From positions 1 through 60,768 of the forward strand of contig JAIRXS010000035.1 in NCBI GenBank assembly GCA_031268145.1: a stretch of 60,768 bases of DNA, in the 5' to 3' direction. The position numbers were made by a program, and so were the translations under genes. This document shows, one piece after another, positions 1 to 60,768 of this stretch. Source of the stretch: Candidatus Endomicrobiellum siamense. GTDB lineage: Bacteria > Elusimicrobiota > Endomicrobiia > Endomicrobiales > Endomicrobiaceae. Position 1 is the stretch's first letter. The number at the start of each line of letters is the position of its first letter. The notes beneath the pieces are model-generated. The model did no database searches and had not been told where the DNA came from. It was given only the letters and a program-made list of their open reading frames with translations.

Positions 1-255
1 GAAATAGATTTTGTTTGTAGGCAGGCAAACCAAGTTTCAGCACTGATACAGGTTTCTTATGATATATCAGCCTCAAAAACATTAAAACGCGAAGTTTCTG
101 CGCTCATAGAAGCGTCCGACGAATTAAATTGTCAAGACTTGATTATTTTAACCTGGTACAGTGAACAAATTATTGAAGAAAGCAATAAAAAAATATATGA
201 CAGTATTGCAACTTCCAGAATGCGCGCAACCAGTCAAGACGATTATGCCTTCTGA
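1..255 (+). pseudogene. DUF4143-type AAA ATPase, C-terminal fragment
   Basis: Frame 1 reads from the window edge to a TGA at 253-255. It starts with EIDFVCRQ and continues to LIILTWYSEQIIEESNKKIY, the usual C-terminal DUF4143 (PD-(D/E)XK-like) segment of ATPases that resemble the intact copies at 1306 and 29564. After about position 200 the protein loses family resemblance, and the same bases read on the other strand as the end of the neighbouring MBL-fold pseudogene, so the gene is cut at a recombination or deletion junction. The 5' part lies outside the window, so I cannot tell whether the rest of the gene is intact. Confidence 0.7.
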
Positions 256-764
256 GGTTTTGATTACAAGCCCTGTATCGTCTTTTAAATAATCAGGCTC
301 TCCATTTTCGTATTTACATTGTGTTTGCTCATTTTCAAAATCGACTAGACGAGGTATTTCGCTTAAAAATACGCAATTATCGGTATTGGATGTGGTTTTT
401 CTATTTCAATTACTTCAAATTTTTCTTTTGCTTGTTTGCGTGTCAATTTTATACCCAAATAATGCCCGTCACGAATGCTAAAACGCTTATTGAAACAATG
501 AGGATGCAAGTCGTCCTAGCGGTTTGCGATACGCGGGAACGACGCTAAACCATCGCCATGGTCAAAATGCCCGTGCGAAAGCGCGATATAGTCAATTTGC
601 GAAAGGTCAATTCCTAACTTTTCAGCATTACGTAGATATAAGTTGCTTGCGCCAGCATCGAATAATATCTTCTTGCCAGCAACTTCAATAAGCATAGATA
701 ATCCGTGTTCGCGTTCGCACTTATTATCACCTTTGCGGTTATCTGCTAAAAAAACTACTTTCAT
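199..764 (-). pseudogene. MBL-fold metallo-hydrolase, frameshifted and truncated
   Basis: The N-terminus starts at ATG 764 (MKVVFLADN) and carries the metal-binding signature SHGHFDHGDGL before a stop near 516. Homology continues in two other frames. The first reads LHPHCFNKRFSIRDGHYLG around 500-370. The second reads FLSEIPRLVDFENEQ and ends with GIIVLTGCAHSG, a typical late motif of this family (about 360-217). At least two frameshifts are therefore needed, and the gene then stops at the junction with the ATPase fragment near 200. The family resembles the dihydropterin-ribofuranosyl-aminobenzene-phosphate synthase-like MBL hydrolases; the substrate is unknown. It is almost certainly non-functional. 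Confidence 0.8.
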
Positions 765-918
765 ATTTGTCCCTCTAAAATCTTTACATTGAAAGTTTTA
801 TCACGACCACTGTCAAACTCGCAAAATTAAATGTCTTGCTATTGCTCTAAAAGCAATCTCCCATTGTTGATTATGATTGTTTCAGTTGCCCCAAACAAAC
901 TTGTTTTCTCAAGCCCTT

Positions 919-1292
919 CTATTTACATCCCTCTAAGATTTCCTTTTGCGCTTTTTTACTAAGTGCCCCTAAAATTAACTCATAGGATTTGTCCTCCATA
1001 TCACGCAAAACATCATCCGGCACATTACCCTCAACATATACAATACAGAATTCCAATGAACTTTATTCATATAGTATCCTGGCACAATATCGCCTTTATA
1101 CTGTTCGCGTAGAAACTGCCCATGCATGGATTCAAGTTTAAGAGTTATAATTTCTCTACCTTTTTTATCACTGCCATACATAGCAAAGAGTTTGTCACGA
1201 ATCATATAATGATCAACTCCCCATTCAATCTTGTGTTCTTTAAATGCACCTTTTTTAGATATACAGTATTTCTCGAACTATTTGTATTTCAT
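919..1292 (-). pseudogene. MmcQ/YjbR family protein, broken by a stop and a frameshift
   Basis: The middle of the gene reads LESMHGQFLREQYKGDIVPG then YYMNKVHWNSV, the hallmark of the MmcQ/YjbR (DUF419) DNA-binding-like family. Just after HWNSV the frame changes; the other frame gives YVEGNVPDDVLRDMEDKSYE and a normal ending (SKKAQKEILEG) with TAG at 919-921. At the front, ATG 1292 with GGAGG upstream is followed within a few codons by an in-frame TAG, after which EHKIEWGVDHYMIRDKLFAM continues. The total span (about 124 codons) equals the family length, so this is a full-length gene with one nonsense and one frameshift lesion. Confidence 0.82.
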
Positions 1293-1305
1293 GTCCATTC
1301 CTCCT

Positions 1306-2604
1306 TTATAGCTTGACGGCAGACTCGTCGAGTAAAAATTGTTCTATTCCTATATATAGGATACCATTTTCATCATACCATGGATTAATATTATCTTTTA
1401 GTACAATTATTTTCTTAAATGAATCTGGTATCTTTCTAAGCGAGGTTGTTTCTTGATATCTTTTTTCTTCACTTTCAATCAATAAAGCTGATTGTATATA
1501 ATATCTTTTACTACTTTTATTAGCAATAAAATCTATTTCTAACTGCGATCTTTGAGATACCCCTTTATCATTTTTATAATTATACTCGACAACTCCTATA
1601 TCGATATCATATTCTCTTGCCTTTAACTCATTAAAAATGATATTTTCCATAATATGTGACTCTTCTTGTTGTCTGAAATTCAATCTTGCATTTCTTAAAC
1701 CTATATCAGTAAAATAGTATTTCAACGGTGTATCTATATATTTTTTGCCTTTTATATCATATTTATATGCTTTATCTATAATGAACGCATCTACCAAATA
1801 TGATAAGTAATCATTGATTGTATTTGGAGAAATACTTACTTTTTTAACACTTTTAAAAGTATTAGCTAGTTTTAAAGAATTAGTAAGGGAACCAATGGAT
1901 GAAGAAATAATATTGACTAATTCCCCAAGCACCATCGATTCATTTTGTATTCCGTTCCTTTCTATTACATCACTCATATATGTTTTCTCAAAAAGCCTCT
2001 TTAGGTATTTGCTTTTTTCTTCATGAGTATTTCTTAATACAGCTTGTGGCATTCCACCATACGTATAGTAATCTTTCCAAGCGCTGTTTTTATTTCCTTT
2101 ATAATAAGAATAAAACTCCTTATAGGTTAGCGGACTCATTTTAATCTCATCACCTCTATCCCTAAATTCAGTTAATATCTCAGAAGATAATAATCTAGAG
2201 TTGCTTCCTGTAACATAAAGATCAACATTATTTATTTTCATAAGGCCCAATAGAACATCTACAAAACCAATTTTGTCATTCTTATCATCAATAAATGGAT
2301 TATTAATTTCTACAACTTTTTGGATTTCATCAATAAAAATATAAAACATGCCAGTATCTCTACTTACTATCTCTTTAATATGTTTATCAAGTTCCATCGG
2401 ATTACGATATTTAGCAAATTCAATTTCGTCTAAAGGTAATTGAATAATATGCTCATCATCAACACCTATTGAAGTTAAATACTCTTTATAAATAGTTGAT
2501 AATAAATACGATTTTCCACATCTTCTAATACCAGTAATGACTTTAATCAATCCATTTTCTTTTTTACTTATTAATGTGTCTAAGTATTTTTTTCGTTCTA
2601 TCAT
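1306..2604 (-). CDS. AAA+ ATPase with C-terminal DUF4143 domain
   Basis: Intact 432-aa protein. Walker A GIRRCGKS is at residues 25-32, Walker B FIDEIQ around 115, and the C-terminal third contains LEIDFIANKSSKRYYIQ, the DUF4143 nuclease-like core. Proteins of this family are abundant in host-associated bacteria; their molecular job is not established. The start was set at ATG 2604 because AAGGAGA lies 6 nt upstream; a GTG six bases earlier would sit on the Shine-Dalgarno site. The gene has an elaborate promoter with two operator-like palindromes (2629-2702). It is flanked by broken genes, yet its own frame is intact. Confidence 0.9.
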   Translation of the reverse strand: MIERKKYLDTLISKKENGLIKVITGIRRCGKSYLLSTIYKEYLTSIGVDDEHIIQLPLDEIEFAKYRNPMELDKHIKEIVSRDTGMFYIFIDEIQKVVEINNPFIDDKNDKIGFVDVLLGLMKINNVDLYVTGSNSRLLSSEILTEFRDRGDEIKMSPLTYKEFYSYYKGNKNSAWKDYYTYGGMPQAVLRNTHEEKSKYLKRLFEKTYMSDVIERNGIQNESMVLGELVNIISSSIGSLTNSLKLANTFKSVKKVSISPNTINDYLSYLVDAFIIDKAYKYDIKGKKYIDTPLKYYFTDIGLRNARLNFRQQEESHIMENIIFNELKAREYDIDIGVVEYNYKNDKGVSQRSQLEIDFIANKSSKRYYIQSALLIESEEKRYQETTSLRKIPDSFKKIIVLKDNINPWYDENGILYIGIEQFLLDESAVKL

Positions 2605-2628
2605 TAACACTCTCCTTGCAAAATATTT

Positions 2629-2702
2629 GCGTATTTACGCTAAAATTATATTATATAATAATACTTAATGTATTATTATATAATTTATTTGCGTATTTAC
2701 GC
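2629..2702 (-). promoter_or_regulatory. Operator-hairpin-operator promoter of the DUF4143 ATPase
   Basis: Two identical palindromes gcgtatttacgc (2629-2640 and 2691-2702), each preceded by tattt, flank a perfect inverted repeat with 15-bp arms (attatataataatac, 2650-2664, and its complement 2670-2684; loop ttaat). On the minus strand a TATAAT lies at 2655-2650, so the proximal palindrome sits just downstream of the expected start and the distal one upstream of the -35 zone. This looks like a repressor-controlled promoter. The regulator is unknown, possibly the ATPase itself. Confidence 0.6.
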
Positions 2703-2905
2703 ACTTATTTTTTGCAATTTTTGTGAAAATCATAATATTTTCTCATGATGAATCAAGATAGATGTATATAATATTTTGCAAGATATTACATAAAATTGTT
2801 ATTGAAATAAAAAACATAGTAAAATCTCTTAGAATCTAAATGCTGAAATCAGATTTTATATAAAATAGGCAGGGTAGGAGAAAATTCCAATAAGGAGACA
2901 TTTCT

Positions 2906-3316
2906 ATGAATACTTTGGAAAAAGAAGATGTGAAAAGTTTCATTTCTTTACTTGGAGAACTTCAAGACGAAAAAGTTAGACTATGTAATTATTATACTGA
3001 TCACAAATTGCAAGCTATTTTAGCAAAGCACTACATTGAATTTGATGAAGAATCTTTCAATTTTTTCTTTTCAGGCGCTAACCTCAACAGTATGGAAGAT
3101 TTTTTAATATATCAAAAATCGTTTGAAAAAAATGAAAATTACAGAGTGTTCATCATTAAAGATTTAGAAAATAATCCAGTGGGTCAAATCGGAATGGAAT
3201 ATTGGGCACCACTTGGTGGTATAAATGTTTCCTACGCAATTGCAAAGCAATACTGGGGGAATGGTTATGCTCTTGATGCCGTGAAAACTATTATGAAACA
3301 ATTTTATGAATCCTAA
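2906..3316 (+). pseudogene. GNAT acetyltransferase, 3'-truncated
   Basis: 136 residues with a good start (AAGGAGA, 8 nt before ATG). Residues about 80-132 read as a RimJ/RimL-type GNAT core: VFIIKDLENNPVGQIGMEYW followed by the acetyl-CoA-binding segment AIAKQYWGNGYALDAVKTIM. The family normally continues about 40-50 residues (helix alpha4 and the last strands), but here the frame stops right after KQFYES. One frame over, only FMNPKVEL follows before another stop, so the C-terminus is gone. It could be expressed but should lack part of the fold. Substrate unknown. Confidence 0.6.
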
Positions 3317-3392
3317 AGTTGAACTTTAATGAAATTTTTTAAAAAATTATATCAATAACACTTACCGCGGTATATAATCAATAAAAAATTCA

Positions 3393-3469
3393 TGGTCGGG
3401 AAGGCGGGACTTGAACCCGCAACCTCCTGCTCCCAAAGCAGGTGCGATAGCCAATTACGCTACTTCCCG
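3393..3469 (-). tRNA. tRNA-Pro (UGG)
   Basis: On the minus strand a full cloverleaf runs from CGGGAAG at 3469 to the encoded CCA at 3393. The anticodon stem CCTGC/GCAGG holds loop TTTGGGA, so the anticodon is TGG (proline). The T-arm is GCGGGTTCAAGTCCCGC, and the acceptor stem CGGGAAG pairs with CTTCCCG. The gene lies 5 bp from the rdgB stop. Its 3' end faces the accessory island at 1-3316. Confidence 0.95.
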
Positions 3470-3474
3470 TTAAT

Positions 3475-4068
3475 TTATAATTTTTTAAGAATTACTTTAG
3501 CTTTCTGCAAAGCTTTTGCTCTGTGGCTTATTGTATTTTTTACTTCAGGCGGTAATTCCGCAAAAGTTTTATTGTAGTGCGGAATATAAAAGATTGGATC
3601 GTACCCAAAATTATATAATCCCCTCTCAACTGGACTAATTATACCATATATTTCCCCCTCAGACAAGTATAACTTACCAGAAGGATCAGCGATTGCAATA
3701 ATTGTTCTAAACTTCGCAGCCCTTTTTTCAAATGAAACATCTTTTAAAGTATTCAACAATTTTTTTATATTATCTTTAAAAAGACAATCTTTTCCTGCAT
3801 ATCTTGCACTTAAAACTCCTGGCGCGCCATTTAGGTAGTCCACTTCTAAACCTGAATCATCAGATATAACCCAACTATTAAAAAATCGAGCTGCTTCTTT
3901 TGCTTTTTTTATTGCATTATCTTTAAGTGTTTTACCATCTTCTATAGTTTTTGGATATTCTTTAAAAAATGTCATTGGTATAACTTCAATACCCAAATCT
4001 TTTAACAATGATTTTATTTCTTCCTGTTTGTGTTTACTAGTCGTAGCCACCACTATTTTTTTTATCAC
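3475..4068 (-). CDS. rdgB: XTP/dITP diphosphatase (HAM1/RdgB)
   Basis: 197 aa, the usual length. It hydrolyses non-canonical purine triphosphates (XTP, dITP, ITP) to monophosphates and so keeps them out of DNA and RNA. Recognisable family blocks are VVATTSKHKQEEIKSLL at the N-terminus (substrate/metal loop), SDDSGLEVDYLNGAPGVLSA in the centre (catalytic Asp), NFGYDPIFY and the C-terminal ISHRAKAL. It lies 4 bp downstream of valS on the same strand, so the two are probably co-transcribed. Nothing unusual. Confidence 0.95.
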   Translation of the reverse strand: MIKKIVVATTSKHKQEEIKSLLKDLGIEVIPMTFFKEYPKTIEDGKTLKDNAIKKAKEAARFFNSWVISDDSGLEVDYLNGAPGVLSARYAGKDCLFKDNIKKLLNTLKDVSFEKRAAKFRTIIAIADPSGKLYLSEGEIYGIISPVERGLYNFGYDPIFYIPHYNKTFAELPPEVKNTISHRAKALQKAKVILKKL

Positions 4069-4072
4069 AATG

Positions 4073-6724
4073 TTAACCTAAAAATTTTAAACTTTCATTA
4101 ATTTTTTCTAACTTTATATTTGCTTCATTGAGCTTAGACTTAACCTTTTCTATTTCTGAGTTCGGCGCTCTTTTTATAAAGTTATCATTTTGTAATTTTA
4201 TAGTAGTTCTCTCTATTTCTTGCTTTGCAAGAGCTACTTCTTTAGAAAGCCGCAGCTTCTCCTTTTCTATATCTATAAGCCCCTCTAAAGGTAAAAATAT
4301 TTCAAAACCACTGGTGATAGCAAGAGCAGAATTTTTTGGTCTTGTTATATTTTTTGCAAAAGTTATTGAACTTATTTTGGCAAGCTGCTTTATATAATTT
4401 TCATTATCCTTTACAACTTTTACTTTATTTTCGTCTAATACATTAAATAACGCCTCTATTTGACAAACAGGAGAAATATTCATCTCACTTCTAATAGTTC
4501 TTAAAGAAACTATTATTTCTTGTAAAGATTTCATCTCATCAATACTGCTCTTGTCATTTTCTTTTTGTTCATTTAAAAGTTTGCTTTCTGCAATTATCTT
4601 TTTTTCTCCTAATATTTGCCATATTTCTGAAGTTATAAACGGCATAACAGGTGAGAGTAATTGCAACATATTTTTAAGAACATATACTAATATTTTAAGA
4701 ACCTGTTTCCTCTCTTGTCTATTCTCAGATGTCATGCGTATTTTAGAAAGTTCAATGTACCAGTCACAATATTTTGTCCAAAAAAAGTCGTAAAGTTCTC
4801 TTGAAGCAGTGTCTATATTATAAGAGTCATAAGCTTTTTTTACTTTTAAAGACGTTTCAAAAAATTCTGCTAAAATCCACTTGTCTGAAAGTTCTACACT
4901 TGTCAACTCTTTTTCTAAATTTTCAATTCCTTCCAAATTCATTATTATAAATCTTGAAGCATTCCATATTTTGTTTGCAAAATTTCTTGCTGATAAAAAT
5001 GACTCTTCTGAAACTTGCATATCTCTTCCTGGCGCTGCTGCGCTTGCCAAAGCAAATCTTAAAGCATCTGTTCCATATTTATGCATAATTTCCCTAGGAT
5101 CAACTACATTTCCTAAAGATTTAGACATTTTTCCCCCATGCTTATCTCTTACAATACCGTGAATAAACACATCTTTATATGGCACTTCTTTCATGAACTC
5201 TAGTCCAAATTGTACCATTCTAGCTACCCACAAATATATAATTTCGTGTCCTGTAGCTAAAACAGAAGTTGGATAAAAATATTGTAATTCTTCATTGTTT
5301 CGATCGTCTTGCCAACCAAAAACGCTCATTGGCCATAAAGCAGAAGAAAACCAAGTGTCTAACACATCTTCGTCTTGAACAAAGTTTGTTCCATTACAAC
5401 AACTACAATGTGTTGGCTTGTCAAATGAAGCTATCGGCTTACAATTAGTTTTATTACCTTTTTCATCTATGCAATAATATACTGGTATTCTGTGCCCCCA
5501 CCATAATTGACGACTTATACACCAATCTCTTAAATTTTCAAGCCATAAGGTGTAAGGTCTTTTCCAAGACTCCGGATGAAAAACAGTGTTTTGCTCATTT
5601 ACTACTTCTATTGCTTTTTTAGACATTTCGCCAACATCTAAAAACCATTGTTCTGACATAAGAGGTTCTAAAGTCGTAGAACATCTATAACATTTACCAA
5701 CCTTATGGGCATAATCTTCAATCTTTTCTAAAAAATCCAAATCTTGTAAATCTTTAACTACTTTCTCCCTAGCTTCATTTATAGTTAAACCTTTATATTT
5801 TTCAGGAACATTTATCATTTTTCCGGTTATATCTGTTATTTCTATTATTTCAAGATTATTTCTTTTTGCAATTTCATTATCTGTAGTGTCACAAGCAGGT
5901 GTTACCTTAACTGCGCCTGTGCCAAAAGATTTATCTATTATATAATCTGAAATAATTCTAATCTCTCTGTTTAATAAAGGCAATACTAAAGTTCTACCTA
6001 CAAGTTCTTTATATCTATCGTCATCAGGACTTACTGCAACAGCAGTATCGCCAAGCATTGTTTCAGGACGAGTAGTTGCTACAACAATATGCTCATTGCT
6101 GTCTTTTAACATATATTTTATATACCATAAATGACTTTTTTCATCAGCGTACTCAACTTCTATATCAGAAAGAGCAGTACCGCATCTTGTACACCAATTT
6201 ACAAGCCTTTTACCTCTATATATTAACCCTTTATTAAAAAACTCTATAAAAGCTTTTTTTACAGCTTTAGACCGACTCTCGTCCATAGTAAAAGCAACCC
6301 TATCCCAATCTAAACCACAGCCCATCATTTTAAGTTGATTTAATATAGTATCGCCTGTTTCAGATCTCCATTGCCACATTTTTTCTAAAAACTTTTCACG
6401 ACCTAACTCATATTTGTTTATACCTTCTTTTTTTAAAATCTTTTCAACTACAGTCTGTGTAGCAATTCCTCCGTGGTCAGTACCAGGCACCCATAAAGTA
6501 TTGTACCCTTGAAGTTTTTTAAACCTTATTATGATGTCTTGTAAAGTAGTGTTTAAAGCATGCCCCATATGTAAAGAGCCAGTAATATTTGCAGGAGGTA
6601 TAACTATAGTAAATGGTTTTTTACTTTTGTCTACCTTTGCAGAAAATGTTTTATTTTCTATCCAATATTTACTCCACTTTCCTTCAACTAACTCAAAATT
6701 ATAAACTTTCTCCATATCTATCAC
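4073..6724 (-). CDS. valS: Valyl-tRNA synthetase
   Basis: 883 aa class I aminoacyl-tRNA synthetase. The HIGH-type motif HMGH is at residues 52-55 inside PPANITGSLHMGHALN. The KMSKS motif (GGKMSKSLGN) lies around residue 530, with the CP1 editing domain between. An Arg/Lys/Glu-rich coiled coil forms the last ~65 residues (LPLEGLIDIEKEKLRLSKEV and onward), as in bacterial ValRS. The start is GTG at 6724 with AGAGG 5 nt upstream; ATG at 6715 is the alternative. It is divergent from the SDR gene at 6856, sharing a symmetrical promoter region. Confidence 0.97.
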   Translation of the reverse strand: MIDMEKVYNFELVEGKWSKYWIENKTFSAKVDKSKKPFTIVIPPANITGSLHMGHALNTTLQDIIIRFKKLQGYNTLWVPGTDHGGIATQTVVEKILKKEGINKYELGREKFLEKMWQWRSETGDTILNQLKMMGCGLDWDRVAFTMDESRSKAVKKAFIEFFNKGLIYRGKRLVNWCTRCGTALSDIEVEYADEKSHLWYIKYMLKDSNEHIVVATTRPETMLGDTAVAVSPDDDRYKELVGRTLVLPLLNREIRIISDYIIDKSFGTGAVKVTPACDTTDNEIAKRNNLEIIEITDITGKMINVPEKYKGLTINEAREKVVKDLQDLDFLEKIEDYAHKVGKCYRCSTTLEPLMSEQWFLDVGEMSKKAIEVVNEQNTVFHPESWKRPYTLWLENLRDWCISRQLWWGHRIPVYYCIDEKGNKTNCKPIASFDKPTHCSCCNGTNFVQDEDVLDTWFSSALWPMSVFGWQDDRNNEELQYFYPTSVLATGHEIIYLWVARMVQFGLEFMKEVPYKDVFIHGIVRDKHGGKMSKSLGNVVDPREIMHKYGTDALRFALASAAAPGRDMQVSEESFLSARNFANKIWNASRFIIMNLEGIENLEKELTSVELSDKWILAEFFETSLKVKKAYDSYNIDTASRELYDFFWTKYCDWYIELSKIRMTSENRQERKQVLKILVYVLKNMLQLLSPVMPFITSEIWQILGEKKIIAESKLLNEQKENDKSSIDEMKSLQEIIVSLRTIRSEMNISPVCQIEALFNVLDENKVKVVKDNENYIKQLAKISSITFAKNITRPKNSALAITSGFEIFLPLEGLIDIEKEKLRLSKEVALAKQEIERTTIKLQNDNFIKRAPNSEIEKVKSKLNEANIKLEKINESLKFLG

Positions 6725-6790
6725 AAAGACCTCTTTAGGTTAATTTTTATTATAAACTCTAAATAATTTAAATATAAACACGTCTTTTAT

Positions 6791-6831
6791 ATTATACAAA
6801 AAAACATCTTAGATGTAATTTTTTGTATAAT
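6791..6831. promoter_or_regulatory. Symmetrical divergent promoter / long inverted repeat
   Basis: Arms attatacaaaaaa and ttttttgtataat flank an inner repeat catc-tta-gatg. Each outer end contains TATAAT pointing outward (plus strand 6826-6831 toward the SDR gene, minus strand 6796-6791 toward valS). This fits overlapping divergent promoters. The same sequence also folds into a stem followed by T's on the plus strand, so it could act as an operator or attenuator for the SDR-KAS-BioF operon. Confidence 0.5.
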
Positions 6832-6855
6832 TTTTCTATTCTATAGTGAGGGTTT

Positions 6856-7557
6856 ATGAAAAATAAAACAGTATTAATAACAGGAATATCAAAAGGAATA
6901 GGCAAAAATCTGGCAATTGCTTTTTCAAACGCAGGATGGAATGTTTGTGGCTGTTACAATAAAGATAAACCCAATTATAAGTTAATAAATTCTAAATTTA
7001 TAAAAGCAGATATAACAGTTTGTGAAAATGTAAAAGAATTAGTAGCAAGTACTGTTTTAGAATACGAAAAAATTGATTGTCTAATAAACAATGCAGGGAT
7101 ATCCAGTCCAGCAACAATACTAAAAATGGACAGCAATAAATGGTCTTCTGTTATAAACACAAATTTAACAGGCGTATTTTATACAGCAAAAACTGTTTTA
7201 AAAGTTATGTGCAAACATAAAAGTGGGACTATTATAAATATAGCTTCTATATCTGCATTTAAAACCCCCATGGGAGATGCAAACTATTCTGTTTCAAAAG
7301 CTGGACTTATAGCTTTTACAAAAAGCCTCTCAAGAGAAGCTGGACGCTTTGCAGTAACAGCAAATGTTGTTTTGCCAGGGTTTCACCTTACAAATATGGG
7401 TAGTAATGCCAGTAATCTTTATATAGACCAAGTTAAAAAAGAAAGTGTTTTAAATACAACAACAAACATTAAAGAATTTACTGATTTTATTATTTTTTTA
7501 TCAGGCCTTAAAACTGTATCAGGGCAAGTCTTTAATTTTGATTCAAGATTGATATAA
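6856..7557 (+). CDS. Short-chain dehydrogenase/reductase, FabG-like
   Basis: 233 aa classical SDR. The cofactor motif TGISKGIG is at residues 9-16, NNAG at 78-81, Ser131 in INIASISA, and the catalytic Tyr144-x3-Lys148 in YSVSK. Closest in style to 3-oxoacyl-ACP reductases (NADPH-dependent reduction of beta-ketoacyl-ACP). It is followed after 1 bp by a ketoacyl synthase and then by a BioF-type enzyme, so it probably reduces an intermediate in that dedicated pathway rather than acting as the housekeeping FabG. GAGGG lies about 4 nt before the ATG. Confidence 0.85.
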   Translation: MKNKTVLITGISKGIGKNLAIAFSNAGWNVCGCYNKDKPNYKLINSKFIKADITVCENVKELVASTVLEYEKIDCLINNAGISSPATILKMDSNKWSSVINTNLTGVFYTAKTVLKVMCKHKSGTIINIASISAFKTPMGDANYSVSKAGLIAFTKSLSREAGRFAVTANVVLPGFHLTNMGSNASNLYIDQVKKESVLNTTTNIKEFTDFIIFLSGLKTVSGQVFNFDSRLI

Positions 7558-7558
7558 A

Positions 7559-8665
7559 ATGAATATTGACAATAAAGTAGTAATTACAGGAATAGGTATA
7601 GTTTCTCCTTTGGGAGTAGGAAAAGAAGAAAACTGGAAACAGTTAATAAATTGCTCTAGCAAAGTTTGTTATAGTAAAAAATTTGACGCTTACATTGCTA
7701 ATCTAGACAACTTAAACGTAACCGATAAAGAAAGACAATACATAATGGCAGAACTTGCTATTTACGAAGCACTTAAAGATGCAAATATTGGAAACTCTTT
7801 TTGCAATCAAAAAGTAGGACTCTGTTTAGGTGAGAGCAAATTAAATCTTTTTAATAACCCTTTTAAATATTCCCTGCTAGAAAAACTAAAACAAAACTTT
7901 TGTTTTAATGGAAGTTTATCTTGCGTGTCTTGCGCATGTGCCACAGGAATTTTAACTATTATACAAGGATACAAATTTATAAAAGACGAGGTATGTGATG
8001 CCATGGTTTGCGGATGCAGTGAAACTTCAATACACCCCTTATACATAGCAGGTTTTAAAAATATGGGAGTCTTAACAAAATGCATGCCTAAACCTTTTGA
8101 CAAAGATAGAGACGGTTTTGCTATCGGCGAAGGAGCTTGTTTTATAGTGATAGAAAGTTTAAGAAATGCCACCAAAAATAATTCTAAAATATATGGTGAA
8201 ATTGAAAATTTTTCACATGGTATATATTCTGATAAGACTTTATCTATAACTTCTCATATAAAAATGAAACAAATAATTAAAAAAGCTGCATCTGGAAAAA
8301 CACCTGACTATATACACATGCATGGAACAGCAACAAAATTAAACGATTACAATGAAAGTAAAGCAGTTTTTGAATCTTTCACTAATATAAATAAGATTTC
8401 TTTAAGTTCTACAAAAGCATCAACTGGCCACATGCTTAGCGTTTCTTCGATGACTGCAACAGTCTTTTCTTTACTTGCCATGAAAGATAATGTTGTTCCT
8501 CCAACTTTAAATTTTAAACAAACAGATATTAATTTAAATTTAGATTATACTCCAAACAAACCAAGAATAAAAAATATAAATTCTAGTCTTGTTTTGTCTT
8601 TTGGTTTTGGTGGGCAATCCTGTGCTTTATTCTTAAAAAAATATAAATGTGGGCAATATGCTTGA
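7559..8665 (+). CDS. Beta-ketoacyl synthase (KAS I/II-like)
   Basis: 368 aa thiolase-fold condensing enzyme. The catalytic triad is complete: Cys127 in SCACATG, His255 in HGTAT and His291 in STKASTGH, with Lys286 in the same block. It would extend an acyl chain with malonyl-ACP. It is about 45 residues shorter than typical FabF (near 413), mostly because the region between the N-terminal strand and the active-site Cys (residues 35-60) is contracted, which marks it as a specialised paralogue. The stop overlaps the start of the BioF-type gene, indicating translational coupling. Confidence 0.88.
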   Translation: MNIDNKVVITGIGIVSPLGVGKEENWKQLINCSSKVCYSKKFDAYIANLDNLNVTDKERQYIMAELAIYEALKDANIGNSFCNQKVGLCLGESKLNLFNNPFKYSLLEKLKQNFCFNGSLSCVSCACATGILTIIQGYKFIKDEVCDAMVCGCSETSIHPLYIAGFKNMGVLTKCMPKPFDKDRDGFAIGEGACFIVIESLRNATKNNSKIYGEIENFSHGIYSDKTLSITSHIKMKQIIKKAASGKTPDYIHMHGTATKLNDYNESKAVFESFTNINKISLSSTKASTGHMLSVSSMTATVFSLLAMKDNVVPPTLNFKQTDINLNLDYTPNKPRIKNINSSLVLSFGFGGQSCALFLKKYKCGQYA

Positions 8666-9815
8666 CAAACTTTTATCAGAAAAACTATCAGAAATAGAAA
8701 AAAACGGACTTAAAAGATTTTTAAGAGATGTAGATTCTTCACCTACAGCTAAAATCAAATTTAAAGGTAAAGAATTAATAAATTTTTCATCTAACAATTA
8801 CCTAAATTTATCGGGGAATAAAACAATACAACAAAAAGCATTGCAAATTATTGAAAAATATGGGTTCTCTGGCACTTCATCACGCCTTGTGTCAGGAAAC
8901 ATTTTAATACATAAAGAATTGGAAGAAAAGTTAGCTTTATTTAAAAATAAACAGGCTTGCCTTGTATATCCAAGCGGGTATCAAACAAATGTAGGCGTTG
9001 TAAGCGCATTAATGACTTGCCACAAAGAAGCTTGTATAATAATGGACGAACTAAGTCATGCTTCACTTTGGGACGGAGCAAAATTGTCTGGCAGCAGAAT
9101 TTTTGTTTACCAACATTGCGATATGAATTCTCTTGAAAAAGTTTTAAAAAGAACTCAAAATTATAAATTTAAATTAGTAATAACTGAATCTGTCTTTTCT
9201 ATGGATGGAGATATTACTCCAATGAAAGATTTTGTAAACCTCTGCAAAAAATATGAAGCTGTAAGCATGTTAGACGAAGCCCATTCTACAGGTGTTTTTG
9301 GCAAGCAAGGAAAAGGTATTGCTGACCTTTTTGGTGTCGGTGATAAAATAGACATAACAATAGGAACACTTTCAAAAGCTTTCGCATTACAAGGCGGCTT
9401 TGTATGCGGCTCTAAAACGTTAATAGATTTTTTAATAAACAAAAGTAGAGCTTTTATTTACACAACTGCAATTTCACCATTTTTAGCAGCTGTAGCCATA
9501 GAATCTTTAGAAATTATAAAGAAAAGTGCTAATCAAAGAAAACATCTGTGCAATATTTCAAAAATACTAAAAATTAAATTAAAAGATTTAGGATTTGATA
9601 CCGCAAATTCCAATTCTCAGATAATTCCAATTATAACTAATACTATTGAAACCACTGAAAAGTTATCAGCAAAACTTTTAAAAAATAGTATCTATGCCCT
9701 TTCAATAAAACCACCTACTGTTCCAAAAGATAAGGCAAGAATAAGAATATCTTTAACTTCTGGGCATAGCATCAAAGATATAGATCTTTTAATAAATTCA
9801 TTAAATAAAACTTAA
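8658..9815 (+). CDS. bioF: BioF-type alpha-oxoamine synthase (PLP enzyme)
   Basis: 385 aa. Condenses an acyl thioester with an amino acid by decarboxylation; BioF itself makes 8-amino-7-oxononanoate from pimeloyl-ACP and alanine. The PLP Lys240 is in TLSKAFALQGGF, the stacking His134 in DELSHASLWDG, and Asp206 in LDEAHSTGVFG. SRLVSGN near residue 75 and the ending PPTVPKDKARIRISLT resemble BioF more than Kbl or ALAS. The start is ATG 8658 (ATGCTTGA overlap with the KAS stop); a GTG at 8649 is possible. No bioA, bioD or bioB is nearby, so the true product (KAPA or another amino-ketone) is uncertain. Confidence 0.8.
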   Translation: MLDKLLSEKLSEIEKNGLKRFLRDVDSSPTAKIKFKGKELINFSSNNYLNLSGNKTIQQKALQIIEKYGFSGTSSRLVSGNILIHKELEEKLALFKNKQACLVYPSGYQTNVGVVSALMTCHKEACIIMDELSHASLWDGAKLSGSRIFVYQHCDMNSLEKVLKRTQNYKFKLVITESVFSMDGDITPMKDFVNLCKKYEAVSMLDEAHSTGVFGKQGKGIADLFGVGDKIDITIGTLSKAFALQGGFVCGSKTLIDFLINKSRAFIYTTAISPFLAAVAIESLEIIKKSANQRKHLCNISKILKIKLKDLGFDTANSNSQIIPIITNTIETTEKLSAKLLKNSIYALSIKPPTVPKDKARIRISLTSGHSIKDIDLLINSLNKT

Positions 9816-10012
9816 AATCGACATTTTATATAATTCTATTATATTCGTTATATGGTTTACAAATTATGTATTAACATACATTGCGTTTATATTAATAATT
9901 GCAAATATATGAAAAATCTCGTAATATTAAATCTCAGAAAACTTATTTTAATATGTTTATGCGACACAGAATTCTGTTCTTTGCGTATAATTAATTTTTA
10001 GGAGTAAAAAAA

Positions 10013-11164
10013 ATGACTTTGAATTTTGATAAAGAAGTTGTTGATATTAGAAGACATATCCATAGAACTCCTGAGTTAGGTGGACATGAATTTAATACTG
10101 CAAAATTTATTGAATCAAAACTTAAAAGTTTTGGCATAACTTTTAAGCGTATAACTAAAACTGGTGTAATTGGTACAATTTTAGGTTCTCAAAAAGATAA
10201 AACGATAGCTTTACGGGCAGATATAGACGCTTTGCCAATCTGTGAAAGAAACGATGTGGAGTATAAGTCTATTAATAATGGCATTATGCATGCTTGTGGA
10301 CACGATGCGCATGTTGCCATAATGCTTGGAGTGGCAAAACTATTACAAGAAAAAAAGAATATTTTAAAAGGTAATGTGAGATTGATTTTTCAACCTAGTG
10401 AAGAAACTTCAAATGGTGCGAAAAGTATGATAGCAGGGGGAGCTTTAAAAAATCCAAATGTTGATTTTATATTAGCAGTGCATGTAAGTCCTTGGGTAAA
10501 AGCTGGTAAAATTGCTTTTAAATATAATGAGATGATGGCAGGTGTTGATGAATTAAAAATAGAAATTATTGGAGAAATTGCACATGGCGCCTATCCACAC
10601 GAAGGTAAAGATGCTTTAGTTGCATGTAGTATTTTTATAAATATGGTACAAAACATTATTTCAAGAGAGTTAAATCCTTTAGAAAATTCTGTTATAACGT
10701 TTGGGAAAATAGAAGGTGGCGATGCTTACAACGTAATATGTAATAAGGTAACTCTATATGGTACGGTTAGAACATTTAATAATAAGACTAGAAAATTTAT
10801 CAAAATGAGCATTTTAAATAAATTAAAAAGTTTGCAACAGTCTTATGGAATAAAATACGTTGTAGAATATAATTCAATCGGGGATCCTTTAATTAATACT
10901 CCAGAAATTACAAAGTTTTGTATAAATACAGCAGAAGAATTTTATGGTAAAAATAATATTCAAATATTACAAAAACCATCTATGGGTGGAGAAGATTTTT
11001 CTGAATATCTAAAAATAGTTTCTGGAAATTTTATGTATATAGGCACATCTAAAAATAGAGACACATCTAACCCTTGGCATCACACTAACTTTAATATAGA
11101 TGAAAGTGTACTACCAAAAGCTTCAAAATATATAGCTTATACTGTAAAGCAAGCTTTTGTGTAA
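10013..11164 (+). CDS. M20 family amidohydrolase (N-acyl-amino-acid/hippurate hydrolase type)
   Basis: 383 aa dinuclear metal amidohydrolase of the M20D/HipO group, which removes acyl groups from amino acids or diaminopimelate. The N-terminus has RRHIHRTPELGGHEFNTA, metal ligands are in MHACGHDAHVAIMLG and near PSEETSNGA, and the C-terminal block is MGGEDFSEYL. AGGAG precedes the ATG by 8 nt. It stands alone, 197 bp after the BioF-type gene and convergent with mtaB. No neighbour reveals the substrate; a role in N-acetyl-diaminopimelate or peptide recycling is possible. Confidence 0.88.
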   Translation: MTLNFDKEVVDIRRHIHRTPELGGHEFNTAKFIESKLKSFGITFKRITKTGVIGTILGSQKDKTIALRADIDALPICERNDVEYKSINNGIMHACGHDAHVAIMLGVAKLLQEKKNILKGNVRLIFQPSEETSNGAKSMIAGGALKNPNVDFILAVHVSPWVKAGKIAFKYNEMMAGVDELKIEIIGEIAHGAYPHEGKDALVACSIFINMVQNIISRELNPLENSVITFGKIEGGDAYNVICNKVTLYGTVRTFNNKTRKFIKMSILNKLKSLQQSYGIKYVVEYNSIGDPLINTPEITKFCINTAEEFYGKNNIQILQKPSMGGEDFSEYLKIVSGNFMYIGTSKNRDTSNPWHHTNFNIDESVLPKASKYIAYTVKQAFV

Positions 11165-11185
11165 AAAGTAAAAATATAAAGCTGT

Positions 11186-12364
11186 TTATATCTCAGAGTC
11201 TTTGTTGACTATAAGTTCAAAAATTTTTTCATTGAAAGTTTGGGCATTTGTTCTAATTGTTATGTAGTTGTCGGTAAGAACTTTGTTTATACCTATTTTT
11301 ACAGCTTTCCTTTTTTTGCCGATATTGTTTTTTATGAAGTCTTTTCTTTTTGTTAAATCTATTTGAGCTAAATCCATTGCTCTACTTTTAATTATACCTT
11401 GAGGTACTTTATCTGTAAATAATGATGCTTTTGTTCCAAGTCTGTCAGAATATCTAAAAATATGAAATCTAGCAAACGGGATTTGTTTTATAAAATCGCA
11501 AGTTTCTTTATGATGTGTTTGAGTTTCTGTAGGGGAACCTGTAATAACATCTGTAGTAAGAGCTAGATCTGGCAAAGTGTTTATTATATTTTTAATTTTT
11601 TTTTCAAAATCTTTAGTTAAATATTTCCTATTCATTTGTTTTAATATGTAATCGCTGCCAGATTGTAATGGGATATGGAGATGATTGCATATTTTATCAG
11701 GATTTATAGCCATGGTTTCTATTAATTTATTGTCAATTTCATTTAATTCTATTGATGAAATTCGTACTCTAAACTCTAAGGGTATTTTAATTATTTTATC
11801 AAGGAGATTTGAAAGTCCCCCATTAAACTTACCCACATGTACTCCTGTTAAAACTATTTCGCTGTAACCGTTTGCAGCCAGATTTGTAATTTCAGATATA
11901 ACTTCGTTTTCAGGTTTACTCCAAAGAACATTTCTAACGTAAGGAACTATACAATAGCTGCAAAAACTATCGCAGCCATCTTGAATTTTTAAAAAAGCGC
12001 GAGACCTGTTGTCAAAGTTTGTAATTGTTTGTTTTTTTTGATCTGAAAATAAAGTGGTTTTGTCAGCTACAATTGAGATGTCTGCGTTTTTTAAATTTTG
12101 TTTTATATTAATATTTTGATTTTTTGCTAAGCAACCTGTCAGTATTATCTTAGGTTTGTTTGGAAGCTTAGAAACTTTCCTGATAAAATATTGACATTCT
12201 TTATCTGCTTGAGCTGTTACTGTGCAAGAATTAAAAATGATAATATCTGCTTCTTCTGGACTTTGTGCAAGTGTGTAATTATCTTTTTTATATTTTTCAG
12301 ATATTAATTGAGATTCGTATTGGTTTACTTTACAACCAAAAGTGTAAATATAAAATTTCTTCAT
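11186..12364 (-). CDS. mtaB: tRNA t6A37 methylthiotransferase (MtaB family)
   Basis: 392 aa radical-SAM methylthiotransferase that converts t6A to ms2t6A at position 37 of ANN-decoding tRNAs. The N-terminal UPF0004 domain begins YTFGCKVNQYESQ with Cys in FNSCTVT and LTGCLAK. The radical SAM cluster motif is CDSFCSYC near residue 130. The C-terminus (KKRKAVKIGINKV and after) looks like a shortened TRAM-type RNA-binding tail, and the protein is about 30-40 residues shorter than typical MtaB. Located 17 bp downstream of rsmE, same strand, likely one operon. Confidence 0.92.
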   Translation of the reverse strand: MKKFYIYTFGCKVNQYESQLISEKYKKDNYTLAQSPEEADIIIFNSCTVTAQADKECQYFIRKVSKLPNKPKIILTGCLAKNQNINIKQNLKNADISIVADKTTLFSDQKKQTITNFDNRSRAFLKIQDGCDSFCSYCIVPYVRNVLWSKPENEVISEITNLAANGYSEIVLTGVHVGKFNGGLSNLLDKIIKIPLEFRVRISSIELNEIDNKLIETMAINPDKICNHLHIPLQSGSDYILKQMNRKYLTKDFEKKIKNIINTLPDLALTTDVITGSPTETQTHHKETCDFIKQIPFARFHIFRYSDRLGTKASLFTDKVPQGIIKSRAMDLAQIDLTKRKDFIKNNIGKKRKAVKIGINKVLTDNYITIRTNAQTFNEKIFELIVNKDSEI

Positions 12365-12381
12365 TTAGATTATCTCGTTTG

Positions 12382-13101
12382 TCAGTTTGTCAATTGAGTT
12401 ATTAAAATGCTAGCAGCAATTGCTGCAGTTTCTGTCCTTAAAATATTTTTACCAAGGGTTATTGTATCAATATTTAGAAATTTAGCGAATTCAATTTCTT
12501 CATTTTCAAAACCGCCTTCAGGGCCTATAAAAATATTTGCACTTTTAGATTTTGATTCTATAATTAAAGATTTCAAAGTAGTACTACTTTCATTTTCCCA
12601 TGGCAATATATTTATAAAATTTTTATTCTTTGTGGCATTTATACAGGCAGTTTTAAAATCAATAGGATTTTCTATTTGCATAATATCATTTCTACCGCAT
12701 TGTGAACTTGCTGATATTGATATTTTTTCGTATCGCTCTATTTTACTCTTTGATATACTTTTAATAATACTTCTTTTAGTATTTATTGGTATTATTTTAA
12801 GTACATTTATTTCAGAACACTTTTCTATTAGCCATTCAAATCTATCTCCTTTTGGTATACAGGTATAAAGGTTTATTGTAGGGCTAGGCATTTTATAAGA
12901 GGAAGATAAAAGATGTCCAGAAACTTTATTTTTATTTATTAAGTCAATTTTTGCTGCATAAGAGTTCCCTTTTCCATCAAAAAGCATTATATCGTCATTT
13001 ACTTTAAAACGACGTACATTAAATAAATAATGAACTTGTTCTTCTTGTATATAAAAAATATTGCCCTTGATGTTTTCAGGTTTAATATAAAAATGTGGCA
13101 T
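12382..13101 (-). CDS. rsmE: 16S rRNA m3U1498 methyltransferase
   Basis: 239 aa SPOUT-class methyltransferase that modifies U1498 of 16S rRNA. The PUA-like N-terminal part contains HYLFNVRRFKVNDDIMLFDG. The SPOUT knot is at the C-terminus with IFIGPEGGFENEEIEFAK and LGKNILRTETAAI, the family signature for SAM binding. Length is normal. It leads the rsmE-mtaB pair and is divergent from the HIT gene. Confidence 0.95.
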   Translation of the reverse strand: MPHFYIKPENIKGNIFYIQEEQVHYLFNVRRFKVNDDIMLFDGKGNSYAAKIDLINKNKVSGHLLSSSYKMPSPTINLYTCIPKGDRFEWLIEKCSEINVLKIIPINTKRSIIKSISKSKIERYEKISISASSQCGRNDIMQIENPIDFKTACINATKNKNFINILPWENESSTTLKSLIIESKSKSANIFIGPEGGFENEEIEFAKFLNIDTITLGKNILRTETAAIAASILITQLTN

Positions 13102-13330
13102 GCTTAGCTCCCTTAATTGCTTTAATTATACATACTTATTCTATATTCTTTCAATTTTTTGGATAGGAATCCAAACGGAATATGATTTACGAACTGAAAA
13201 AAATTTAATTGAAAAACAATTAAACCAAATACGACCTATAAAAGTTACTATTTAGGGTATTAAAATTTGCTATTTAGTTAAAAATTTGGTAATATTCAAG
13301 CACAAATTTGATATTGAAACTGGGTTTTAA
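13102..13330. other. Intergenic stretch with a possible gene remnant
   Basis: 229 bp between the divergent rsmE and HIT genes. On the plus strand one frame reads GIQTEYDLRTEKNLIEKQLN and ends QIRPIKVTI with TAG at about 13253, preceded by a short open stretch without a start or ribosome-binding site. The charged, helix-like composition resembles the tail of a degraded coding sequence, but it is too short to assign. The promoters of rsmE and the HIT gene must also lie here. Confidence 0.3.
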
Positions 13331-13666
13331 ATGTCAGAAAATTGTATTTTTTGTAAGATAGCTAAAAAAGAGATTTCATCGCATAAAATTTATGAGGATG
13401 AAGTTGTTTTTGCTTTTGAAGATATAAATCCTAAAGCGCCTATTCACATCATAATTATTCCTAAAAAACACATAGTTTCTTTATGTGATGTTTCTTGCAA
13501 AGAAGAACAAATATTAGGTCATATACAAATTGTTGCTTCTAAAATAAGTAAACAGTTTAAAGAAATGAAAAACGGCTTTAGGATTATAAATAATTGTGGT
13601 GTAGATGCAGGCCAGACAGTTTTCCATATTCATTATCACCTTCTTGGAGGAAGAGTTTTTGAGTGA
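13331..13666 (+). CDS. HIT family protein (HINT-like nucleotide hydrolase)
   Basis: 111 aa, full length for bacterial HINT. The histidine triad H99-x-H101-x-H103 is in FHIHYHLLGG, and the N-terminal Cys5-x2-Cys8 with a downstream His is the usual zinc site of this subgroup (CIFCKIAKKE). Such proteins hydrolyse AMP-NH2-type phosphoramidates. It precedes rpsU and the dnaG-rpoD cluster by 78 bp and may be transcribed with them. Confidence 0.95.
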   Translation: MSENCIFCKIAKKEISSHKIYEDEVVFAFEDINPKAPIHIIIIPKKHIVSLCDVSCKEEQILGHIQIVASKISKQFKEMKNGFRIINNCGVDAGQTVFHIHYHLLGGRVFE

Positions 13667-13744
13667 CCTCCTGGTTAAAATTATTAGTTAGCATAGTTTT
13701 TTATATAAAATAATCTTTTTTAAGAAAGGCGGTGTTTTTGAAAA

Positions 13745-13957
13745 ATGGTAAATATTAAAGTTCACGAAGGGGAATCTATAGAGGAAGCTATTAGACGCTT
13801 TAAAAGAGATTGCGAAAAAAATGGAATAATGCAAGAAATAAAGAAGCGTGAATTTTATAAAGCTCCAAGCGTGTTAAAGAAAGAAAAACTTGCAGAAACT
13901 AAAAGAAAAATACGCCGTAAAATGCTTAAAGATAATAAAAGATATAGAACTTCATAA
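13745..13957 (+). CDS. rpsU: 30S ribosomal protein S21
   Basis: 70 aa. Starts VNIKVHEGESIEEAIRRFKR and ends with the basic tail KIRRKMLKDNKRYRTS typical of S21, which binds the 30S platform and aids initiation. It heads the classical rpsU-dnaG-rpoD macromolecular-synthesis cluster, here with a NIF3-like gene inserted between rpsU and dnaG. A terminator-like hairpin follows the stop, as is usual for uncoupling rpsU expression from dnaG. Confidence 0.96.
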   Translation: MVNIKVHEGESIEEAIRRFKRDCEKNGIMQEIKKREFYKAPSVLKKEKLAETKRKIRRKMLKDNKRYRTS

Positions 13958-13962
13958 ATAAT

Positions 13963-14003
13963 AAGGGAATTATGTTAAGTTTACATGCGCTCCCTTTTAT
14001 TTT
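13963..14003 (+). terminator. Probable rpsU terminator
   Basis: Directly after the rpsU stop, aaggga (13963-13968) pairs with tccctt at 13991, enclosing an inner atgt/acat pair, and is followed by the T-rich stretch ttattttac. The stem has an internal loop, so it may be a partial terminator that allows read-through into the NIF3-dnaG-rpoD genes. Confidence 0.45.
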
Positions 14004-14033
14004 ACTAACTGTAGATATAAAGTAGATATAAAT

Positions 14034-14993
14034 ATGAAATTAAAAGAAATACAGAATTTATTTGTTCAAGAAGGTAAAAAAACAGATCCAAGAGGAGAAC
14101 GTATTGTAGAGTTGGATTTGCTAAAACGTAAAGAAGAGTACAATGCTCTTTCTGATAAAAAAAGAAAAATCTTTGATATAGAAAGTCTAACAAATCCATA
14201 TTATGACTCTAGGATTTTATTTGGTGAAGAAAACTTAGAAATTAAAACAGTTATGGTTGGCATAGATATAGAAACGCAAGAATTATTGCTTGCAAAGGAC
14301 TTAATAGAGTCTGGCACTAAAATAGATTTGGTTGTAGCTCATCATCCAGAAGGGTATGCTTATTCTACCTTTAGTAATGTTATAGGTATGCAAATAGATA
14401 TTTTAAATAAACAAGGGATACCTGTAAATATTACAGAAAAAATTGTTTCTGAAAGGATGAAAGAGGTTCACAGAAGTGTTTTGCCTCAAAATAATGAAAG
14501 AGTTTATGATGTTGCAAAACTGTTAAAGATTCCCTTTATGACAGCGCACAGCGTTGCAGACAATCATGTAGCTTCATTTTTACAAGATAAAATAAATGAA
14601 TCAAAGCCTATATATTTAAAAGAAATTATTGAAATGTTAGAAGATTTTCCAGAATATCAGCATGCAATACAAATAGGTCATGCGCCATTTATTCTTAGTG
14701 GTAGCGACTATGCTAGATGTGGAAAAGTTTTTGTTGACATGACAGGTGGTACAGAAGGACCTATAGAATCTTTTGAAAAACTAGCTATTGCGGGAGTAGG
14801 CACTATAGTTGCAATGCATTTAAGTGCAAAAGGGTTAAAAGAAGCTGAAAAGCATCATTTAAATGTTATTTTAGCTGGCCATATTTCTTCTGATAATTTG
14901 GGGTTAAATTTACTTTTTGATAAGTTAGAAAAAAAGTTTGTTCAAAAACTTGAATTTATAGAATGTTCCGGTTTTAGAAGATTTAGAAGATAA
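14034..14993 (+). CDS. NIF3-like (NGG1p-interacting factor) family protein
   Basis: 319 aa. NIF3-family blocks with metal-binding His/Asp/Glu are visible: TVMVGIDIETQELLLAKDLI, DLVVAHHPEGYAYSTF, MTAHSVADNHVASFL, MTGGTEGPIESFEKLAIAG and NVILAGHISSDNLG. The family binds two metals and is proposed to be a hydrolase, but no clear bacterial function exists. It ends 2 bp before dnaG, so it is embedded in the macromolecular-synthesis operon. The N-terminal ~75 residues are charged and less conserved. Confidence 0.82.
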   Translation: MKLKEIQNLFVQEGKKTDPRGERIVELDLLKRKEEYNALSDKKRKIFDIESLTNPYYDSRILFGEENLEIKTVMVGIDIETQELLLAKDLIESGTKIDLVVAHHPEGYAYSTFSNVIGMQIDILNKQGIPVNITEKIVSERMKEVHRSVLPQNNERVYDVAKLLKIPFMTAHSVADNHVASFLQDKINESKPIYLKEIIEMLEDFPEYQHAIQIGHAPFILSGSDYARCGKVFVDMTGGTEGPIESFEKLAIAGVGTIVAMHLSAKGLKEAEKHHLNVILAGHISSDNLGLNLLFDKLEKKFVQKLEFIECSGFRRFRR

Positions 14994-14995
14994 AC

Positions 14996-16744
14996 ATGGC
15001 CATACCTGATGATATAATTGAAAATGTAAGGTTATCTAACAATATAGAATCAGTAATAAGAGAATATATTCCTGATTTAAAAAGAGTTGGCCGTAATTGG
15101 AAGGCATGTTGTCTATTTCATAATGAAAAAACGCCTTCTTTTATTGTAAGCCCTGAAAAGGGCATTTTTAGATGTTTTGGATGTAATGTTTCTGGCGATG
15201 TTTTTAAGTTTGTTATGCTTGCGGATAATATCTCTTGGATTGAAGCTATAAAAAAGCTTGCTAAAAGAGCAAATATTACAATACAAGAAACAAAACAAAG
15301 CTCTGTAAAACCTTCGCAAAAACTTTTGTTACTTGACATATTGGAAAATTCAGCTATATTTTACCATAGATGTTTAATGGAAAATGCAAGCTCTAAAAAA
15401 GCTATGGATTATCTTATAAAGAGGGGGATAACTCGCGATACAATAGTTAAGTCTAAAATTGGTTTTTGCCCAAAAGGACAACTTATACAAGCAGCTGTAA
15501 AAAAAGGTATTGCTATTGACGATCTTATTAAAGCAGGTTTAGTAACAAAAACAGATAAAGGGACTTTTTTTGAATATATGTCGGAAAGAATTGTATTTCC
15601 GATTTTTGATGTTCAGGGTAGAATTGTAGCATTTGGAGGTAGGACTCTCACAGATCAACAGCCAAAATATATAAACACTCCTGAAACAATTGTTTATTCA
15701 AAATCATCTAATTTGTATGGTTTATTTCAAACTTTGCCGCTTTTACGCAGAGAAAGAAAAGTCATTGTACTTGAAGGGTATATGGACGTTGTTATTCCTC
15801 AACAGTTTGGTGTTGTAGGAGCAGTTGCTAGTTTAGGTACAGCTTTTACACAAAAGCATGCAAAATTGATTTCAAGATATGCCGATAGCGTTACTTTACT
15901 TTTTGATTCAGATGATGCAGGCAGAACTGCAGCCTGTAGGGCGCTAGAGGTTTTAGTTGAAGAAGGCATAGAAACAAAAGTATCTTCTTTACCAGAAAAT
16001 GTTGATGCAGATGAATACTTAAATCAATATGGGAAAGAAGCATTTTTAAGGCTTATTGAAACGACTTCTAAAAGCGCTATAGATTTTATGATTACAAGGA
16101 TTTATGGGAATAAACAAGAGAAATCGCCAGAGATTAAAGCAAAGGCAGTTTCTCAGCTTTTAGATTTTGTAGCAAAAAGTTCTAATGCTATAGTTCAAAG
16201 CGAGTGGATAAAAAATATTTCACAGTATTTAAATATTGAAGAGACAATTGTTTACAAAGAGTTTAAAAAAAAGAAAGCATTAAAACTTAGCGGATATACA
16301 AAAGAAGATGGAATAAATTTAAGTAAGAGAACTTCTAAAAATAAAAAAGTTACCATGTCTTTGGAAGAAAATTTATTAAATATTATCTTAAATAATAGAG
16401 AGTTTGCTCAGAAGGTTAATTTAGACTGTTTTTTTGACGCTAGATGTAAAAAAATTTTTGAATTGGCTACTTCAGGTTTAAGCGACACTGAAATCTTAAA
16501 TTCTCTTTCGCAAGAAGATGCAATTTGGTTTTCAGAACTTACTTTAAATAGTATAGAATACAATAATATAAATGAAGCGTTTAATACTATTTTAAAAGAC
16601 ATTGAGTTAACTCTTTTTAAAAAAAGAAGGGCATTATTAGAAAAAGAAATTCTCCTTATGACAGAAGGCAAAAAAAAGAGAGACGATGGTTTATTTGATG
16701 AATATAAAAAATTAACAATCCTTCTAAAAGGATCAGGGAAATAA
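14996..16744 (+). CDS. dnaG: DNA primase
   Basis: 582 aa. The CHC2 zinc finger has ligands Cys39, His42, Cys60 and Cys63 (CLFH ... CFGC). The catalytic core includes [19 protein letters not shown], and the TOPRIM motifs are [11 protein letters not shown] and [12 protein letters not shown]. The C-terminal ~150 residues would bind DnaB. It makes RNA primers at the replication fork. The helicase partner dnaB is also in this window (46990). The gene ends 1 bp before rpoD. Confidence 0.97.
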
Positions 16745-16745
16745 A

Positions 16746-18467
16746 ATGGCAAAGAAAGATTCGTTTAAAGATTTAATTGATTTTGGCAAAAAGCAAGGTT
16801 ATTTAACTTATGAAGATATAAGCAATATTCTTCCTCAGAAGTATGTTGTTGTAGAAAAAATAGATAGTTTTTTTGTAGCTTTAGATGATTTGGGTGTTAA
16901 AGTTGTAGATCCTAAAGAATCTGGTGAAGAAAAAATACAAAAAGACAAAGCTGAGGCTGTAGAACAATCAGTTAAAACTTCTAATGATGAAGAAGAGATA
17001 AATCCTGTTAGAATGTACTTAAGCGAAATGGCTAAAGTTCCTCTTTTAGAAAGAGCTGTAGAAGTAGAGCTTGCAAAAAATATAAGAGAGAATGAAAAAA
17101 AATTAAAATTAATAGTTTTAGAATCTCCTATTATTATAAAAGAAATAAGAAATTGGGAAGCTCTTATAGGACAACAGGAGATGACAACAAAAGAACTGAT
17201 GCCTAGAGGAAGAAAGTCGCAGGCTCAGTTAAGAGGCATGGGAATAAAAATTAAAACAGTTGTTAAAAAGATTAATGCTATAGAAAAAAACATGAATAAT
17301 TATGAAAAGAAGCTAAAAAGAAAAACCTCAGTTAAAGATAAAGAAAACTATTCAAACAAAATTAAAAAGTTACGCTTAGAGATTGTGAAACTAATAATAG
17401 GACTTAACTTAAACCAAGACAAAATAAGAAGACTTATTAATAAAATAAAAACAATAGCCCAGAAATTAAATGAAATTAAAGATGATTTAAAAAGGTTTGA
17501 ACGTAAATATAGAAATCCATTGGCAAAAGTTAAGACATTGTTTAGAAGTTATGAAACGGGCAAAATTTCTGCATTAGATTTTAAAAAACATACTGTTGCT
17601 CCTGTGAAAGATGCTTCAGAAGATATTCAGAGAGTGCAGACTCTGTTAGAAAAAAGAACTAATATGCAGGAAGGTTTTGTTATAAGTACGGAAGAAATGA
17701 TAGAAACTGATAGAAAAATTAGAGAGCTTGAAGATATTATCCATAGAGATAAAATGAAACTTATTGAAGCAAATTTTAGACTAGTAGTTTCTATTGCTAA
17801 AAAACATGTTGGAATAAGCAATTTAGAATTGTCAGATTTAATTCAAGAAGGGAATCTTGGTCTTTCAAAAGCTGTTGAAAAATTTGAATGGAAGAGAGGA
17901 TTTAAATTTTCAACATATGCGACATGGTGGATAAGACAATCTATTAATCGTGCTATTGCAGATCAAGCAAGAACTATTAGAATTCCTGTCCACATGAAAG
18001 AACTTATTTCAAAACTTACAAAAGTTAAAAAGAAGTTTCAACAAAATGTAGGTAGAGAACCATCTATTGAAGAATATGCAAAGGTTTTAAAATTTTCTAC
18101 AGACAGAATTAGAAAAATATTAAAAATGATGCAAGAACCTGTTTCTCTTGCAACACCTGTTGGTGAAGAAGAAGACTCGCGTCTTGAAGATTTTGTTGAA
18201 GATCAAAACAGTCCAAGCCCAGTTGCTAAAACACAACAATATAGGCTCCAGATTGAACTAGAAAAAGTTTTAAATACTTTAACACCAAGAGAAGCAGAAA
18301 TTATAAGTTTAAGATATGGTATAGGTGTTGGATATCCTAGCACTTTAGAGGAAGTTGGTAAAAAGTTCGGTGTTACAAGAGAAAGAGTAAGACAAATAGA
18401 AGCAAAAGCTATAAGGAAATTAAGACATCCTAGCAGAAGTAAATCTTTAAGAGAATATTTGGATTAA
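16746..18467 (+). CDS. rpoD: Primary sigma factor (sigma-70, RpoD)
   Basis: 573 aa. Region 1.1-like N-terminus, region 1.2 at [18 protein letters not shown], then a long Lys/Glu-rich non-conserved region (residues about 120-290) predicted to be coiled coil. Region 2 follows ([50 protein letters not shown]), then region 3, and region 4 with the helix-turn-helix [20 protein letters not shown]. Intact, essential housekeeping gene. It converges with the HEXXH gene, the two stops being only 13 bp apart. Confidence 0.97.
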
Positions 18468-18480
18468 ACTTATGTGTTAT

Positions 18481-19737
18481 TTAGTATCTATACTGTATAA
18501 AAGCAGATAGACTTGTGCTATATCCATTGCCTTCTTTCATGTTTGTAAGTGCGTGTCTTTGTCCCATAAGACTTGTAATAGAATATAGTTCAACACCTAA
18601 ACCAATATTAAAATATTTTGATATTGGTGTTAAAGCAGAAGCTTCTAAATTTAAGCCTTGCCCAAATGTAATTATTCCCCTGTAAGATATAGGGAAAAGG
18701 TCTATATATGTTTGATGGTTTAACCCTAAATTTATTTCACTAGCTGCTTCTTTGCCAAATACACTCTCAAAACCAAAAATTAAATTTAAATTTTCATTTA
18801 CTTCGTATCCGCTGACAACTTTATATGACATACCTTTTGTTGTTATGTAAGGAAATACATCAGGAAGTTTAAAACCATATGGTTTGACCATAGGTTTATT
18901 TGTAAAAATAGAATAAAAAAATGAATATGTAGTTGCATTTAAAAATAAGGACTTTATCCCTGCGTTAAATATAGTGCCTTTCTTGAAATCTTCTCTTCCT
19001 TTTAAGTTGAAAGATTCAATTATATCATAGGGATCGTCTCCAGGCTCTTTTGCACGTTTATCATATAGAGCTCCGTACAATAAATTTAGTTCATAAGTAA
19101 GATAAGAAATAATTTTAATATTAGATTTTTTAAGATATATATCTTCAGCTATTTTTTCTGCTAGATAGGTATTGTTATTTATACCTCCAGCGGAAACTAT
19201 AATTTCGAAATTATAGAAATCATTTATTTTTCTTAATGTCTCAAAATGATTTTTTAAATCCATATATTGTTGAGGATTTTCTGCGCAAGCTGCTCTTTTA
19301 CTACTGAATAATTCATTAAAGAAGAAATTAAAATAATTTTCGTCTTTATGAAAACCATTATGGTTTTCATCCATATCGAGCTTAAGCATAAAATCTATAC
19401 CGTAAGATTTTGCTCTAAGTCCATGACCAGTTTCGTGCAGCGCTGTATCTGCTCTGAAATTAAAATAACACAAAGTAACGACTTTAAGCACTGTCAACCC
19501 AAAAGACCTTTTAGTAGGGATACAATCGAGTAGTCGCTCACTTGCTCTAAGAAATTCCAAACTAAAATTTGCGAGTTGTTTATTGGTATATAAACCTTCA
19601 AGGTACCCACTGCTAAATGAAACAGTATCTTTTTTCATAAAATCAACTAATGAATCAGCTTTTTCACTTGTTTCTATGCAATAAGACTTGATTATTAAAC
19701 AAAATACTATAGTAAGGGGAAATAAAAATTTCTTCAT
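18481..19737 (-). CDS. Exported HEXXH protein with barrel-like C-terminus
   Basis: 418 aa with no family I can name. A signal peptide covers residues 1-20. Residues 101-105 are HETGH within TALHETGHGLRAKSYG, a zinc-metalloprotease-type motif on a hydrophobic segment; a second conserved-looking block is SAGGINNNTYLAEKIAED near 172-190. From about residue 265 the protein alternates polar and hydrophobic residues and Gly/Tyr, and ends QYRY with a terminal aromatic, as in outer-membrane barrels. A good GAGGA precedes ATG 19737. It could be an outer-membrane or periplasmic protease; the third metal ligand cannot be identified by eye. Confidence 0.6.
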   Translation of the reverse strand: MKKFLFPLTIVFCLIIKSYCIETSEKADSLVDFMKKDTVSFSSGYLEGLYTNKQLANFSLEFLRASERLLDCIPTKRSFGLTVLKVVTLCYFNFRADTALHETGHGLRAKSYGIDFMLKLDMDENHNGFHKDENYFNFFFNELFSSKRAACAENPQQYMDLKNHFETLRKINDFYNFEIIVSAGGINNNTYLAEKIAEDIYLKKSNIKIISYLTYELNLLYGALYDKRAKEPGDDPYDIIESFNLKGREDFKKGTIFNAGIKSLFLNATTYSFFYSIFTNKPMVKPYGFKLPDVFPYITTKGMSYKVVSGYEVNENLNLIFGFESVFGKEAASEINLGLNHQTYIDLFPISYRGIITFGQGLNLEASALTPISKYFNIGLGVELYSITSLMGQRHALTNMKEGNGYSTSLSAFIQYRY

Positions 19738-19939
19738 TAGAGTCCTCTATCTTTAATTTACTAAAAAATTTCACCATTTACTTTTTTGTTAATCTACCTT
19801 TTTATGTTATCATTAGTCAAATGCATGTATATCTTTTAAAGAATCATTCTATTACTAATTTAGTTATTAATTCATTTTTTTATTACAAAATGATATACTG
19901 CTGTTAAGTGATAAGATACTCTTTATTAAAGAGGGCTGT

Positions 19940-20815
19940 ATGAATAAGATAGTAAAGTTATTAGTTGTTTCCTTGTTTTTTATTACAAGTTGTGCAACTG
20001 TCCATAAACAAGAAACTGTGCCACAAAAAGTAGTACAAGAAATCAAATCAAATGTAGAGAATATAGAACAAGGAGAGGTCTTAAATTTTAGCGTTCTTAG
20101 TGGATATTTTCTTAAAAATAATATAAAACTTCTACGAGAAATTAATTTTTTTACTGTAGACTCTTCAAACAAATTTAAAAATGTCATAGGCATTACAAAG
20201 ACAAGGGCAAATTCTATTGTTGTGCCTAATTTTAATGATGAAATAGTGATAATTATTGCTATGAAACCTTCTAGAAATTTTAATTTAGTTTCTATTAAAC
20301 GCGTTTGTATGTTAGATGACAATATGTACGTAGATTGTGAAATTAAAGAAGAAGAGGCAAAAGAGTTAGGATATTTTATCTCAAATGTATATATGTTTAA
20401 AGTGCAAAAGCCAAAGGTGATTGTAAATGTTTGTTTTATGAATGGTGATAAACAAGTTGTGATTCTTCCTTTTGGCAACAGGACTATAAATTCTCCGATA
20501 AACGTTTCTGATATGTTAAGAAATTATACAGGTGTTTATAAAGGGACATTTCCTGTTTCAAACACTGAAAATATAATGTCTGTTGAACTTGATTTAAAAT
20601 CAGATTATACATTTTATTTAAAACAAACTTATTTAACGCTTAATGGTAAAACTTTTGAATCCATTGGGAAATGGTACACAACGTCAGATTTATCTTCTTT
20701 TATTTTAAATAAAAATAAGAACTTATCTTTTTATTTCAAAGATAAAAATACAATTGAAAAATTAGATGACAATGGTGAAAAAATAAATCCTGAAAAGTAC
20801 ACTTTAAAAAAATAG
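19940..20815 (+). CDS. Lipoprotein with NlpE-like C-terminal domain
   Basis: 291 aa. Signal sequence followed by the lipobox FITSC (Cys at residue 19), so an outer-membrane or periplasmic lipoprotein. Residues about 35-180 are unassigned. Residues about 192-290 (YTGVYKGTFPVSNTENIMSV through FESIGKWYT to IEKLDDNGEKI) match the beta-barrel fold of NlpE/copper-homeostasis domains. The CXXC normally found after the first strand is replaced by PVSNTEN. It is followed directly by suhB. Possible role in envelope sensing; unproven. Confidence 0.65.
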   Translation: MNKIVKLLVVSLFFITSCATVHKQETVPQKVVQEIKSNVENIEQGEVLNFSVLSGYFLKNNIKLLREINFFTVDSSNKFKNVIGITKTRANSIVVPNFNDEIVIIIAMKPSRNFNLVSIKRVCMLDDNMYVDCEIKEEEAKELGYFISNVYMFKVQKPKVIVNVCFMNGDKQVVILPFGNRTINSPINVSDMLRNYTGVYKGTFPVSNTENIMSVELDLKSDYTFYLKQTYLTLNGKTFESIGKWYTTSDLSSFILNKNKNLSFYFKDKNTIEKLDDNGEKINPEKYTLKK

Positions 20816-20824
20816 GTGGGAACT

Positions 20825-21604
20825 ATGAAATTTTCTTCTTTTACAAATACGGCTTTAGCTGCAGCTAAAAAAGGAGGAGAAGTTTTACTTAAACACTATA
20901 ATGGGGAGTTAAATGTTGAATACAAAGGAGAAATTGATCCTGTCACTCAAGCAGATAAAGAGTCTCAAAAAGCAATGATTAAGATTATAAAGGATATTTT
21001 TCCTGAACATGGAGTTTTAGCTGAAGAAGATGGAGTAAGCGAATTAGACAATGATTATTGCTGGATTATAGACCCGCTTGATGGTACTGTAAATTTTTTG
21101 CATGGTCTTCCTATATTTGCTATATCTATTGGCTTAAAATACAAAAAAGAAATTATAACAGGTGTTGTGTATTCACCTATTCTAAATGAGATTTTCATTG
21201 CAGAAAGGGGTAAAGGTGCTTGGCTTAATGGTAAGAAAGTTAAAGTGTCTCAAATAAAAGAGAATATAAGGTCTTTAGGCGTTACAGGCGTTCCATATTC
21301 ACTGAGAGAAAATAAAATTTTAAAAAATTTTGAAAATATAACAGTTAAAGTTCAGGGTGTTAGAAGGTTAGGGTCTGCAGCTTTGGACTTAGCGTACGTA
21401 GCTTGCGGACGTTTTGAGTTTTTTTGGGAACAGGGCTTAAAAGCTTGGGATATTGCTGCGGGTATTTTGTTGGTTAAAGAAGCTGGAGGTATGATTTCCG
21501 ATTATTATGGAAAAAAAGATTGTTTGTTTGAAAATACAATGCTTGCAGCTAATAATTTAAAAATTCATGAAGAAATACTTAAGGTTGTAAATGATAAACA
21601 ATAA
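20825..21604 (+). CDS. suhB: Inositol monophosphatase family protein
   Basis: 259 aa. Li+-sensitive sugar-phosphatase fold: the first metal loop is GVLAEEDG, the main motif WIIDPLDGTVNFLHG, and the late motif KAWDIAAGILLVKEAGG. Hydrolyses inositol-1-phosphate or related sugar phosphates; SuhB also assists ribosome assembly and rRNA transcription in some species. The ATG at 20825 is chosen because AGGTGGG lies just upstream; a GTG at 20816 is the alternative. Its last 14 bases overlap the nth start. Confidence 0.9.
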   Translation: MKFSSFTNTALAAAKKGGEVLLKHYNGELNVEYKGEIDPVTQADKESQKAMIKIIKDIFPEHGVLAEEDGVSELDNDYCWIIDPLDGTVNFLHGLPIFAISIGLKYKKEIITGVVYSPILNEIFIAERGKGAWLNGKKVKVSQIKENIRSLGVTGVPYSLRENKILKNFENITVKVQGVRRLGSAALDLAYVACGRFEFFWEQGLKAWDIAAGILLVKEAGGMISDYYGKKDCLFENTMLAANNLKIHEEILKVVNDKQ

Positions 21605-22232
21605 AAAAAATTGTTTGTTGGAAATAATAAATATTTTAAAGAAACATTTTGGCAAGTTAAAATGCGCCTTAACTTTTTCTAATTCATTTGAGTTGCTGGT
21701 TGCTGTAATTTTATCTGCCCAGTGTACTGATGAGCGTGTTAATAAAATAACAAAGGACCTTTTTAATAAATACAAAACAATAGACGATTATGCTGAGGCA
21801 GATATTTCAGAATTTGAACAAGATATAAAATCTGCAGGTTTTTTTAGAAATAAGGCGAAAAATATTATTGCCGCTGCAAATTTAATAAGAGACTTTTACG
21901 ATGGAAATGTCCCCAATAGTATGCAAGAACTTATAAAATTGCCAGGAGTAGCGCGAAAAACTGCAAATGTTGTTTTAGGGAGTGCTTATGGTAAGGCAGA
22001 AGGGATTGCTGTTGATACTCATGTGATAAGAATTACAAACTTACTTAAACTTACAAAAAGTATTGAACCTGTAAAAATAGAAAAGACTTTAATAGAGATT
22101 GTGCCTAAAAAATATTGGATAGATTTTTCTTTTTATATACAGAATTTAGGAAGAACTATCTGTAAAGCAAGAAAACCAAACCATAAAGTTTGCCCGCTAA
22201 ACAAAATTTGCCCATCAGCACATATAGATTAA
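21591..22232 (+). CDS. nth: Endonuclease III (DNA glycosylase/AP lyase)
   Basis: 213 aa base-excision repair enzyme for oxidised pyrimidines. The helix-hairpin-helix is LPGVARKTANVVL, the catalytic Lys is K123 (KTAN) and the catalytic Asp D142 (VDTHVIR). The C-terminal iron-sulfur site should be C-x6-C-x2-C-x5-C; here it reads C191, H198, C201, C207, so the second ligand is His. The start overlaps suhB by 14 nt, indicating translational coupling. Otherwise the protein looks normal and intact. Confidence 0.93.
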   Translation: MINNKKNCLLEIINILKKHFGKLKCALTFSNSFELLVAVILSAQCTDERVNKITKDLFNKYKTIDDYAEADISEFEQDIKSAGFFRNKAKNIIAAANLIRDFYDGNVPNSMQELIKLPGVARKTANVVLGSAYGKAEGIAVDTHVIRITNLLKLTKSIEPVKIEKTLIEIVPKKYWIDFSFYIQNLGRTICKARKPNHKVCPLNKICPSAHID

Positions 22233-22311
22233 AACATATCCAAATATTCATTTAATTAAAGAATTTTGCTAAACTAATAACATTATTAAATGTGATTAAA
22301 AGGTAATTGTA

Positions 22312-22935
22312 ATGGCAAAAGTTAAAATTTCAGGTCTTGCAAACTATAATGATGCTTTAGATGCTACAAATTTAGGTGCAAATTTTTTGAGTTTTGATTT
22401 TTTTAAAGAGTCTCTAAGAAGAGTTTCCGAAAAACTTTTTTTAGATATAACTTCAAAACTCCCTCCTTTTATTAACTTTGTTGCAGTTTTTGCTGATGTT
22501 GAAGAAAAATATATTATAAAAACAATCAAAAAGTGTTCTATAAAGAATGTTCAATTCAATGATGATATTTCGCCAGAGTTTTGTAAATCTATTAAAGAAT
22601 CCCAAAATATAAAAATTTTTAAATATTTTAAAGTTAATCAAGAAAGCGATATTTTAAAATTTTCTTCTTATAAAGATAGTATAGATTATTTTATCTTAAA
22701 TATATCTTGCGAAAATGGACAAATTTGTAAAACTAAACACGACATTATTTTAAAAATAATGGATTTAAAAGTTCCTGTGTTTATAGATGTAACGACAAAT
22801 TTTGATGATATCAAAAATTTTATAAAAAGTGTTAATCCATATGGGTTTGACGCAGGCTCTTTGATAGAAAGACTTACTAAAAGAAAAGATTATGACAAAA
22901 TGAACACTTTTATTAAGACATCTTGTCGATTTTGA
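22312..22935 (+). CDS. Degenerate TrpF-like (PRA isomerase fold) protein
   Basis: 207 aa following the phosphoribosylanthranilate isomerase pattern from end to end: KISGLANYNDALDATNLGAN, LPPFINFVAVFAD, NVQFNDDISPEFCKSI and NPYGFDAGSLIE. The catalytic residues are gone: the family's KICG reads KISG (Cys to Ser at residue 7), and the catalytic Asp position in LLDA reads ILNI. The phosphate-loop glycines (GGTGKTFDW) are also missing. No other trp genes are nearby; kdsD follows after 7 bp. Probably a non-catalytic or repurposed relative. Confidence 0.65.
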   Translation: MAKVKISGLANYNDALDATNLGANFLSFDFFKESLRRVSEKLFLDITSKLPPFINFVAVFADVEEKYIIKTIKKCSIKNVQFNDDISPEFCKSIKESQNIKIFKYFKVNQESDILKFSSYKDSIDYFILNISCENGQICKTKHDIILKIMDLKVPVFIDVTTNFDDIKNFIKSVNPYGFDAGSLIERLTKRKDYDKMNTFIKTSCRF

Positions 22936-22942
22936 GGTTAAA

Positions 22943-23905
22943 ATGGATAATTTTACAATAGCACAAAAGACGTTAGAACTAGAATCAAATGCGGTAATGG
23001 CGCAAATAAAACATTTAGATTCAAATTTCAAAAAAGCTGCTTTATTGATGAAAAATTGTAAAGGGCATGTTGTTGTTGTAGGACTTGGCAAATCTGGCCT
23101 TATAGGAAGAAAAGTTTCTGCAACGATGTCGTCTATAGGAATCCCTTCTATATTCTTACATCCTGCAGAGGGGTTACATGGCGATTTGGGAGTGCTAATG
23201 AAAAAAGATGTTGCAATGCTTCTTTCTTATTCAGGAGAAACTGAAGAAATAAAAAAAGTTTTACCAGTTGTAAAAAAAATAGGAATTAAAACTATTGCAA
23301 TGACAGGAAAACCAAAAGCTCAAGTTTGGCATGATTGTGATGCTATTATTGATTGTAGTGTGGAAAAAGAGGCTTGCCAATATAACCTTGCTCCAACTTC
23401 TTCTACAACAGCTATGCTTGCAATGGGAGATGCTTTGGCGCTTACAGTTTCAAATCTTAAGGGATTTAAAAAAGAAGATTTAGCAATATTTCATCCTTTA
23501 GGGACAATAGGGAAAAAACTTACTATGCAGGTGAAAGATTTGATGCGAAAAGGAAAAGAAAATCCCGTGGTAAAATTTAATGCTACGGTGGAGGCTTCTT
23601 TGTTTGTTATGACAGGTACAAGAGTTGGCGCTACAAGTGTTGTTGATGTTGCTGGAAAACTTATTGGCTTTTTTACTGATGGAGATTTACGCAGATATTT
23701 GCAAAAAGATGTAGATATATTAAAAAAGAATATAACTCTGGTTATGACTAAAAATCCTCTAGTTGTAACTCCTGACACTATGGCAATTAATGCTGCAAAA
23801 ATTTTAAAAAGGTATAACATAGATAATATTCCTGTTGTTGATAAAAATAATAAACCCGTAGGCGTTATAGACCAGGGTGATTTACTTAAAGAAGGGATAG
23901 AGTAA
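22943..23905 (+). CDS. kdsD: Arabinose-5-phosphate isomerase (KdsD/KpsF)
   Basis: 320 aa. N-terminal SIS domain (VVGLGKSGLIGRKVSATMSS, HPAEGLHGDLG, LLSYSGETEEI) followed by two CBS domains (from about residue 205; LIGFFTDGDLRRYLQK and DNIPVVDKNNKPVGVIDQGD). Converts ribulose-5-phosphate to arabinose-5-phosphate, the first step to Kdo for lipopolysaccharide, matching the lptD gene further down the run. GAGG lies 5 nt before ATG. Confidence 0.95.
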   Translation: MDNFTIAQKTLELESNAVMAQIKHLDSNFKKAALLMKNCKGHVVVVGLGKSGLIGRKVSATMSSIGIPSIFLHPAEGLHGDLGVLMKKDVAMLLSYSGETEEIKKVLPVVKKIGIKTIAMTGKPKAQVWHDCDAIIDCSVEKEACQYNLAPTSSTTAMLAMGDALALTVSNLKGFKKEDLAIFHPLGTIGKKLTMQVKDLMRKGKENPVVKFNATVEASLFVMTGTRVGATSVVDVAGKLIGFFTDGDLRRYLQKDVDILKKNITLVMTKNPLVVTPDTMAINAAKILKRYNIDNIPVVDKNNKPVGVIDQGDLLKEGIE

Positions 23906-23934
23906 GAATTTTGGGATGTGTTATGGGAGAAATA

Positions 23935-24747
23935 ATGGATATTGAAAAACAAACAGAAGAAAATCCTCAAAAAAAAGGAATCCTCGCAGGCATATGGACT
24001 AAATGTAAAAAGTGCGATCAAATTTTGTTACAGAAAGATTTGGAAGAAAATTTAATGGTATGTCCGAAATGTGGTTATTATTCAAGGCTTGACGCCAGAA
24101 AAAGGATAGATATTACAGTCGATGCAGGTAGTTTTAAAGAGATGGATAGAGACTTAAAGCCTACTGATTTTTTAAATTTTCCAGGGTATGAAGAAAAAAT
24201 AAAAAAATCAAATGTTAACGATGCTGTTGTAACAGGAGAAGCAAAAATCGGAGGATATGATATTATTATTGCCGTTATGGACTTTTCTTTTATGGGCGGT
24301 AGTATGGGATCTGTAGTTGGTGAAAAGATTGTAAGGGTTATAGAAAAAGCTATAAAGAAAAAAAAACCTGTAATTATTATATCATCTTCTGGAGGAGCGA
24401 GAATGCAAGAAGGCATTATCTCTCTAATGCAGATGGGAAAAACTAGTGCAGCTCTTGCAAAACTTTCAGATGTTGGATTATCATATATTTCTGTTTTAAC
24501 AGATCCTACAACAGGTGGAGTTGCCGCTAGTTTTGCAATGCTTGGTGATGTAAATATAGCTGAGCCTAAAGCTTTGATTGGGTTTGCAGGGCCTAGAGTT
24601 ATAGAGCAAACCATAAGGCAACAACTCCCTGAGGGGTTTCAGCTGTCTGAGTTTTTAGAAAAGCACGGTATGGTTGATATTGTTGTAGAAAGGAAAGATA
24701 TGAGAGATGTTCTTACAAAATTTTTAAAGTTTTTCTCTACAAAATGA
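23935..24747 (+). CDS. accD: Acetyl-CoA carboxylase carboxyltransferase subunit beta
   Basis: 270 aa. Zinc ribbon CKKCDQ ... CPKC near the N-terminus, then the crotonase-type carboxyltransferase core with SSSGGARMQEGI, TDPTTGGVAASFAMLGD and IGFAGPRVIEQT. Transfers the carboxyl group from biotin carboxyl carrier protein to acetyl-CoA, starting fatty acid synthesis. Its partner accA is at 57988 on the other strand. The start at 23935 is favoured by GGGAGA 4 nt upstream; ATG 23923 is possible. The stop overlaps folC (ATGA). Confidence 0.95.
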   Translation: MDIEKQTEENPQKKGILAGIWTKCKKCDQILLQKDLEENLMVCPKCGYYSRLDARKRIDITVDAGSFKEMDRDLKPTDFLNFPGYEEKIKKSNVNDAVVTGEAKIGGYDIIIAVMDFSFMGGSMGSVVGEKIVRVIEKAIKKKKPVIIISSSGGARMQEGIISLMQMGKTSAALAKLSDVGLSYISVLTDPTTGGVAASFAMLGDVNIAEPKALIGFAGPRVIEQTIRQQLPEGFQLSEFLEKHGMVDIVVERKDMRDVLTKFLKFFSTK

Positions 24748-26018
24748 TATTTTTTGAAAAGTTTAAAGAATATGAAGGTATGACTCCTGGTCTTTCAAGA
24801 ATAAAAAATTTTTTAGGCATGTTTGAAAACCCACAAGATAAAGTTAAAACTATACATATTGCGGGCACTAACGGTAAAGGTTCGTGCGCAGCTTTTATAG
24901 CAGAAATTTTGAAGTGTAGCGGATATAAAACAGGTTTATATACTTCTCCTCACTTGGTAGATATTGAAGAAAGAATCAAGATTAATGGCACAAATATTAG
25001 TCGTAGTATGTTTAGAAAATATTTAAAAAAATATTTAAAGAAAGCTTTAGATTGCAACCTTTCTTATTTTGAATATTTAACTGCTTTGTCATTTATATAT
25101 TTTGAGAAACAAAAAATTGATATTGCGGTAATTGAAACAGGCCTTGGTGGTAGACTTGACGCTACGAATGTGATAAAAAATACTTTGATTTGTATTATAA
25201 CGTCTATTTCCAAAGATCATCGAGAAATATTGGGAAACACAATTGAAAAAATAGCTTTTGAAAAAGCTGGAATAATAAAAAAAAATGCAAGCGTTATTTG
25301 TGGCAAAATGCCAAAAGCAGCTGTTAATATTATAAAAGGTAGATTAAAAAAGAATATTATCAAAGTCTTTCCAAAAGATTTTAAGAATTTAAATGTAAAA
25401 GCAAGTTTAACAGGTCAAAAATTTGATTATATTAGTAAGTCTTTATATTTAAAAAATTTACAAGAAAAGCTTTTAGGTAAACATCAAACTATTAATGCTT
25501 CTATAGTTATTTGTGCGTTAGAGTTTTTAATTAGAAATGGTTTTACAAAAATAAATTATAAAAGTATAAAAAGTGGTCTAAAAAACACTTTATGGCCTGC
25601 CAGATTTGAGATAAAAAAGATAAAAATAGGTAATAATAGCTTAAAAATTGTTATAGATGGTGTTCATAATGAAGAAAGTTTAAAAGTTTTTATAGATACT
25701 TTTAAGCAGTTAGGTTTTAACAGAAGTAAAAAAGTGTTTATTTTTGCCTCTATGAAAGAAAAAGATTATAAGCTTATGGTTAAAAATGTTTCTCCTTTTG
25801 CAAAAAAAATTATATTACCAAAAATAAATAATGCTAGGGCAGCAAATATTGATACTTTAAAAGAAGAATTTTCAAGATATATTGATAAAAGAAATATTTT
25901 TACCGTTAAGTCTGTTAGAGATGCATTAGATTTAGCAAAAAATGAAAAATATGTTATATGTGTCGGATCACTTTATCTTGCTGGAGCAATACTTGCTAAT
26001 GTACAACAGAAGTTATAA
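24744..26018 (+). CDS. folC: Folylpolyglutamate/dihydrofolate synthase
   Basis: 424 aa Mur-ligase-like enzyme that adds glutamate to folates. ATP loop AGTNGKGSCAAFIAE at residues 40-55, SYFEYLTALSFIYF, the metal/carbamate-type block ETGLGGRLDATN, and SISKDHREILG. The C-terminal domain has VIDGVHNEESLKVF. Four-base overlap with accD (ATGA), the same arrangement as accD-folC in many bacteria. Confidence 0.94.
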   Translation: MIFFEKFKEYEGMTPGLSRIKNFLGMFENPQDKVKTIHIAGTNGKGSCAAFIAEILKCSGYKTGLYTSPHLVDIEERIKINGTNISRSMFRKYLKKYLKKALDCNLSYFEYLTALSFIYFEKQKIDIAVIETGLGGRLDATNVIKNTLICIITSISKDHREILGNTIEKIAFEKAGIIKKNASVICGKMPKAAVNIIKGRLKKNIIKVFPKDFKNLNVKASLTGQKFDYISKSLYLKNLQEKLLGKHQTINASIVICALEFLIRNGFTKINYKSIKSGLKNTLWPARFEIKKIKIGNNSLKIVIDGVHNEESLKVFIDTFKQLGFNRSKKVFIFASMKEKDYKLMVKNVSPFAKKIILPKINNARAANIDTLKEEFSRYIDKRNIFTVKSVRDALDLAKNEKYVICVGSLYLAGAILANVQQKL

Positions 26019-26042
26019 ATTCATATTAGGAGAGCATGTATA

Positions 26043-26987
26043 ATGCTTAAAAATTTGTATTTAGGTATAGATATAGGCGGTACCCGTATTAAAGTGGCCA
26101 TAGTTAATTCAGAAGGCATCATATTTGAAGAGTCTTCTATTGCAACAGATACGAAATCTAAGCCAGTAAACGTATTAAAAGGGATAGTTAATGTTGCAAA
26201 AAATTTTAAAAATTATTCTAAAATAAAAAGTATAGGTGTAGGTATTGCAGGTGATGTTTGTTTTCAAACAGGAGTAGTAAGATTTTCTCCTAATTTAAAA
26301 ATGTGGAGGAATATAAAACTAAGAGAAATATTGACAAACTTAACTAATAAAAAGGTTTATGTAGACAATGATGCAAATGCGGCTTCTATAGGAGCTTTTT
26401 ACTTAGACGCAAAAGGAAAAACTACAGATCTGGTATGTATAACTCTTGGTACAGGAGTGGGTGGCGGACTTATATTGGATAAGAAACTTTATAGAGGTAT
26501 TACTGGAACTGCAGGTGAGGTTGGACATATTACAATTGATGCTTATGGTAAAAAATGTAATTGTGGAAATAGAGGTTGTATAGAAACTTTTGTTGGAGCA
26601 AAATATTTGTCAAAGTTTGTACAAGATTACTTAAAAAATAAAAATTCTAAAATAATAAATAGACTTGTAGGTAAAAATTATAAATTAATAACTCCTCAAT
26701 TATTAGCTCAAGCCGCAAAAGAAGGAGATAAAATAGCAAAGAGAATATGGAAAATGGTTGGTGAGAAATTAGGAATTTTTCTTTCAATCATTATAAATTT
26801 TGTAAACCCAGATACAATAATTTTGTGCGGTGGGCTTAGTCATGCAAAAAAATATTTTATGAAATATATCTTACAAGAAATTAAGACCAGGGCATTTAAA
26901 TCTGCAACAAAAGCCTGCAAAATTGTTGTTTCAGAGTCTAATCACAAACTTGGAGTTGTTGGCGCTGCGATGCTTTCAGAACAATAG
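26043..26987 (+). CDS. ROK family glucokinase
   Basis: 314 aa. ATP-binding LGIDIGGTRIKVAIV at the N-terminus, catalytic Asp in VYVDNDANAASIGA, the phosphate loop TLGTGVGGGLIL, and the ROK zinc motif GKKCNCGNRGCIETF. Probably phosphorylates glucose (or another hexose), feeding glycolysis with the fba aldolase in this window; N-acetylmannosamine or another sugar cannot be excluded. GGAG precedes the ATG; lptD starts 4 bp after the stop. Confidence 0.92.
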   Translation: MLKNLYLGIDIGGTRIKVAIVNSEGIIFEESSIATDTKSKPVNVLKGIVNVAKNFKNYSKIKSIGVGIAGDVCFQTGVVRFSPNLKMWRNIKLREILTNLTNKKVYVDNDANAASIGAFYLDAKGKTTDLVCITLGTGVGGGLILDKKLYRGITGTAGEVGHITIDAYGKKCNCGNRGCIETFVGAKYLSKFVQDYLKNKNSKIINRLVGKNYKLITPQLLAQAAKEGDKIAKRIWKMVGEKLGIFLSIIINFVNPDTIILCGGLSHAKKYFMKYILQEIKTRAFKSATKACKIVVSESNHKLGVVGAAMLSEQ

Positions 26988-26991
26988 ACAA

Positions 26992-29061
26992 ATGTTTAAA
27001 AATATATTCAAAAACTTCATTCTGATTTTTTATATATTAATATGTTTTTATAGTTTGTCTTTTTGCCAGGATGTTGACCTTGCTGCTGACAATTTAGAAT
27101 ATGTTGAGAGCAAGTCTCTAGTTACAGCAGATGGTAATGTTATTGTTGATTGGCAAGGTAAAAAAATTTATGCTGATCATATTGAATTTTTAATAGACAA
27201 AAAAATTCTCAACGCTGCAGGACATGTTAAGGTTGAAGAAGCTGGGACTACTCTTGTTGCTGACAGTGTTTCATATAGATATAATGAAGACACAGGGGAT
27301 TTAAAACAGGTATTCTCATACTCTTCTTTTGTGTTTATGCGTGCAAAAGCGATGGAAGGCAAAGGTAAAAAAACTTTTGAGATTAACAATGTAAAATTTT
27401 CTACTTGTGATCTAGAAGAGCCTCATACGCATTTTAGAGCTAAACGAGGTAAATTAGTTTTAGATAAAAGAATAACTATATATAATGCCATATTTTATGT
27501 TGGCAAAATACCTGTTTTTTATCTTCCAATAGTTACAAAGTCTCTTAAAGGCAGACGCGGTTTTGGTGCAGATTTTAGAATTAAAGTTAAACCTGGCTAT
27601 GAACAACTTGAAGGTTTCACATTAGAAACGAGCATTGGTTGTTCTTTAAGCAAAAACTCTTTTGGTGAGTTTTTATATGATTATCGCGGAAGGCGTGGTA
27701 ATGGCTATGGTGGAAATTTTAATTATGTAGAAAACAATATAAATGCCAATTTACATTTTTATAGTATAAAGGATCTTATAGATAATAAAGAGATTTGGAA
27801 AATTAGGCCAAATTATTTTCAAAGATTAAATAAAAATTGGACAATTCGTTCTAGCGTAAATTTAACAAATTCAAAAACTTTTAATAATATTTATAGCCAG
27901 AGCAATTGGAATGGCGTTGAAAATTGGATAAATTCTTATTTTACACTTACAAGACAATCTTTGAGGTCAAATTTATTATTAGCTACAGAATATAATGTTC
28001 GTTATGATACGCTAACCTCGCAATACAAGCCGTCTTCAATAAAACTGCCGTCTATAGATTGGAATTTTTACTCTAGAAAAACTTTTTTAGATATTGTATA
28101 TAGGCCGTCTTTTCAGTTTAATCACAACTATCAAAGGCATAGTCATGGACAATATTTTTATAGAGATACAGCTGAAGCTAAATTAAATTTAACAAGAAAT
28201 TTTAAACTGTCCAAAAGGTTTGTATTAAAACCGTCTCTAGATTTAGCAGAAAATTGGTACGATATAGATACATTAAAGAACTATAACAATTCATTTTATA
28301 ATCACTATGGAGCATCTTTAGATGCCAGATATAGACTTACAAGTTGGATTGATTTAAATACTAAATATTTTTACATGGCAAGAACTCAGCCAAATTATTT
28401 TAAATTGGACAAAGCTGCAAATGATTATGGTATAGAAAAAAACAATGTTGTTTTAAGTAATTTTATGTTTGTTGGAGATCGTACAACTGTAAGAAATTCT
28501 ATTACTTATGACTTAAAATGTGTTAGAAATGCTTTAAATAAAAAGTGGTGGTCCCCAATTGTTACAGAAGTAATTTGGACGCCAAAATATAATATAACAG
28601 TACTTATGCAAGAAAGACATAGTGTTGATCCTTTTGAGTTTAATGCTTTTCAGTTTGACACAAAGATAGGTCATCTTAGAAAAGCAATGTTTAAATATAG
28701 TCTTTTATATCAACATTATAATAATCCGTTGATGGAATACAAAAACAATGAAGTGGATAATGTATTAGGCTTTGCTTTTTGGGTTAATCCTAAATGGCGT
28801 ATAGATTATAAAATGACAACTAAAACTACTCTTGACTTAAAATATTTTGCTTTAAATACTCACAGATTGTTAATTTATAGAGATTTACATTGTTATAATT
28901 TTGGTATAATTTTAAATAAAAATGCACAAGAAGATAGAATAGATTTTAAGTTTGACTTGAAAACAAATATGTCGTTTAGCAAACAAAATCAAAATTTTGG
29001 CTATGATAACCCTGAAGAAATGTTTTATCCTTGGGGAGATGAATTTCCAAGAGGTTTATAA
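26992..29061 (+). CDS. lptD: LPS-assembly outer-membrane protein LptD
   Basis: 689 aa. Start set at ATG 26992 (MFKNIFKNF), giving a signal peptide of about 25 residues. The N-terminal OstA/LptA-like jelly roll begins DVDLAADNLEYVESKSLVTA and includes KKILNAAGHVKVEEAGTTLV. From residue about 200 there is a long beta-barrel with many Tyr/Trp/Asn strands. It inserts lipopolysaccharide into the outer leaflet together with LptE. Clear evidence for an LPS-bearing outer membrane. The longer frame from 26923 overlaps the kinase and is not the real start. Confidence 0.92.
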   Translation: MFKNIFKNFILIFYILICFYSLSFCQDVDLAADNLEYVESKSLVTADGNVIVDWQGKKIYADHIEFLIDKKILNAAGHVKVEEAGTTLVADSVSYRYNEDTGDLKQVFSYSSFVFMRAKAMEGKGKKTFEINNVKFSTCDLEEPHTHFRAKRGKLVLDKRITIYNAIFYVGKIPVFYLPIVTKSLKGRRGFGADFRIKVKPGYEQLEGFTLETSIGCSLSKNSFGEFLYDYRGRRGNGYGGNFNYVENNINANLHFYSIKDLIDNKEIWKIRPNYFQRLNKNWTIRSSVNLTNSKTFNNIYSQSNWNGVENWINSYFTLTRQSLRSNLLLATEYNVRYDTLTSQYKPSSIKLPSIDWNFYSRKTFLDIVYRPSFQFNHNYQRHSHGQYFYRDTAEAKLNLTRNFKLSKRFVLKPSLDLAENWYDIDTLKNYNNSFYNHYGASLDARYRLTSWIDLNTKYFYMARTQPNYFKLDKAANDYGIEKNNVVLSNFMFVGDRTTVRNSITYDLKCVRNALNKKWWSPIVTEVIWTPKYNITVLMQERHSVDPFEFNAFQFDTKIGHLRKAMFKYSLLYQHYNNPLMEYKNNEVDNVLGFAFWVNPKWRIDYKMTTKTTLDLKYFALNTHRLLIYRDLHCYNFGIILNKNAQEDRIDFKFDLKTNMSFSKQNQNFGYDNPEEMFYPWGDEFPRGL

Positions 29062-29100
29062 TAAATATTTTAGTTGTTAGGGCAGTTTAATTCTAGAATT

Positions 29101-29188
29101 GGAGAGGTGTCCGAGTTGGTTTAAGGAGTTAGTCTCGAAAACTAATATACGGGAAACCGTATCGAGGGTTCAAATCCCTCCCTCTCCG
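29101..29188 (+). tRNA. tRNA-Ser (CGA)
   Basis: Class II tRNA: acceptor GGAGAGG pairs with CCTCTCC. The anticodon stem TTAGT/ACTAA holds loop CTCGAAA, so the anticodon is CGA (serine). The long variable arm is TACGGGAAACCGTA, and the T-arm GAGGGTTCAAATCCCTC. CCA is not encoded, unlike the tRNA-Pro gene. The 3' end faces the accessory island at 29189-31742. Confidence 0.95.
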
Positions 29189-29246
29189 TATATTAAAAGT
29201 TAGTAAATTAAAGAGTATATTTAGCTTGTTGATTTATAAACGAGAG

Positions 29247-29270
29247 GCAAAGCCAACGATTTGGCTTTGC
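29247..29270. repeat. Perfect hairpin next to tRNA-Ser
   Basis: gcaaagccaa (29247-29256) and ttggctttgc (29261-29270) form a perfect 10-bp stem with a 4-base loop CGAT. It is not followed by a T-run, so it is not a canonical terminator. The segment around it, to about 29310 with a run of seven C's, is richer in GC than its surroundings and may be a dispersed repeat or a mobile-element scar. Confidence 0.4.
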
Positions 29271-29349
29271 GATGGGATTTGAAGCTCGGAGCGAAGTTTT
29301 TGTCCCCCCCCTGTTTTCTACCTTTTGAATAAATACGTTTTTATAAATA

Positions 29350-29550
29350 GTTGATTTTGTAGCTCAAAAGTCAGGTGAGGGGCCAGAATATTATCAAGTA
29401 TCCTTGTATGCCCTTGAACTGGAAACATTAAAGCGCGAATTAGCGCCGTTAGAAGAACTAGACGACAATTATCCTAAATTCTTGTTGTCTATGGACTACA
29501 GCAAGGGTATCAATAAAGGCATCAAACGCCTGAATGTTTTAGAATGGTGA
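29350..29550 (+). pseudogene. DUF4143-type AAA ATPase, C-terminal fragment
   Basis: An open frame begins VDFVAQKSGEGPEYYQVSLY and ends FLLSMDYSKGINKGIKRLNVLEW before TGA at 29548-29550. This is the last ~65 residues of a DUF4143 ATPase: compare VDFVAQNIDGRVEYYQVS and FLLTMDYADLSHNGIRQINL in the intact copy just downstream. It lacks the whole ATPase domain and any start. It lies tail-to-tail with the intact gene (13 bp between stops), as after insertion of one copy beside another. Confidence 0.82.
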
Positions 29551-29563
29551 TAGATGGCAAAAA

Positions 29564-30760
29564 TTAATTCATGAGCCAGTTTAACAAATTAATTTGCCGT
29601 ATACCATTATGAGATAAATCTGCATAATCCATAGTCAATAAAAATTTTGGATTATGATCTTTTATATTGTCAAGAGGTATAATTTCCCTGTCAAAAGTTT
29701 TGGGATCCATCATGCTTTGTGAAACCTGATAATACTCCACTCTACCGTCAATATTTTGCGCTACAAAGTCAACTTCCTTCTTGCCGATTTTTCCTATTGA
29801 GATTTTATATCCGCGGTGTAAAAGTTCAAGGTATACAATATTTTCTAATATATGCCCAAAGTCTCTTGTAGTATTATTAAGCAAATAGTAACGCAACCCT
29901 ATATCAGCTATATAATATTTATCATTTGTTTTAAGCAGTTCTTTTCCTTTTATGTCGTAACGCCCTACTCTATATAAAATATAACTGCTTATTAACGCAG
30001 ACAGATAATTCTCTATTGTTTGCACATCTATTTTGAAATTGTCATTTTCCATCTGCTTTTTTATATTATTTATAGAAGTTTCATTTCCTATATTATCAAA
30101 CATAAAAGTTATCACTTTTTCAAGTCTGGCGACATCGCTTATTTTTTTCTTTTGTATAACATCTTTTAAAATAACTGCATTATAAAGAGAATCCAAATAA
30201 TCATTTATTTGAGCTCGGTCGCCATTAAAATTTAAAGTATAAGGAAAAGAACTATTGTGCAAATAAGCGTTGAATTTTTCAGGTAAATTTGTTTTGTCTT
30301 CTAATGCAGAAACATATTCCTTGAAGGAAAGAGGAAACATTTTTATTTCAACATATCTACCAGAAATCATTGTAGCAAGCTCTCCTGAAAGTAAATAAGC
30401 ATTTGAGCCTGTTATATAAAGATCAACATTTTTCTTTAAATGTAAACTATCAACCGCTTTCTGAAAATCTTTTACATTTTGTATTTCGTCCAAAAATATA
30501 TAGTTCTTTTTATTTTTTATAAGCCTTGTTTCTATATAATCGTGTAGACTTTCCCAATTAAGTAGATGGTGGTTTGCTTTATCTTCAAAATTTATACTTT
30601 GAATCTGTTTTTTCGTTATTTTGTTTTTTAACAGATACTCCTGATAAAATTCAAATAAAGTAGATTTGCCACAACGGCGTATTCCTACTATAACTTTTAT
30701 AAGTTGCGCAGTATCTTTATAACTTATAATCTTTTTCAGATATGTCGGCCTTTCTATCAT
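29564..30760 (-). CDS. AAA+ ATPase with C-terminal DUF4143 domain
   Basis: 398 aa, intact. Walker A GIRRCGKS at residues 26-33, Walker B YIFLDEIQ near 95, sensor-like LYITGSNAYLLSGEL, and the C-terminal nuclease-like core KKEVDFVAQNIDGRVEYYQV. Clearly paralogous to the protein at 1306-2604 but from a different subgroup (low identity outside motifs). ATG 30760 was chosen because GGAG lies 6 nt upstream; ATG 30772 overlaps that site. A sigma-70-like promoter with an adjacent palindrome lies upstream. Confidence 0.9.
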   Translation of the reverse strand: MIERPTYLKKIISYKDTAQLIKVIVGIRRCGKSTLFEFYQEYLLKNKITKKQIQSINFEDKANHHLLNWESLHDYIETRLIKNKKNYIFLDEIQNVKDFQKAVDSLHLKKNVDLYITGSNAYLLSGELATMISGRYVEIKMFPLSFKEYVSALEDKTNLPEKFNAYLHNSSFPYTLNFNGDRAQINDYLDSLYNAVILKDVIQKKKISDVARLEKVITFMFDNIGNETSINNIKKQMENDNFKIDVQTIENYLSALISSYILYRVGRYDIKGKELLKTNDKYYIADIGLRYYLLNNTTRDFGHILENIVYLELLHRGYKISIGKIGKKEVDFVAQNIDGRVEYYQVSQSMMDPKTFDREIIPLDNIKDHNPKFLLTMDYADLSHNGIRQINLLNWLMN

Positions 30761-30772
30761 GTCAATCTCCAT

Positions 30773-31106
30773 TTGTTAATATAATAACAGTAAAAATATA
30801 AAAAGTCAATTTTAGAATATAATCTAAAAACTATAAGATAGATTATGGTATTATGGTTTAAATCTAAAAAAAAACATATATGATAGCCTTAGCGAAAATT
30901 ATTCAAAGTTCTACTGCATAGGCTTAAATTATCAAATCTGTTATAGTATACTTTGTCGCCCTTAAATTCAAAAAGTCAGATTTATTATGAGTTTTTATAA
31001 TAGTTAATAGTATTGTATAATAGTTTTAAATAATTTGTAATAAAAATTTGTGGACAATAAAAAATTAATGGTGTTTACTTAAATTTAAAATATTAGAGGA
31101 ATAATC
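30773..31106. other. 334-bp AT-rich intergenic region
   Basis: Apart from the promoter and palindrome near 30781-30829, I see only AT-rich sequence with no convincing frame, RNA fold or transposon end. It separates the ATPase from the broken acetyltransferase, whose ribosome-binding site AGAGGA lies at its right end (31095-31100). Confidence 0.5.
30781..30829 (-). promoter_or_regulatory. Promoter with adjacent palindrome for the second DUF4143 ATPase
   Basis: On the minus strand TTGACT (30809-30804), a 17-base spacer and TATTAT (30786-30781) form a near-consensus sigma-70 promoter, 21 bp before ATG 30760. Abutting the -35 box is the palindrome ttttagaatataatctaaaa (30810-30829; 7-bp arms, 6-base centre), with further tagatta/taaatcta half-sites to about 30870. 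It looks like an operator. Confidence 0.55.
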
Positions 31107-31742
31107 ATGGTTCCAGCGCCAGATAAACTATACCCTTTGTTAGTTGGTTTAAAGCGTACTTGTTTTTTAAAAAATTATAATTACCTGTAAAAACATTGTT
31201 GTTGGGGAGTATACATATTATGATGATGAGAATGATGTTTACAATTTTGAAAAAAATGTTTTACTTCACTATGATTTTTTAGGGGATAAATTAATTATTG
31301 GCAAATTTTGTCAAATAGCAAGTGGAGTGAAATTTTTGATGAATGGCATATTTCATGCTAAAAATGCTTTTTCAACATATCCTTTTATGCTTTTTTATGA
31401 TGTGTCTAAAATCAATATCCTAAAAATACACCAATTCCATTTAAAGGGGATACAGAAATTGGCAATGATGTTTGGATTGGTATGGGATCATTAATTATGC
31501 CAGTGATAAAGATTGCAGATGGAGCAATTATTGGTGCAAGGTCAGTTGTTACAAAAAATATTGGACCGTATGAAATATGGGCTGGCAATCCTGCAAGATT
31601 GATAAAAAAAAGATTCAATGAAGATGTAATTGAGCTGCTGCAAAAAATTAGATGGTGGAACTGGGATATAGAAAAAATTGTTTCTAATATTGATGTGCTG
31701 GTAAGTAATAATGAGGGCAAACTAAAAGCAATTGTTAAGTAA
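31107..31742 (+). pseudogene. Vat/CatB-type hexapeptide acetyltransferase, multiply disrupted
   Basis: Starts with AGAGGA and ATG 31107 giving MVPAPDKLYPLLVGLKR, the start of xenobiotic (streptogramin/virginiamycin-type) acetyltransferases. It stops after about 27 codons. One frame over it continues IVVGEYTYYDDENDVYNFEK and LIIGKFCQIASGVKFLMNG, and after a further shift near 31425 it resumes as [17 protein letters not shown] and [17 protein letters not shown] with the natural C-terminus WWNWDIEKI to 31742. At least two frameshifts, so non-functional, although the last 86 codons remain open. Decayed accessory gene of the tRNA-Ser island. Confidence 0.85.
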
Positions 31743-31806
31743 GTTTAGAATTTTAGTTCCTAATTTTTTGACAAAACAGCTTGAAAATTGATATAAAATT
31801 TACATT

Positions 31807-32310
31807 ATGAGTCAAGAAATTTTGGCAGTTTACCCAGGTAGTTTTGATCCACCTACAAATGGGCATTTAGACATTATAACAAGATCAACTAGACTTTTTT
31901 GTAAGATTATAGTAGCAGTGACTGACAATTGTAATAAAAAACATACTTTTTGTCTTGATGAAAGATTGCAACTGTTGTGCGAATCTACAAAAGCTCTAAA
32001 AAATGTTGAAATCTTGCCCTTTTCGGGACTCTTAGTAAACTATTTAGAACAGATTAATTCTTTTGTTGTAATAAGAGGTCTAAGAGTGCTTTCTGACTTT
32101 GAGTATGAGTTTCAAATGGCTTTAATGAACAGGAAATTAAACAAAAAGATAGAAACTGTTTTTTTAATACCAGATCAATCATATACTTTTTTATCATCTA
32201 GTATGGTAAAAGAAATTGCAATGCTTGGTGGTGATATGTCTGGCCTTGTTCCAAAGTGTGTTGCAAAAGAACTAAAGAATAAATATCAAAAAAATGAATA
32301 TACGAAATAA
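31807..32310 (+). CDS. coaD: Phosphopantetheine adenylyltransferase
   Basis: 167 aa. Nucleotidyltransferase motif YPGSFDPPTNGHLDII at the start, VIRGLRVLSDFEYEFQMALMNRKL in the middle, and FLSSSMVKEIAMLGGD near the end are diagnostic. Makes dephospho-CoA from phosphopantetheine and ATP. It opens a ~9.5-kb co-directional run and overlaps the pseudopilin-like gene by 17 nt. Confidence 0.96.
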   Translation: MSQEILAVYPGSFDPPTNGHLDIITRSTRLFCKIIVAVTDNCNKKHTFCLDERLQLLCESTKALKNVEILPFSGLLVNYLEQINSFVVIRGLRVLSDFEYEFQMALMNRKLNKKIETVFLIPDQSYTFLSSSMVKEIAMLGGDMSGLVPKCVAKELKNKYQKNEYTK

Positions 32311-32719
32311 TCTCGTTTTAGTGTTAGAAATATTATTAGCGATTTTAATAATAGCAATAACTTTATTTATTAGTGTTCCAAAATTTTCAAATATTTTAAG
32401 GGAATCCGAAGGTATTGCTACTAAAAGAGGACTTGCTTCTTTAAGAAACGCCATATCCTTATATTATAGTGAAAATGATGGTAAATATCCGGATGTCAAT
32501 ATTGCAAAAGAATTAGTTGAAAAAGGGTATATACAAGACATTCCTTTTGTATACATTCCAGGACATAAAAAATCCAATACTATATACACAGATAATTTAG
32601 CAAATAATGTAGATGTTGGAGGTTGGGCATACAAAGCTGATTCTATTAAAGATTCTACTGGTAAGTATCAAGGACAAATTTGGGTTAATTGTACTTGTGG
32701 CGATTGGGGAAACTTATAA
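32294..32719 (+). CDS. Type II secretion/type IV pilin-like protein with degenerate prepilin site
   Basis: 141 aa. One hydrophobic N-terminal helix (NLVLVLEILLAILIIAITLF) followed by PKFSNILRESEGIATKRGLA, SLRNAISLYYSENDGKYPDV and a C-terminal GGWAYK ... GQIWVNCT, which matches type II secretion pseudopilins. The usual G/F-T-L-I-E cleavage site is not intact: there is no Gly before the helix, though a Glu sits at about +5/+6. A prepilin peptidase gene follows immediately (TAATG overlap), so processing is still likely. Confidence 0.72.
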   Translation: MNIRNNLVLVLEILLAILIIAITLFISVPKFSNILRESEGIATKRGLASLRNAISLYYSENDGKYPDVNIAKELVEKGYIQDIPFVYIPGHKKSNTIYTDNLANNVDVGGWAYKADSIKDSTGKYQGQIWVNCTCGDWGNL

Positions 32720-33390
32720 TGTCTTTTGGCTCTTTTGTAGGCATATTGTTTATTTACTATATAGGGTATAAAATAGGTAATACAATATATAAAACACCTC
32801 TAATTAATTTTGTTACAGCAGTTTCTTTAGCATGCTTATTTTACAAGTATTCTTTCTCAATTTCTTTCTTTTTATTTGCCTTTTTTGTTTATTCTTTAAT
32901 TTCGGTTTCTGTTGTAGACTATTTTCATAGAATTATCCCTACAGTTTTTCCTATACTTATGCTTATTTTTGGTATTTTCTTTAGTATTTTTAATGTGTCT
33001 TTAGGTGATAATATCTTCTTTAGGTTTTTACACTCATTGTTTGGAGTATTTGTTGGCGCAGGTTCTTTGTTTATAATAAGTTTTTTAGGGGATTTAATTT
33101 ATAAAAAAGAAGTTATAGGGTTCGGAGATGTAAAACTAATGGCAGGAGTTGGCGCTTTTATAGGTTGCCAAAAAGTTTTATTTGCTATTTTTATAGCAGC
33201 TGTTTTAGCAGGTATAGTTGGTTTTATCTTAATACTAATTGGAAAAATAACAAGAAAGGATTATATACCTTTTGGGCCTTTTTTGTCTGCAGGATCATTT
33301 TTAATGATATTTCTTCCTCAACCTAGCGTTTTGCTAGATATCTTTTTTTTGTTTGAAACACAGTTGTTTGCTAAGTTGTTAGGAGCGTAA
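32719..33390 (+). CDS. Prepilin peptidase, A24 domain only
   Basis: 223 aa polytopic membrane protein. The two catalytic aspartates are in VVDYFHRIIPT and in GFGDVKLMAGVGAFIG, the A24 signature. There is no N-terminal cytoplasmic methyltransferase domain with paired CXXC, so it is a peptidase-only version. ATG 32719 overlaps the stop of the pseudopilin gene; the longer frame from 32689 lies inside that gene. It would process pilin-like substrates such as its neighbour. Confidence 0.82.
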   Translation: MSFGSFVGILFIYYIGYKIGNTIYKTPLINFVTAVSLACLFYKYSFSISFFLFAFFVYSLISVSVVDYFHRIIPTVFPILMLIFGIFFSIFNVSLGDNIFFRFLHSLFGVFVGAGSLFIISFLGDLIYKKEVIGFGDVKLMAGVGAFIGCQKVLFAIFIAAVLAGIVGFILILIGKITRKDYIPFGPFLSAGSFLMIFLPQPSVLLDIFFLFETQLFAKLLGA

Positions 33391-33391
33391 T

Positions 33392-34957
33392 ATGGATATA
33401 GTTTTTAAAACAGGGGAAGAAAAATTTAATGCTGAAAAATTAAATTTTTTAGAATTTATAATTTGTTTATCTCTTATCTTTTCAATATTTTCTCGTTTTT
33501 CGCAATCTCTTAATGTATACACAGTAATTTTTGCTCTTCTTAGCATAATATTTATTTTATTTTTTAATAAATTTAGATTTAATTTAAATAGATACAATGT
33601 TTTTGTAGTTTTATTTGCTTTAAATGCTGTTGTTTCTTATCATTTAGCAGATTATAAATATAATGCTAGAAGCGAAATATTTTTACTTTTAAGCAGTGTA
33701 ATAATATATTTATTGGTTTCTTTTCTGGATCAGTTGCAGAAAAAGCTCATTATTAATATTTCAATTTTTATAGGCTTATGGCTAGCGATATATATTTTTG
33801 CTTTTAATTTATCTACAAGTAATTTTTTAAAGACTAGCTCAATGCCATATATAAATGCTAGTTCTTGTTTTTTGTTGATTTCTTTTTCTCTGTCTTTTCT
33901 TTTTTGGAACGATAAAAAGAAAATTTATAAGTTTTTACCATATATATTATTTTCTGCGATAATTCTGACAAAATTTTTACTGGCAATTATAGTTGCTTGT
34001 TTAGTTTTTGCAGCTTGTATATTTTTCTTAAAGAAACACAAGATAAAAAATTTTTTATCTTCATTTTTTATTTTAATGTCTACAGTTTTTTGTTATTTTT
34101 TATTTAAGACTACCTTTTTAAGTGATAAAATTCTTGTATGGAAGAAGGCTTTTTTTGTAATAAAAGATAATTTTTTGTTTGGAGTCGGTTTTAATAATTA
34201 TAAAACTGTATCTAGTTCCTATAGCTTGATAGACAATATAGATACTTATACTGTAGATAATATTTTTTTTCAAGTGCTATGTGAAAATGGAATTTTTGGA
34301 TTTATTTTTTTTATGCTAATGCTTGCAGTATTTTTTTATTATATCATAAAAAATATAAAAGAAAATAGAAGTTTTTACTTCCCTATTTTTGTATCGTGCA
34401 CATCTTTTTTAATTTATAATTTTTTTATTTCATCTGCATTTATTTCAAGTAATATGTTAATTCTTTTTTTTATTTTGGCTGTACCTATTGGACAAGTTAA
34501 GAATATAAAAACAAGAAAATATAAGATTAATTCGCAGATTCTTGTTTTATTATTTTTACCTTTTATTTTTGTTTTAGGAAAACCAATATACGCTAAAGAA
34601 CAATACAAAAAGGGTCTTTTTTATATGACTACTTCTAAATACCCAGCAGCACAAGATTTCTTTGTTAGTTCTATATACAACGACAGTTCAAATCCTGAAA
34701 GTTTTGCTAGACTTGCAGATATTTATTTTTATAAATATCTAAATACTAAAAAACAGATTTTTATAGATGTTGCTATAAGTTTATATAGACGTTGTTTAGA
34801 GCTAAATAAATATGGCAGTAATTATTATTATCAACTTGCGTGGCTTTATAGTGTTTATGGCAATAAAGAATTAGCAAAAAAATATATGGATAAGGCTATA
34901 CTAATAGACCCATTTAATTTTCTATATAATGATAATTACAATACTTTAGTAAATTAA
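33392..34957 (+). CDS. O-antigen ligase/polymerase-like membrane protein with TPR tail
   Basis: 521 aa. About 11-12 hydrophobic segments up to residue ~400. The Wzy_C-type loop FGVGFNNYKTVSSSY precedes a periplasmic stretch with DNIFFQVLCENGIFGFIFF, typical of O-antigen ligase-family proteins. Residues ~405-520 form three TPR-like helices pairs (YPAAQDFFVSSIYND, YYQLAWLYSVYGNKELAKKY). It would join or polymerise glycan on lipid carrier at the inner membrane. GGAG before ATG; 1 bp after the peptidase stop. Confidence 0.8.
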   Translation: MDIVFKTGEEKFNAEKLNFLEFIICLSLIFSIFSRFSQSLNVYTVIFALLSIIFILFFNKFRFNLNRYNVFVVLFALNAVVSYHLADYKYNARSEIFLLLSSVIIYLLVSFLDQLQKKLIINISIFIGLWLAIYIFAFNLSTSNFLKTSSMPYINASSCFLLISFSLSFLFWNDKKKIYKFLPYILFSAIILTKFLLAIIVACLVFAACIFFLKKHKIKNFLSSFFILMSTVFCYFLFKTTFLSDKILVWKKAFFVIKDNFLFGVGFNNYKTVSSSYSLIDNIDTYTVDNIFFQVLCENGIFGFIFFMLMLAVFFYYIIKNIKENRSFYFPIFVSCTSFLIYNFFISSAFISSNMLILFFILAVPIGQVKNIKTRKYKINSQILVLLFLPFIFVLGKPIYAKEQYKKGLFYMTTSKYPAAQDFFVSSIYNDSSNPESFARLADIYFYKYLNTKKQIFIDVAISLYRRCLELNKYGSNYYYQLAWLYSVYGNKELAKKYMDKAILIDPFNFLYNDNYNTLVN

Positions 34958-34969
34958 GGAGTATCAGTA

Positions 34970-35977
34970 ATGTTTAAAAAACACTTTTTTAAAATAATTA
35001 TAGGTGTAGCTATAAGTATTATTTTAATATATTTCACTTTAAGGCAAATAGATTTTAATAAATCGTGGCTACTTATAAAAAGTGTCAATTATTGGTTATT
35101 AATTCCTGCACTTGCCACATATTTGTTTACTTATGTTTTAAGGGCTGTAAGATATTATTTTATTTTATCCCCATTAAAAAAAACAAAAATTTTAGAAAAT
35201 TTTCCATATACTGTAGTAGGCTTTTTTACAAATAATATTGTACCTTTAAGATTAGGAGAATTTATCAGAGCAAAAATAACAGGCCTATATTTAAAAATTT
35301 CAGGCAGTTCGGCATTTGCTACCATTGTGATAGAAAGATTATTTGATATTATGATGTTTGTTTTGTTTTTCTTTTTGATATTTGTTTTTATGCCTTTCCC
35401 TAGTATTGTAGAAAAATCTTTTTATATTTTATTTGCCATTGGCGTTTTATGTTTTATTGCACTGTATATAATTATAATTTATGGAGACAATGCAATAAGG
35501 GTACTGTCAAAAATAGCAATTCCAGATACGATAAAATCTTTTATTTTTAATTTTTTTAATAAATTTGCCAGCGGATTGATTATACTTAAGAGGCCTATAA
35601 TTTTGTTTAACGTTTTAATCTTATCTGCTATAGTATGGTTGACTGAGGCTATGACTCTTGTTGTTATAGCTTATGCATGTGGGATAAAACTTTCTATTCT
35701 TGGTGCTATTTTTACAATTATTATAATAGGAGTAGGATCTATAGTTCCTACAATGCCAGGATATTTTGGAGCTTACGAGTTAATGGGGGTTTTATCCTTG
35801 TCGTCGCTAGGTATAGATAAAGATTTGGCTTTTACTTGTATTGCTATAAGCCACTTATTGGCTCTTCTGGGTGTTTTTGGTCTAGGTTTTGTTTGTATAG
35901 TTAAAACTAAATTATCTTTGGCAGATTTATTTAAATTTACCAAAGATAAAGATGAGGAACAATCGAATGTCAAATGA
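34970..35977 (+). CDS. YbhN/LPG-synthase-TM family membrane protein
   Basis: 335 aa, eight or so membrane helices. Family blocks: LRAVRYYFILSPLKKTK, NNIVPLRLGEFIRAKI, FATIVIERLFDIMMF and PTMPGYFGAYELMGVLSL. It belongs to the UPF0104 / lysylphosphatidylglycerol synthetase transmembrane family, often proposed as a lipid or lipid-linked-sugar flippase. It sits between the O-antigen-ligase-like and WecA-type genes, so a role in envelope glycolipid handling is plausible. AAGGAG precedes the start; it overlaps the next gene by 11 nt. Confidence 0.82.
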   Translation: MFKKHFFKIIIGVAISIILIYFTLRQIDFNKSWLLIKSVNYWLLIPALATYLFTYVLRAVRYYFILSPLKKTKILENFPYTVVGFFTNNIVPLRLGEFIRAKITGLYLKISGSSAFATIVIERLFDIMMFVLFFFLIFVFMPFPSIVEKSFYILFAIGVLCFIALYIIIIYGDNAIRVLSKIAIPDTIKSFIFNFFNKFASGLIILKRPIILFNVLILSAIVWLTEAMTLVVIAYACGIKLSILGAIFTIIIIGVGSIVPTMPGYFGAYELMGVLSLSSLGIDKDLAFTCIAISHLLALLGVFGLGFVCIVKTKLSLADLFKFTKDKDEEQSNVK

Positions 35978-37001
35978 GAGCTTGTTATATATATTTTCTC
36001 TTTGTGCAGCCTTTTTAATTTCGCTTATATTTACTCCAATTTGTAGGAGAATTGCTATAAATTTGAATATTTTAGACGTCCCAAACACAGGTATTAAAAC
36101 ACATAAATTAAGTACCCCTTATTTAGGCGGCGTTGCTATAGCTTTTGCTTTGGTGCTATCTTTAATTTTAATTAGACTAACTACATCTTTTCCAACATTA
36201 ACTCTAAGAAATTTAAGAGGTATTATATTTGGCGCTTTTATGATGCTAGTAATAGGACTAATTGATGATATAAAAAAAGGAGGTCTTAACTTTAAACCCA
36301 AACTTATTATTCAGCTTTTATCAGCATTTATTATAGTGTTTTTGTTTAATATTAGGATAGATTTTATTCCTATATATTGGTTATCATGCTTAATAAGTAT
36401 AATTTGGATAGTGGGGATAACGAATGCTTTTAATATTATAGATGTAATGGATGGTCTTTCCAGTGGTATAGCTGTTATTGCTTCTTTTACATTTTTAGTA
36501 ATATCATTGTCTACTCAAGCACGTTATATTAACTTTTGCTCTATAGCTTTAGCAGGAGCGTTACTTGGTTTTATTCCATACAATCTTTCGAAATCAAAAA
36601 AAATATTTATGGGGGACACAGGCAGCTTATTTGTTGGTTTTATAATAGCTTGTATTTCTTTAGGAACATCTTATTCTTCAATTAGTAATATAGGCTTATT
36701 TGCCCCAATTTTTATACTGGCTCTACCTATTTATGAAACTTTTTTAGTAAGTATATGTAGAATAAAAAAAGGAATACTACCATTTATTGGAAGTAAAGAT
36801 CACTATGCTTTACGTTTAAGTAAAATGGGTTTATCAAGAAAACAAATACTTATAATCACTTATATTGCTTGTTTATTTTTTTCTATAAGTGCATACCTGT
36901 TTACTGTTTTAAACATGTTTTATGCCCTACTCCTTTTTATTGTAGTTGGTATTTTAATGTGGGTTGTAAGTGTAACCTTAATTAGCGTAAAGGTGGAATA
37001 A
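35967..37001 (+). CDS. WecA/TagO-type undecaprenyl-phosphate sugar-1-phosphate transferase
   Basis: 344 aa. Polyprenyl-phosphate transferase with MLVIGLIDDIKKGGLNFKPK (paired Asp), NAFNIIDVMDGLSSG, FMGDTGSLFVGF, and the WecA-subfamily C-terminal block KDHYALRLSKMGLSRKQ. Transfers GlcNAc-1-P (or similar) to undecaprenyl phosphate to begin surface glycan synthesis. The start at 35967 (GAGGA 8 nt upstream) is preferred over 35952. It touches the next gene (TAATG). Confidence 0.88.
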   Translation: MSNESLLYIFSLCAAFLISLIFTPICRRIAINLNILDVPNTGIKTHKLSTPYLGGVAIAFALVLSLILIRLTTSFPTLTLRNLRGIIFGAFMMLVIGLIDDIKKGGLNFKPKLIIQLLSAFIIVFLFNIRIDFIPIYWLSCLISIIWIVGITNAFNIIDVMDGLSSGIAVIASFTFLVISLSTQARYINFCSIALAGALLGFIPYNLSKSKKIFMGDTGSLFVGFIIACISLGTSYSSISNIGLFAPIFILALPIYETFLVSICRIKKGILPFIGSKDHYALRLSKMGLSRKQILIITYIACLFFSISAYLFTVLNMFYALLLFIVVGILMWVVSVTLISVKVE

Positions 37002-38284
37002 TGACTAAAATCGTTGTAATAGGTGCGGGAATTACTGGCTTGACATGCGCATATTTTTTAAAGAAACCTTACGAGATTTTAGAAGCTAATAGTTATGCTG
37101 GTGGACTTTGTTGTTCATATTATAACAATGGTTTTACTTTTGACTGCTCAGGTCATTTTATACATATTAAAGATAAAAAAATAAAAAGATTTATAAACAA
37201 AATATCTGGCGGACTCTTTGAAGTTAAGAGAAATGCTTATATATATCTGAATAAAACTTTTATCCCTTACCCATTTCAAGCACATTTAAGCTATCTTCCA
37301 GAAAAAATAAAAAAAGAGTGCTTAGAAGGTATAGTTAAAAGAAAGAATATCAATATACATGCAAATATGTCTTTTTTAAATTGGTCAAAAGCTATGTTTG
37401 GTTACGGGATTACAAAGTATTTTATGTCGCCGTATAATAAAAAGCTTTGGAACTATGATTTAAATAAGATGACAGCTACCTGGGTAGGGAAATTTGTTCC
37501 AAAACCTGAGGCTTGTAGTATAATAAAGTCTGCATATTCTGAAAATAAAAAAAAGTACGGATATAATAGCGTGTTTTACTATCCTAAAAAAAATGGATGC
37601 GAAGCATTAATAAATGGTTTATTGAAAAAAGTTAAAGTTAACTTTAACTCTAAAACAACAAAGATAGATATAGAAAATAAAACAATTTATTGCCAAAATG
37701 GAAAGTCTTATAAATACGATAAAATTATATCAACGCAACCAATGTTGGAATTATTAAAACAAATAAACAGTGTCCCTAAAAATATACAAAAGGCTTCAAA
37801 AAAACTTTTATATAGTAGTGTAAGATGTATAAATATAGGAGTACAAGCTAATAATTGTGTGCCAGAGATATTAAAAAATAAGCACTGGATATATATTCCA
37901 GAGAGTAAATTTTCTTTTTACAGAGTTGGACTATATTCAAATGTTTATCCAAAAAGTGCTCCTAAACATTGCTATAGTTTTTATGTAGAATACTCCTCTT
38001 TTAGTGGCAAAAAATATAAAAAAACGGAAAACATAATAGAAGATTTAAAAAAAATTAATTTTATAAGAAGTAATGATAAAATTATTGCTTTTAATAGTGT
38101 AGATATCCCTTATGCTTACATTATCTTTGATAAAGATAGGGAAAACTCTTTAAGAGAAATAACAGGTTTTTTAAATAAAAATAATATTTTTTCAATAGGC
38201 AGATATGGAGCTTGGGAGTACTCTTTTATTGAAAAAAACATCAATGACGCTAAAACTCTAGTGGAGAAATTGAATTATTTTTAA
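37001..38284 (+). CDS. FAD-dependent amine-oxidase-like / UDP-galactopyranose-mutase-like protein
   Basis: 427 aa. FAD-binding IVVIGAGITGLTCAYFL at the N-terminus, EANSYAGGLCCS, and a C-terminal FAD block SIGRYGAWEYSFIEKNI. Residues such as YPFQAHLSYLP and MSPYNKKLWNYDLNKM resemble protoporphyrinogen oxidase-like/Glf-related desaturases found in glycan clusters. The context (WecA-type transferase, ligase) suggests sugar-nucleotide or glycolipid modification. Substrate unknown. AGGTGG precedes ATG; overlaps the preceding stop. Confidence 0.7.
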   Translation: MTKIVVIGAGITGLTCAYFLKKPYEILEANSYAGGLCCSYYNNGFTFDCSGHFIHIKDKKIKRFINKISGGLFEVKRNAYIYLNKTFIPYPFQAHLSYLPEKIKKECLEGIVKRKNINIHANMSFLNWSKAMFGYGITKYFMSPYNKKLWNYDLNKMTATWVGKFVPKPEACSIIKSAYSENKKKYGYNSVFYYPKKNGCEALINGLLKKVKVNFNSKTTKIDIENKTIYCQNGKSYKYDKIISTQPMLELLKQINSVPKNIQKASKKLLYSSVRCINIGVQANNCVPEILKNKHWIYIPESKFSFYRVGLYSNVYPKSAPKHCYSFYVEYSSFSGKKYKKTENIIEDLKKINFIRSNDKIIAFNSVDIPYAYIIFDKDRENSLREITGFLNKNNIFSIGRYGAWEYSFIEKNINDAKTLVEKLNYF

Positions 38285-38339
38285 AAAAAATATAAAATTT
38301 ATAAAATCTTTATTTTATTTACCTTTTAAGGAACTTGGA

Positions 38340-38957
38340 ATGACTCTTAATAAAGAAAATTTGAGTTCTAAACTAGATAAACATGAAAAAGAGATCTCAT
38401 ACTGCAACTCTGGTTTACCAAAAACATACAATGATACAAAAATAGCTATACTTCCAAGAGATCCAATTTGGATATATGTGTATTGGGAAATTTCTACGCA
38501 TGTAATTGAAGAATTCTCAAATAAATATGGAGAGCCTTTGAATATATCGTCTTTAGTTTTAAGGGTCTATGATATTTCATATATAAATTTTGATGGTTTT
38601 AATGCAAATAAATATTTTGATGTAAAAGTGCATCCAGATTCTTTAAGTTGGCATATAAATTTGGGGGAATATAATCGTTCTTGGTGTGTTGATTTGGGTT
38701 GTTTTTTGCGAGATGGAAGATTTTTTACTATAGCGAGGTCTAATACTGTTATTAGTCCAAGATATGGCGTTTCAGATGTTACAGATGAGCAATGGGCGTC
38801 TTTGAGAGTAGAGTTTGAAAAGCTTCTTAATTTGAACAATTTAAACACGTCTTTAAGTTCGGCTGTGTTAGTAAAAACTATTCAGAAACACTGGGAAGAA
38901 TTTTTAAAACTTCCTTCAAGTAAAGTATTTAATGGTTCTAGTTCTAGTCTACTTTAA
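38340..38957 (+). CDS. DUF4912 domain protein
   Basis: 205 aa. The conserved block GLPKTYNDTKIAILPRDPIW followed by IYVYWEIS, and later VDLGCFLRDGRFFTIARSNT, identify DUF4912, a cytoplasmic beta-rich domain of unknown function usually found beside glycogen/alpha-glucan genes. The last ~40 residues are low complexity and Ser-rich. AAGGA precedes ATG. It is followed by the GH57 enzyme after 31 bp, its usual partner. Confidence 0.85.
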   Translation: MTLNKENLSSKLDKHEKEISYCNSGLPKTYNDTKIAILPRDPIWIYVYWEISTHVIEEFSNKYGEPLNISSLVLRVYDISYINFDGFNANKYFDVKVHPDSLSWHINLGEYNRSWCVDLGCFLRDGRFFTIARSNTVISPRYGVSDVTDEQWASLRVEFEKLLNLNNLNTSLSSAVLVKTIQKHWEEFLKLPSSKVFNGSSSSLL

Positions 38958-38988
38958 GTTGTTAATTTGAAGAATACTTGAGGTTTCT

Positions 38989-40575
38989 ATGAATAATAAT
39001 AAAGGCTATTGGTGTCTGCAGTTGCATGCTCACCTTCCATATGTAAGACATCCAGAGTATCCTGATTTTTTAGAAGAAGATTGGCTATATGAAGCCATTT
39101 CTGAGACATATCTTCCACTTTTATCAATATTTGAAAAGTTTATAGAAGATGGAGTTGATTTTAGACTTACAATGACTATAACCCCACCTCTATGTAATAT
39201 GCTTGCAGATAGCCTTTTGCAGGAACGCTATTATAATCGTTTAAACAAACATATAGAGCTTGCTGCTAAAGAGTTGGATAGAACAAAAAACAAACAAGAA
39301 TTCCATGACTCGGCAAAAATGTATTATGATAGTTTTTTAAATTGTAAGAGGTTGTGGGAAAAATATAATGGTAATATTCTTTTAGGCTATAAGAAGCTTC
39401 AAGATTTAGGGAAAATTGAAATTATAACATGCTGCGCAACGCATGGTTTTTTACCTTTAATGAACAACGAAAAAGCTCAAAAAGCACAAATAAAAATTGC
39501 GTGCCAAGACTATCAAAGACATTTTGGTAAAAGTCCTAATGGAATATGGCTTGCTGAGTGCGCTTATTATTCAGGTATAGATAAAATCCTAGCTGAAGAA
39601 AATTTACGGTTTTTTTTCACAGAATTTCACGCTATTTTGTACGCTACTCCTCGTCCAAAATATGGTATTTTTGCACCGATATATTGCAAAAATGGTGTTG
39701 CTGCATTTTCTAGAGATATGGAGACCGCTCAACAAGTTTGGAGTGCTCAAACAGGTTATCCTGGAGATCCTGTATATAGAGAGTTTTATAGAGACTTAGG
39801 ATACGACTTAGATTATGATTACATAAAACCATATTTACACTCTGATGGTATAAGAAGAAATATGGGTATGAAATATCACAGAATTACAGGCAAAGTGTCT
39901 TTAGGTGATAAACAACCTTATGTACCGCAATTGGCTAAGAGTAAAGCTGCAGAACATGCAGGTAATTTTTTATTTAATAGAACAAAACAGATAGAATATT
40001 TATTTGATGTTTTAGATAGAAAACCATTAGTTGTATCTATGTATGATGCGGAACTTTTTGGACATTGGTGGTTTGAAGGACCAGATTTCATAAATTATTT
40101 GTTTAGAAAAATACATTATGATCAAAACATTATAAAGCCTATAACTCCTTCAGAATATCTTGATAAATTTTCAGTAAACCAAGTTGTAGATATTGCCGCT
40201 TCGTCTTGGGGGGATAAAGGCTATTATGAGGTTTGGTTAAATAGTTCAAATGATTACATATACAGACATTTGCATAAAGCTCAAGATAGAATGACTGAGC
40301 TTGCAAATAAGTTTCCAAATGCTAATGGAGTCTTAGAAAGGGCACTAAAGCAGTCTGCAAGGGAACTTTTACTTGCTCAATCTTCAGATTGGGCTTTTAT
40401 TATGGCAACTGGTACAATGGTTGAATATGCAGTCAAAAGGACACAAGAACATTTAATCAGCTTTACAAATTTATATTCGCAAATAAATTCTAATTCTTTA
40501 AATGAGAAATATTTACAGAATTTAGAACAGAAAAATAATATTTTCCCTGATATAGATTATAGAGCTTATCTATAA
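38989..40575 (+). CDS. GH57 1,4-alpha-glucan branching enzyme-like protein
   Basis: 528 aa. The GH57 start GYWCLQLHAHLPYVRHPEYP, the nucleophile region NGIWLAECAYYSG (Glu), the acid/base region SMYDAELFGHWWFEGP (Asp), and the C-terminal DUF1957 helical part (LNSSNDYIYRHLHKAQ, LLLAQSSDWAFIM) are all present. Introduces alpha-1,6 branches in glycogen, or acts as an alpha-glucan hydrolase/transferase. With DUF4912 it forms the typical pair. GAGG is 6 nt before ATG. Confidence 0.92.
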   Translation: MNNNKGYWCLQLHAHLPYVRHPEYPDFLEEDWLYEAISETYLPLLSIFEKFIEDGVDFRLTMTITPPLCNMLADSLLQERYYNRLNKHIELAAKELDRTKNKQEFHDSAKMYYDSFLNCKRLWEKYNGNILLGYKKLQDLGKIEIITCCATHGFLPLMNNEKAQKAQIKIACQDYQRHFGKSPNGIWLAECAYYSGIDKILAEENLRFFFTEFHAILYATPRPKYGIFAPIYCKNGVAAFSRDMETAQQVWSAQTGYPGDPVYREFYRDLGYDLDYDYIKPYLHSDGIRRNMGMKYHRITGKVSLGDKQPYVPQLAKSKAAEHAGNFLFNRTKQIEYLFDVLDRKPLVVSMYDAELFGHWWFEGPDFINYLFRKIHYDQNIIKPITPSEYLDKFSVNQVVDIAASSWGDKGYYEVWLNSSNDYIYRHLHKAQDRMTELANKFPNANGVLERALKQSARELLLAQSSDWAFIMATGTMVEYAVKRTQEHLISFTNLYSQINSNSLNEKYLQNLEQKNNIFPDIDYRAYL

Positions 40576-40578
40576 GCA

Positions 40579-41274
40579 ATGATAAAACAATACGTTATAT
40601 ATGCATCTTTATTGTTAATGGTGATTATCTTTTTTGTGCGAGAGGCTATCCATCACACAAAAATACTTTCATTAAAACGTAAGCTTTTAAGACTAAATTA
40701 TAATGTTCATGCCGCTTATATTGAAATTGTCCAAACTTTAGCTAGAGCAATAGATGCAAAGGACTCTTATACTTTTAGCCATGCTACAAGAGCAAGGCGC
40801 TATGCAAAATTAGTAGCTAAAAAGATGGGATTAGAAAAAGATGTTGTCAGGCAGATAGAATATGCTTCGTTAATGTATGATATAGGAAAGATTGGTATAG
40901 CGGAATCTATTCTAAAAAAGGAATCTTTTTTGACAGAACAAGAAAAAGATGTCATGAAAATGCATACTATTATAGGCTATAATATAATAGCGCCAATGTG
41001 TTTTTTATCAAAGATAGCTCTTTTGGTTTTATATCATCAAGAGTGGTATGATGGCAATGGCTATCCGGAAGGATTAAAAGGAGACGAAATTCCTCTTGGA
41101 GCAAGGATAATTAACGTAATAGATGCTTATGACGCTATGACATCTGACAGACCATATAGAAAATCTTTAGGTACAGACGCTGCAATCAGAGAACTTATTA
41201 AAGGTTCAGGAACTCAATTTGATCCAAAGGTTGTTGATATTTTCATTAATGATGTTTTAAAAATAGTAAATTGA
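40579..41274 (+). CDS. Membrane-anchored HD-GYP protein with altered HD site
   Basis: 231 aa. One membrane helix (residues ~5-23), then an HD-GYP domain: H68 in SHATRARRYA, GIAESILKKESFLTEQEKDV, H129, DGNGYPEGLKGDEIP (the GYP loop) and IDAYDAMTSDRPYR. The normal metal-binding HD is Y100-D101 (MYDIGKIGI) and the HH pair is Y152-H153 (YHQEWYDG), so two His ligands are Tyr, each a single-base change (CAT to TAT). Catalysis of c-di-GMP hydrolysis is therefore doubtful; it may be a receptor. 3 bp after the GH57 gene. Confidence 0.85.
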   Translation: MIKQYVIYASLLLMVIIFFVREAIHHTKILSLKRKLLRLNYNVHAAYIEIVQTLARAIDAKDSYTFSHATRARRYAKLVAKKMGLEKDVVRQIEYASLMYDIGKIGIAESILKKESFLTEQEKDVMKMHTIIGYNIIAPMCFLSKIALLVLYHQEWYDGNGYPEGLKGDEIPLGARIINVIDAYDAMTSDRPYRKSLGTDAAIRELIKGSGTQFDPKVVDIFINDVLKIVN

Positions 41275-41334
41275 GCAACCAATTGTAGAGCAACAAGTTT
41301 TTACGGAAGAGTCAGAATAAATTATGAACCTAAA

Positions 41335-41391
41335 CGGTCAAGTCAGGTCCTTTCATTAGTTCAACACCTTTTTTGAATTTTCCGGTCAAGT
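41335..41391. repeat. Short direct repeat in the radA / HD-GYP intergenic gap
   Basis: The 9-mer cggtcaagt occurs at 41335-41343 and 41383-41391, between the convergent HD-GYP and radA genes. The 152-bp gap holds no convincing gene or terminator. The repeat may be chance or the scar of a small deletion. Confidence 0.25.
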
Positions 41392-41426
41392 TTAATCATG
41401 TTTTTGCCATCCTGTAAGTGTTACAG

Positions 41427-42797
41427 TTAGTAATTTTTAAACTCTTTTATTGCCACCTCAAGAGTTTCCGCACCATAAACTTTAACGCTACCTTTATATG
41501 ATAAATTTTTTAAACTATTTTTTGGTACTATTGCTTTTTTAAAACCTAATTTTTCAGCTTCTGAAATTCTCTCGCTAACAAGAGATACAGCACGAATTTC
41601 TCCAGATAAGCCAACTTCACCAAAAGCTACAATATCTTTAGGACATACAAAACCAGAATTTGCAGAGACTATCGCGCAAGCTGCAGCTAAATCTATAGAA
41701 GTTTCTTTAACTTTCACTCCACCTGCAATATTTACAAAAACATCTTGACTTTCAAGAGGAATCCCTAATCTTTTTTCTAAAACAGCTATTAATATAATAA
41801 TGCGGTTTGCATCATATCCTGAAACCATTCTACGAGGCATACCAAAAGTTGTCCTTGATGTTAAAGCCTGCACTTCTAAAAGAATTGGCCTTGTACCTTC
41901 CATAGCGACTGTTACAATGTTGCCTGCTGAGTTTAATGCACGCTCTCCCAAAAAAATAAGAGAAGGGTTTTCAACTTCTTTTAGTCCTGATGATGTCATT
42001 TCAAAAATGCCTATTTCGCTTGTAGTTCCAAACCTGTTTTTATAGGCTCTTAAAATTCTGTAAATGTGTTGACGTTCATTTTCAAAATACAAAACCGTAT
42101 CTACAATATGTTCTAAAACTCTAGGACCAGCTAAATCTCCTTCTTTTGTGACGTGACCTAAAAGAAAAACTGTAATATTTTTTGATTTTGCAATTCTCAA
42201 TAGTTCTGCTGCTGTTTCTCTCACTTGAGCAACCGTACCTGGTGCACTTGAGAGTTCTGGATGATATGTAGTTTGTATTGAATCTATAATAAGAAATTTT
42301 GGTTCTATTTTATTTATAGCTTCTATAATATGTTGTAGATTTGTTTCTGAAGCTAAAAAAATGTTTTCTTTGTTTACTTTTAAACGTTCTGACCTAGACC
42401 TTACTTGAGAAAGAGATTCTTCTCCTGAAATATATAAAACTGTATCGTAGACACTTAAAGCGCTTGCTATGTGAAGCATAAGCGTAGATTTTCCAATACC
42501 TGGCGCTCCACCTAACAATATTAAAGAGCCTGCAACTACACCTCCTCCTATCATATTGTCAAATTCTTTTACATTAGTTTTATATTTTGAAAAATCTTTG
42601 GCTGAAACATCATTTAATTTTAAAACATCTGAAGAAAAACCCGTAAGCTGTCTTTGCGGTAAACATTTCTTATCAGAAGCTGAAAATCTCTCTTCTGTAA
42701 GGCTATTCCAGGATGAACAAGATGGACATCTTCCAAGCCATTTGGCAGATTCATAGCCGCATTGTTGACATAAAAATTTTATTCTTTGCTGTTTCAT
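41427..42797 (-). CDS. radA: DNA repair protein RadA
   Basis: 456 aa. N-terminal zinc finger CQQCGYESAKWLGRCPSC, RecA-like ATPase with GGAPGIGKSTLM, the RadA-specific YKNRFGTTSEIGIFEM block, and a Lon-like C-terminal domain (DVFVNIAGGVKVKETSIDLA, FGEVGLSGEIRAV). Processes recombination intermediates. ATG overlaps the mlaD stop by one base (TAATG), so it is co-translated with the Mla genes. Confidence 0.96.
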   Translation of the reverse strand: MKQQRIKFLCQQCGYESAKWLGRCPSCSSWNSLTEERFSASDKKCLPQRQLTGFSSDVLKLNDVSAKDFSKYKTNVKEFDNMIGGGVVAGSLILLGGAPGIGKSTLMLHIASALSVYDTVLYISGEESLSQVRSRSERLKVNKENIFLASETNLQHIIEAINKIEPKFLIIDSIQTTYHPELSSAPGTVAQVRETAAELLRIAKSKNITVFLLGHVTKEGDLAGPRVLEHIVDTVLYFENERQHIYRILRAYKNRFGTTSEIGIFEMTSSGLKEVENPSLIFLGERALNSAGNIVTVAMEGTRPILLEVQALTSRTTFGMPRRMVSGYDANRIIILIAVLEKRLGIPLESQDVFVNIAGGVKVKETSIDLAAACAIVSANSGFVCPKDIVAFGEVGLSGEIRAVSLVSERISEAEKLGFKKAIVPKNSLKNLSYKGSVKVYGAETLEVAIKEFKNY

Positions 42798-44116
42798 TAT
42801 TTAGAAGCCACTGCCGCAATGCCAATAATGCCAAGCATTGCCGCCAAGTCTTGATCATCAATTTCAATTCTTATAGATGGTGTAAATGATGGTTTATAAT
42901 ATATGTCTTCTAACGAGATACCAGCATGTAACCACTTTGTTATTCCATATTTTGCACTAAAATCTATTTGAGGTCCAAAATCCTTTCTTGTAAAATCATA
43001 AGTTTTTAAATTCAATTTTAAACCTTTATAGGCATCACATACCGGACTAAAAAAAGAGTATCCAAAACCTATACCTGCTTTGCCTCTTATAGCTCCACCA
43101 AAAACTTCTGAATGCTTTTTTCTAAAACCTAAAAGCGCTTCAAGCCTGTTTATATTATTTCTTTCGTTTTGATCTGTTACTAAACTAGCATCAGCAACAT
43201 TTGCAATCCCAATATAATAAAACTTTTCATTGTTTGGCATAATGCTTATACCAACATCATTCCTGAATTTTGAGTCTCTAGTATTATACCTACCTGTATA
43301 ATTCCAATGTAAACTCAACTTAGAGGACCTTGTAATAGTTTTATTTAAACCTTTGACAATCTCTTTTGCAGATTCCACAGTTTCTTTTAAATCTTTACTC
43401 ATTTTTTCGTCATTTATAAGAGTAGATATAGGTCCGTCTCCATCGTATATGCGGTTTATTAATACGTCAAGTTTTTTAGAAATGTCTTTTATTTGTTCTA
43501 TTGTTTCTCTTAAATTCGGAACATTTTCAGAAGACATGCTTACTAGATCTTTTGAAAACTGATCCAAATTTGTAAAAGTGTTTTCAATTTTTTCATTTTG
43601 AGCAGCAAGCGTATCTAAAATATCCCTTAATGAAAATATAGAGTCTGCAAGATTTTCCATCATGTTGCCGTATTTATCATTGTTTAAAGCTTTGTTAATT
43701 TGCGTTGTAATCCTTGTAAGAAAACTTTCTAAAGAACAATCTTTTTGCCCTTGTATCGTGTCTAAATTTTTTAACTTAGGCTGACTTGTATCTTCTTGAA
43801 CAATCTCAATATATTTTGTACCTATAACTCCCATGGAAACTACTCTGGCATAAGAATTCTTATAAAGAACAACATTTTTATCTATAGAAAGTTTTAACTT
43901 CGCTTTACCATTATCTAAAGAAACCTCTCTTAAAACACCTATATCTACGCCTGCCATTTTTACTTTTGCTTTTCTTGTAAGACCTGCTATATTGTCAAAT
44001 TCAACATAAATATTATAAGTTTTTTTTAAAGAAAAATTTCCAACTGCAAAAATAGACAATATGATTGCAATGATACCTACCAAAGTAAAAATTCCAAACC
44101 TTATATTATTACCCAT
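42797..44116 (-). CDS. mlaD: MlaD-type MCE protein with barrel-like C-terminus
   Basis: 439 aa, far longer than classical MlaD (about 180). One N-terminal membrane helix, an MCE domain (residues ~35-115; VEFDNIAGLTRKAKVKMAGV, VIGTKYIEI), and a long helical region to ~265 (LRETIEQIKDISKKL). From LSLHWNYTGRYNTRDSK onward come amphipathic strands rich in Tyr/Gly/Arg (FYYIGIANV, AGIGFGYSFF, HAGISLEDIYY), typical of an outer-membrane barrel. Lipid-transport component with mlaF and mlaE. ATG 44116 follows the mlaF stop by 1 bp. Confidence 0.85.
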   Translation of the reverse strand: MGNNIRFGIFTLVGIIAIILSIFAVGNFSLKKTYNIYVEFDNIAGLTRKAKVKMAGVDIGVLREVSLDNGKAKLKLSIDKNVVLYKNSYARVVSMGVIGTKYIEIVQEDTSQPKLKNLDTIQGQKDCSLESFLTRITTQINKALNNDKYGNMMENLADSIFSLRDILDTLAAQNEKIENTFTNLDQFSKDLVSMSSENVPNLRETIEQIKDISKKLDVLINRIYDGDGPISTLINDEKMSKDLKETVESAKEIVKGLNKTITRSSKLSLHWNYTGRYNTRDSKFRNDVGISIMPNNEKFYYIGIANVADASLVTDQNERNNINRLEALLGFRKKHSEVFGGAIRGKAGIGFGYSFFSPVCDAYKGLKLNLKTYDFTRKDFGPQIDFSAKYGITKWLHAGISLEDIYYKPSFTPSIRIEIDDQDLAAMLGIIGIAAVASK

Positions 44117-44117
44117 A

Positions 44118-44885
44118 TTATCCCATTTCAAAAGTTCTGTCTGTTTGTTGAATAGGGCCGGAACTTAACCCTCTAACAAATTGTTTTACATATTCGTTAT
44201 CTGTTCTTTTTATTTCTTCTGAAGTTCCACTAAAAATTATTTTCCCATCATAAATCATTATTATTTTATCTGCTATTTTATAAGCTGAGTTCATATCATG
44301 CGTTACAACTATAGACGACACATTAAGATGTTTCTTTAAACTCATAATTAAACTACTTATAGCATCTGACATTATAGGGTCAAGCCCTGTAGTAGGTTCA
44401 TCATATAAAATATAACTTGGTTTATAACTTATAGCTCTTGCTATAGCTACTCTCTTTTTCATACCTCCAGAAAGATTTGCAGGTTTCAAATGTTCTACAT
44501 TTGTTAAGCCAACCATAGCAAGACATTTTTCAACTCTATTTTTTATTTGTGTCTCATCAAAATTGGCAAGAGTCCTTAAACCAAAAGCTACATTTTCAAA
44601 AATGTCTAAAGAATCAAAAAGAGCTGCTTCTTGAAAAACATATCCCATTTTTTTTTGTGTCTGTTGCAAATCTGTAGATGTGCATTTTGTTATATCAGTA
44701 CCATCTATTGTTATAGTACCGCTATCGGGCTTAATTAAGCCAATTATAGTTTTTAAAAGGATGCTTTTACCAACTCCAGAAGAACCTATAATAACAAGCG
44801 TTTGCCCAGGGCAAAGTTCAAGACTTATTCCGTCAAGAACACGTTTTTTTGTAAAACTTTTATAGATATTTTCTACTTTTATCAT
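44118..44885 (-). CDS. mlaF: Phospholipid transport ATP-binding protein
   Basis: 255 aa ABC ATPase. Walker A GSSGVGKSILL, Q-loop GYVFQEAALFDSLDIFENV, signature LSGGMKKRVAIARAI, Walker B YILYDEPTTGLDP and switch VTHDMNSAYKIAD, with the MlaF-type C-terminal extension ending TDRTFEMG. Energises transfer of phospholipids by MlaE and MlaD between membranes. Located between mlaE and mlaD. Confidence 0.95.
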   Translation of the reverse strand: MIKVENIYKSFTKKRVLDGISLELCPGQTLVIIGSSGVGKSILLKTIIGLIKPDSGTITIDGTDITKCTSTDLQQTQKKMGYVFQEAALFDSLDIFENVAFGLRTLANFDETQIKNRVEKCLAMVGLTNVEHLKPANLSGGMKKRVAIARAISYKPSYILYDEPTTGLDPIMSDAISSLIMSLKKHLNVSSIVVTHDMNSAYKIADKIIMIYDGKIIFSGTSEEIKRTDNEYVKQFVRGLSSGPIQQTDRTFEMG

Positions 44886-44989
44886 TTATTAAATTTTATA
44901 ATTTTTAAGTATTACACGCAAACTTAAAATATTTACTTTAAAAAAATAGCTTTAGACAAACAAATATAATATCTTCTAAGCCTTACAAT

Positions 44990-45799
44990 TTATTTTACTT
45001 TTAAAGCTACCAACAAATATGTAAGAAAATAATCTGCAGTCAAAATTAAAACCATTGATGTCATTACAGATCCTGTTACTGACTTTCCAACCCCTTCTGC
45101 TCCATTTTTTGTATTAAAACCTTTATAACAAGCTACAACTACTATTATTAACGCAAAGAAAAATGATTTTATAAAACCATGAATAAAAGTTCGCACTGTC
45201 ATAAAATCTAAAGATTGAGACAAATAACTACAAGAAGACACTTCCCAAGTATTTGTAGAAAGAACAAGTCCTCCATAAATACCAACAATATTAGAAATAA
45301 CAGTAAGTATAGGAAGCATAAAAAAACAAGCTAAAAACCTTGAAACAGCTAAATATTTTACTGGGTTTGTTCCAAGCGTATATAAAGCATCCAACTGTTC
45401 TGTGACCTTCATTGTGCCAAGTTCAGCTGTAATTGCAGCTCCTACTCTGCCTGTGACAACTATCGCCGTAAGTACAGGACCCAACTCTATAACCATAGAA
45501 AAGCCTATAACCATGCCGACATATACTGGCTCATTAAACAGATTTGAAGTTGCAGTGCCAACCTGCAAAGCTAAAACCATACCTGTACAAAAAGATGTAA
45601 GGATCACTATTGGCGTAGACTTCCAACCAACTTCTACCATTTGACCTATTGTGTTTTTAAAATTTATATCTAATTTAAATATATAGGTAAAAGTTTCTAA
45701 AACCATATTAACAGTCTTACCCAGACTCTCTATTGTTCCATATATAAAAACATATTGCTTTGTTCTATAAAATTGGAAAATATCTAACGTTTTTTTCAT
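44990..45799 (-). CDS. mlaE: Phospholipid transport permease
   Basis: 269 aa integral membrane protein of the MlaE/YrbE family. Blocks: GWKSTPIVILTSFCTGMVLA, ELGPVLTAIVVTGRVGAAIT, AELGTMKVTEQLDALYTLG and NPVKYLAVSRFLACFFMLP. The gene lies 104 bp upstream of mlaF and 9 bp after alr. No mlaB (STAS) or mlaC (periplasmic carrier) gene is present, which fits the bridging form of MlaD. Confidence 0.94.
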   Translation of the reverse strand: MKKTLDIFQFYRTKQYVFIYGTIESLGKTVNMVLETFTYIFKLDINFKNTIGQMVEVGWKSTPIVILTSFCTGMVLALQVGTATSNLFNEPVYVGMVIGFSMVIELGPVLTAIVVTGRVGAAITAELGTMKVTEQLDALYTLGTNPVKYLAVSRFLACFFMLPILTVISNIVGIYGGLVLSTNTWEVSSCSYLSQSLDFMTVRTFIHGFIKSFFFALIIVVVACYKGFNTKNGAEGVGKSVTGSVMTSMVLILTADYFLTYLLVALKVK

Positions 45800-45808
45800 A
45801 CATTTTAT

Positions 45809-46984
45809 TTAAACAATAACCCTTGGTACCCTTGAAGATATAGAACATACTACTTCATAATTTATTGTTTCTTGTATTTTTGCAAGCTCGTCAACCTTTA
45901 TTTGCTCTTTCCCTTGCAGGCCTATCAAAACAACTTCATCTCCTAAAGAAACGCCTTTTATTCCTGTAACATCTACCATCGTCATGTCCATAGTTATTCT
46001 TCCAATTACAGGGCAACGTTTACCTCTAACTAAAACATCGCTTTTGTTAGATAATAATCTGCTATAGCCATCAGCATAACCTACAGGTATAGTAGCTAGA
46101 ACAGATACCTTATTTGTAACAAAAGTTCTTCCATAACTTACAGAAAAACCCGACGGAACTTTCTTCAAAAATATTATTCTTGTTTTCCAAGACAATACAG
46201 GTTTTAATTTTAAAACACTTTCAGAATGTTTAAACGGATTAAGTCCATATAAACTTATTCCAGGTCGCACCATATCAAAATGTGTACGTTTATTTTTAAA
46301 TAAAGCTGCAGAGTTTGCAGCATGTGCAATAAATTTAAGACCTAAATCTTGGCGAGCATATCTAACAACTTTTGAGAAAGTATCAAGCTGTAGTTTTGTA
46401 AAATCAGAATCTGTATCTGCAACTGGAAAATGAGTGTATATACCTATCATATTTAATTGTGGAATTTTAGAAATCTTGTTTAGCAAAACGTAAGTAGCTT
46501 CTGGCAATGCACCTATACGTCCCATACCCGTGTCTACTTTTAAATGAAAGTTAATTTTCTTATTTAATTTTACAGTTAAACTTTCTAAAGCCAAAATATC
46601 TTGCATATTTGAAATTGTAGGCGTAAGAGAGTGAGCTAGCGCAACCTGAAAATTTTCACAAGGATAAATAGTACCTAAAATTAAAATATTCGCTTTTATA
46701 CCTGCTTCTCTAAACTGTATTCCTTCTTCTAAAGTGGCTACAGCAATATTAGAGATACCCACTCTTTGAGCTTCTTTGGCTAAGATTATACCACCATGAC
46801 TATAAGCGTTAGCTTTTAGCACAGCCATTATTTTTGTATCTTTTGCAATATATTCTTTGATCTTCTTTAAATTAAAAAGAAAATCACTTTTATCAATTTC
46901 TACCCAATTCTGTCTAAAAAAAATATCTGTTTCTTTAACAGATCTGTTTCCTGTTTTAACAGGGGGTGGCTGTTTGTTTTTCAT
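45809..46984 (-). CDS. alr: Alanine racemase
   Basis: 391 aa PLP enzyme converting L- to D-alanine for peptidoglycan. PLP Lys in IMAVLKANAYSHGG, DTGMGRIGALPE, HAANSAALF, RPGISLYGLNPF, the catalytic Tyr in FSVSYGRTF, and the end NYEVVCSISSRVPRVIV. The N-terminal ~25 residues are an extension. It stands 5 bp after dnaB, same strand. Confidence 0.95.
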   Translation of the reverse strand: MKNKQPPPVKTGNRSVKETDIFFRQNWVEIDKSDFLFNLKKIKEYIAKDTKIMAVLKANAYSHGGIILAKEAQRVGISNIAVATLEEGIQFREAGIKANILILGTIYPCENFQVALAHSLTPTISNMQDILALESLTVKLNKKINFHLKVDTGMGRIGALPEATYVLLNKISKIPQLNMIGIYTHFPVADTDSDFTKLQLDTFSKVVRYARQDLGLKFIAHAANSAALFKNKRTHFDMVRPGISLYGLNPFKHSESVLKLKPVLSWKTRIIFLKKVPSGFSVSYGRTFVTNKVSVLATIPVGYADGYSRLLSNKSDVLVRGKRCPVIGRITMDMTMVDVTGIKGVSLGDEVVLIGLQGKEQIKVDELAKIQETINYEVVCSISSRVPRVIV

Positions 46985-46989
46985 TTCTA

Positions 46990-48351
46990 TTATTCCTGTA
47001 ATTTGGTTTGATCAGAAAACTTCGTATATTCCCCTTCAAAAACTAAGTCAATGTCTCCAGTGGGGCCATTTCTTTGTTTCCCTATTATAAGAGTTGCTTT
47101 TCTTTGTAAATCAGGATCTTCTCTATTATAATATCCCTCTCTATAAAGCATAACAACTAAGTCGGCGTCTTGTTCTATTGCACCAGAGTCTCTTAAATCT
47201 GAAAGTTGAGGTTTGTTATCTCTTCTACCTCTTTCTTCGGTCCTTCTTGAAAGCTGGGATAAAACAATAACTGGTATATCTAAATCTTTAGATAAAGCTT
47301 TAAGAGACCTAGAAATATCTGAAACTTCTTGCTGGCGCGATTCAAACTTCCTACCTACACCTTGTATAAATTGGATATAATCCACTATAACTAAAGATAG
47401 AGGGGTACCTTTTGCTTGTAACTCTAGAGCAAGTTTTCTTGCTCTAGCCCTAAGCTCTATAACACTTATATTTGAATCATCGTCAATAAAAATGGGCGCT
47501 TCGACAATTTTACTAGCTGCACTTGTAAGTCTAGGCCAGTCTGTACTGCTATATTGACCATTTCTAAGCTTGCTAGCATTAACCCTTGCCAGAGAAGCTA
47601 AAAATCGAGACATTAAAGCTTCTTGCTTCATTTCAAGAGAAAAAATCGCTACAGGTTTTTTATTTACTACTGCAACATTTTCTGCAATATTTAAGGCAAA
47701 AGCAGTCTTGCCCATAGAAGGTCTGGCTGCAAGTATTATGAGTTCTCCTGGATGAAGTCCAGTAGTTTTTGCATCAAAATCTTTAAATCCTGTAGCAAGG
47801 CCAGAAATATCTTTTGGGTTAGAGTGTAACTTCTCAAGGTTCTCAAGCATAGGTCTAACAAGCTTAGAGATGCTTAAAAATCCTTTTTTACTTTTTTGTT
47901 GCGAAATATTAAATAAAGCGCTTTGCGATTTATCTAGTATTTCTTCTGAAGAAATCTGCTCATTAAAAGCATCACTTACTATATTAGTACCTGTGATAAT
48001 AAGTTGTCTTGCTATAGATTTATCACGTATAATAGAAGCATAATACTCAACATTTGCAGCTGTTTGTATAGAGTTTATCAGCTCTGTAAGATAAGTCGCT
48101 CCTCCAACTTCTGCAAACATCCCGTTTTTCTTTAAAGCCTCTGAAACTGTAAATATATCAATAGGTAGGTTTTCAATATAAATGTTATATATTACTAAAA
48201 AGATTTGTTTGTGTACGTCTTTGTAAAAGTCGTTTTCATTTATTATATCTACAACTTTTAAAAGAGCTTCTTTCTCTATAAGCATCGCACCTAAGACAGC
48301 CATTTCTACATCTAAAGCCTGTGGTGGAACTTTTTCTATTATGTTTGTCAT
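46990..48351 (-). CDS. dnaB: Replicative DNA helicase
   Basis: 453 aa. The N-terminal helical domain starts PPQALDVEMAVLGAMLIEKE. The RecA-like domain has Walker A AARPSMGKTAFALN, MSRFLASLARV, VIVDYIQFIQG, and ESRQQEVSDISRSLKALSKD with the arginine-finger region. Unwinds DNA at the fork and recruits DnaG. Part of the rpsF-ssb-rpsR-rplI-dnaB-alr cluster. A stem-loop separates it from rplI. No intein. Confidence 0.97.
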   Translation of the reverse strand: MTNIIEKVPPQALDVEMAVLGAMLIEKEALLKVVDIINENDFYKDVHKQIFLVIYNIYIENLPIDIFTVSEALKKNGMFAEVGGATYLTELINSIQTAANVEYYASIIRDKSIARQLIITGTNIVSDAFNEQISSEEILDKSQSALFNISQQKSKKGFLSISKLVRPMLENLEKLHSNPKDISGLATGFKDFDAKTTGLHPGELIILAARPSMGKTAFALNIAENVAVVNKKPVAIFSLEMKQEALMSRFLASLARVNASKLRNGQYSSTDWPRLTSAASKIVEAPIFIDDDSNISVIELRARARKLALELQAKGTPLSLVIVDYIQFIQGVGRKFESRQQEVSDISRSLKALSKDLDIPVIVLSQLSRRTEERGRRDNKPQLSDLRDSGAIEQDADLVVMLYREGYYNREDPDLQRKATLIIGKQRNGPTGDIDLVFEGEYTKFSDQTKLQE

Positions 48352-48379
48352 CTTTATATGTTATTTAAATTTATTTACG

Positions 48380-48411
48380 CTAAGTCGAAACAAAGAATTG
48401 TTTTGACTTAG
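48380..48411 (-). terminator. Stem-loop between rplI and dnaB
   Basis: ctaagtcgaaaca (48380-48392) pairs with tgttttgacttag (48399-48411) with one G-T pair, a 13-bp stem and a 6-base loop. It follows the rplI stop by 8 bp on the minus strand. There is no clear U-run, so it may be an mRNA processing or partial termination site that separates ribosomal protein from helicase expression. Confidence 0.45.
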
Positions 48412-48418
48412 GTAATTA

Positions 48419-48865
48419 TTATTTTTCGCCTAAAACAACAAGTTTAACTTTAACTACAACTTCAGGATGAAGTCTAACATTTATTTCATAATTTCCAAGT
48501 TCTTTGATGTTGTCAGAAAGAAGAATATCTCTCTTATTTACATTAAAGCCTTGTTCAACAAAAAGTTTTGATAGGTTCGCAGTTGTTATAGAACCAAAAA
48601 TCTTTCCATTCTCACCAATCTTTACCTGAATTTTAAATTCTATAGCTTCCATTTTAGAAGCAACTTCTTTTGCGTTATTTATTATCTCTTCTCTTTGCTT
48701 TTCAAGTTTTACTTTTTCTCTTTGCCAAATTTTAAGATTTCTGTCTGTAGCTTCCATAGCAAGATTTTTAGGGACAAGATAATTTCTTGCAAAACCGCAA
48801 GCAACATCTTTTACTTCACCTTGCCGTCCAACATTAGTAATGTCAGACCTCAATATAACTTTCAT
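48419..48865 (-). CDS. rplI: 50S ribosomal protein L9
   Basis: 148 aa. Starts MKVILRSDITNVGRQGEVKD with the conserved GFARNYLVPKNLAMEAT, a long connecting helix and a C-terminal domain (GKIFGSITTANLSKLF). ATG 48865 with GGAGG just upstream is the real start; a longer frame to 48916 overlaps rpsR territory without support. L9 binds near the L1 stalk. Confidence 0.96.
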   Translation of the reverse strand: MKVILRSDITNVGRQGEVKDVACGFARNYLVPKNLAMEATDRNLKIWQREKVKLEKQREEIINNAKEVASKMEAIEFKIQVKIGENGKIFGSITTANLSKLFVEQGFNVNKRDILLSDNIKELGNYEINVRLHPEVVVKVKLVVLGEK

Positions 48866-48887
48866 TTTTCCTCCGAAAATCCAACTA

Positions 48888-49190
48888 CTAATTTGTTGTA
48901 AAAGGCAATAATGCAATCATTCTTGCTCTTTTAATTGCTCTATCAAGTTCTCTTTGATGTTTTGCACACGAACCTGTTACACGACCTGATAATATTTTAC
49001 CTCTTTCGGTTATAAATACACGAAGTAAGCTTATATTTTTATAATCTATCTCTATTTTATCAGCACAGAAACGGCAAACTTTTTTTCTAATAGGACCGCC
49101 TTTTTTAAATCTGCCACCTGGACGACCATGCCCCTCAGCAGACCCACTTTGAGAAGTTGATTGTCCTTGTGGTCTTTTTACATATGCCAT
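48888..49190 (-). CDS. rpsR: 30S ribosomal protein S18
   Basis: 100 aa, about 20 longer than usual because of a Gly/Ser/Gln-rich N-terminal extension ([20 protein letters not shown]). The core [17 protein letters not shown] and [20 protein letters not shown] is intact. CXXC plus CXXH form the zinc-binding (C+) version. ATG 49190 has GGAGG 6 nt upstream. Located between ssb and rplI. Confidence 0.95.
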
Positions 49191-49206
49191 ATTTTCCTCC
49201 AACCGT

Positions 49207-49677
49207 TTAAAACGGTATATCCTCATCGTCATCTATGTTATTATTATCATAAGACTCTTGTAAGTCAGTTGCAATGTCAGTAGGTTTTGCTCCTATTGTA
49301 GAACTATCTTGCTTAATAATTGTTAAAAACTGTACTCTAGAAGCTATAACTTCCAAACGACTTCTTTTAACGCCATCATTGCCTTCCCATTTATTAGTTT
49401 GTAATCTGCCTTCTACATGTACAGGAAAACCTTTTTTCAAGCGTTCACCGCACCTTTCAGCTTGTTCACCCCAAATAATTATAGGCACAAAAGTTGGATC
49501 AGAATCTTTCCACTGACCAGTAGAAGTATCTTTTATTCTTCTACTAATTGCTATATCAAAAGAACAAACAGCTTTTCCTGTTGATGTTCGCCTTAATTCT
49601 GGATCTCTAGTAAGCCTACCTACTAATACTACACTATTTTGTTCAGGCAAGCGAAGATTATTGCTCTGTTGATTCAT
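49207..49677 (-). CDS. ssb: Single-stranded DNA-binding protein
   Basis: 156 aa. OB fold with [42 protein letters not shown] and [16 protein letters not shown]. Acidic C-terminal tail ends DDDEDIPF, the tip that recruits partner proteins. Overlaps rpsF by 20 nt; the usual rpsF-ssb-rpsR order. Confidence 0.97.
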
Positions 49678-50044
49678 CCTGTTTTACCTCCACTACTTGA
49701 GGTTTTACTTGAGGCTTATCCTCTGATTTAATATCCTTAACTGACTTTTTAACGACTTTCTTTTTTTCAATTTTAACTATCATAAATCTTATAACAGAAT
49801 CATTAAACTTAAAAAAACTCTCTAAAGCACTAACCATGTCTCCCGTACCTGTAAGTTCCATAAAAACATAACTTCCCTCACGAAACTTATTAATAGGATA
49901 AGCAAGTCTTTTTTTACCAATTTGTTGAACAGATTTAACAACGCCTTTTGCAGATTCTATTATTTTTACAACTTTAGAAGTAATTTCTTCTACATTTACA
50001 ACAGACACTTCTGGCGAAACAATAAATGTGCTTTCGTAATTCAT
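49658..50044 (-). CDS. rpsF: 30S ribosomal protein S6
   Basis: 128 aa. S6 fold: YESTFIVSPEVSVVNVEEIT, KRLAYPINKFREGSYVFMEL and FKFNDSVIRFMIVKIEK, then a Lys/Glu-rich tail. First gene of the cluster. GGGAGG is 7 nt before ATG. The 5' leader has a small stem (cccaa/ttggg); I cannot confirm an S6:S18-binding motif. Confidence 0.95.
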   Translation of the reverse strand: MNYESTFIVSPEVSVVNVEEITSKVVKIIESAKGVVKSVQQIGKKRLAYPINKFREGSYVFMELTGTGDMVSALESFFKFNDSVIRFMIVKIEKKKVVKKSVKDIKSEDKPQVKPQVVEVKQDESTEQ

Positions 50045-50233
50045 TTTTACACCTCCCTCTTTTTGGAAATCCCAAAATAATAATTGGGTTTAGCCTTACG
50101 CTACAATTTATTTAACGTAAAGCAAAGTTTAGAAATTATAACAAAAAAAACTTTTTTGCACAATGCATGTAAAATATCACAACATCCTGGACTTTTTGAG
50201 AAGGACAAAAAAATAGAGCAGAGGAGCAATATC

Positions 50234-50267
50234 AAAAATGGGGAATATAGTATCAGCTATATTCCCC
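50234..50267 (-). terminator. Rho-independent terminator of the 878-aa protein gene
   Basis: ggggaatatag (50240-50250) and ctatattcccc (50257-50267) make an 11-bp stem with loop tatcag. On the minus strand it is followed by ATTTTTG, a typical U-run. It lies 37 bp after the stop at 50305, so the large gene is a separate, well-terminated unit. Confidence 0.8.
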
Positions 50268-50304
50268 ACTTGAGCAGTAAAACTTTTTAAACTTTATTTA
50301 TCGT

Positions 50305-52941
50305 TTATCTACCACCACCAGCTAATTTCGCAAGTTCATTCCAACCAGTTTTCCAATCATCTAAATAGCCTTGAGAGTTTGTAATCCCAGCAGCTTGGAA
50401 AATTTTTTGGTTTGTATCGGTATTCTTTGAAACCCAAGAGCCCGGTGTATTCGCAAGAGTTTCAATTTCTTCCCTCATAGCATTGAGTTGATCTCCAATG
50501 GCATATCCTTTATTGCCAGTAGAATCTAAACCAAATCCTATGGATTGACCTGCCCCGCTGCTGGTATTATATACTTCTAAACACATCTTGCCATCTATAT
50601 CATTTGTCACTACACCAGTTACCATTACTTTAGTACCAGTACCTACAGCACCTTTAAAAGCATCAAACATATCTTGATCTTCAACTTTTACAAATATTTC
50701 TTCACCTTCTTTTGGTGTTATACTATCTTTAAAACCAGATCCGTCAAACATGTTTACAGATTCAGGTGATAGTTTAATGTATACAGGTTTACCAGCCGCA
50801 ATTAAATCTTGAGCTGCTTTTTCGTCTAATACATTGCCATCTGCATCCGTAAACGATTTAGCTTCACCTATAACTGCAGGATCATAGTACTTTGTTTCTG
50901 TTTTCGTTATATCAGTTTCATGTTTTGTTTCAGACTTCATAGTATGTTTATTTGTGTAATCAACAACTGTAACGTCTTTATCATTCATTTTAACCTTAAT
51001 TGTAAATGTTGTAATGGTGTTTACAGTTAAATCATATTCTTGTTTGGTTGTTACTTCAGCTTTATATCTCCCTTTTCCACTCTTTTCATCAGCTAGGTCT
51101 TCTTCAGAAACTCCACTTTGGAACAAGCCCTTGCCTCTCTCAACAGTCTGCCCATTGTGAGTGTCAGTCATATGTTCCCTGCCTGCTACTTCGCCTTCAC
51201 CTTTTCTGTCTGTAATTGTAGTTGTACTGGTTATATTTCTCTTTGAAGTAAGATCTGGTTTATCTTCAGTAGACAATTGCACAGTAAAGTCTGACCTCAT
51301 ATTTAAAAGTGTATTGTATACGTTTTTTAAGCTTTGCCAAACTTTTTGCGATGCAGCTTTTGTACTTGGATCTTTCTCCTCTTGGGCAGCTAAAGCATTT
51401 ACAATTTCTTGAATAGTCGCATTTGGGTGTGCTCTTTTATAGTTTTCATAGGCTACTGCTGTACCAGTCACAGTAGACCCAGTAACAGTTCCAGAAGAAT
51501 CTGTCACTGGTTCTACATTTCTACTTAGAAACACAACTTTAAATAAAGCTTCATTATTTTTCAATTGTTGCCATGAATAATTCAAAGCCGTAACATCTCT
51601 GTTGTTTGCCAAAACCTCTCTTATTTCATCTTCTGTTACATTAGGTTTATTGATAACAGCATCTATCGCTTTGGCTTGAGCTTCTAAAACTTTAGCATTT
51701 TGAGTAGTACCGCTAGCTATAAACCTACCATCATCAGAATATATAGAAATCTTGCTTTGAGAAAATGGCTTAACATCATTATAATCTATAACTGAAGACA
51801 TATTTCCATTTGCAGCATAGTTAATTTTTTGTTTTAAGTGCGGGGCAGTTGACTTATCAGCAGGCTTGTAATAAACTTCTGTTGGTCTACCATTTAAATA
51901 AACTATCACTTCTCCTGTAGATAGATCAGTTTCGCTTATTTTTTGGCCAGTTTTTGTGTCGTATCTATAAGAAGTAGTCAGTTTTTTATCTGCTTCTTTA
52001 ACTTGAGCTACAGCACTTGGTAAGGAAGTACCGCTGCTCCTATTAAAAGTTGAAGAACTTAGAGTACTTTTCCAAGTATATGCTGGCTGACCAGCTGGTA
52101 TTACATTTCCTGCTTCATCTTTATACTTATCTGTGCCATCACTAAATTGCGTAACCGTGACCTCAGTACCAGTAGTTTCAGTCTCGCCAACCTTTATATA
52201 TTGTGTAGGAACAGTTGTTCCATTTCCATATATATATTCACCTGTAGTCCTTCCTAGATAATCTACAGTGCTCAATTTTTTACCTGAAGGGCTAGAAAAT
52301 GTTGCCGAAGTTTCTTGTTCATAATCACCTAAACTTAACTGAACCTCTGCTCCATTTCCAGATTTAAAACCTGCAACTAAAAATTGCTCTACAGTTGACT
52401 TTTGCCCTGTTTGATCTGTCCCTGTTAATGTAGCTATTTTACCAAGCGCATCGTTGAAACTGGCTGTTTCACTTGAACCTTTTATTCCAAAAGCTGCTAT
52501 AAGATAGTCACCAAAAATAGCGTTTGGGCTGTTCTTTTTGTAATTCTCCCATGCTTTAACATCTAAATCATTTAAGGTTATAGAAGTCCACTTATAAGTG
52601 CCGCCTTCATCATCTAATTTTTTAACAGCTCCTTTTTCTACACCATTATAGTAAAGTCTTACTGACTGATCAGCGCCTATAATAGCACTTAATTGGCCAC
52701 CATCAAATTTATAAACTGAAGTTACACTTCCTATTAAATATTTTAAAGAAGCATTAGAATAAGCTTCCTCAAGTTTTTGTTGAGCATCTGAACTCTGCTT
52801 GTACTGCTTATTTAGTTCTAAAACATTTTCTGGGCTAGTCTTTTTTGCATCAAAACCATCTGTAGCAGCTGCAATAATTTTACCAGTATACCCAAAAGAC
52901 AACATTAAAGCCAAGATTAAACTAACTACTTGTTTCCCCAT
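50305..52941 (-). CDS. Large secreted protein of unknown function, 878 aa
   Basis: I do not recognise a family. A signal peptide covers residues 1-26 (SLILALMLSFGYTGKIIAAA). The rest is Thr/Ser/Gly-rich, with few Cys. There are internal repeats: KAWENYKKNSPNA (129-141) and VAYENYKRAHPNA (497-509), and DEAGNV..AGQPAY near 275 and DADGNV..AGKPVY near 720. YD-type motifs such as YLGRTTGEYIYGNG and YDTKTGQKISETD recall Rhs/YD repeats. No sorting-type C-terminus. GGAGG precedes ATG 52941, and its base composition is less AT-rich than its neighbours. Probably an abundant surface or matrix protein. Confidence 0.7.
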   Translation of the reverse strand: MGKQVVSLILALMLSFGYTGKIIAAATDGFDAKKTSPENVLELNKQYKQSSDAQQKLEEAYSNASLKYLIGSVTSVYKFDGGQLSAIIGADQSVRLYYNGVEKGAVKKLDDEGGTYKWTSITLNDLDVKAWENYKKNSPNAIFGDYLIAAFGIKGSSETASFNDALGKIATLTGTDQTGQKSTVEQFLVAGFKSGNGAEVQLSLGDYEQETSATFSSPSGKKLSTVDYLGRTTGEYIYGNGTTVPTQYIKVGETETTGTEVTVTQFSDGTDKYKDEAGNVIPAGQPAYTWKSTLSSSTFNRSSGTSLPSAVAQVKEADKKLTTSYRYDTKTGQKISETDLSTGEVIVYLNGRPTEVYYKPADKSTAPHLKQKINYAANGNMSSVIDYNDVKPFSQSKISIYSDDGRFIASGTTQNAKVLEAQAKAIDAVINKPNVTEDEIREVLANNRDVTALNYSWQQLKNNEALFKVVFLSRNVEPVTDSSGTVTGSTVTGTAVAYENYKRAHPNATIQEIVNALAAQEEKDPSTKAASQKVWQSLKNVYNTLLNMRSDFTVQLSTEDKPDLTSKRNITSTTTITDRKGEGEVAGREHMTDTHNGQTVERGKGLFQSGVSEEDLADEKSGKGRYKAEVTTKQEYDLTVNTITTFTIKVKMNDKDVTVVDYTNKHTMKSETKHETDITKTETKYYDPAVIGEAKSFTDADGNVLDEKAAQDLIAAGKPVYIKLSPESVNMFDGSGFKDSITPKEGEEIFVKVEDQDMFDAFKGAVGTGTKVMVTGVVTNDIDGKMCLEVYNTSSGAGQSIGFGLDSTGNKGYAIGDQLNAMREEIETLANTPGSWVSKNTDTNQKIFQAAGITNSQGYLDDWKTGWNELAKLAGGGR

Positions 52942-53254
52942 GATAGCCTCCCTTTACTTCCTTAATTATAAGAGAACAGCTGTTAATTTTTTAAATTCCC
53001 ACCTCCTATTCATTTGGCTATAAGTAACATTTAAACCTCCTTCTCCTAGTACTACTATTATACTGCTAAACAGCATATCTGCCATCTGCACTGTGTGAAT
53101 TTTTTGTAAACAAAAGGATAAATACTGCGACAGAGTTTATCCTGCGTAAATCTTCGTACTCAGCGCTTAAACAACTAGATCCTGCAACTCCAGCCTTCAT
53201 CTCTTGAGCAGGATAAAAAAAAGAACAGCGGGTTTATGATTCTTATTAATACAT
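52942..53254. other. 313-bp intergenic region with repeated atcctgc/gcaggat
   Basis: Upstream region of the 878-aa gene. It holds several tatcctgc/gcaggata elements (around 53135-53145, 53179-53185, 53209-53216) able to pair, and a small open frame on the minus strand (53200-53066, 44 codons, MKAGVAGSSCLSAEYEDLRR) with no good ribosome site. On the minus strand, GGAGG boxes also precede tiny reading frames (MLLIAK) near 53020-53040. A structured leader or attenuator is possible. Confidence 0.35.
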
Positions 53255-53596
53255 TTATCTTATTATAACAATTTTTGTATTCTTAGAACTACTGCCCTTA
53301 ATAGCCCACATATATACGCCGCTTGCAACATATTCACCTTGATCATTTTTGCCGTCCCAATTTAACATTGAACCATAATCCCATCTCAGCTTACGTACAA
53401 TTTCCCCAGAAACATTATAAATATCTATCTCGCCACCTTCTATAGGCAATTCTGCAAAAGTAATACCGCCAGTTAAAGTCCCTTGAGAACCAGCCTTACT
53501 TTCAGGAATCCACGGGTTTGGATATACTTTTGTAGCACTAGCAAAAGAAAAAAACATAAAAATAAAAAAAACAGAGAAATATACTTTCTTTATCAT
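53255..53596 (-). CDS. Stand-alone T9SS-CTD/FlgD-like sorting-type domain protein
   Basis: 113 aa. A signal peptide (about 21 residues) is followed directly by a single domain: KVYPNPW, GEIDIYNVSGEIVRKL, WDGKNDQGEYVASGVYMWAI and the ending KIVIIR. This is the pattern of the Por-secretion C-terminal sorting domain / FlgD Ig-like fold normally found at the end of large exported proteins; here it is the whole mature protein. Its ATG overlaps the stop of the barrel-TPR gene (ATGA). Confidence 0.75.
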   Translation of the reverse strand: MIKKVYFSVFFIFMFFSFASATKVYPNPWIPESKAGSQGTLTGGITFAELPIEGGEIDIYNVSGEIVRKLRWDYGSMLNWDGKNDQGEYVASGVYMWAIKGSSSKNTKIVIIR

Positions 53597-55752
53597 CTCA
53601 TTTTCTCCAATGCTCTTTTGGCTTCCATCTTGTCAGGATTATAACTAAGAGATTTCCTTAAAAGTTCCGAAGCCTTATTAAAATTTCCCTTACTATAAAA
53701 ACGCATACCTTCTTCATAGACTACTTGCGCAATCTCTTCTGAAATTCTTTTATATTCAAATGAAGCAAGTGAATTTTCTTTATTATATTGCAAAGCTTTT
53801 TTATATTCCTTTAAAGCTTGCTCAAAATTATTTTTCTTTGAAAATTTAAGACCTTCTTTATAATACATATCAGATAAATCATAACTTAATGTTGCAATTT
53901 GTTCTTGGGATTTTTTAGAATAATCTGAAAAAGAATACTCATCTGCAATTCCTTTGCTTATTTCAAAGTATTTCATTGCATTGATAAAGTCACGTTCTTG
54001 AGAATATTTTAAAGCCTTATCAAAATTATGTTCTAGCTCTTTCATCATTTTATTTTGTAAGATTATTGACCTTCTATTTTTTTCATAACGCTTGATTTCT
54101 TGAGAACTATTTTTAGCTTTATCTATCAAATCTCTCACATCTCTTCTCTGCGGACTAGCAATAAAAACAGCTTCAAAATATATTATTGATTCTTCATATT
54201 TACCTTCTTCAAACAATTCTATACCTTTTTTGTATAATTCTTGGATTTTGCCAGCAACAACTTTTGAAAGCTGGTTATCTATATTTGCTATAAGATTTTG
54301 AGCAGATTTATTTTTTGAATCTATATTTAAAATAAAACCTAAAGATTCTCTAGCATGCACTAGATCCCCTTTTTTATAAAATTTTTGAGATCTATTCCAT
54401 AAATATTCTATTCTTGCTCTGTTTTTATTTCTTTCCATTTCGAGCTTAACTTGATTTGAATATTCATCTGATTGTTCCAATCCTTTTTTTGCAAGTAAGC
54501 TTCCTGGATCCATATCTAAAACTTTATTGAAATTTCTCTTTGCTTTTACTATATCACCTTTTTTTAAAGCATTGTTAGCTTTTTGCATATACCCGTTAAT
54601 AATTTTGGCATTATATAAATCAACATTTGAAAGCTTGTCATTAATTTTTCTTAAATACATTTGCGATTTTACATGTCCTGGATAAACAGAAAGAATATCG
54701 CCAAACGCTTTTCTCGCCGCTATGTAATCTTCTTCATTATATAAATTGACAGCTTCTCTAAAATGATTTTGCATATAATAATCGTAAGCTGTTCTCTCTG
54801 AGCTAAACCCACCTAAAGCTAAACTTAAAGTTACACTGTGAGTACCTCCAAGTTTACTTTGTGGAGTATACGAATAATCTAAATTTAGATTCTGAAAATC
54901 TACACCAAAACCAAATCTTGCGTCCGTGTCAAAAGAATCTTCAGTAAGTTTTAAACCAGCTCTCAAATCTAAAAAATAAATTGGTTCAAAAGATGCACCT
55001 ATAGAGAAAAAATCTCCTGAAAAAAGCTGGTTGTTATAATCTAAGGTCACTTTGAAATTATAAAAATCATCTTCTTGATATGCAAGACCAACTGCTAAAC
55101 ACTGAGGCAAATCGAATTCTTCACTTAAAAATTTAAGTTTAGTACCAAAATTTTTTAAAACTACACCTAAATAAAAATTATCTATTTTAGAAAGGCTTAA
55201 AACTGTACCGACATCAAGTGCTACTGCTTCTGTTTCATAAGAACACAAAGCGCTTCTTATAACTTTTAAATTGACTCCTACGCCCCCGTAAAAAAATTCT
55301 ATAGGGACTGTCTTTTTTAAATCTACTGAATAATTTAAAATAAATCCTAAATCGTTTGAAGTCTCTTCTTTTATCGGGTTTCCAAGACTGTCCACATAAT
55401 TTATATCTCCATACCCTGCATACATAGCAGACAATCCAATATTACCAATTGCCGTAGGAAATTGAGCGCCTATATAATTATACTGTATGCTTGAAAATAT
55501 TGATGTATTATTTACAGAGGCAATAACTCTATAACTGCCTATACTAACAGCTGGGTTTAAAACAACAGCGGTAGGGTTGCCCGATAAAAGAGCACAACCG
55601 CTATCCCCCATCGCAATAGTAACAGGATTTGGATTATATGCTAAGATCTGACCTGACACAGAGCCTGCTGCTGCGGCCAAACAACAACATGGATAATATG
55701 TAAGAAGAAATATTAAAAGGAATATAGAAGTTATTTTTTTGCAAATTTTCAA
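53593..55752 (-). CDS. PorV-like outer-membrane barrel fused to TPR repeats
   Basis: 719 aa. Signal peptide to about residue 28. Residues ~30-320 have a UPF0164/PorV-type start (TIAMGDSGCALLSGNPTAVV, LNPAVSIGSYR) and barrel strands (GLSAMYAGYGDINY, FGFGVDFQNLNLDYSY). From ~325 there are about eight TPR-like units (AVNLYNEEDYIAARKAFGDI, GIELFEEGKYEESIIYFEAV, GMRFYSKGNFNKASELLRKS). PorV shuttles cargo in type IX secretion; the fused TPR would lie in the periplasm. Coupled to the small sorting-domain gene. GAGG lies 12 nt before ATG. Confidence 0.78.
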   Translation of the reverse strand: MKICKKITSIFLLIFLLTYYPCCCLAAAAGSVSGQILAYNPNPVTIAMGDSGCALLSGNPTAVVLNPAVSIGSYRVIASVNNTSIFSSIQYNYIGAQFPTAIGNIGLSAMYAGYGDINYVDSLGNPIKEETSNDLGFILNYSVDLKKTVPIEFFYGGVGVNLKVIRSALCSYETEAVALDVGTVLSLSKIDNFYLGVVLKNFGTKLKFLSEEFDLPQCLAVGLAYQEDDFYNFKVTLDYNNQLFSGDFFSIGASFEPIYFLDLRAGLKLTEDSFDTDARFGFGVDFQNLNLDYSYTPQSKLGGTHSVTLSLALGGFSSERTAYDYYMQNHFREAVNLYNEEDYIAARKAFGDILSVYPGHVKSQMYLRKINDKLSNVDLYNAKIINGYMQKANNALKKGDIVKAKRNFNKVLDMDPGSLLAKKGLEQSDEYSNQVKLEMERNKNRARIEYLWNRSQKFYKKGDLVHARESLGFILNIDSKNKSAQNLIANIDNQLSKVVAGKIQELYKKGIELFEEGKYEESIIYFEAVFIASPQRRDVRDLIDKAKNSSQEIKRYEKNRRSIILQNKMMKELEHNFDKALKYSQERDFINAMKYFEISKGIADEYSFSDYSKKSQEQIATLSYDLSDMYYKEGLKFSKKNNFEQALKEYKKALQYNKENSLASFEYKRISEEIAQVVYEEGMRFYSKGNFNKASELLRKSLSYNPDKMEAKRALEKMR

Positions 55753-55789
55753 AGTTAGCCTCTAGTGCAGATACAAAAAAAGAAAAGCT

Positions 55790-56482
55790 TTATTTTTTTG
55801 AGGATGGTATAAACTCAAAGCCTAAACCAAAGACAGTTACGATATGTTTTGACCACGGGCCTAAAATATGACGGAGGTTTTTTATATGTGTGTCAATCGT
55901 TCTGGTGGCAACTACTGCATTGTATTCAAAAACATTTTCTAAAATAACTTCTCTACTTAAAACTACATTAGGGTTAGACATAAGCATATATAGCAGATCA
56001 AATTCTTTTGGGCGTATAGAAATTTGTTTATTATTTAAAGTTACAGTCTTTGAATCTAACAACATTATAATTCCATCATGTTCTATTTTTTTGACTCCTT
56101 CTTTTCTGCGCACTCTACGCAGTAAAGATTTCACTCTTGCGATAAACTCTCTATTGCCAAATGGTTTTGTTATATAATCATCTGCACCATGTTCAAAACC
56201 AAGAACTTTAGACGTTTCTGTAGACTCAACCGTCAACATAATAATTGGAATATTTTTTGTTATAGGATTAGTCCTAAGCATTCTGCTAAGCTCAAGACCT
56301 CCGACACTAGGCATTCTAATATCAATAACCGCAAGATCAGGCTTTGATTTTAAAATTCTCTTATAACCCTCATCTGTATCTTTACAAGTAATAACCATGA
56401 AACCTTCATCTTCAAGAACCTTCTTAAGCAAAGTCGTTAAAGCAGCATCATCATCAACAATAATTATTTTACTTTCTATCAT
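55790..56482 (-). CDS. OmpR-family response regulator, orphan
   Basis: 230 aa. Receiver domain with acidic D10-D11-D12 and phospho-acceptor D54 (AVIDIRMP), followed by a winged-helix output domain (RPKEFDLLYMLMSNPNVVLS, TRTIDTHIKNLRHIL). No histidine kinase in the window. It lies 37 bp upstream of the PorV-like gene on the same strand, so it may control that surface locus. GAGG precedes ATG. Confidence 0.92.
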   Translation of the reverse strand: MIESKIIIVDDDAALTTLLKKVLEDEGFMVITCKDTDEGYKRILKSKPDLAVIDIRMPSVGGLELSRMLRTNPITKNIPIIMLTVESTETSKVLGFEHGADDYITKPFGNREFIARVKSLLRRVRRKEGVKKIEHDGIIMLLDSKTVTLNNKQISIRPKEFDLLYMLMSNPNVVLSREVILENVFEYNAVVATRTIDTHIKNLRHILGPWSKHIVTVFGLGFEFIPSSKK

Positions 56483-56549
56483 TATTGATAACTCCTCAGA
56501 AGATATTATGCTTTAGATTAACATAAATTAAAGTAAGATACTTCATAAC

Positions 56550-56587
56550 TTTACTGCTCTGCCAAAACTTTTTGGCAGAGCAGTAAA
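56550..56587. repeat. 18-bp perfect hairpin after the two-TM protein gene
   Basis: tttactgctctgccaaaa (56550-56567) and ttttggcagagcagtaaa (56570-56587) form an uninterrupted 18-bp stem with a 2-base centre. It lies 6 bp after the stop of the 56594 gene on the minus strand. No U-run follows in either direction, so it is either a non-canonical terminator, an RNA-stability element or a palindromic binding site. Confidence 0.6.
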
Positions 56588-56593
56588 AACCTA

Positions 56594-56881
56594 TTATTCT
56601 TTTACTTCTAAGGAAACTACAATGCTACTATTAAACTTTGCAACAACAAAATTATAAAGCCATGCTACAATTATAGCACCAACCGCCATAATAACTGTGT
56701 AGAGAACAACAAAAACTGCCCAAGATAGTAATCTTGCTCCAAATCCAAGACCTGCAGCTAAATCTGTAGGGAAAAAGAAAAATGTAAATAAACCAATGGT
56801 TGCTCCAAGGATTGCAAATACAATAGGAAAAACTTTAAGAACTGAGGAAACTTGAACTTTCTTTACACCGTAAAGAGACAT
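56594..56881 (-). CDS. Small two-TM membrane protein
   Basis: 95 aa. Two hydrophobic segments (residues ~15-40 and ~50-75) separated by a Gly-rich loop, ending ALYN-type sequence AWLYNFVVAKFNSSIVVSLE, which resembles a common small membrane protein family (DUF3566-like) with a YNLVAKWVGG-type end. Function unknown. GGGGG lies 5 nt before ATG. Between fba and the response regulator. Confidence 0.7.
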   Translation of the reverse strand: MSLYGVKKVQVSSVLKVFPIVFAILGATIGLFTFFFFPTDLAAGLGFGARLLSWAVFVVLYTVIMAVGAIIVAWLYNFVVAKFNSSIVVSLEVKE

Positions 56882-56973
56882 TTTATCCCCCTTATGTTTT
56901 ATTACACGCTAAACTACATGGACAAATTGTAATAGAATATTTTTTTCTTGTCAAACTTAATAATACAAATTTT

Positions 56974-57969
56974 TTACTTTAAAGCATACCCCTTTTTCAT
57001 ATCGTCAAGAGTTTTTGGAGTATAATCACCGGCATGTCCTGCAGTTTTAAAAGCTTTCATTTTAGAGATTATAAGATTTGTTAAAGCCATTCTTGCTGGT
57101 CCCAAATAATCCCTAGGATCAAACTTTTCTGGAGTTTCGGTAAAGACCTTTCTTATAGCTGCCGTAATTGCAAGTCTGCCATCAGTATCAACATTAATTT
57201 TCGATACGCCAAGTGTTATTGCTTCTTGTAAACTTTCCATTGGCACACCAGTAGCACCTGGCATTTTACCACCATATTTATTAACTTCTTCTATTAATTC
57301 TTTTGGAACTGAAGATGCTCCATGTAGTACGATAGGGATACTTATTAAAGACCTAATCTCTTTTAAAACATCAAAAGCAAGATTTGCCGCGCCTTTAAAC
57401 TTATATGCCCCGTGAGATGTCCCTATAGCAATAGCTAATGAATCAACACCTGTTTCATCTACAAACTTTTTAGCTTCTTGAGGATCTGTTAAATGAATTT
57501 TCCCTGAACCTACACCGTCTTCTATACCCCCGAGAGTACCGATTTCAGCTTCAACAGAAACGCCTCTTGCGTGAGAGTACTCCACAACTGAACGTGTAAC
57601 TTTTACATTATATTCATAAGTTGAAGCTGTCTTGCCATCTTCCATTAAAGAGCCATCTATCATAACAGAAGAGAAACCCAAGTCTATAGCTTTTATAACA
57701 GACTCTAAAGAGTTCCCATGATCCAAATGCATCGCAACAGGGATTTCAGGATTTTCTATAACTGCTGCTTTCATTAAATAGCCTAGATACGTAAAATTAG
57801 AATACTTTAAAGCCCCTCTACTTGCTTGGATAATCACAGGCGACTTTGTCTCTTTTGCAGCAGCCATAATAGCCTGAATTTGTTCCATATTGTTTACATT
57901 GTAAGCACCTACACCATAACCGCTTTTTTTTGCTTCTTCTAAAATTTGTTTACCTGGTACTAACGCCAT
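56974..57969 (-). CDS. fba: Fructose-bisphosphate aldolase, class II
   Basis: 331 aa. Zinc ligands in VAMHLDHGNSLE, EAEIGTLGG, AIGTSHGAY and PIVLHGASS; substrate block KINVDTDGRLAITAAIRKVF. Splits fructose-1,6-bisphosphate in glycolysis. AAGGAGG lies 4 nt before ATG. It follows accA by 18 bp in reverse order: accA is upstream of fba? On the minus strand accA (58995-57988) reads first and fba second, with an 18-bp gap. Confidence 0.95.
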   Translation of the reverse strand: MALVPGKQILEEAKKSGYGVGAYNVNNMEQIQAIMAAAKETKSPVIIQASRGALKYSNFTYLGYLMKAAVIENPEIPVAMHLDHGNSLESVIKAIDLGFSSVMIDGSLMEDGKTASTYEYNVKVTRSVVEYSHARGVSVEAEIGTLGGIEDGVGSGKIHLTDPQEAKKFVDETGVDSLAIAIGTSHGAYKFKGAANLAFDVLKEIRSLISIPIVLHGASSVPKELIEEVNKYGGKMPGATGVPMESLQEAITLGVSKINVDTDGRLAITAAIRKVFTETPEKFDPRDYLGPARMALTNLIISKMKAFKTAGHAGDYTPKTLDDMKKGYALK

Positions 57970-57987
57970 TTTGCCTCCTTTATTTCT

Positions 57988-58995
57988 TTAAAGTCTTTTT
58001 TTTTTTTTTTTGGGGTATTTGTTTTTAACTACTTTTTTAGGTTTATCTTCGTAGATCCCCATATTTCTAAATTTTAAATATCTTTCTTCAACAATTTTTC
58101 TTTTTGGCATAGTTTCATAAATTGCAAGATACTTATTTAAAGACGTTTTTATATTTAATGCGGTTTTTTCGTAATCATAATGAGCACCTCCTAAAGGCTC
58201 TTTTATAATTTCGTCTATAACCTTTAAGCTCAATAAATCCTTTGCAGTTAATTTCATCGCAGAAGCCGCTTGAGAAGCTTTTGAACCATCTCTTAAAAGT
58301 ATTGCAGCACAGCCTTCTGGAGAAATAACAGAATAATACGCATTCTCTAAACATAAAACTATATTTGAAACACCTATCCCTAGAGCACCACCTGATCCTC
58401 CCTCACCTATAACTACACTTATTATAGGCACTTTTAAATCAGACATATCTCTTAAATTTCTAGCTATGGCTTCAGCTTGACCTCTTTCTTCCGCTGCAAT
58501 ACCTGGGTAAGCTCCAGCAGTATCTATAAAAGTTATGATAGGCCTATTAAACTTCTCAGCTATTTTCATAATTCGCATTGCCTTTCTATACCCTTCAGGA
58601 TGGGCCATGCCAAAATTTCTATCCATGTTTTCTTCTAAAGTTCTACCTTTTTGATGCCCTATTACTACAACAGATTTTCCATTTATTGAAGCTATACCAC
58701 ATAAAATTGCTTTATCATCACCAAAAACTCTATCACCAGAAAGCTCAATAAAATCTTCAAAGATAAAATTTACATAATCTGTAAAATATGGCCTCTGAGG
58801 ATGCCTTGCAATTTGCACCCTTTGCCAAGCAGATAAAGAATTATAAATCTTTTGTTTCAATTCGTTTTTTGTCTTTTCTAAATCTTTAATTTGGTCAGAT
58901 AAATCTATGTCTCCATTCTGTACAGCCTTTTTTAACGCCTCTATTTTTTTATCCATGTCCACTATAGGATTTTCAAAATCAAAAGTTATTTCCAT
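57988..58995 (-). CDS. accA: Acetyl-CoA carboxylase carboxyltransferase subunit alpha
   Basis: 335 aa. Family blocks [58 protein letters not shown] and [17 protein letters not shown] are intact. Partner of AccD (23935). The last codons run through 16 consecutive A's on the minus strand (57996-58011 as T's), giving a Lys-rich tail [10 protein letters not shown] and a stop. Such a tract is prone to slippage, but only the last few residues would change. GAGG precedes ATG. Confidence 0.96.
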
Positions 58996-59036
58996 TTGTC
59001 CTCACTAATCTTGTAAATGCTACTTAAAAAGTCTAT

Positions 59037-59750
59037 TCAAAACTTCCCAGAATAAGTTACCCTTAAAATTCTTTCATTTGCAATCCTTGTTATTGTAGTA
59101 TCGTCTTTGCCAAAACAATCTCTTACAATACAGTCCACATCAAAATATTCAGTCAAGGATAATTTCAGTCCACAATTAAGCCTTGCATTTGGAAAATAAT
59201 CTATATTGTCATATTCTGTCATAAAATACACAACTTCGTTAAAAAGGGGAAATATTGTATTTATAAATCCATAAACCTTAACTACAGAAAAATCATTGAC
59301 ATTAGCTCCAACATTTAACATAAATCCGTCAAAAATAAGCTCTCTGCCTAACACAACATATAGACCTCTTGCCTTTTGAACAAAGCCACTTTTTAAACTA
59401 GTATCAACAAAATAGCCTTGGCCACTATAACCTATAGCAATACCTGGCAAAGTCATACTTCCTTCATAAATTTCAAATTTAATATTTAACGTAGGTATAG
59501 CAGCTTTAATATTGTTATCACTAATAAGTCTATCTATTTCCCAAAACATTCCTATATCCAAAGGTTTAAAAACGCCAAAATCAATATTAGCAATCACATT
59601 ACCATTAGAAAAACATCTAAACCAAAAATCATAAGAGCCATAATTCAATAATCCATGCGTAGGGGTATCTATTACATATGTTTTTGCAGCAAAAGAAAAA
59701 ACTGGAAAAATAAAAACTACTAAAAATAAACTTACTATGTTTTTTAACAT
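59037..59750 (-). CDS. Predicted outer-membrane beta-barrel protein
   Basis: 237 aa, no named family. Signal peptide (LKNIVSLFLVVFIFPVFSFA) followed by about ten alternating strands (FWFRCFSNGNVIANIDFGVF, GIAIGYSGQGYFVD, GFMLNVGANVND, RLNCGLKLSLTEYFDVD) and a C-terminal Phe (YSGKF), as in YjbH-/porin-like barrels. ATG 59750 with GGAG 7 nt upstream is preferred over a start at 59792. It follows the shikimate-kinase remnant; terminates 41 bp before accA. Confidence 0.65.
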   Translation of the reverse strand: MLKNIVSLFLVVFIFPVFSFAAKTYVIDTPTHGLLNYGSYDFWFRCFSNGNVIANIDFGVFKPLDIGMFWEIDRLISDNNIKAAIPTLNIKFEIYEGSMTLPGIAIGYSGQGYFVDTSLKSGFVQKARGLYVVLGRELIFDGFMLNVGANVNDFSVVKVYGFINTIFPLFNEVVYFMTEYDNIDYFPNARLNCGLKLSLTEYFDVDCIVRDCFGKDDTTITRIANERILRVTYSGKF

Positions 59751-59933
59751 TAACAAACTCCAAAATATTTTGCCTGATATACAGACAAACAATCATATCT
59801 GCATTTAAAGACAATCTACGTCCGCTTAGAAAATTACGCGTTAACTTATATCTACTAGCAAGTATAAATATCTTTGCAGCCTCTCATGCTAGTATATATA
59901 GTATCACATATTAATTGTATATATCAACGTCTG

Positions 59934-60146
59934 TCAAATAAAAATAAGGGCATTTAATCTGTCTATAAATCCTAAAACAACCTCGTGTACAGAAAGACCA
60001 TCTATATTAAAAGACAAATCACAATTTGCATACGCTTCTTTTCTAATATGTAAAAATTCTTTTATTTTAGCTAAAGGATTTTTACACATCAAAAGAGGAC
60101 TTAAAAGTTGTTCGACATTACTAGGCAGATCATATGGAGACATCAA
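59934..60146 (-). pseudogene. Shikimate kinase C-terminal remnant
   Basis: Residues read SPLLMCKNPLAKIKEFLHIR, then KEAYANCDLSFNIDGLSVHE, which follows the lid and C-terminal helix of AroK. The P-loop, the shikimate-binding DR and roughly the first 110 residues are absent. No ribosome site is seen. It is a decayed fragment, unless the frame starts at 60146 as an independent short peptide. Confidence 0.6.
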
Positions 60147-60154
60147 ATTTTCAA

Positions 60155-60286
60155 AATTTTATAATCTTTATTTTCTATCGATAAAGCTATGAGTGAACCT
60201 AATGTTTTTTGATACCTAATGCCAGGAATTTTTTTACTACTATAATATCTTCATTCTCATAAATTACTTCTATTGTCTCTTTCATA
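60155..60286 (-). pseudogene. Frameshifted small-gene remnant
   Basis: On the minus strand ATG near 60286 reads MKETIEVIYENEDIIVV, then stops after KKFLALGIKKH. One frame over it continues IPGIRYQKTLGSLIALSIEN to a stop near 60155. The start resembles DUF104-type antitoxins (xIIEVIYENG), but the match is too short to be firm. It may be a broken gene with a shift in an A-run. Confidence 0.3.
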
Positions 60287-60301
60287 CAATATAATACTAC
60301 T

Positions 60302-60768
60302 TCACTTTTGTATAGCGATTTTTCTAATTTGATTTTTACCGGAATCTGTTTTTATACTTATAAAATATATTCCAGGGGCTACTTTACTCCCATTTTCATT
60401 TCTCAGATCCCACCTAAGTGTCTTCCTGTTTAACTCTTCTTGCAGTTCCAATATACTAAAATTTCTTACAAACTCACCATTTATATTATATATCCTAGCT
60501 TCTAACCTTGACACATCTTGCGAAAAATTTGCTATTTTTACATAACTATCTACACTAAGTGATACTGGATTTGGACATATTAAAATATTTTTATTTTCAG
60601 GATCTACTAGCACTGGAGGGTTTGGTTTTGGTGGGATCGATGGTGACCAGTCTGTATCTGCATCTAAATATAATCTCCCATGCCCAAACATATTATTAAC
60701 ACTTCCTCCCATTTGTATAACATGCTTTGTTGTTAAAATTCTTTTAACTTCTTCTGGCTTTGTTAAAT
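60302..60768 (-). CDS. Subtilisin-like protease C-terminus with T9SS-type sorting domain, partial
   Basis: The open frame runs to the window edge, so the N-terminus is outside. It begins LTKPEEVKRILTTKHVIQMG and reads NNMFGHGRLYLDADTDW, the closing helix and GxGRL-type end of an S8 subtilase. A Pro-rich linker (SIPPKPNPPVLVDP) leads to the sorting domain: ILICPNPVSLS, IYNINGEFVRNF, GSKVAPGIYFISI and KIAIQK. The domain matches that of the 53255 protein in order and spacing. Probably an exported surface protease. Confidence 0.75.
   Translation of the reverse strand, partial: LTKPEEVKRILTTKHVIQMGGSVNNMFGHGRLYLDADTDWSPSIPPKPNPPVLVDPENKNILICPNPVSLSVDSYVKIANFSQDVSRLEARIYNINGEFVRNFSILELQEELNRKTLRWDLRNENGSKVAPGIYFISIKTDSGKNQIRKIAIQK

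Follow-up and report, generated by a model that had tools for sequence, protein, structure and literature searches.

The cited sections of one source restrict the type IX secretion system (T9SS) to Bacteroidota, with further FCB phyla as possible holders, and describe it as absent from other bacterial phyla (PMC11285876). Its components as presented in an extract of a second source, namely SprA, a PorV-type shuttle and proteins tagged with a C-terminal sorting domain (CTD), have counterparts here: a SprA homologue, a shuttle of the same fold and CTD-tagged proteins, with a PorV-like gene adjoining the SprA gene; in contrast, PorV here can carry a long TPR arm and the phylum lies outside FCB (PMC10994853). 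Dedicated pairs of a Type B CTD protein and a PorP-SprF-like shuttle, as outlined in the available part of PMC12618676, share with our locus the gene pair of a tagged protein and its own shuttle, whereas here a type A-like CTD goes with a PorV-like shuttle. The cited parts of PMC7712824 and PMC4800418 also combine a small CTD protein (PorA) with PorV, a sigma factor and a two-component system in a single scheme, that of PorXY-SigP of Porphyromonas. However, PorA contains an additional FimH-like domain and takes a machinery-independent route to the surface, porX and porY are separately encoded, and SigP is an ECF factor whereas the factor here is of the general sigma-70 type. Fjoh_0547, a 112-aa CTD protein known to us by description only from the same extract (PMC7712824), shares the size of our tag protein and has little room beyond its CTD. 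In the passages of open literature covered, with subscription journals and preprints outside this scope, T9SS is nowhere reported for Elusimicrobia.

The window, the whole stretch of 60,768 nucleotides that was analysed, comes from a termite-gut bacterium of the Endomicrobia (Elusimicrobiota), outside FCB. The named relatives of the locus genes are Endomicrobia, which bears out the suggestion of the first-pass annotation that the phylum is not Bacteroidetes. The following features were identified.

53255..53596, minus strand: stand-alone T9SS-type CTD protein of 113 aa, with a leader of ~22 aa (by eye) followed by the CTD
53593..55752, minus strand: 719-aa fusion of a PorV-type outer-membrane barrel with a long TPR domain
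53593..53596, minus strand: ATGA in which the PorV-TPR stop and the CTD-only start overlap, coupling the two genes translationally (read from the sequence)
55790..56482, minus strand: OmpR-type response regulator (REC and Trans_reg_C domains; PF00072 and PF00486 over cut-off)
60302..60766, minus strand: C-terminal end of a cargo protein, putatively a subtilase, truncated by the contig end and ending in a type A CTD

The first-pass annotation had described a PorV-like barrel fused to TPRs and translationally coupled to the 113-aa gene, with a response regulator beside the pair, and both statements hold: the 719-aa protein matches NF033709 and TPR_2, the overlap is present, and the regulator gene lies on the same strand 37 bp upstream of the PorV-TPR gene. 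The coordinates of loci L016, L017 and L026 give the same stop/start overlap.

Two proteins of the window had been proposed to end in the same kind of domain, and the 113-aa protein and the contig-edge tail indeed both match T9SS-type CTD profiles. The 113-aa protein scored over the cut-off with FlgD_ig (PF13860, 28.9 bits against 27) and under it with TIGR04183 (T9SS type A, 21.8 against 23) and PF18962 (15.8 against 27); its orthologues in L084 and L085 exceeded the TIGR04183 cut-off of 23, with 27.3 and 25.3, respectively. That it consists of nothing but this domain is correct for the mature protein and incorrect for the full reading frame, in which the leader, recognised by eye, precedes the domain. 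By sequence profile the domain resembles FlgD less than it does the uncleaved CTDs of PorZ and PorU, and the PorZ match spans the whole of it to the last residue (E 5.6e-9, profile search). The list of similar folds agrees with this PorZ/PorU likeness, all Z scores being below 8; FlgD is absent among its 50 rows, an absence that is compatible with a FlgD fold. The bare CTD protein is probably not cleaved, as with PorZ, PorU and PorA. Relative to the uncleaved CTDs of Porphyromonas gingivalis PorZ and PorU as described in the excerpted account (PMC11285876), the tag here is free of any passenger domain and is paired with a PorV-TPR gene. Of the 11 named Endomicrobia loci, two of which (L022 and L023) come from one isolate, 10 have the CTD-only gene after the PorV-TPR gene, the exception being L018. 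Comparison of the window copy with L016, L017 and L026 gave dN/dS of 0.10–0.15 at dS of 0.74–0.99, which is near saturation. Because of the conserved order and these ratios, the pairing is not attributable to chance.

The PorV-TPR protein scored 99.7 bits with NF033709 (PorV/PorQ family; cut-off 90), the PorQ model ranking second, and matched TPR_2 with E 4e-20. UPF0164 was rejected as an assignment, at 17.3 against a cut-off of 21.4. The protein shows the 14-stranded barrel of the FadL/PorV type and PorV heads the fold list for this barrel. In the PDB, the PorV-TPR profile reaches PorV at no better than E 7e-4. The model has a pTM of 0.39, so the placement of the barrel relative to the TPR arm is not to be trusted.

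In relatives, the genes for PorV-TPR and the CTD-only protein are the last of an operon that also encodes a histidine kinase, one or more response regulators and a sigma-70 factor, all five kinds of gene being present in nine loci; the homologue of the window regulator lies upstream of PorV-TPR there. The kinase and sigma genes are missing at the window locus itself. The pair occurs without a sigma gene in the window, L016, L017, L026, L093 and L100, while L018 has kept the kinase, response regulator and PorV-TPR and is missing the tag and sigma genes. The best-scoring models for the sigma factor of the relatives (L022 and L084) are those of general sigma-70 type and not of ECF type. The window regulator is of the OmpR type (PF00072 and PF00486), on which ground a PorX-type assignment was rejected; to our knowledge, PorX is not an OmpR-type regulator. 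Lacking an ECF sigma factor and a PorX-type regulator, the set falls outside PorXY-SigP, and the likeness is one of working alike only. The operon arrangement, with PorV-TPR and CTD-only genes at the end of a kinase/regulator/sigma-70 operon, is to our reading the new element, and recalls PorXY-SigP together with PorA of Porphyromonas. The competitor, lid and tether roles proposed by the first-pass annotation come second to a regulatory pair, to which this neighbourhood points first.

We infer a signalling role for the pair. The cell would have a type IX-like export route built from a giant SprA-like channel in the outer membrane, several shuttles of the PorV type and secreted proteins with a CTD that the shuttle would bind. 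From their anatomy and gene order, the two window proteins appear to be other than an ordinary shuttle and its cargo, and the bare 113-aa CTD may dock onto surface loops of its own PorV-TPR. Since a 14-stranded barrel should have both of its ends on the periplasmic side, the TPR arm is predicted to hang there, where it could touch periplasmic or inner-membrane partners. The tag-loading state of PorV-TPR might then be passed through this arm to a membrane histidine kinase, and the regulator and sigma factor would adjust how strongly export or envelope genes are expressed. The regulator, PorV-TPR and tag are still present at the window locus and under purifying selection. Since the bare tag stands beside an outer-membrane shuttle where relatives hold a signalling operon, the cell may sense or set its own export by the tag. 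We put the full proposal, in which the tag protein is the dedicated ligand of its own PorV-TPR and the pair acts as a receptor reporting the envelope or export state to a kinase-regulator-sigma circuit, at slightly short of an even chance. PorA of P. gingivalis still arrives at the surface when the T9SS machinery is defective (in porK, porM, porT, porV and sov mutants), and secretion of Fjoh_0547 is said to do without SprA and PorV, according to the parts of the source cited (PMC7712824); a small CTD protein therefore need not report export. The general sigma-70 type of the factor, the loci without a sigma or tag gene, the SprA score under the equivalog cut-off, the modest PDB match of the PorV-TPR profile and the motor and sortase searches without a match over cut-off also speak against the proposal. 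The coupling of a one-domain tag with a single shuttle, joined in relatives by a two-component/sigma circuit, would constitute a compact, testable case for outer-membrane export sensing.

The same pair might instead be a subunit of an attachment complex, in which the bare CTD permanently fills a specialised PorV-TPR, in the manner of PorZ and PorU within the PorQ/PorV complex, and serves as a lid, tether or assembly factor for exported proteins, while the adjoining regulators control only its expression. The best relatives of this CTD, those of PorZ and PorU, fit such a role, and PorA, PorU and PorZ keep their CTDs according to the account excerpted here (PMC11285876). So do the tight coupling to one PorV and the SprA operon, which shows the same pattern with weaker matches (a protein with a CTD-like end, a PorV-like protein and SprA). 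However, the tag has no passenger domain able to deliver or cleave, and the C25 sortase (PF01364, PorU) was matched in none of 40 genomes, the controls being equally silent. Genomes G023 (99% complete) and G004 have long SprA frames without the PorV-TPR/tag pair, and the pair is thus not needed for the channel. We regard this role as unlikely.

Loss of the passenger from a large surface protein could also have left the CTD protein as a remnant with little function of its own. In G025 (L079), where the PorV-TPR groups as sister to the L091 protein, the downstream gene codes for a 1464-aa fn3 protein with the same CTD subtype; the tree, however, shows no direction of change. Loci from six families of the order (f1–f6) carry the bare form, and this spread together with the dN/dS given above makes it too conserved for a relic, so that we consider a remnant quite improbable. 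Equally improbable is a FadL-type barrel with a TPR arm that serves outer-membrane assembly (BAM-like) or transport outside any T9SS, with an Ig-like partner that only resembles a CTD, given the score above cut-off with the PorV family model, PorQ ranking second, the first rank of PorV in the fold list and the SprA homologue in the same genome. CTD genes are moreover frequently found beside PorV genes across the class: among the 55 CTD matches listed for the 14 genomes common to the CTD and PorV samples, which fall in 12 of them (none in G035 or G038), 24 have a same-strand PorV within 1 kb against 0.34 expected. This count leaves out genomes in one sample only (G029, G039 and others) and PorV matches spanning the TPR part alone, and the candidates of the richest genomes were scored in part in both searches. 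A FlgD hook-cap or unrelated Ig domain is scarcely credible, as PorZ matches the whole domain, the best FlgD equivalog model reaches 25.7 bits against 230 (NF005176), and the cited sections of PMC11257099 report flagellar machinery in no Elusimicrobiota genome.

The type IX-like reading had called for a genome-wide search for SprA/Sov, which located a homologue of 1769 aa in the same genome (whole-protein TIGR04189 E 4.9e-36), compared with 2403 residues in the solved chain as given in the T9SS extract. At 123.5 bits it lies under the equivalog cut-off of 200, as do all matches in 40 genomes, and we therefore name it SprA-like and the system type IX-like. The A3 profile matches SprA alone in the PDB (E 1.9e-28); Pfam gave no SprA domain for the two SprA-like proteins scanned. 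With this homologue and with the PorV family model and type A CTDs over cut-off, the type IX-like reading stands: homology of the translocon is well supported by sequence comparison, and from it we infer a working export route. A further difference from T9SS as described in the extract is that GldL, GldM and GldN gave no match over cut-off, with controls equally weak or silent. For GldM and GldL, there was no match in G000, none of the matches in 40 genomes (best E 0.049 and 0.002) was over cut-off, and control genomes matched only under cut-off (2 and 9 of 14); GldN matched none of the 40 genomes at E up to 1 and no control. Matches to NF033707 lay within CTD regions. The SprA-like gene adjoins LptF/LptG, and a role as an LptD stand-in is not favoured because PF04453 matches occur in three genomes of the same genus and G010 and G014 (both incomplete, 75% and 53%) show no SprA match; PF04453 is over cut-off in G004 and G014 and under it in G010. 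LptD is given as absent from Endomicrobiaceae in the cited part of PMC11257099.

SprA-like matches were found in 107 of 119 sampled Elusimicrobiota genomes, which together with the PorV/CTD pairs would imply a core translocon of greater age or wider distribution. It is doubtful, though conceivable, that Elusimicrobiota have an ancestral motorless (no PorL/M) type IX-like export in which PorV-TPRs are receptors and the bare sorting domain is the ligand reporting export flux to a kinase/regulator/sigma circuit. Were the motor truly missing, the question would be what powers the translocon.

The contig-edge tail scored over cut-off with TIGR04183 (31.6 against 23) and PF18962 (30.6 against 27) and under it with PF13860 (26.6). 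Its designation as a subtilase is backed by its likeness to the C44 protein (721 aa), in which Peptidase_S8 (88.6 against 21.8) and TIGR04183 (24.4 against 23) are both over cut-off. However, no peptidase domain lies in the tail piece itself, nor does Pfam show one in the C4 protein, which bears the CTD most similar to that of the tail. PF18962 is over cut-off at C4 and C37.

Further points weigh against the receptor proposal. The Fisher test takes no account of common descent or of genome reduction, and its two genes were scored in genome samples that differ; G090, one of the 13 genomes, has a stop within SprA and a PorV-TPR frame without the barrel. A second PorV-TPR type lies beside FHA and/or PP2C genes in five loci, three of which (L036, L080 and L102) have no tag gene, and the tag is present in L087 and L089.

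The window pair, a bare T9SS-type C-terminal domain (CTD, the sorting tag) beside a PorV-type barrel fused to a TPR arm (PorV-TPR, the shuttle), exemplifies a common arrangement of a shuttle gene next to that of a tagged protein: for 24 of the 55 listed CTD matches, a PorV match lies on the same strand no more than 1 kb away, where random placement would give 0.34. These 55 were listed for the 14 genomes common to the PorV and CTD searches and are located in 12 of them. Within 3 kb, the same-strand count is 26/55, and no opposite-strand PorV was found among the 55 matches listed.

In the window's own genome, PorV-like matches occur at five places (C37, C44, C39, C9 and C8), those of C37 and C44 being above cut-off. 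Besides those of the window, CTD matches are located on C4, C44 and C39 and, as a fragment, at the end of C8. Three of these places have the following content:

C9: PorV-like match; its neighbour is a lipoprotein-like ORF that matches TPR weakly
C8: PorV-like match; its neighbours are FHA, PP2C and RR-like genes
C39 operon: 391-aa protein with a CTD-aligning end; 583-aa PorV-like protein; 1769-aa SprA-like protein

The C-terminal end of the 391-aa protein aligns with CTDs, yet falls under every CTD cut-off, and the 583-aa protein scores 60.1 bits against a PorV cut-off of 90, with a weak TPR match besides. The 1769-aa protein matches TIGR04189 (E 4.9e-36, 123.5 bits) below the equivalog cut-off of 200, and the Pfam scan detected no SprA domain in it. 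A PDB search with a profile from 13 homologues within the class returned SprA as the sole match (E 1.9e-28). Separately, the CTDs of the window tail (60302–60766) and of the C4 protein (L037 6395–7858) are near-identical as judged by eye, which suggests a recent duplication; Pfam identified no peptidase domain in the C4 protein.

SprA-like matches were present in 107 of the 119 genomes drawn from the phylum, three of them as short fragments (G019, G055, G079) and some others in split form or truncated where a contig ends; this corresponds to 96/102 good genomes and 44/48 genera. The 12 genomes lacking a match all belong to the window's family, eight of them to its genus. This genus shows decay: in G017, which has no SprA match, the PorV-TPR pieces are interrupted by stops. 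By raw counts, uncorrected for shared ancestry and genome shrinkage, the module is present in 6/13 genomes with long SprA frames versus 0/22 with a SprA fragment or none.

In relatives, a histidine kinase is encoded upstream of PorV-TPR. In L018, L019, L020, L021, L022, L024, L025, L084, L092, L093 and L100 its domains are HAMP, HisKA and HATPase; in L085 it is a kinase/receiver/GGDEF hybrid, and in L097 it has HisKA and HATPase only. An OmpR-type regulator follows the kinase and, where present, an additional RR-GGDEF protein, which in L022 was checked by profile. Eleven distinct loci (L019, L020, L021, L022, L024, L025, L084, L085, L086, L091, L092) then encode a sigma-70 family factor whose sigma domains are above cut-off, in L086 for region 2 only, and all five components (kinase, regulator, sigma factor, PorV-TPR and tag) occur in nine (L019, L020, L021, L022, L024, L025, L084, L085, L092); these counts omit L023, L094, L095, L096 and L098 as repeats of named loci. 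No kinase was identified within the stretch read in L086 and L091. The window, L016, L017 and L026 have regulator, PorV-TPR and tag between the same neighbours, with no sigma or kinase gene at the locus, and the PorV-TPR tree groups them together.

The bare tag is a special form within the tag-shuttle pattern. It directly follows PorV-TPR in 10 of the 11 named loci, and also in L084, L085, L086, L091, L092, L093 and L100. A search of ORFs of at least 40 aa on both strands did not find it in L018, L036, L080, L088, L090, L099 and L102. Large CTD proteins take its place in L079 and L101; the one in L079 (G025) is an fn3 protein of 1464 aa whose terminal CTD belongs to the bare tag's subtype, and the PorV-TPR next to it is sister to that of L091. 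In L097 (G090) the tag is kept and the barrel part is missing from the PorV-TPR frame. The tag is under evolutionary constraint: relative to the window copy, it has dN/dS values of 0.10–0.15, comparable with its PorV partner (0.13–0.15). A second PorV-TPR type (L036 5397–7467, L080, L087, L089, L102) is accompanied by FHA and/or PP2C genes and in most cases also by a response regulator; here a bare CTD follows in L087 and L089 only.

The channel, shuttle and tag are homologues of type IX parts, shuttle and tag genes are paired, and relatives place them in an operon with regulators. Inside SprA, the CTD is bound to loops of PorV, and both presumably exit together (PMC10994853); PorA, PorU and PorZ are described as keeping their CTDs (PMC11285876). 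In the proposed receptor reading, the bare tag would sit on PorV-TPR as its ligand, a TPR arm reaching into the periplasm would be the transmitter, and the kinase the receiver. PMC7712824 places PorA upstream of PorXY-SigP and describes its interaction with PorV, although PorA gets to the cell surface even without the machinery, and SigP binds PorX and promoters of some T9SS genes (PMC4800418). The main rival, a subunit of an attachment complex, uses the same parts as the receptor and differs solely in output. GldL, GldM and GldN were not found in genome searches whose controls included no genome known to hold them.

Type IX parts themselves are already known, and their presence in Elusimicrobiota conflicts with the distribution given in PMC11285876. 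No description of regulators, PorV-TPR and a bare CTD combined in one unit was found in the accessible text of the literature searched; the word “secretion” is absent from the main text, as available, of a 2024 Endomicrobia genome study (PMC11257099).

Among neighbouring genes, an 878-aa protein without a Pfam match (50305–52941, minus strand) is encoded downstream of the CTD-only gene, with homologues in the equivalent position in L016, L017, L018, L022, L023, L025, L026, L097 and L098. A 251-aa protein (59037–59792, minus strand) without Pfam or NCBIfam match adjoins the carboxyltransferase gene. Around SprA-like genes, LptF and/or LptG adjoins in 22 of the 25 SprA loci read (exceptions L033, L052, L073), and nine of the 25 also have an M6-protease-like protein nearby whose end is of CTD type, the M6 domain being profile-checked in L043, L045 and L050. 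The LptF/LptG neighbourhood, often also with ComF, GAPDH and PGK, recurs phylum-wide (L043–L051, L053, L054, L067–L072, L074–L078). LptD is reported absent from all Endomicrobiaceae in PMC11257099; in contrast, two genomes of the window's genus have LptD matches above the Pfam cut-off (G004:C47:10153-10608 and G014:C4:9738-10307).

What the first reader, a model, noticed from the sequence alone, without database searches (positions are those of the whole stretch)
53255..60768. Type IX-like secretion signature: cargo, PorV-like barrel and a stand-alone sorting domain
Two proteins in this stretch end in the same kind of domain (PNP box, IYN.xGE.VR, G.Y/G.YF, K-rich end): the subtilase tail at 60302 and the 113-aa protein at 53255, which consists of nothing else. 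The latter is translationally coupled to a PorV-like barrel fused to TPRs, and a response regulator lies next to it. Type IX secretion is established in the Bacteroidetes/FCB group; the LPS genes and overall style here suggest another phylum. The sorting-only protein could be a competitor, lid or tether in the export path.
Basis: partly seen in the sequence, partly recalled or inferred. Interest (0 to 1): 0.75.

Follow-up and report, generated by a model that had tools for sequence, protein, structure and literature searches.

The report
Type IX export parts in Elusimicrobiota
A termite-gut bacterium from a phylum not known for type IX secretion carries outer-membrane parts of that export system, and this stretch encodes one carrier barrel together with a tiny protein that is nothing but the export tag, next to a signalling gene.

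Summary
The 113-aa protein at 53255 is a signal peptide plus one type IX (T9SS) sorting domain; its best structural matches are the uncleaved domains of PorZ and PorU. It overlaps by 4 nt the gene of a 14-strand PorV-family barrel with a TPR tail. The genome, an Endomicrobium-like Elusimicrobiota, also encodes a SprA-like translocon beside another PorV-family barrel. SprA-like proteins occur in 132 of 149 genomes drawn from the phylum, although print calls SprA FCB-specific. GldL, GldM and GldN reach no cut-off in these 149 and a C25 peptidase is found in one (no genome with a known T9SS motor could be searched). A sorting-domain protein lies within three ORFs of PorV in 17 of 20 loci outside the window's order, and none lay further out. 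The cassette (response regulator, in 10 of 30 loci a sigma-70 factor, PorV-TPR, sorting-only protein) is conserved; another PorV-TPR lies with FHA, PP2C and receiver genes. Best reading: a T9SS variant with dedicated carriers and no detected motor or sortase, whose sorting-only protein stays docked on its carrier, perhaps for signalling, as PorA does on PorV. Docking and signalling are inferred.

The parts
53255..53596 (-). Sorting-only protein, 113 aa: signal peptide (about residues 1-21, by eye, no lipobox Cys seen) plus one type A-like T9SS C-terminal domain
53513..53521 (-). PNP box (residues 26-28) at the start of the sorting domain; P26, P28, W29 and P31 are invariant in the 26 aligned sequences, N27 at 90% or more
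53396..53422 (-). Stretch IYNVSGEIV (residues 59-67) corresponding to motif L-beta3-beta4, with invariant Gly64; the motif is reported essential in RgpB but is not conserved in mirolase
   Evidence: PMC11285876 abstract and sections 2.1-2.3
53593..53596 (-). 4-nt ATGA overlap of the PorV-TPR stop and the sorting-only start; the two genes overlap in 16 of 26 cassette loci
53593..55752 (-). PorV-TPR carrier, 719 aa
54799..55662 (-). FadL/PorV-type barrel region (residues 31-318), 14 long strands in the model
53599..54798 (-). C-terminal helical TPR array (residues 319-718), expected in the periplasm because it follows the last barrel strand
   Evidence: topology inferred
55790..56482 (-). OmpR/PhoB-type response regulator of the same cassette (a homologue upstream of PorV-TPR in 29 of 30 loci, pieces cut by locus ends included)
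60302..60766 (-). C-terminal fragment of a CTD cargo (subtilase by its paralogues), cut by the contig end; sorting domain 60305-60595

Best explanation
The stretch belongs to a type IX-type outer-membrane export pathway of Elusimicrobiota: a SprA-like translocon, several PorV-family carrier barrels, and proteins tagged with type A-like C-terminal domains. It differs from the Bacteroidota system in that carriers mostly lie beside their own tagged protein, many are extended at the C-terminus (here by TPRs), and no GldLMN chain or PorU-type sortase was detected. The 113-aa protein is a tag without cargo. Most likely it passes the Sec pathway and SprA, loads onto its co-translated PorV-TPR and stays there uncleaved, so that carrier plus tag form one outer-membrane unit whose TPR tail reaches the periplasm. 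The conserved response regulator, and the sigma-70 factor in 10 of 30 loci, suggest that this unit reports export or surface state to the cell, as PorA bound to PorV is proposed to do for PorXY-SigP in P. gingivalis. Shown here: SprA, PorV and CTD homology, folds, gene pairing, conservation, regulatory neighbourhood. Inferred: transport route, docking, lack of cleavage, signalling, energy source.
Against: No binding, surface location or signalling datum exists. 45 of 132 genomes with SprA show no TIGR04183 hit at E 1e-4, so the tag-translocon link is not visible everywhere. Four of 30 cassettes lack the sorting-only gene (L053, L060, L075, L077), three of them in genomes with SprA. In 3 of 20 PorV loci no CTD neighbour was found (L182, L198, L201). 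The sorting-only protein is under the TIGR04183 and PF18962 cut-offs, and the 391-aa protein beside SprA passes no curated CTD model (CHU_C 16.8 of 27, no NCBIfam row), its strong own-profile score being by construction. TPRs of the 583-aa barrel are under cut-off. PorA reached the surface without the T9SS machinery, and a 112-aa CTD protein of F. johnsoniae (Fjoh_0547) was secreted without SprA (PMC7712824 passages), so the sorting-only protein need not use SprA. PorA is partly cleaved and A-LPS-bound there. The sorting-only model is middling (pLDDT 72.7) and FlgD ties with PorU in Foldseek. The SprA/CTD co-occurrence is confounded: 10 of the 17 SprA-less genomes are from the window's genus, six of them of 0.5-0.8 Mb.
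Confidence: 0.6

Rival explanations
1. The sorting-only protein is a minimal passenger that blocks or clears carriers: a decoy or lid that occupies idle PorV-TPR (or the SprA gate) so that the pore does not leak, with no signalling role.
For: Coupling with the barrel and 16 of 26 overlapping genes imply matched stoichiometry; no cargo part is present; in F. johnsoniae removal of both PorV and Plug opens the translocon channel (PMC12611786 passage).
Against: Does not explain the response regulator in 29 of 30 loci or the sigma-70 gene in 10 of 30; cargo-bearing CTD proteins are paired with PorV barrels in the same way.
Confidence: 0.2
2. PorV-TPR is a BamG-like subunit of an unusual BAM machine rather than an export carrier, and the small protein is its surface partner.
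Confidence: 0.08
3. The domains are ordinary FlgD-like or other Ig folds with no link to type IX export.
For: FlgD_ig is the only Pfam family over its cut-off for the sorting-only protein; some databases name relatives 'flagellar hook assembly protein FlgD'; FlgD chains are numerous in the Foldseek list.
Against: SprA and PorV barrels in the same genome and a C-terminal position in cargo; highest Z are PorZ and PorU, with mirolase CTD and T9SS substrate CTDs at 7.3-7.7; Gly64 and the C-terminal lysine are kept.
Confidence: 0.05
4. The cassette is a decaying relic of reductive evolution in an intracellular symbiont.
For: CTD-like copies with stops on C21 and C30 of the same genome; no SprA match in 10 of 26 genomes of the genus, and SprA with stops in G121.
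Against: Sorting-only and PorV-TPR genes are intact with dN/dS about 0.10-0.15 against L050-L052; SprA is open over 1769 aa and 83% identical to four same-genus relatives.
Confidence: 0.07

Closest known systems
Bacteroidota type IX secretion system (SprA/Sov, PorV, type A CTD)
   Same: SprA-like translocon, PorV-family barrel with 14 long strands, CTD with the L-beta3-beta4 glycine and C-terminal Lys
   Different: Other phylum; GldL, GldM, GldN under cut-off in 149 genomes; C25 peptidase in 1 of 149; carriers mostly beside their own tagged protein; TPR tail on the carrier; SprA of 1769 aa here against 2403 in 6h3i
Type B T9SS export (SprB with its dedicated carrier SprF)
   Same: Dedicated carrier and substrate, expected to remain bound (PMC12635249 introduction)
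   Different: The carrier here is PorV-family and the domain type A-like; no PorP/SprF-type row for the window barrel; TPR tail rather than a twin-Cys tail
PorA of Porphyromonas gingivalis (246-aa CTD protein upstream of PorXY-SigP; read in passages)
   Same: Small CTD protein bound to PorV, linked with a response regulator and a sigma factor
   Different: PorA has a FimH-like domain before the CTD; here only the CTD, a PorV with TPRs, an OmpR/PhoB-type regulator, and in some relatives a sigma factor with Sigma70 regions 2 and 4 (not assigned further)
PorZ and PorU of the attachment complex
   Same: Their uncleaved CTDs are the highest-Z matches of the sorting-only protein (9.6 and 9.1)
   Different: No further domain attached here (the propellers of PorZ are recalled)
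Fjoh_0547, 112-aa CTD protein of F. johnsoniae (read about only)
   Same: Size; by its size probably little more than a CTD (inference)
   Different: Reported secreted in sprA and porV mutants; no cassette mentioned in the passage seen

Membership tests
Type IX secretion system (whole machine) | SprA/Sov translocon | tested here: met
   TIGR04189 123.5 bits (below the 200-bit equivalog cut-off); phylum profile to 6h3i SprA E=1.8e-36
Type IX secretion system (whole machine) | PorV-type carrier barrel | tested here: met
Type IX secretion system (whole machine) | Cargo with T9SS CTD | tested here: met
   TIGR04183 over cut-off for the 60302 tail and the C4 and C44 proteins; 89 of 149 phylum genomes
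Type IX secretion system (whole machine) | GldL/GldM (PorL/M) proton-driven motor | tested here: inconclusive
   None over cut-off in 149 genomes; 3 weak GldM and 5 weak GldL rows, best 24.7 bits of 68.3 needed; no T9SS-motor genome available as positive control
Type IX secretion system (whole machine) | GldN/PorN hub | tested here: inconclusive
   None over cut-off in 149, 1 weak row, same limit
Type IX secretion system (whole machine) | PorK, PorW, PorE, Plug | not tested
   no search was made for them
Type IX secretion system (whole machine) | PorU C25 sortase | tested here: not met
   Own genome (94.9% complete): NF033707 matches only the CTD part, PF01364 none; PF01364 does ring in G006, 1 of 149
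T9SS type A CTD (sorting-only protein) | Model score over curated cut-off | tested here: not met
   TIGR04183 21.8 (cut-off 23), PF18962 15.8 (cut-off 27)
T9SS type A CTD (sorting-only protein) | Seven-strand Ig-like sandwich with L-beta3-beta4 glycine and C-terminal Lys | tested here: met
   7 strands; PorZ/PorU highest Z; G64 invariant, I59, Y60 and K108 at 90% or more in 26 sequences; motifs from PMC11285876
T9SS type A CTD (sorting-only protein) | Directs export through SprA onto PorV | not testable with these tools
   needs experiment
FlgD hook-cap protein | Full FlgD scaffold protein | tested here: not met
   Stand-alone domain behind a signal peptide; FlgD_ig domain passes (28.9, cut-off 27), full FlgD models score far below theirs; flagellar genes were not searched
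BAM subunit BamG | Barrel bound to BamA carrying BamH | tested here: inconclusive

The most novel reading that the evidence does not exclude
Elusimicrobiota run a type IX export pathway with a different energy and control layout: no GldLM motor and no sortase, dedicated PorV carriers whose periplasmic TPR tails act as handles and as signal relays, and a cargo-less sorting domain that serves as a sentinel, its loading onto PorV-TPR being read out by a response regulator and sigma factor encoded in the same cassette.
Probability: 0.3. Interest if true: 0.88.

Novelty: new variant of a known kind. Interest (0 to 1): 0.72.

Why it matters
Papers seen here call type IX secretion restricted to Bacteroidetes (PMC4793230 abstract and passages), place it in the FCB group (PMC11205867 abstract and passages), or call SprA FCB-specific (PMC12611786 passage). 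A SprA/PorV/CTD set across Elusimicrobiota moves the known range of the system and may separate its outer-membrane core from its motor, so the question how the core is energised could be asked in a natural system that may lack GldLM. A protein that is only the sorting domain is also a ready minimal substrate.

Tried and rejected
Rejected: FlgD-only reading (highest Z are PorZ and PorU; FlgD is among the Foldseek rows, tied with PorU, and does not appear among the 50 rows, which excludes nothing). Considered and not favoured: BamG-like role.

Led nowhere or stayed weak: single-sequence PDB search with SprA found nothing; the sorting-only protein against PDB sequences gave only PorZ 0.069 and FlgD 0.8; the PorV-TPR sequence found only designed TPRs. 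Promoter and terminator scan at or below shuffle level. Two-component genes beside the 20 PorV loci: 6 of 13 long barrels (513 aa or more; taken as extended by length, TPRs not checked) against 0 of 7 short ones, Fisher p 0.051, counted by hand (test); in L199 they adjoin the CTD gene, not PorV. The four cassettes without a sorting-only gene: L053 shows only a gap without a readable CTD, L060, L075 and L077 have other genes there; in G008 (L077) SprA is missing too, in the other three it is present, so a strict co-loss does not hold. The own genome has one MotA/TolQ/ExbB-type gene (C9:67277), a possible but untested energy source.

Limits: 149 of a larger set of phylum genomes were drawn, and they are not independent. 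No genome with a known T9SS motor could be searched, so the GldLMN absence rests on curated models; the 14 built-in controls did not ring for SprA, GldM, GldL, GldN or C25, rang for TIGR04183 in Bacteroides ihuae and, under cut-off, for the PorU model in Thermotoga maritima and Haloferax volcanii. Shown were 80 of 414 SprA relatives, 120 of 364 (and only 7989 candidates were scored) and 120 of 387 sorting-only relatives. The 20 PorV loci were the first 20 rows, in score order, from genomes outside the window's order (6 stretches same class, 14 other classes; 15 genomes), not a random draw.

Not in print, as far as these searches reach: 'type IX secretion'+Elusimicrobi (5 papers), T9SS+Elusimicrobi, SprA+Elusimicrobia as whole words, 'Por secretion system'+Elusimicrobi (on Poribacteria), Endomicrobi+'secretion system' (34 papers, 20 listed, none opened), a T9SS/non-Bacteroidetes/SprA set (not opened). 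Two searches were useless: whole-word match on a word stem; word start also catches Sprague and spray, 204 papers. Passages in PMC12204202, PMC7031533, PMC8542988 and PMC3909097 describe no T9SS in the phylum; PMC3909097 reports TIGR04183 domains without Por structural genes in Poribacteria. PMC8857248 and PMC8026616 were not opened. Public databases already label some relatives 'T9SS type A sorting domain-containing protein' and one SprA relative 'Gliding motility protein SprA N-terminal'.
Full report
What is there. The window is a whole contig (G000:C37) of a 1.26-Mb, 94.9% complete genome. Its SprA-like protein is 84% identical (best segment) to an Endomicrobium sp. MAG and 83% to Candidatus Endomicrobiellum MAGs; the NCBI taxonomy puts these and the rumen genera looked up from the list in Elusimicrobiota, Endomicrobiaceae. 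The 80 best relatives in named genomes carry Elusimicrobiota names except two titled only 'bacterium'. On the minus strand lie, in order of transcription, an OmpR/PhoB-type response regulator (55790-56482), a 719-aa PorV-family barrel with TPRs (53593-55752), and the 113-aa sorting-only protein (53255-53596), whose start overlaps the PorV-TPR stop by ATGA. At the contig end the C-terminal part of a CTD cargo is cut off (60302-60766).

The translocon. TIGR04189 gives three matches on C39 in one 1769-aa frame, 123.5 bits for the whole protein, below the 200-bit cut-off. A profile of 26 phylum sequences (relatives 27-83% identical to the own protein) finds SprA of F. johnsoniae at 1.8e-36 and its second entry; the other two rows (E 0.3-0.4) are chance. 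Order on C39: 391-aa protein with a CTD-like end (under curated cut-offs), 583-aa PorV-family barrel (60.1 bits, cut-off 90; TPRs under cut-off), SprA. SprA relatives occur in 132 of 149 phylum genomes. A comF homologue follows SprA in 18 of 21 fetched loci, and a pair of about 360-aa proteins on the other strand, read by eye as LptF/LptG in three of them, precedes it in most. Of the listed database entries that carry a name, nearly all say hypothetical.

What was not found. GldM, GldL and GldN reach no cut-off in the 149 genomes; PF01364 is over cut-off in one, G006, not the own. No genome with a known T9SS motor could be searched, so this is absence at the sensitivity of curated models. PorK, PorW, PorE and Plug were not searched.

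Organisation. The own genome shows five CTD reading frames without stops, one of them cut by the contig end, a 51-aa contig-end fragment, copies with stops on C21 and C30, and one weak row. Three PorV-family barrels were seen (window, C39, C8), TPRs over cut-off in the window and C8 proteins. Across the 30 best PorV-TPR loci, window included, a sorting-only homologue adjoins in 26 and a response-regulator homologue lies upstream in 29; a sigma-70-family gene lies between regulator and barrel in 10 (two scanned in Pfam, Sigma70 regions 2 and 4). In 20 further PorV loci outside the window's order a same-strand CTD protein lies within three ORFs in 17; CTD ORFs are 14 of 39 adjacent ORFs, 19 of 101 within three and 0 of 59 further away. 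Stand-alone CTD genes of 113 and 121 aa occur in L193 and L199, so the type is not confined to this order. The C8 PorV-TPR lies behind FHA/propeller, PP2C and receiver genes; in 20 PorV loci of same-order relatives a receiver gene is beside PorV in 18 and PP2C within two genes in 18.

Co-occurrence. TIGR04183 matches appear in 87 of 132 SprA-positive genomes and in 2 of 17 SprA-negative ones (Fisher p 2e-5). The two exceptions are G141 (78% complete) and G115 (280 contigs). Against: 45 SprA-positive genomes have no TIGR04183 match, many of them in family f13; and the test ignores relatedness, with 10 of the 17 negatives from one genus.

How it probably works. In Bacteroidota a substrate crosses SprA, meets a docked carrier, and is ejected with energy from the inner membrane; type A substrates share PorV, type B substrates have a dedicated carrier and stay bound (PMC12635249 introduction). 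Here PorV-family carriers seem mostly dedicated. No sortase was detected, so I expect tagged proteins to stay on their carriers. The sorting-only protein would make carrier plus tag a unit of its own. The signalling reading rests on neighbourhood and on PorA, a small CTD protein that binds PorV and acts upstream of PorXY-SigP (PMC7712824, abstract and passages); a Sov-PorV-PorA network is reported in PMC8754138 (passages). The TPR tail could act as handle or relay; PorW, a lipoprotein with TPR arrays, links Sov to the PorK/N ring in P. gingivalis, though its TPR parts did not bind PorN in that paper's test (same passages). These are inferences.

Verdict. A T9SS-type outer-membrane core in a phylum outside the FCB group, with an unusual layout, and a conserved cargo-less sorting domain. 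The homology claims are firm (about 0.9), docking likely (about 0.65), signalling plausible (about 0.4).

Noticed in passing
50305-52941 (-): 878-aa protein with a signal-like start and no family over cut-off, downstream of the sorting-only gene; homologue in 4 of the 29 other cassette loci (L050, L051, L052, L058).
   Followed up: partly
L210 (G000:C8:31000-42000): FHA/propeller - PP2C - receiver - PorV-TPR gene row, conserved in relatives; it may be a trans-envelope signalling unit. Whether it is described was not searched.
   Followed up: partly
L054-L057, L059, L060, L073, L074, L076, L078: Sigma-70-family gene between the response regulator and PorV-TPR; not seen in the window's genus, while a GGDEF gene stands before the regulator in L062.
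   Followed up: partly
L193, L196, L199: PorV followed by a TPR protein and a TolC-like outer-membrane efflux protein.
   Followed up: no
L198:9500-11164: 554-aa protein with FliF C-terminal and FliG middle and C-terminal domains, downstream of a PorV gene.
   Followed up: no
G000:C21:37890-38188, G000:C30:46327-46461: CTD-like stretches with stops in the same genome, and SprA with stops in G121: decay of cargo and translocon in some relatives.
   Followed up: partly
L079:3184-4659: PorV-family barrel with a C-terminal extension that by eye resembles FlgO/CsgG-type domains; not tested.
   Followed up: no
G000:C9:67277-67579: The only MotA/TolQ/ExbB-type match in the genome.
   Followed up: no
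59037-59792 (-): 251-aa protein with no Pfam or NCBIfam row at E 1.
   Followed up: no
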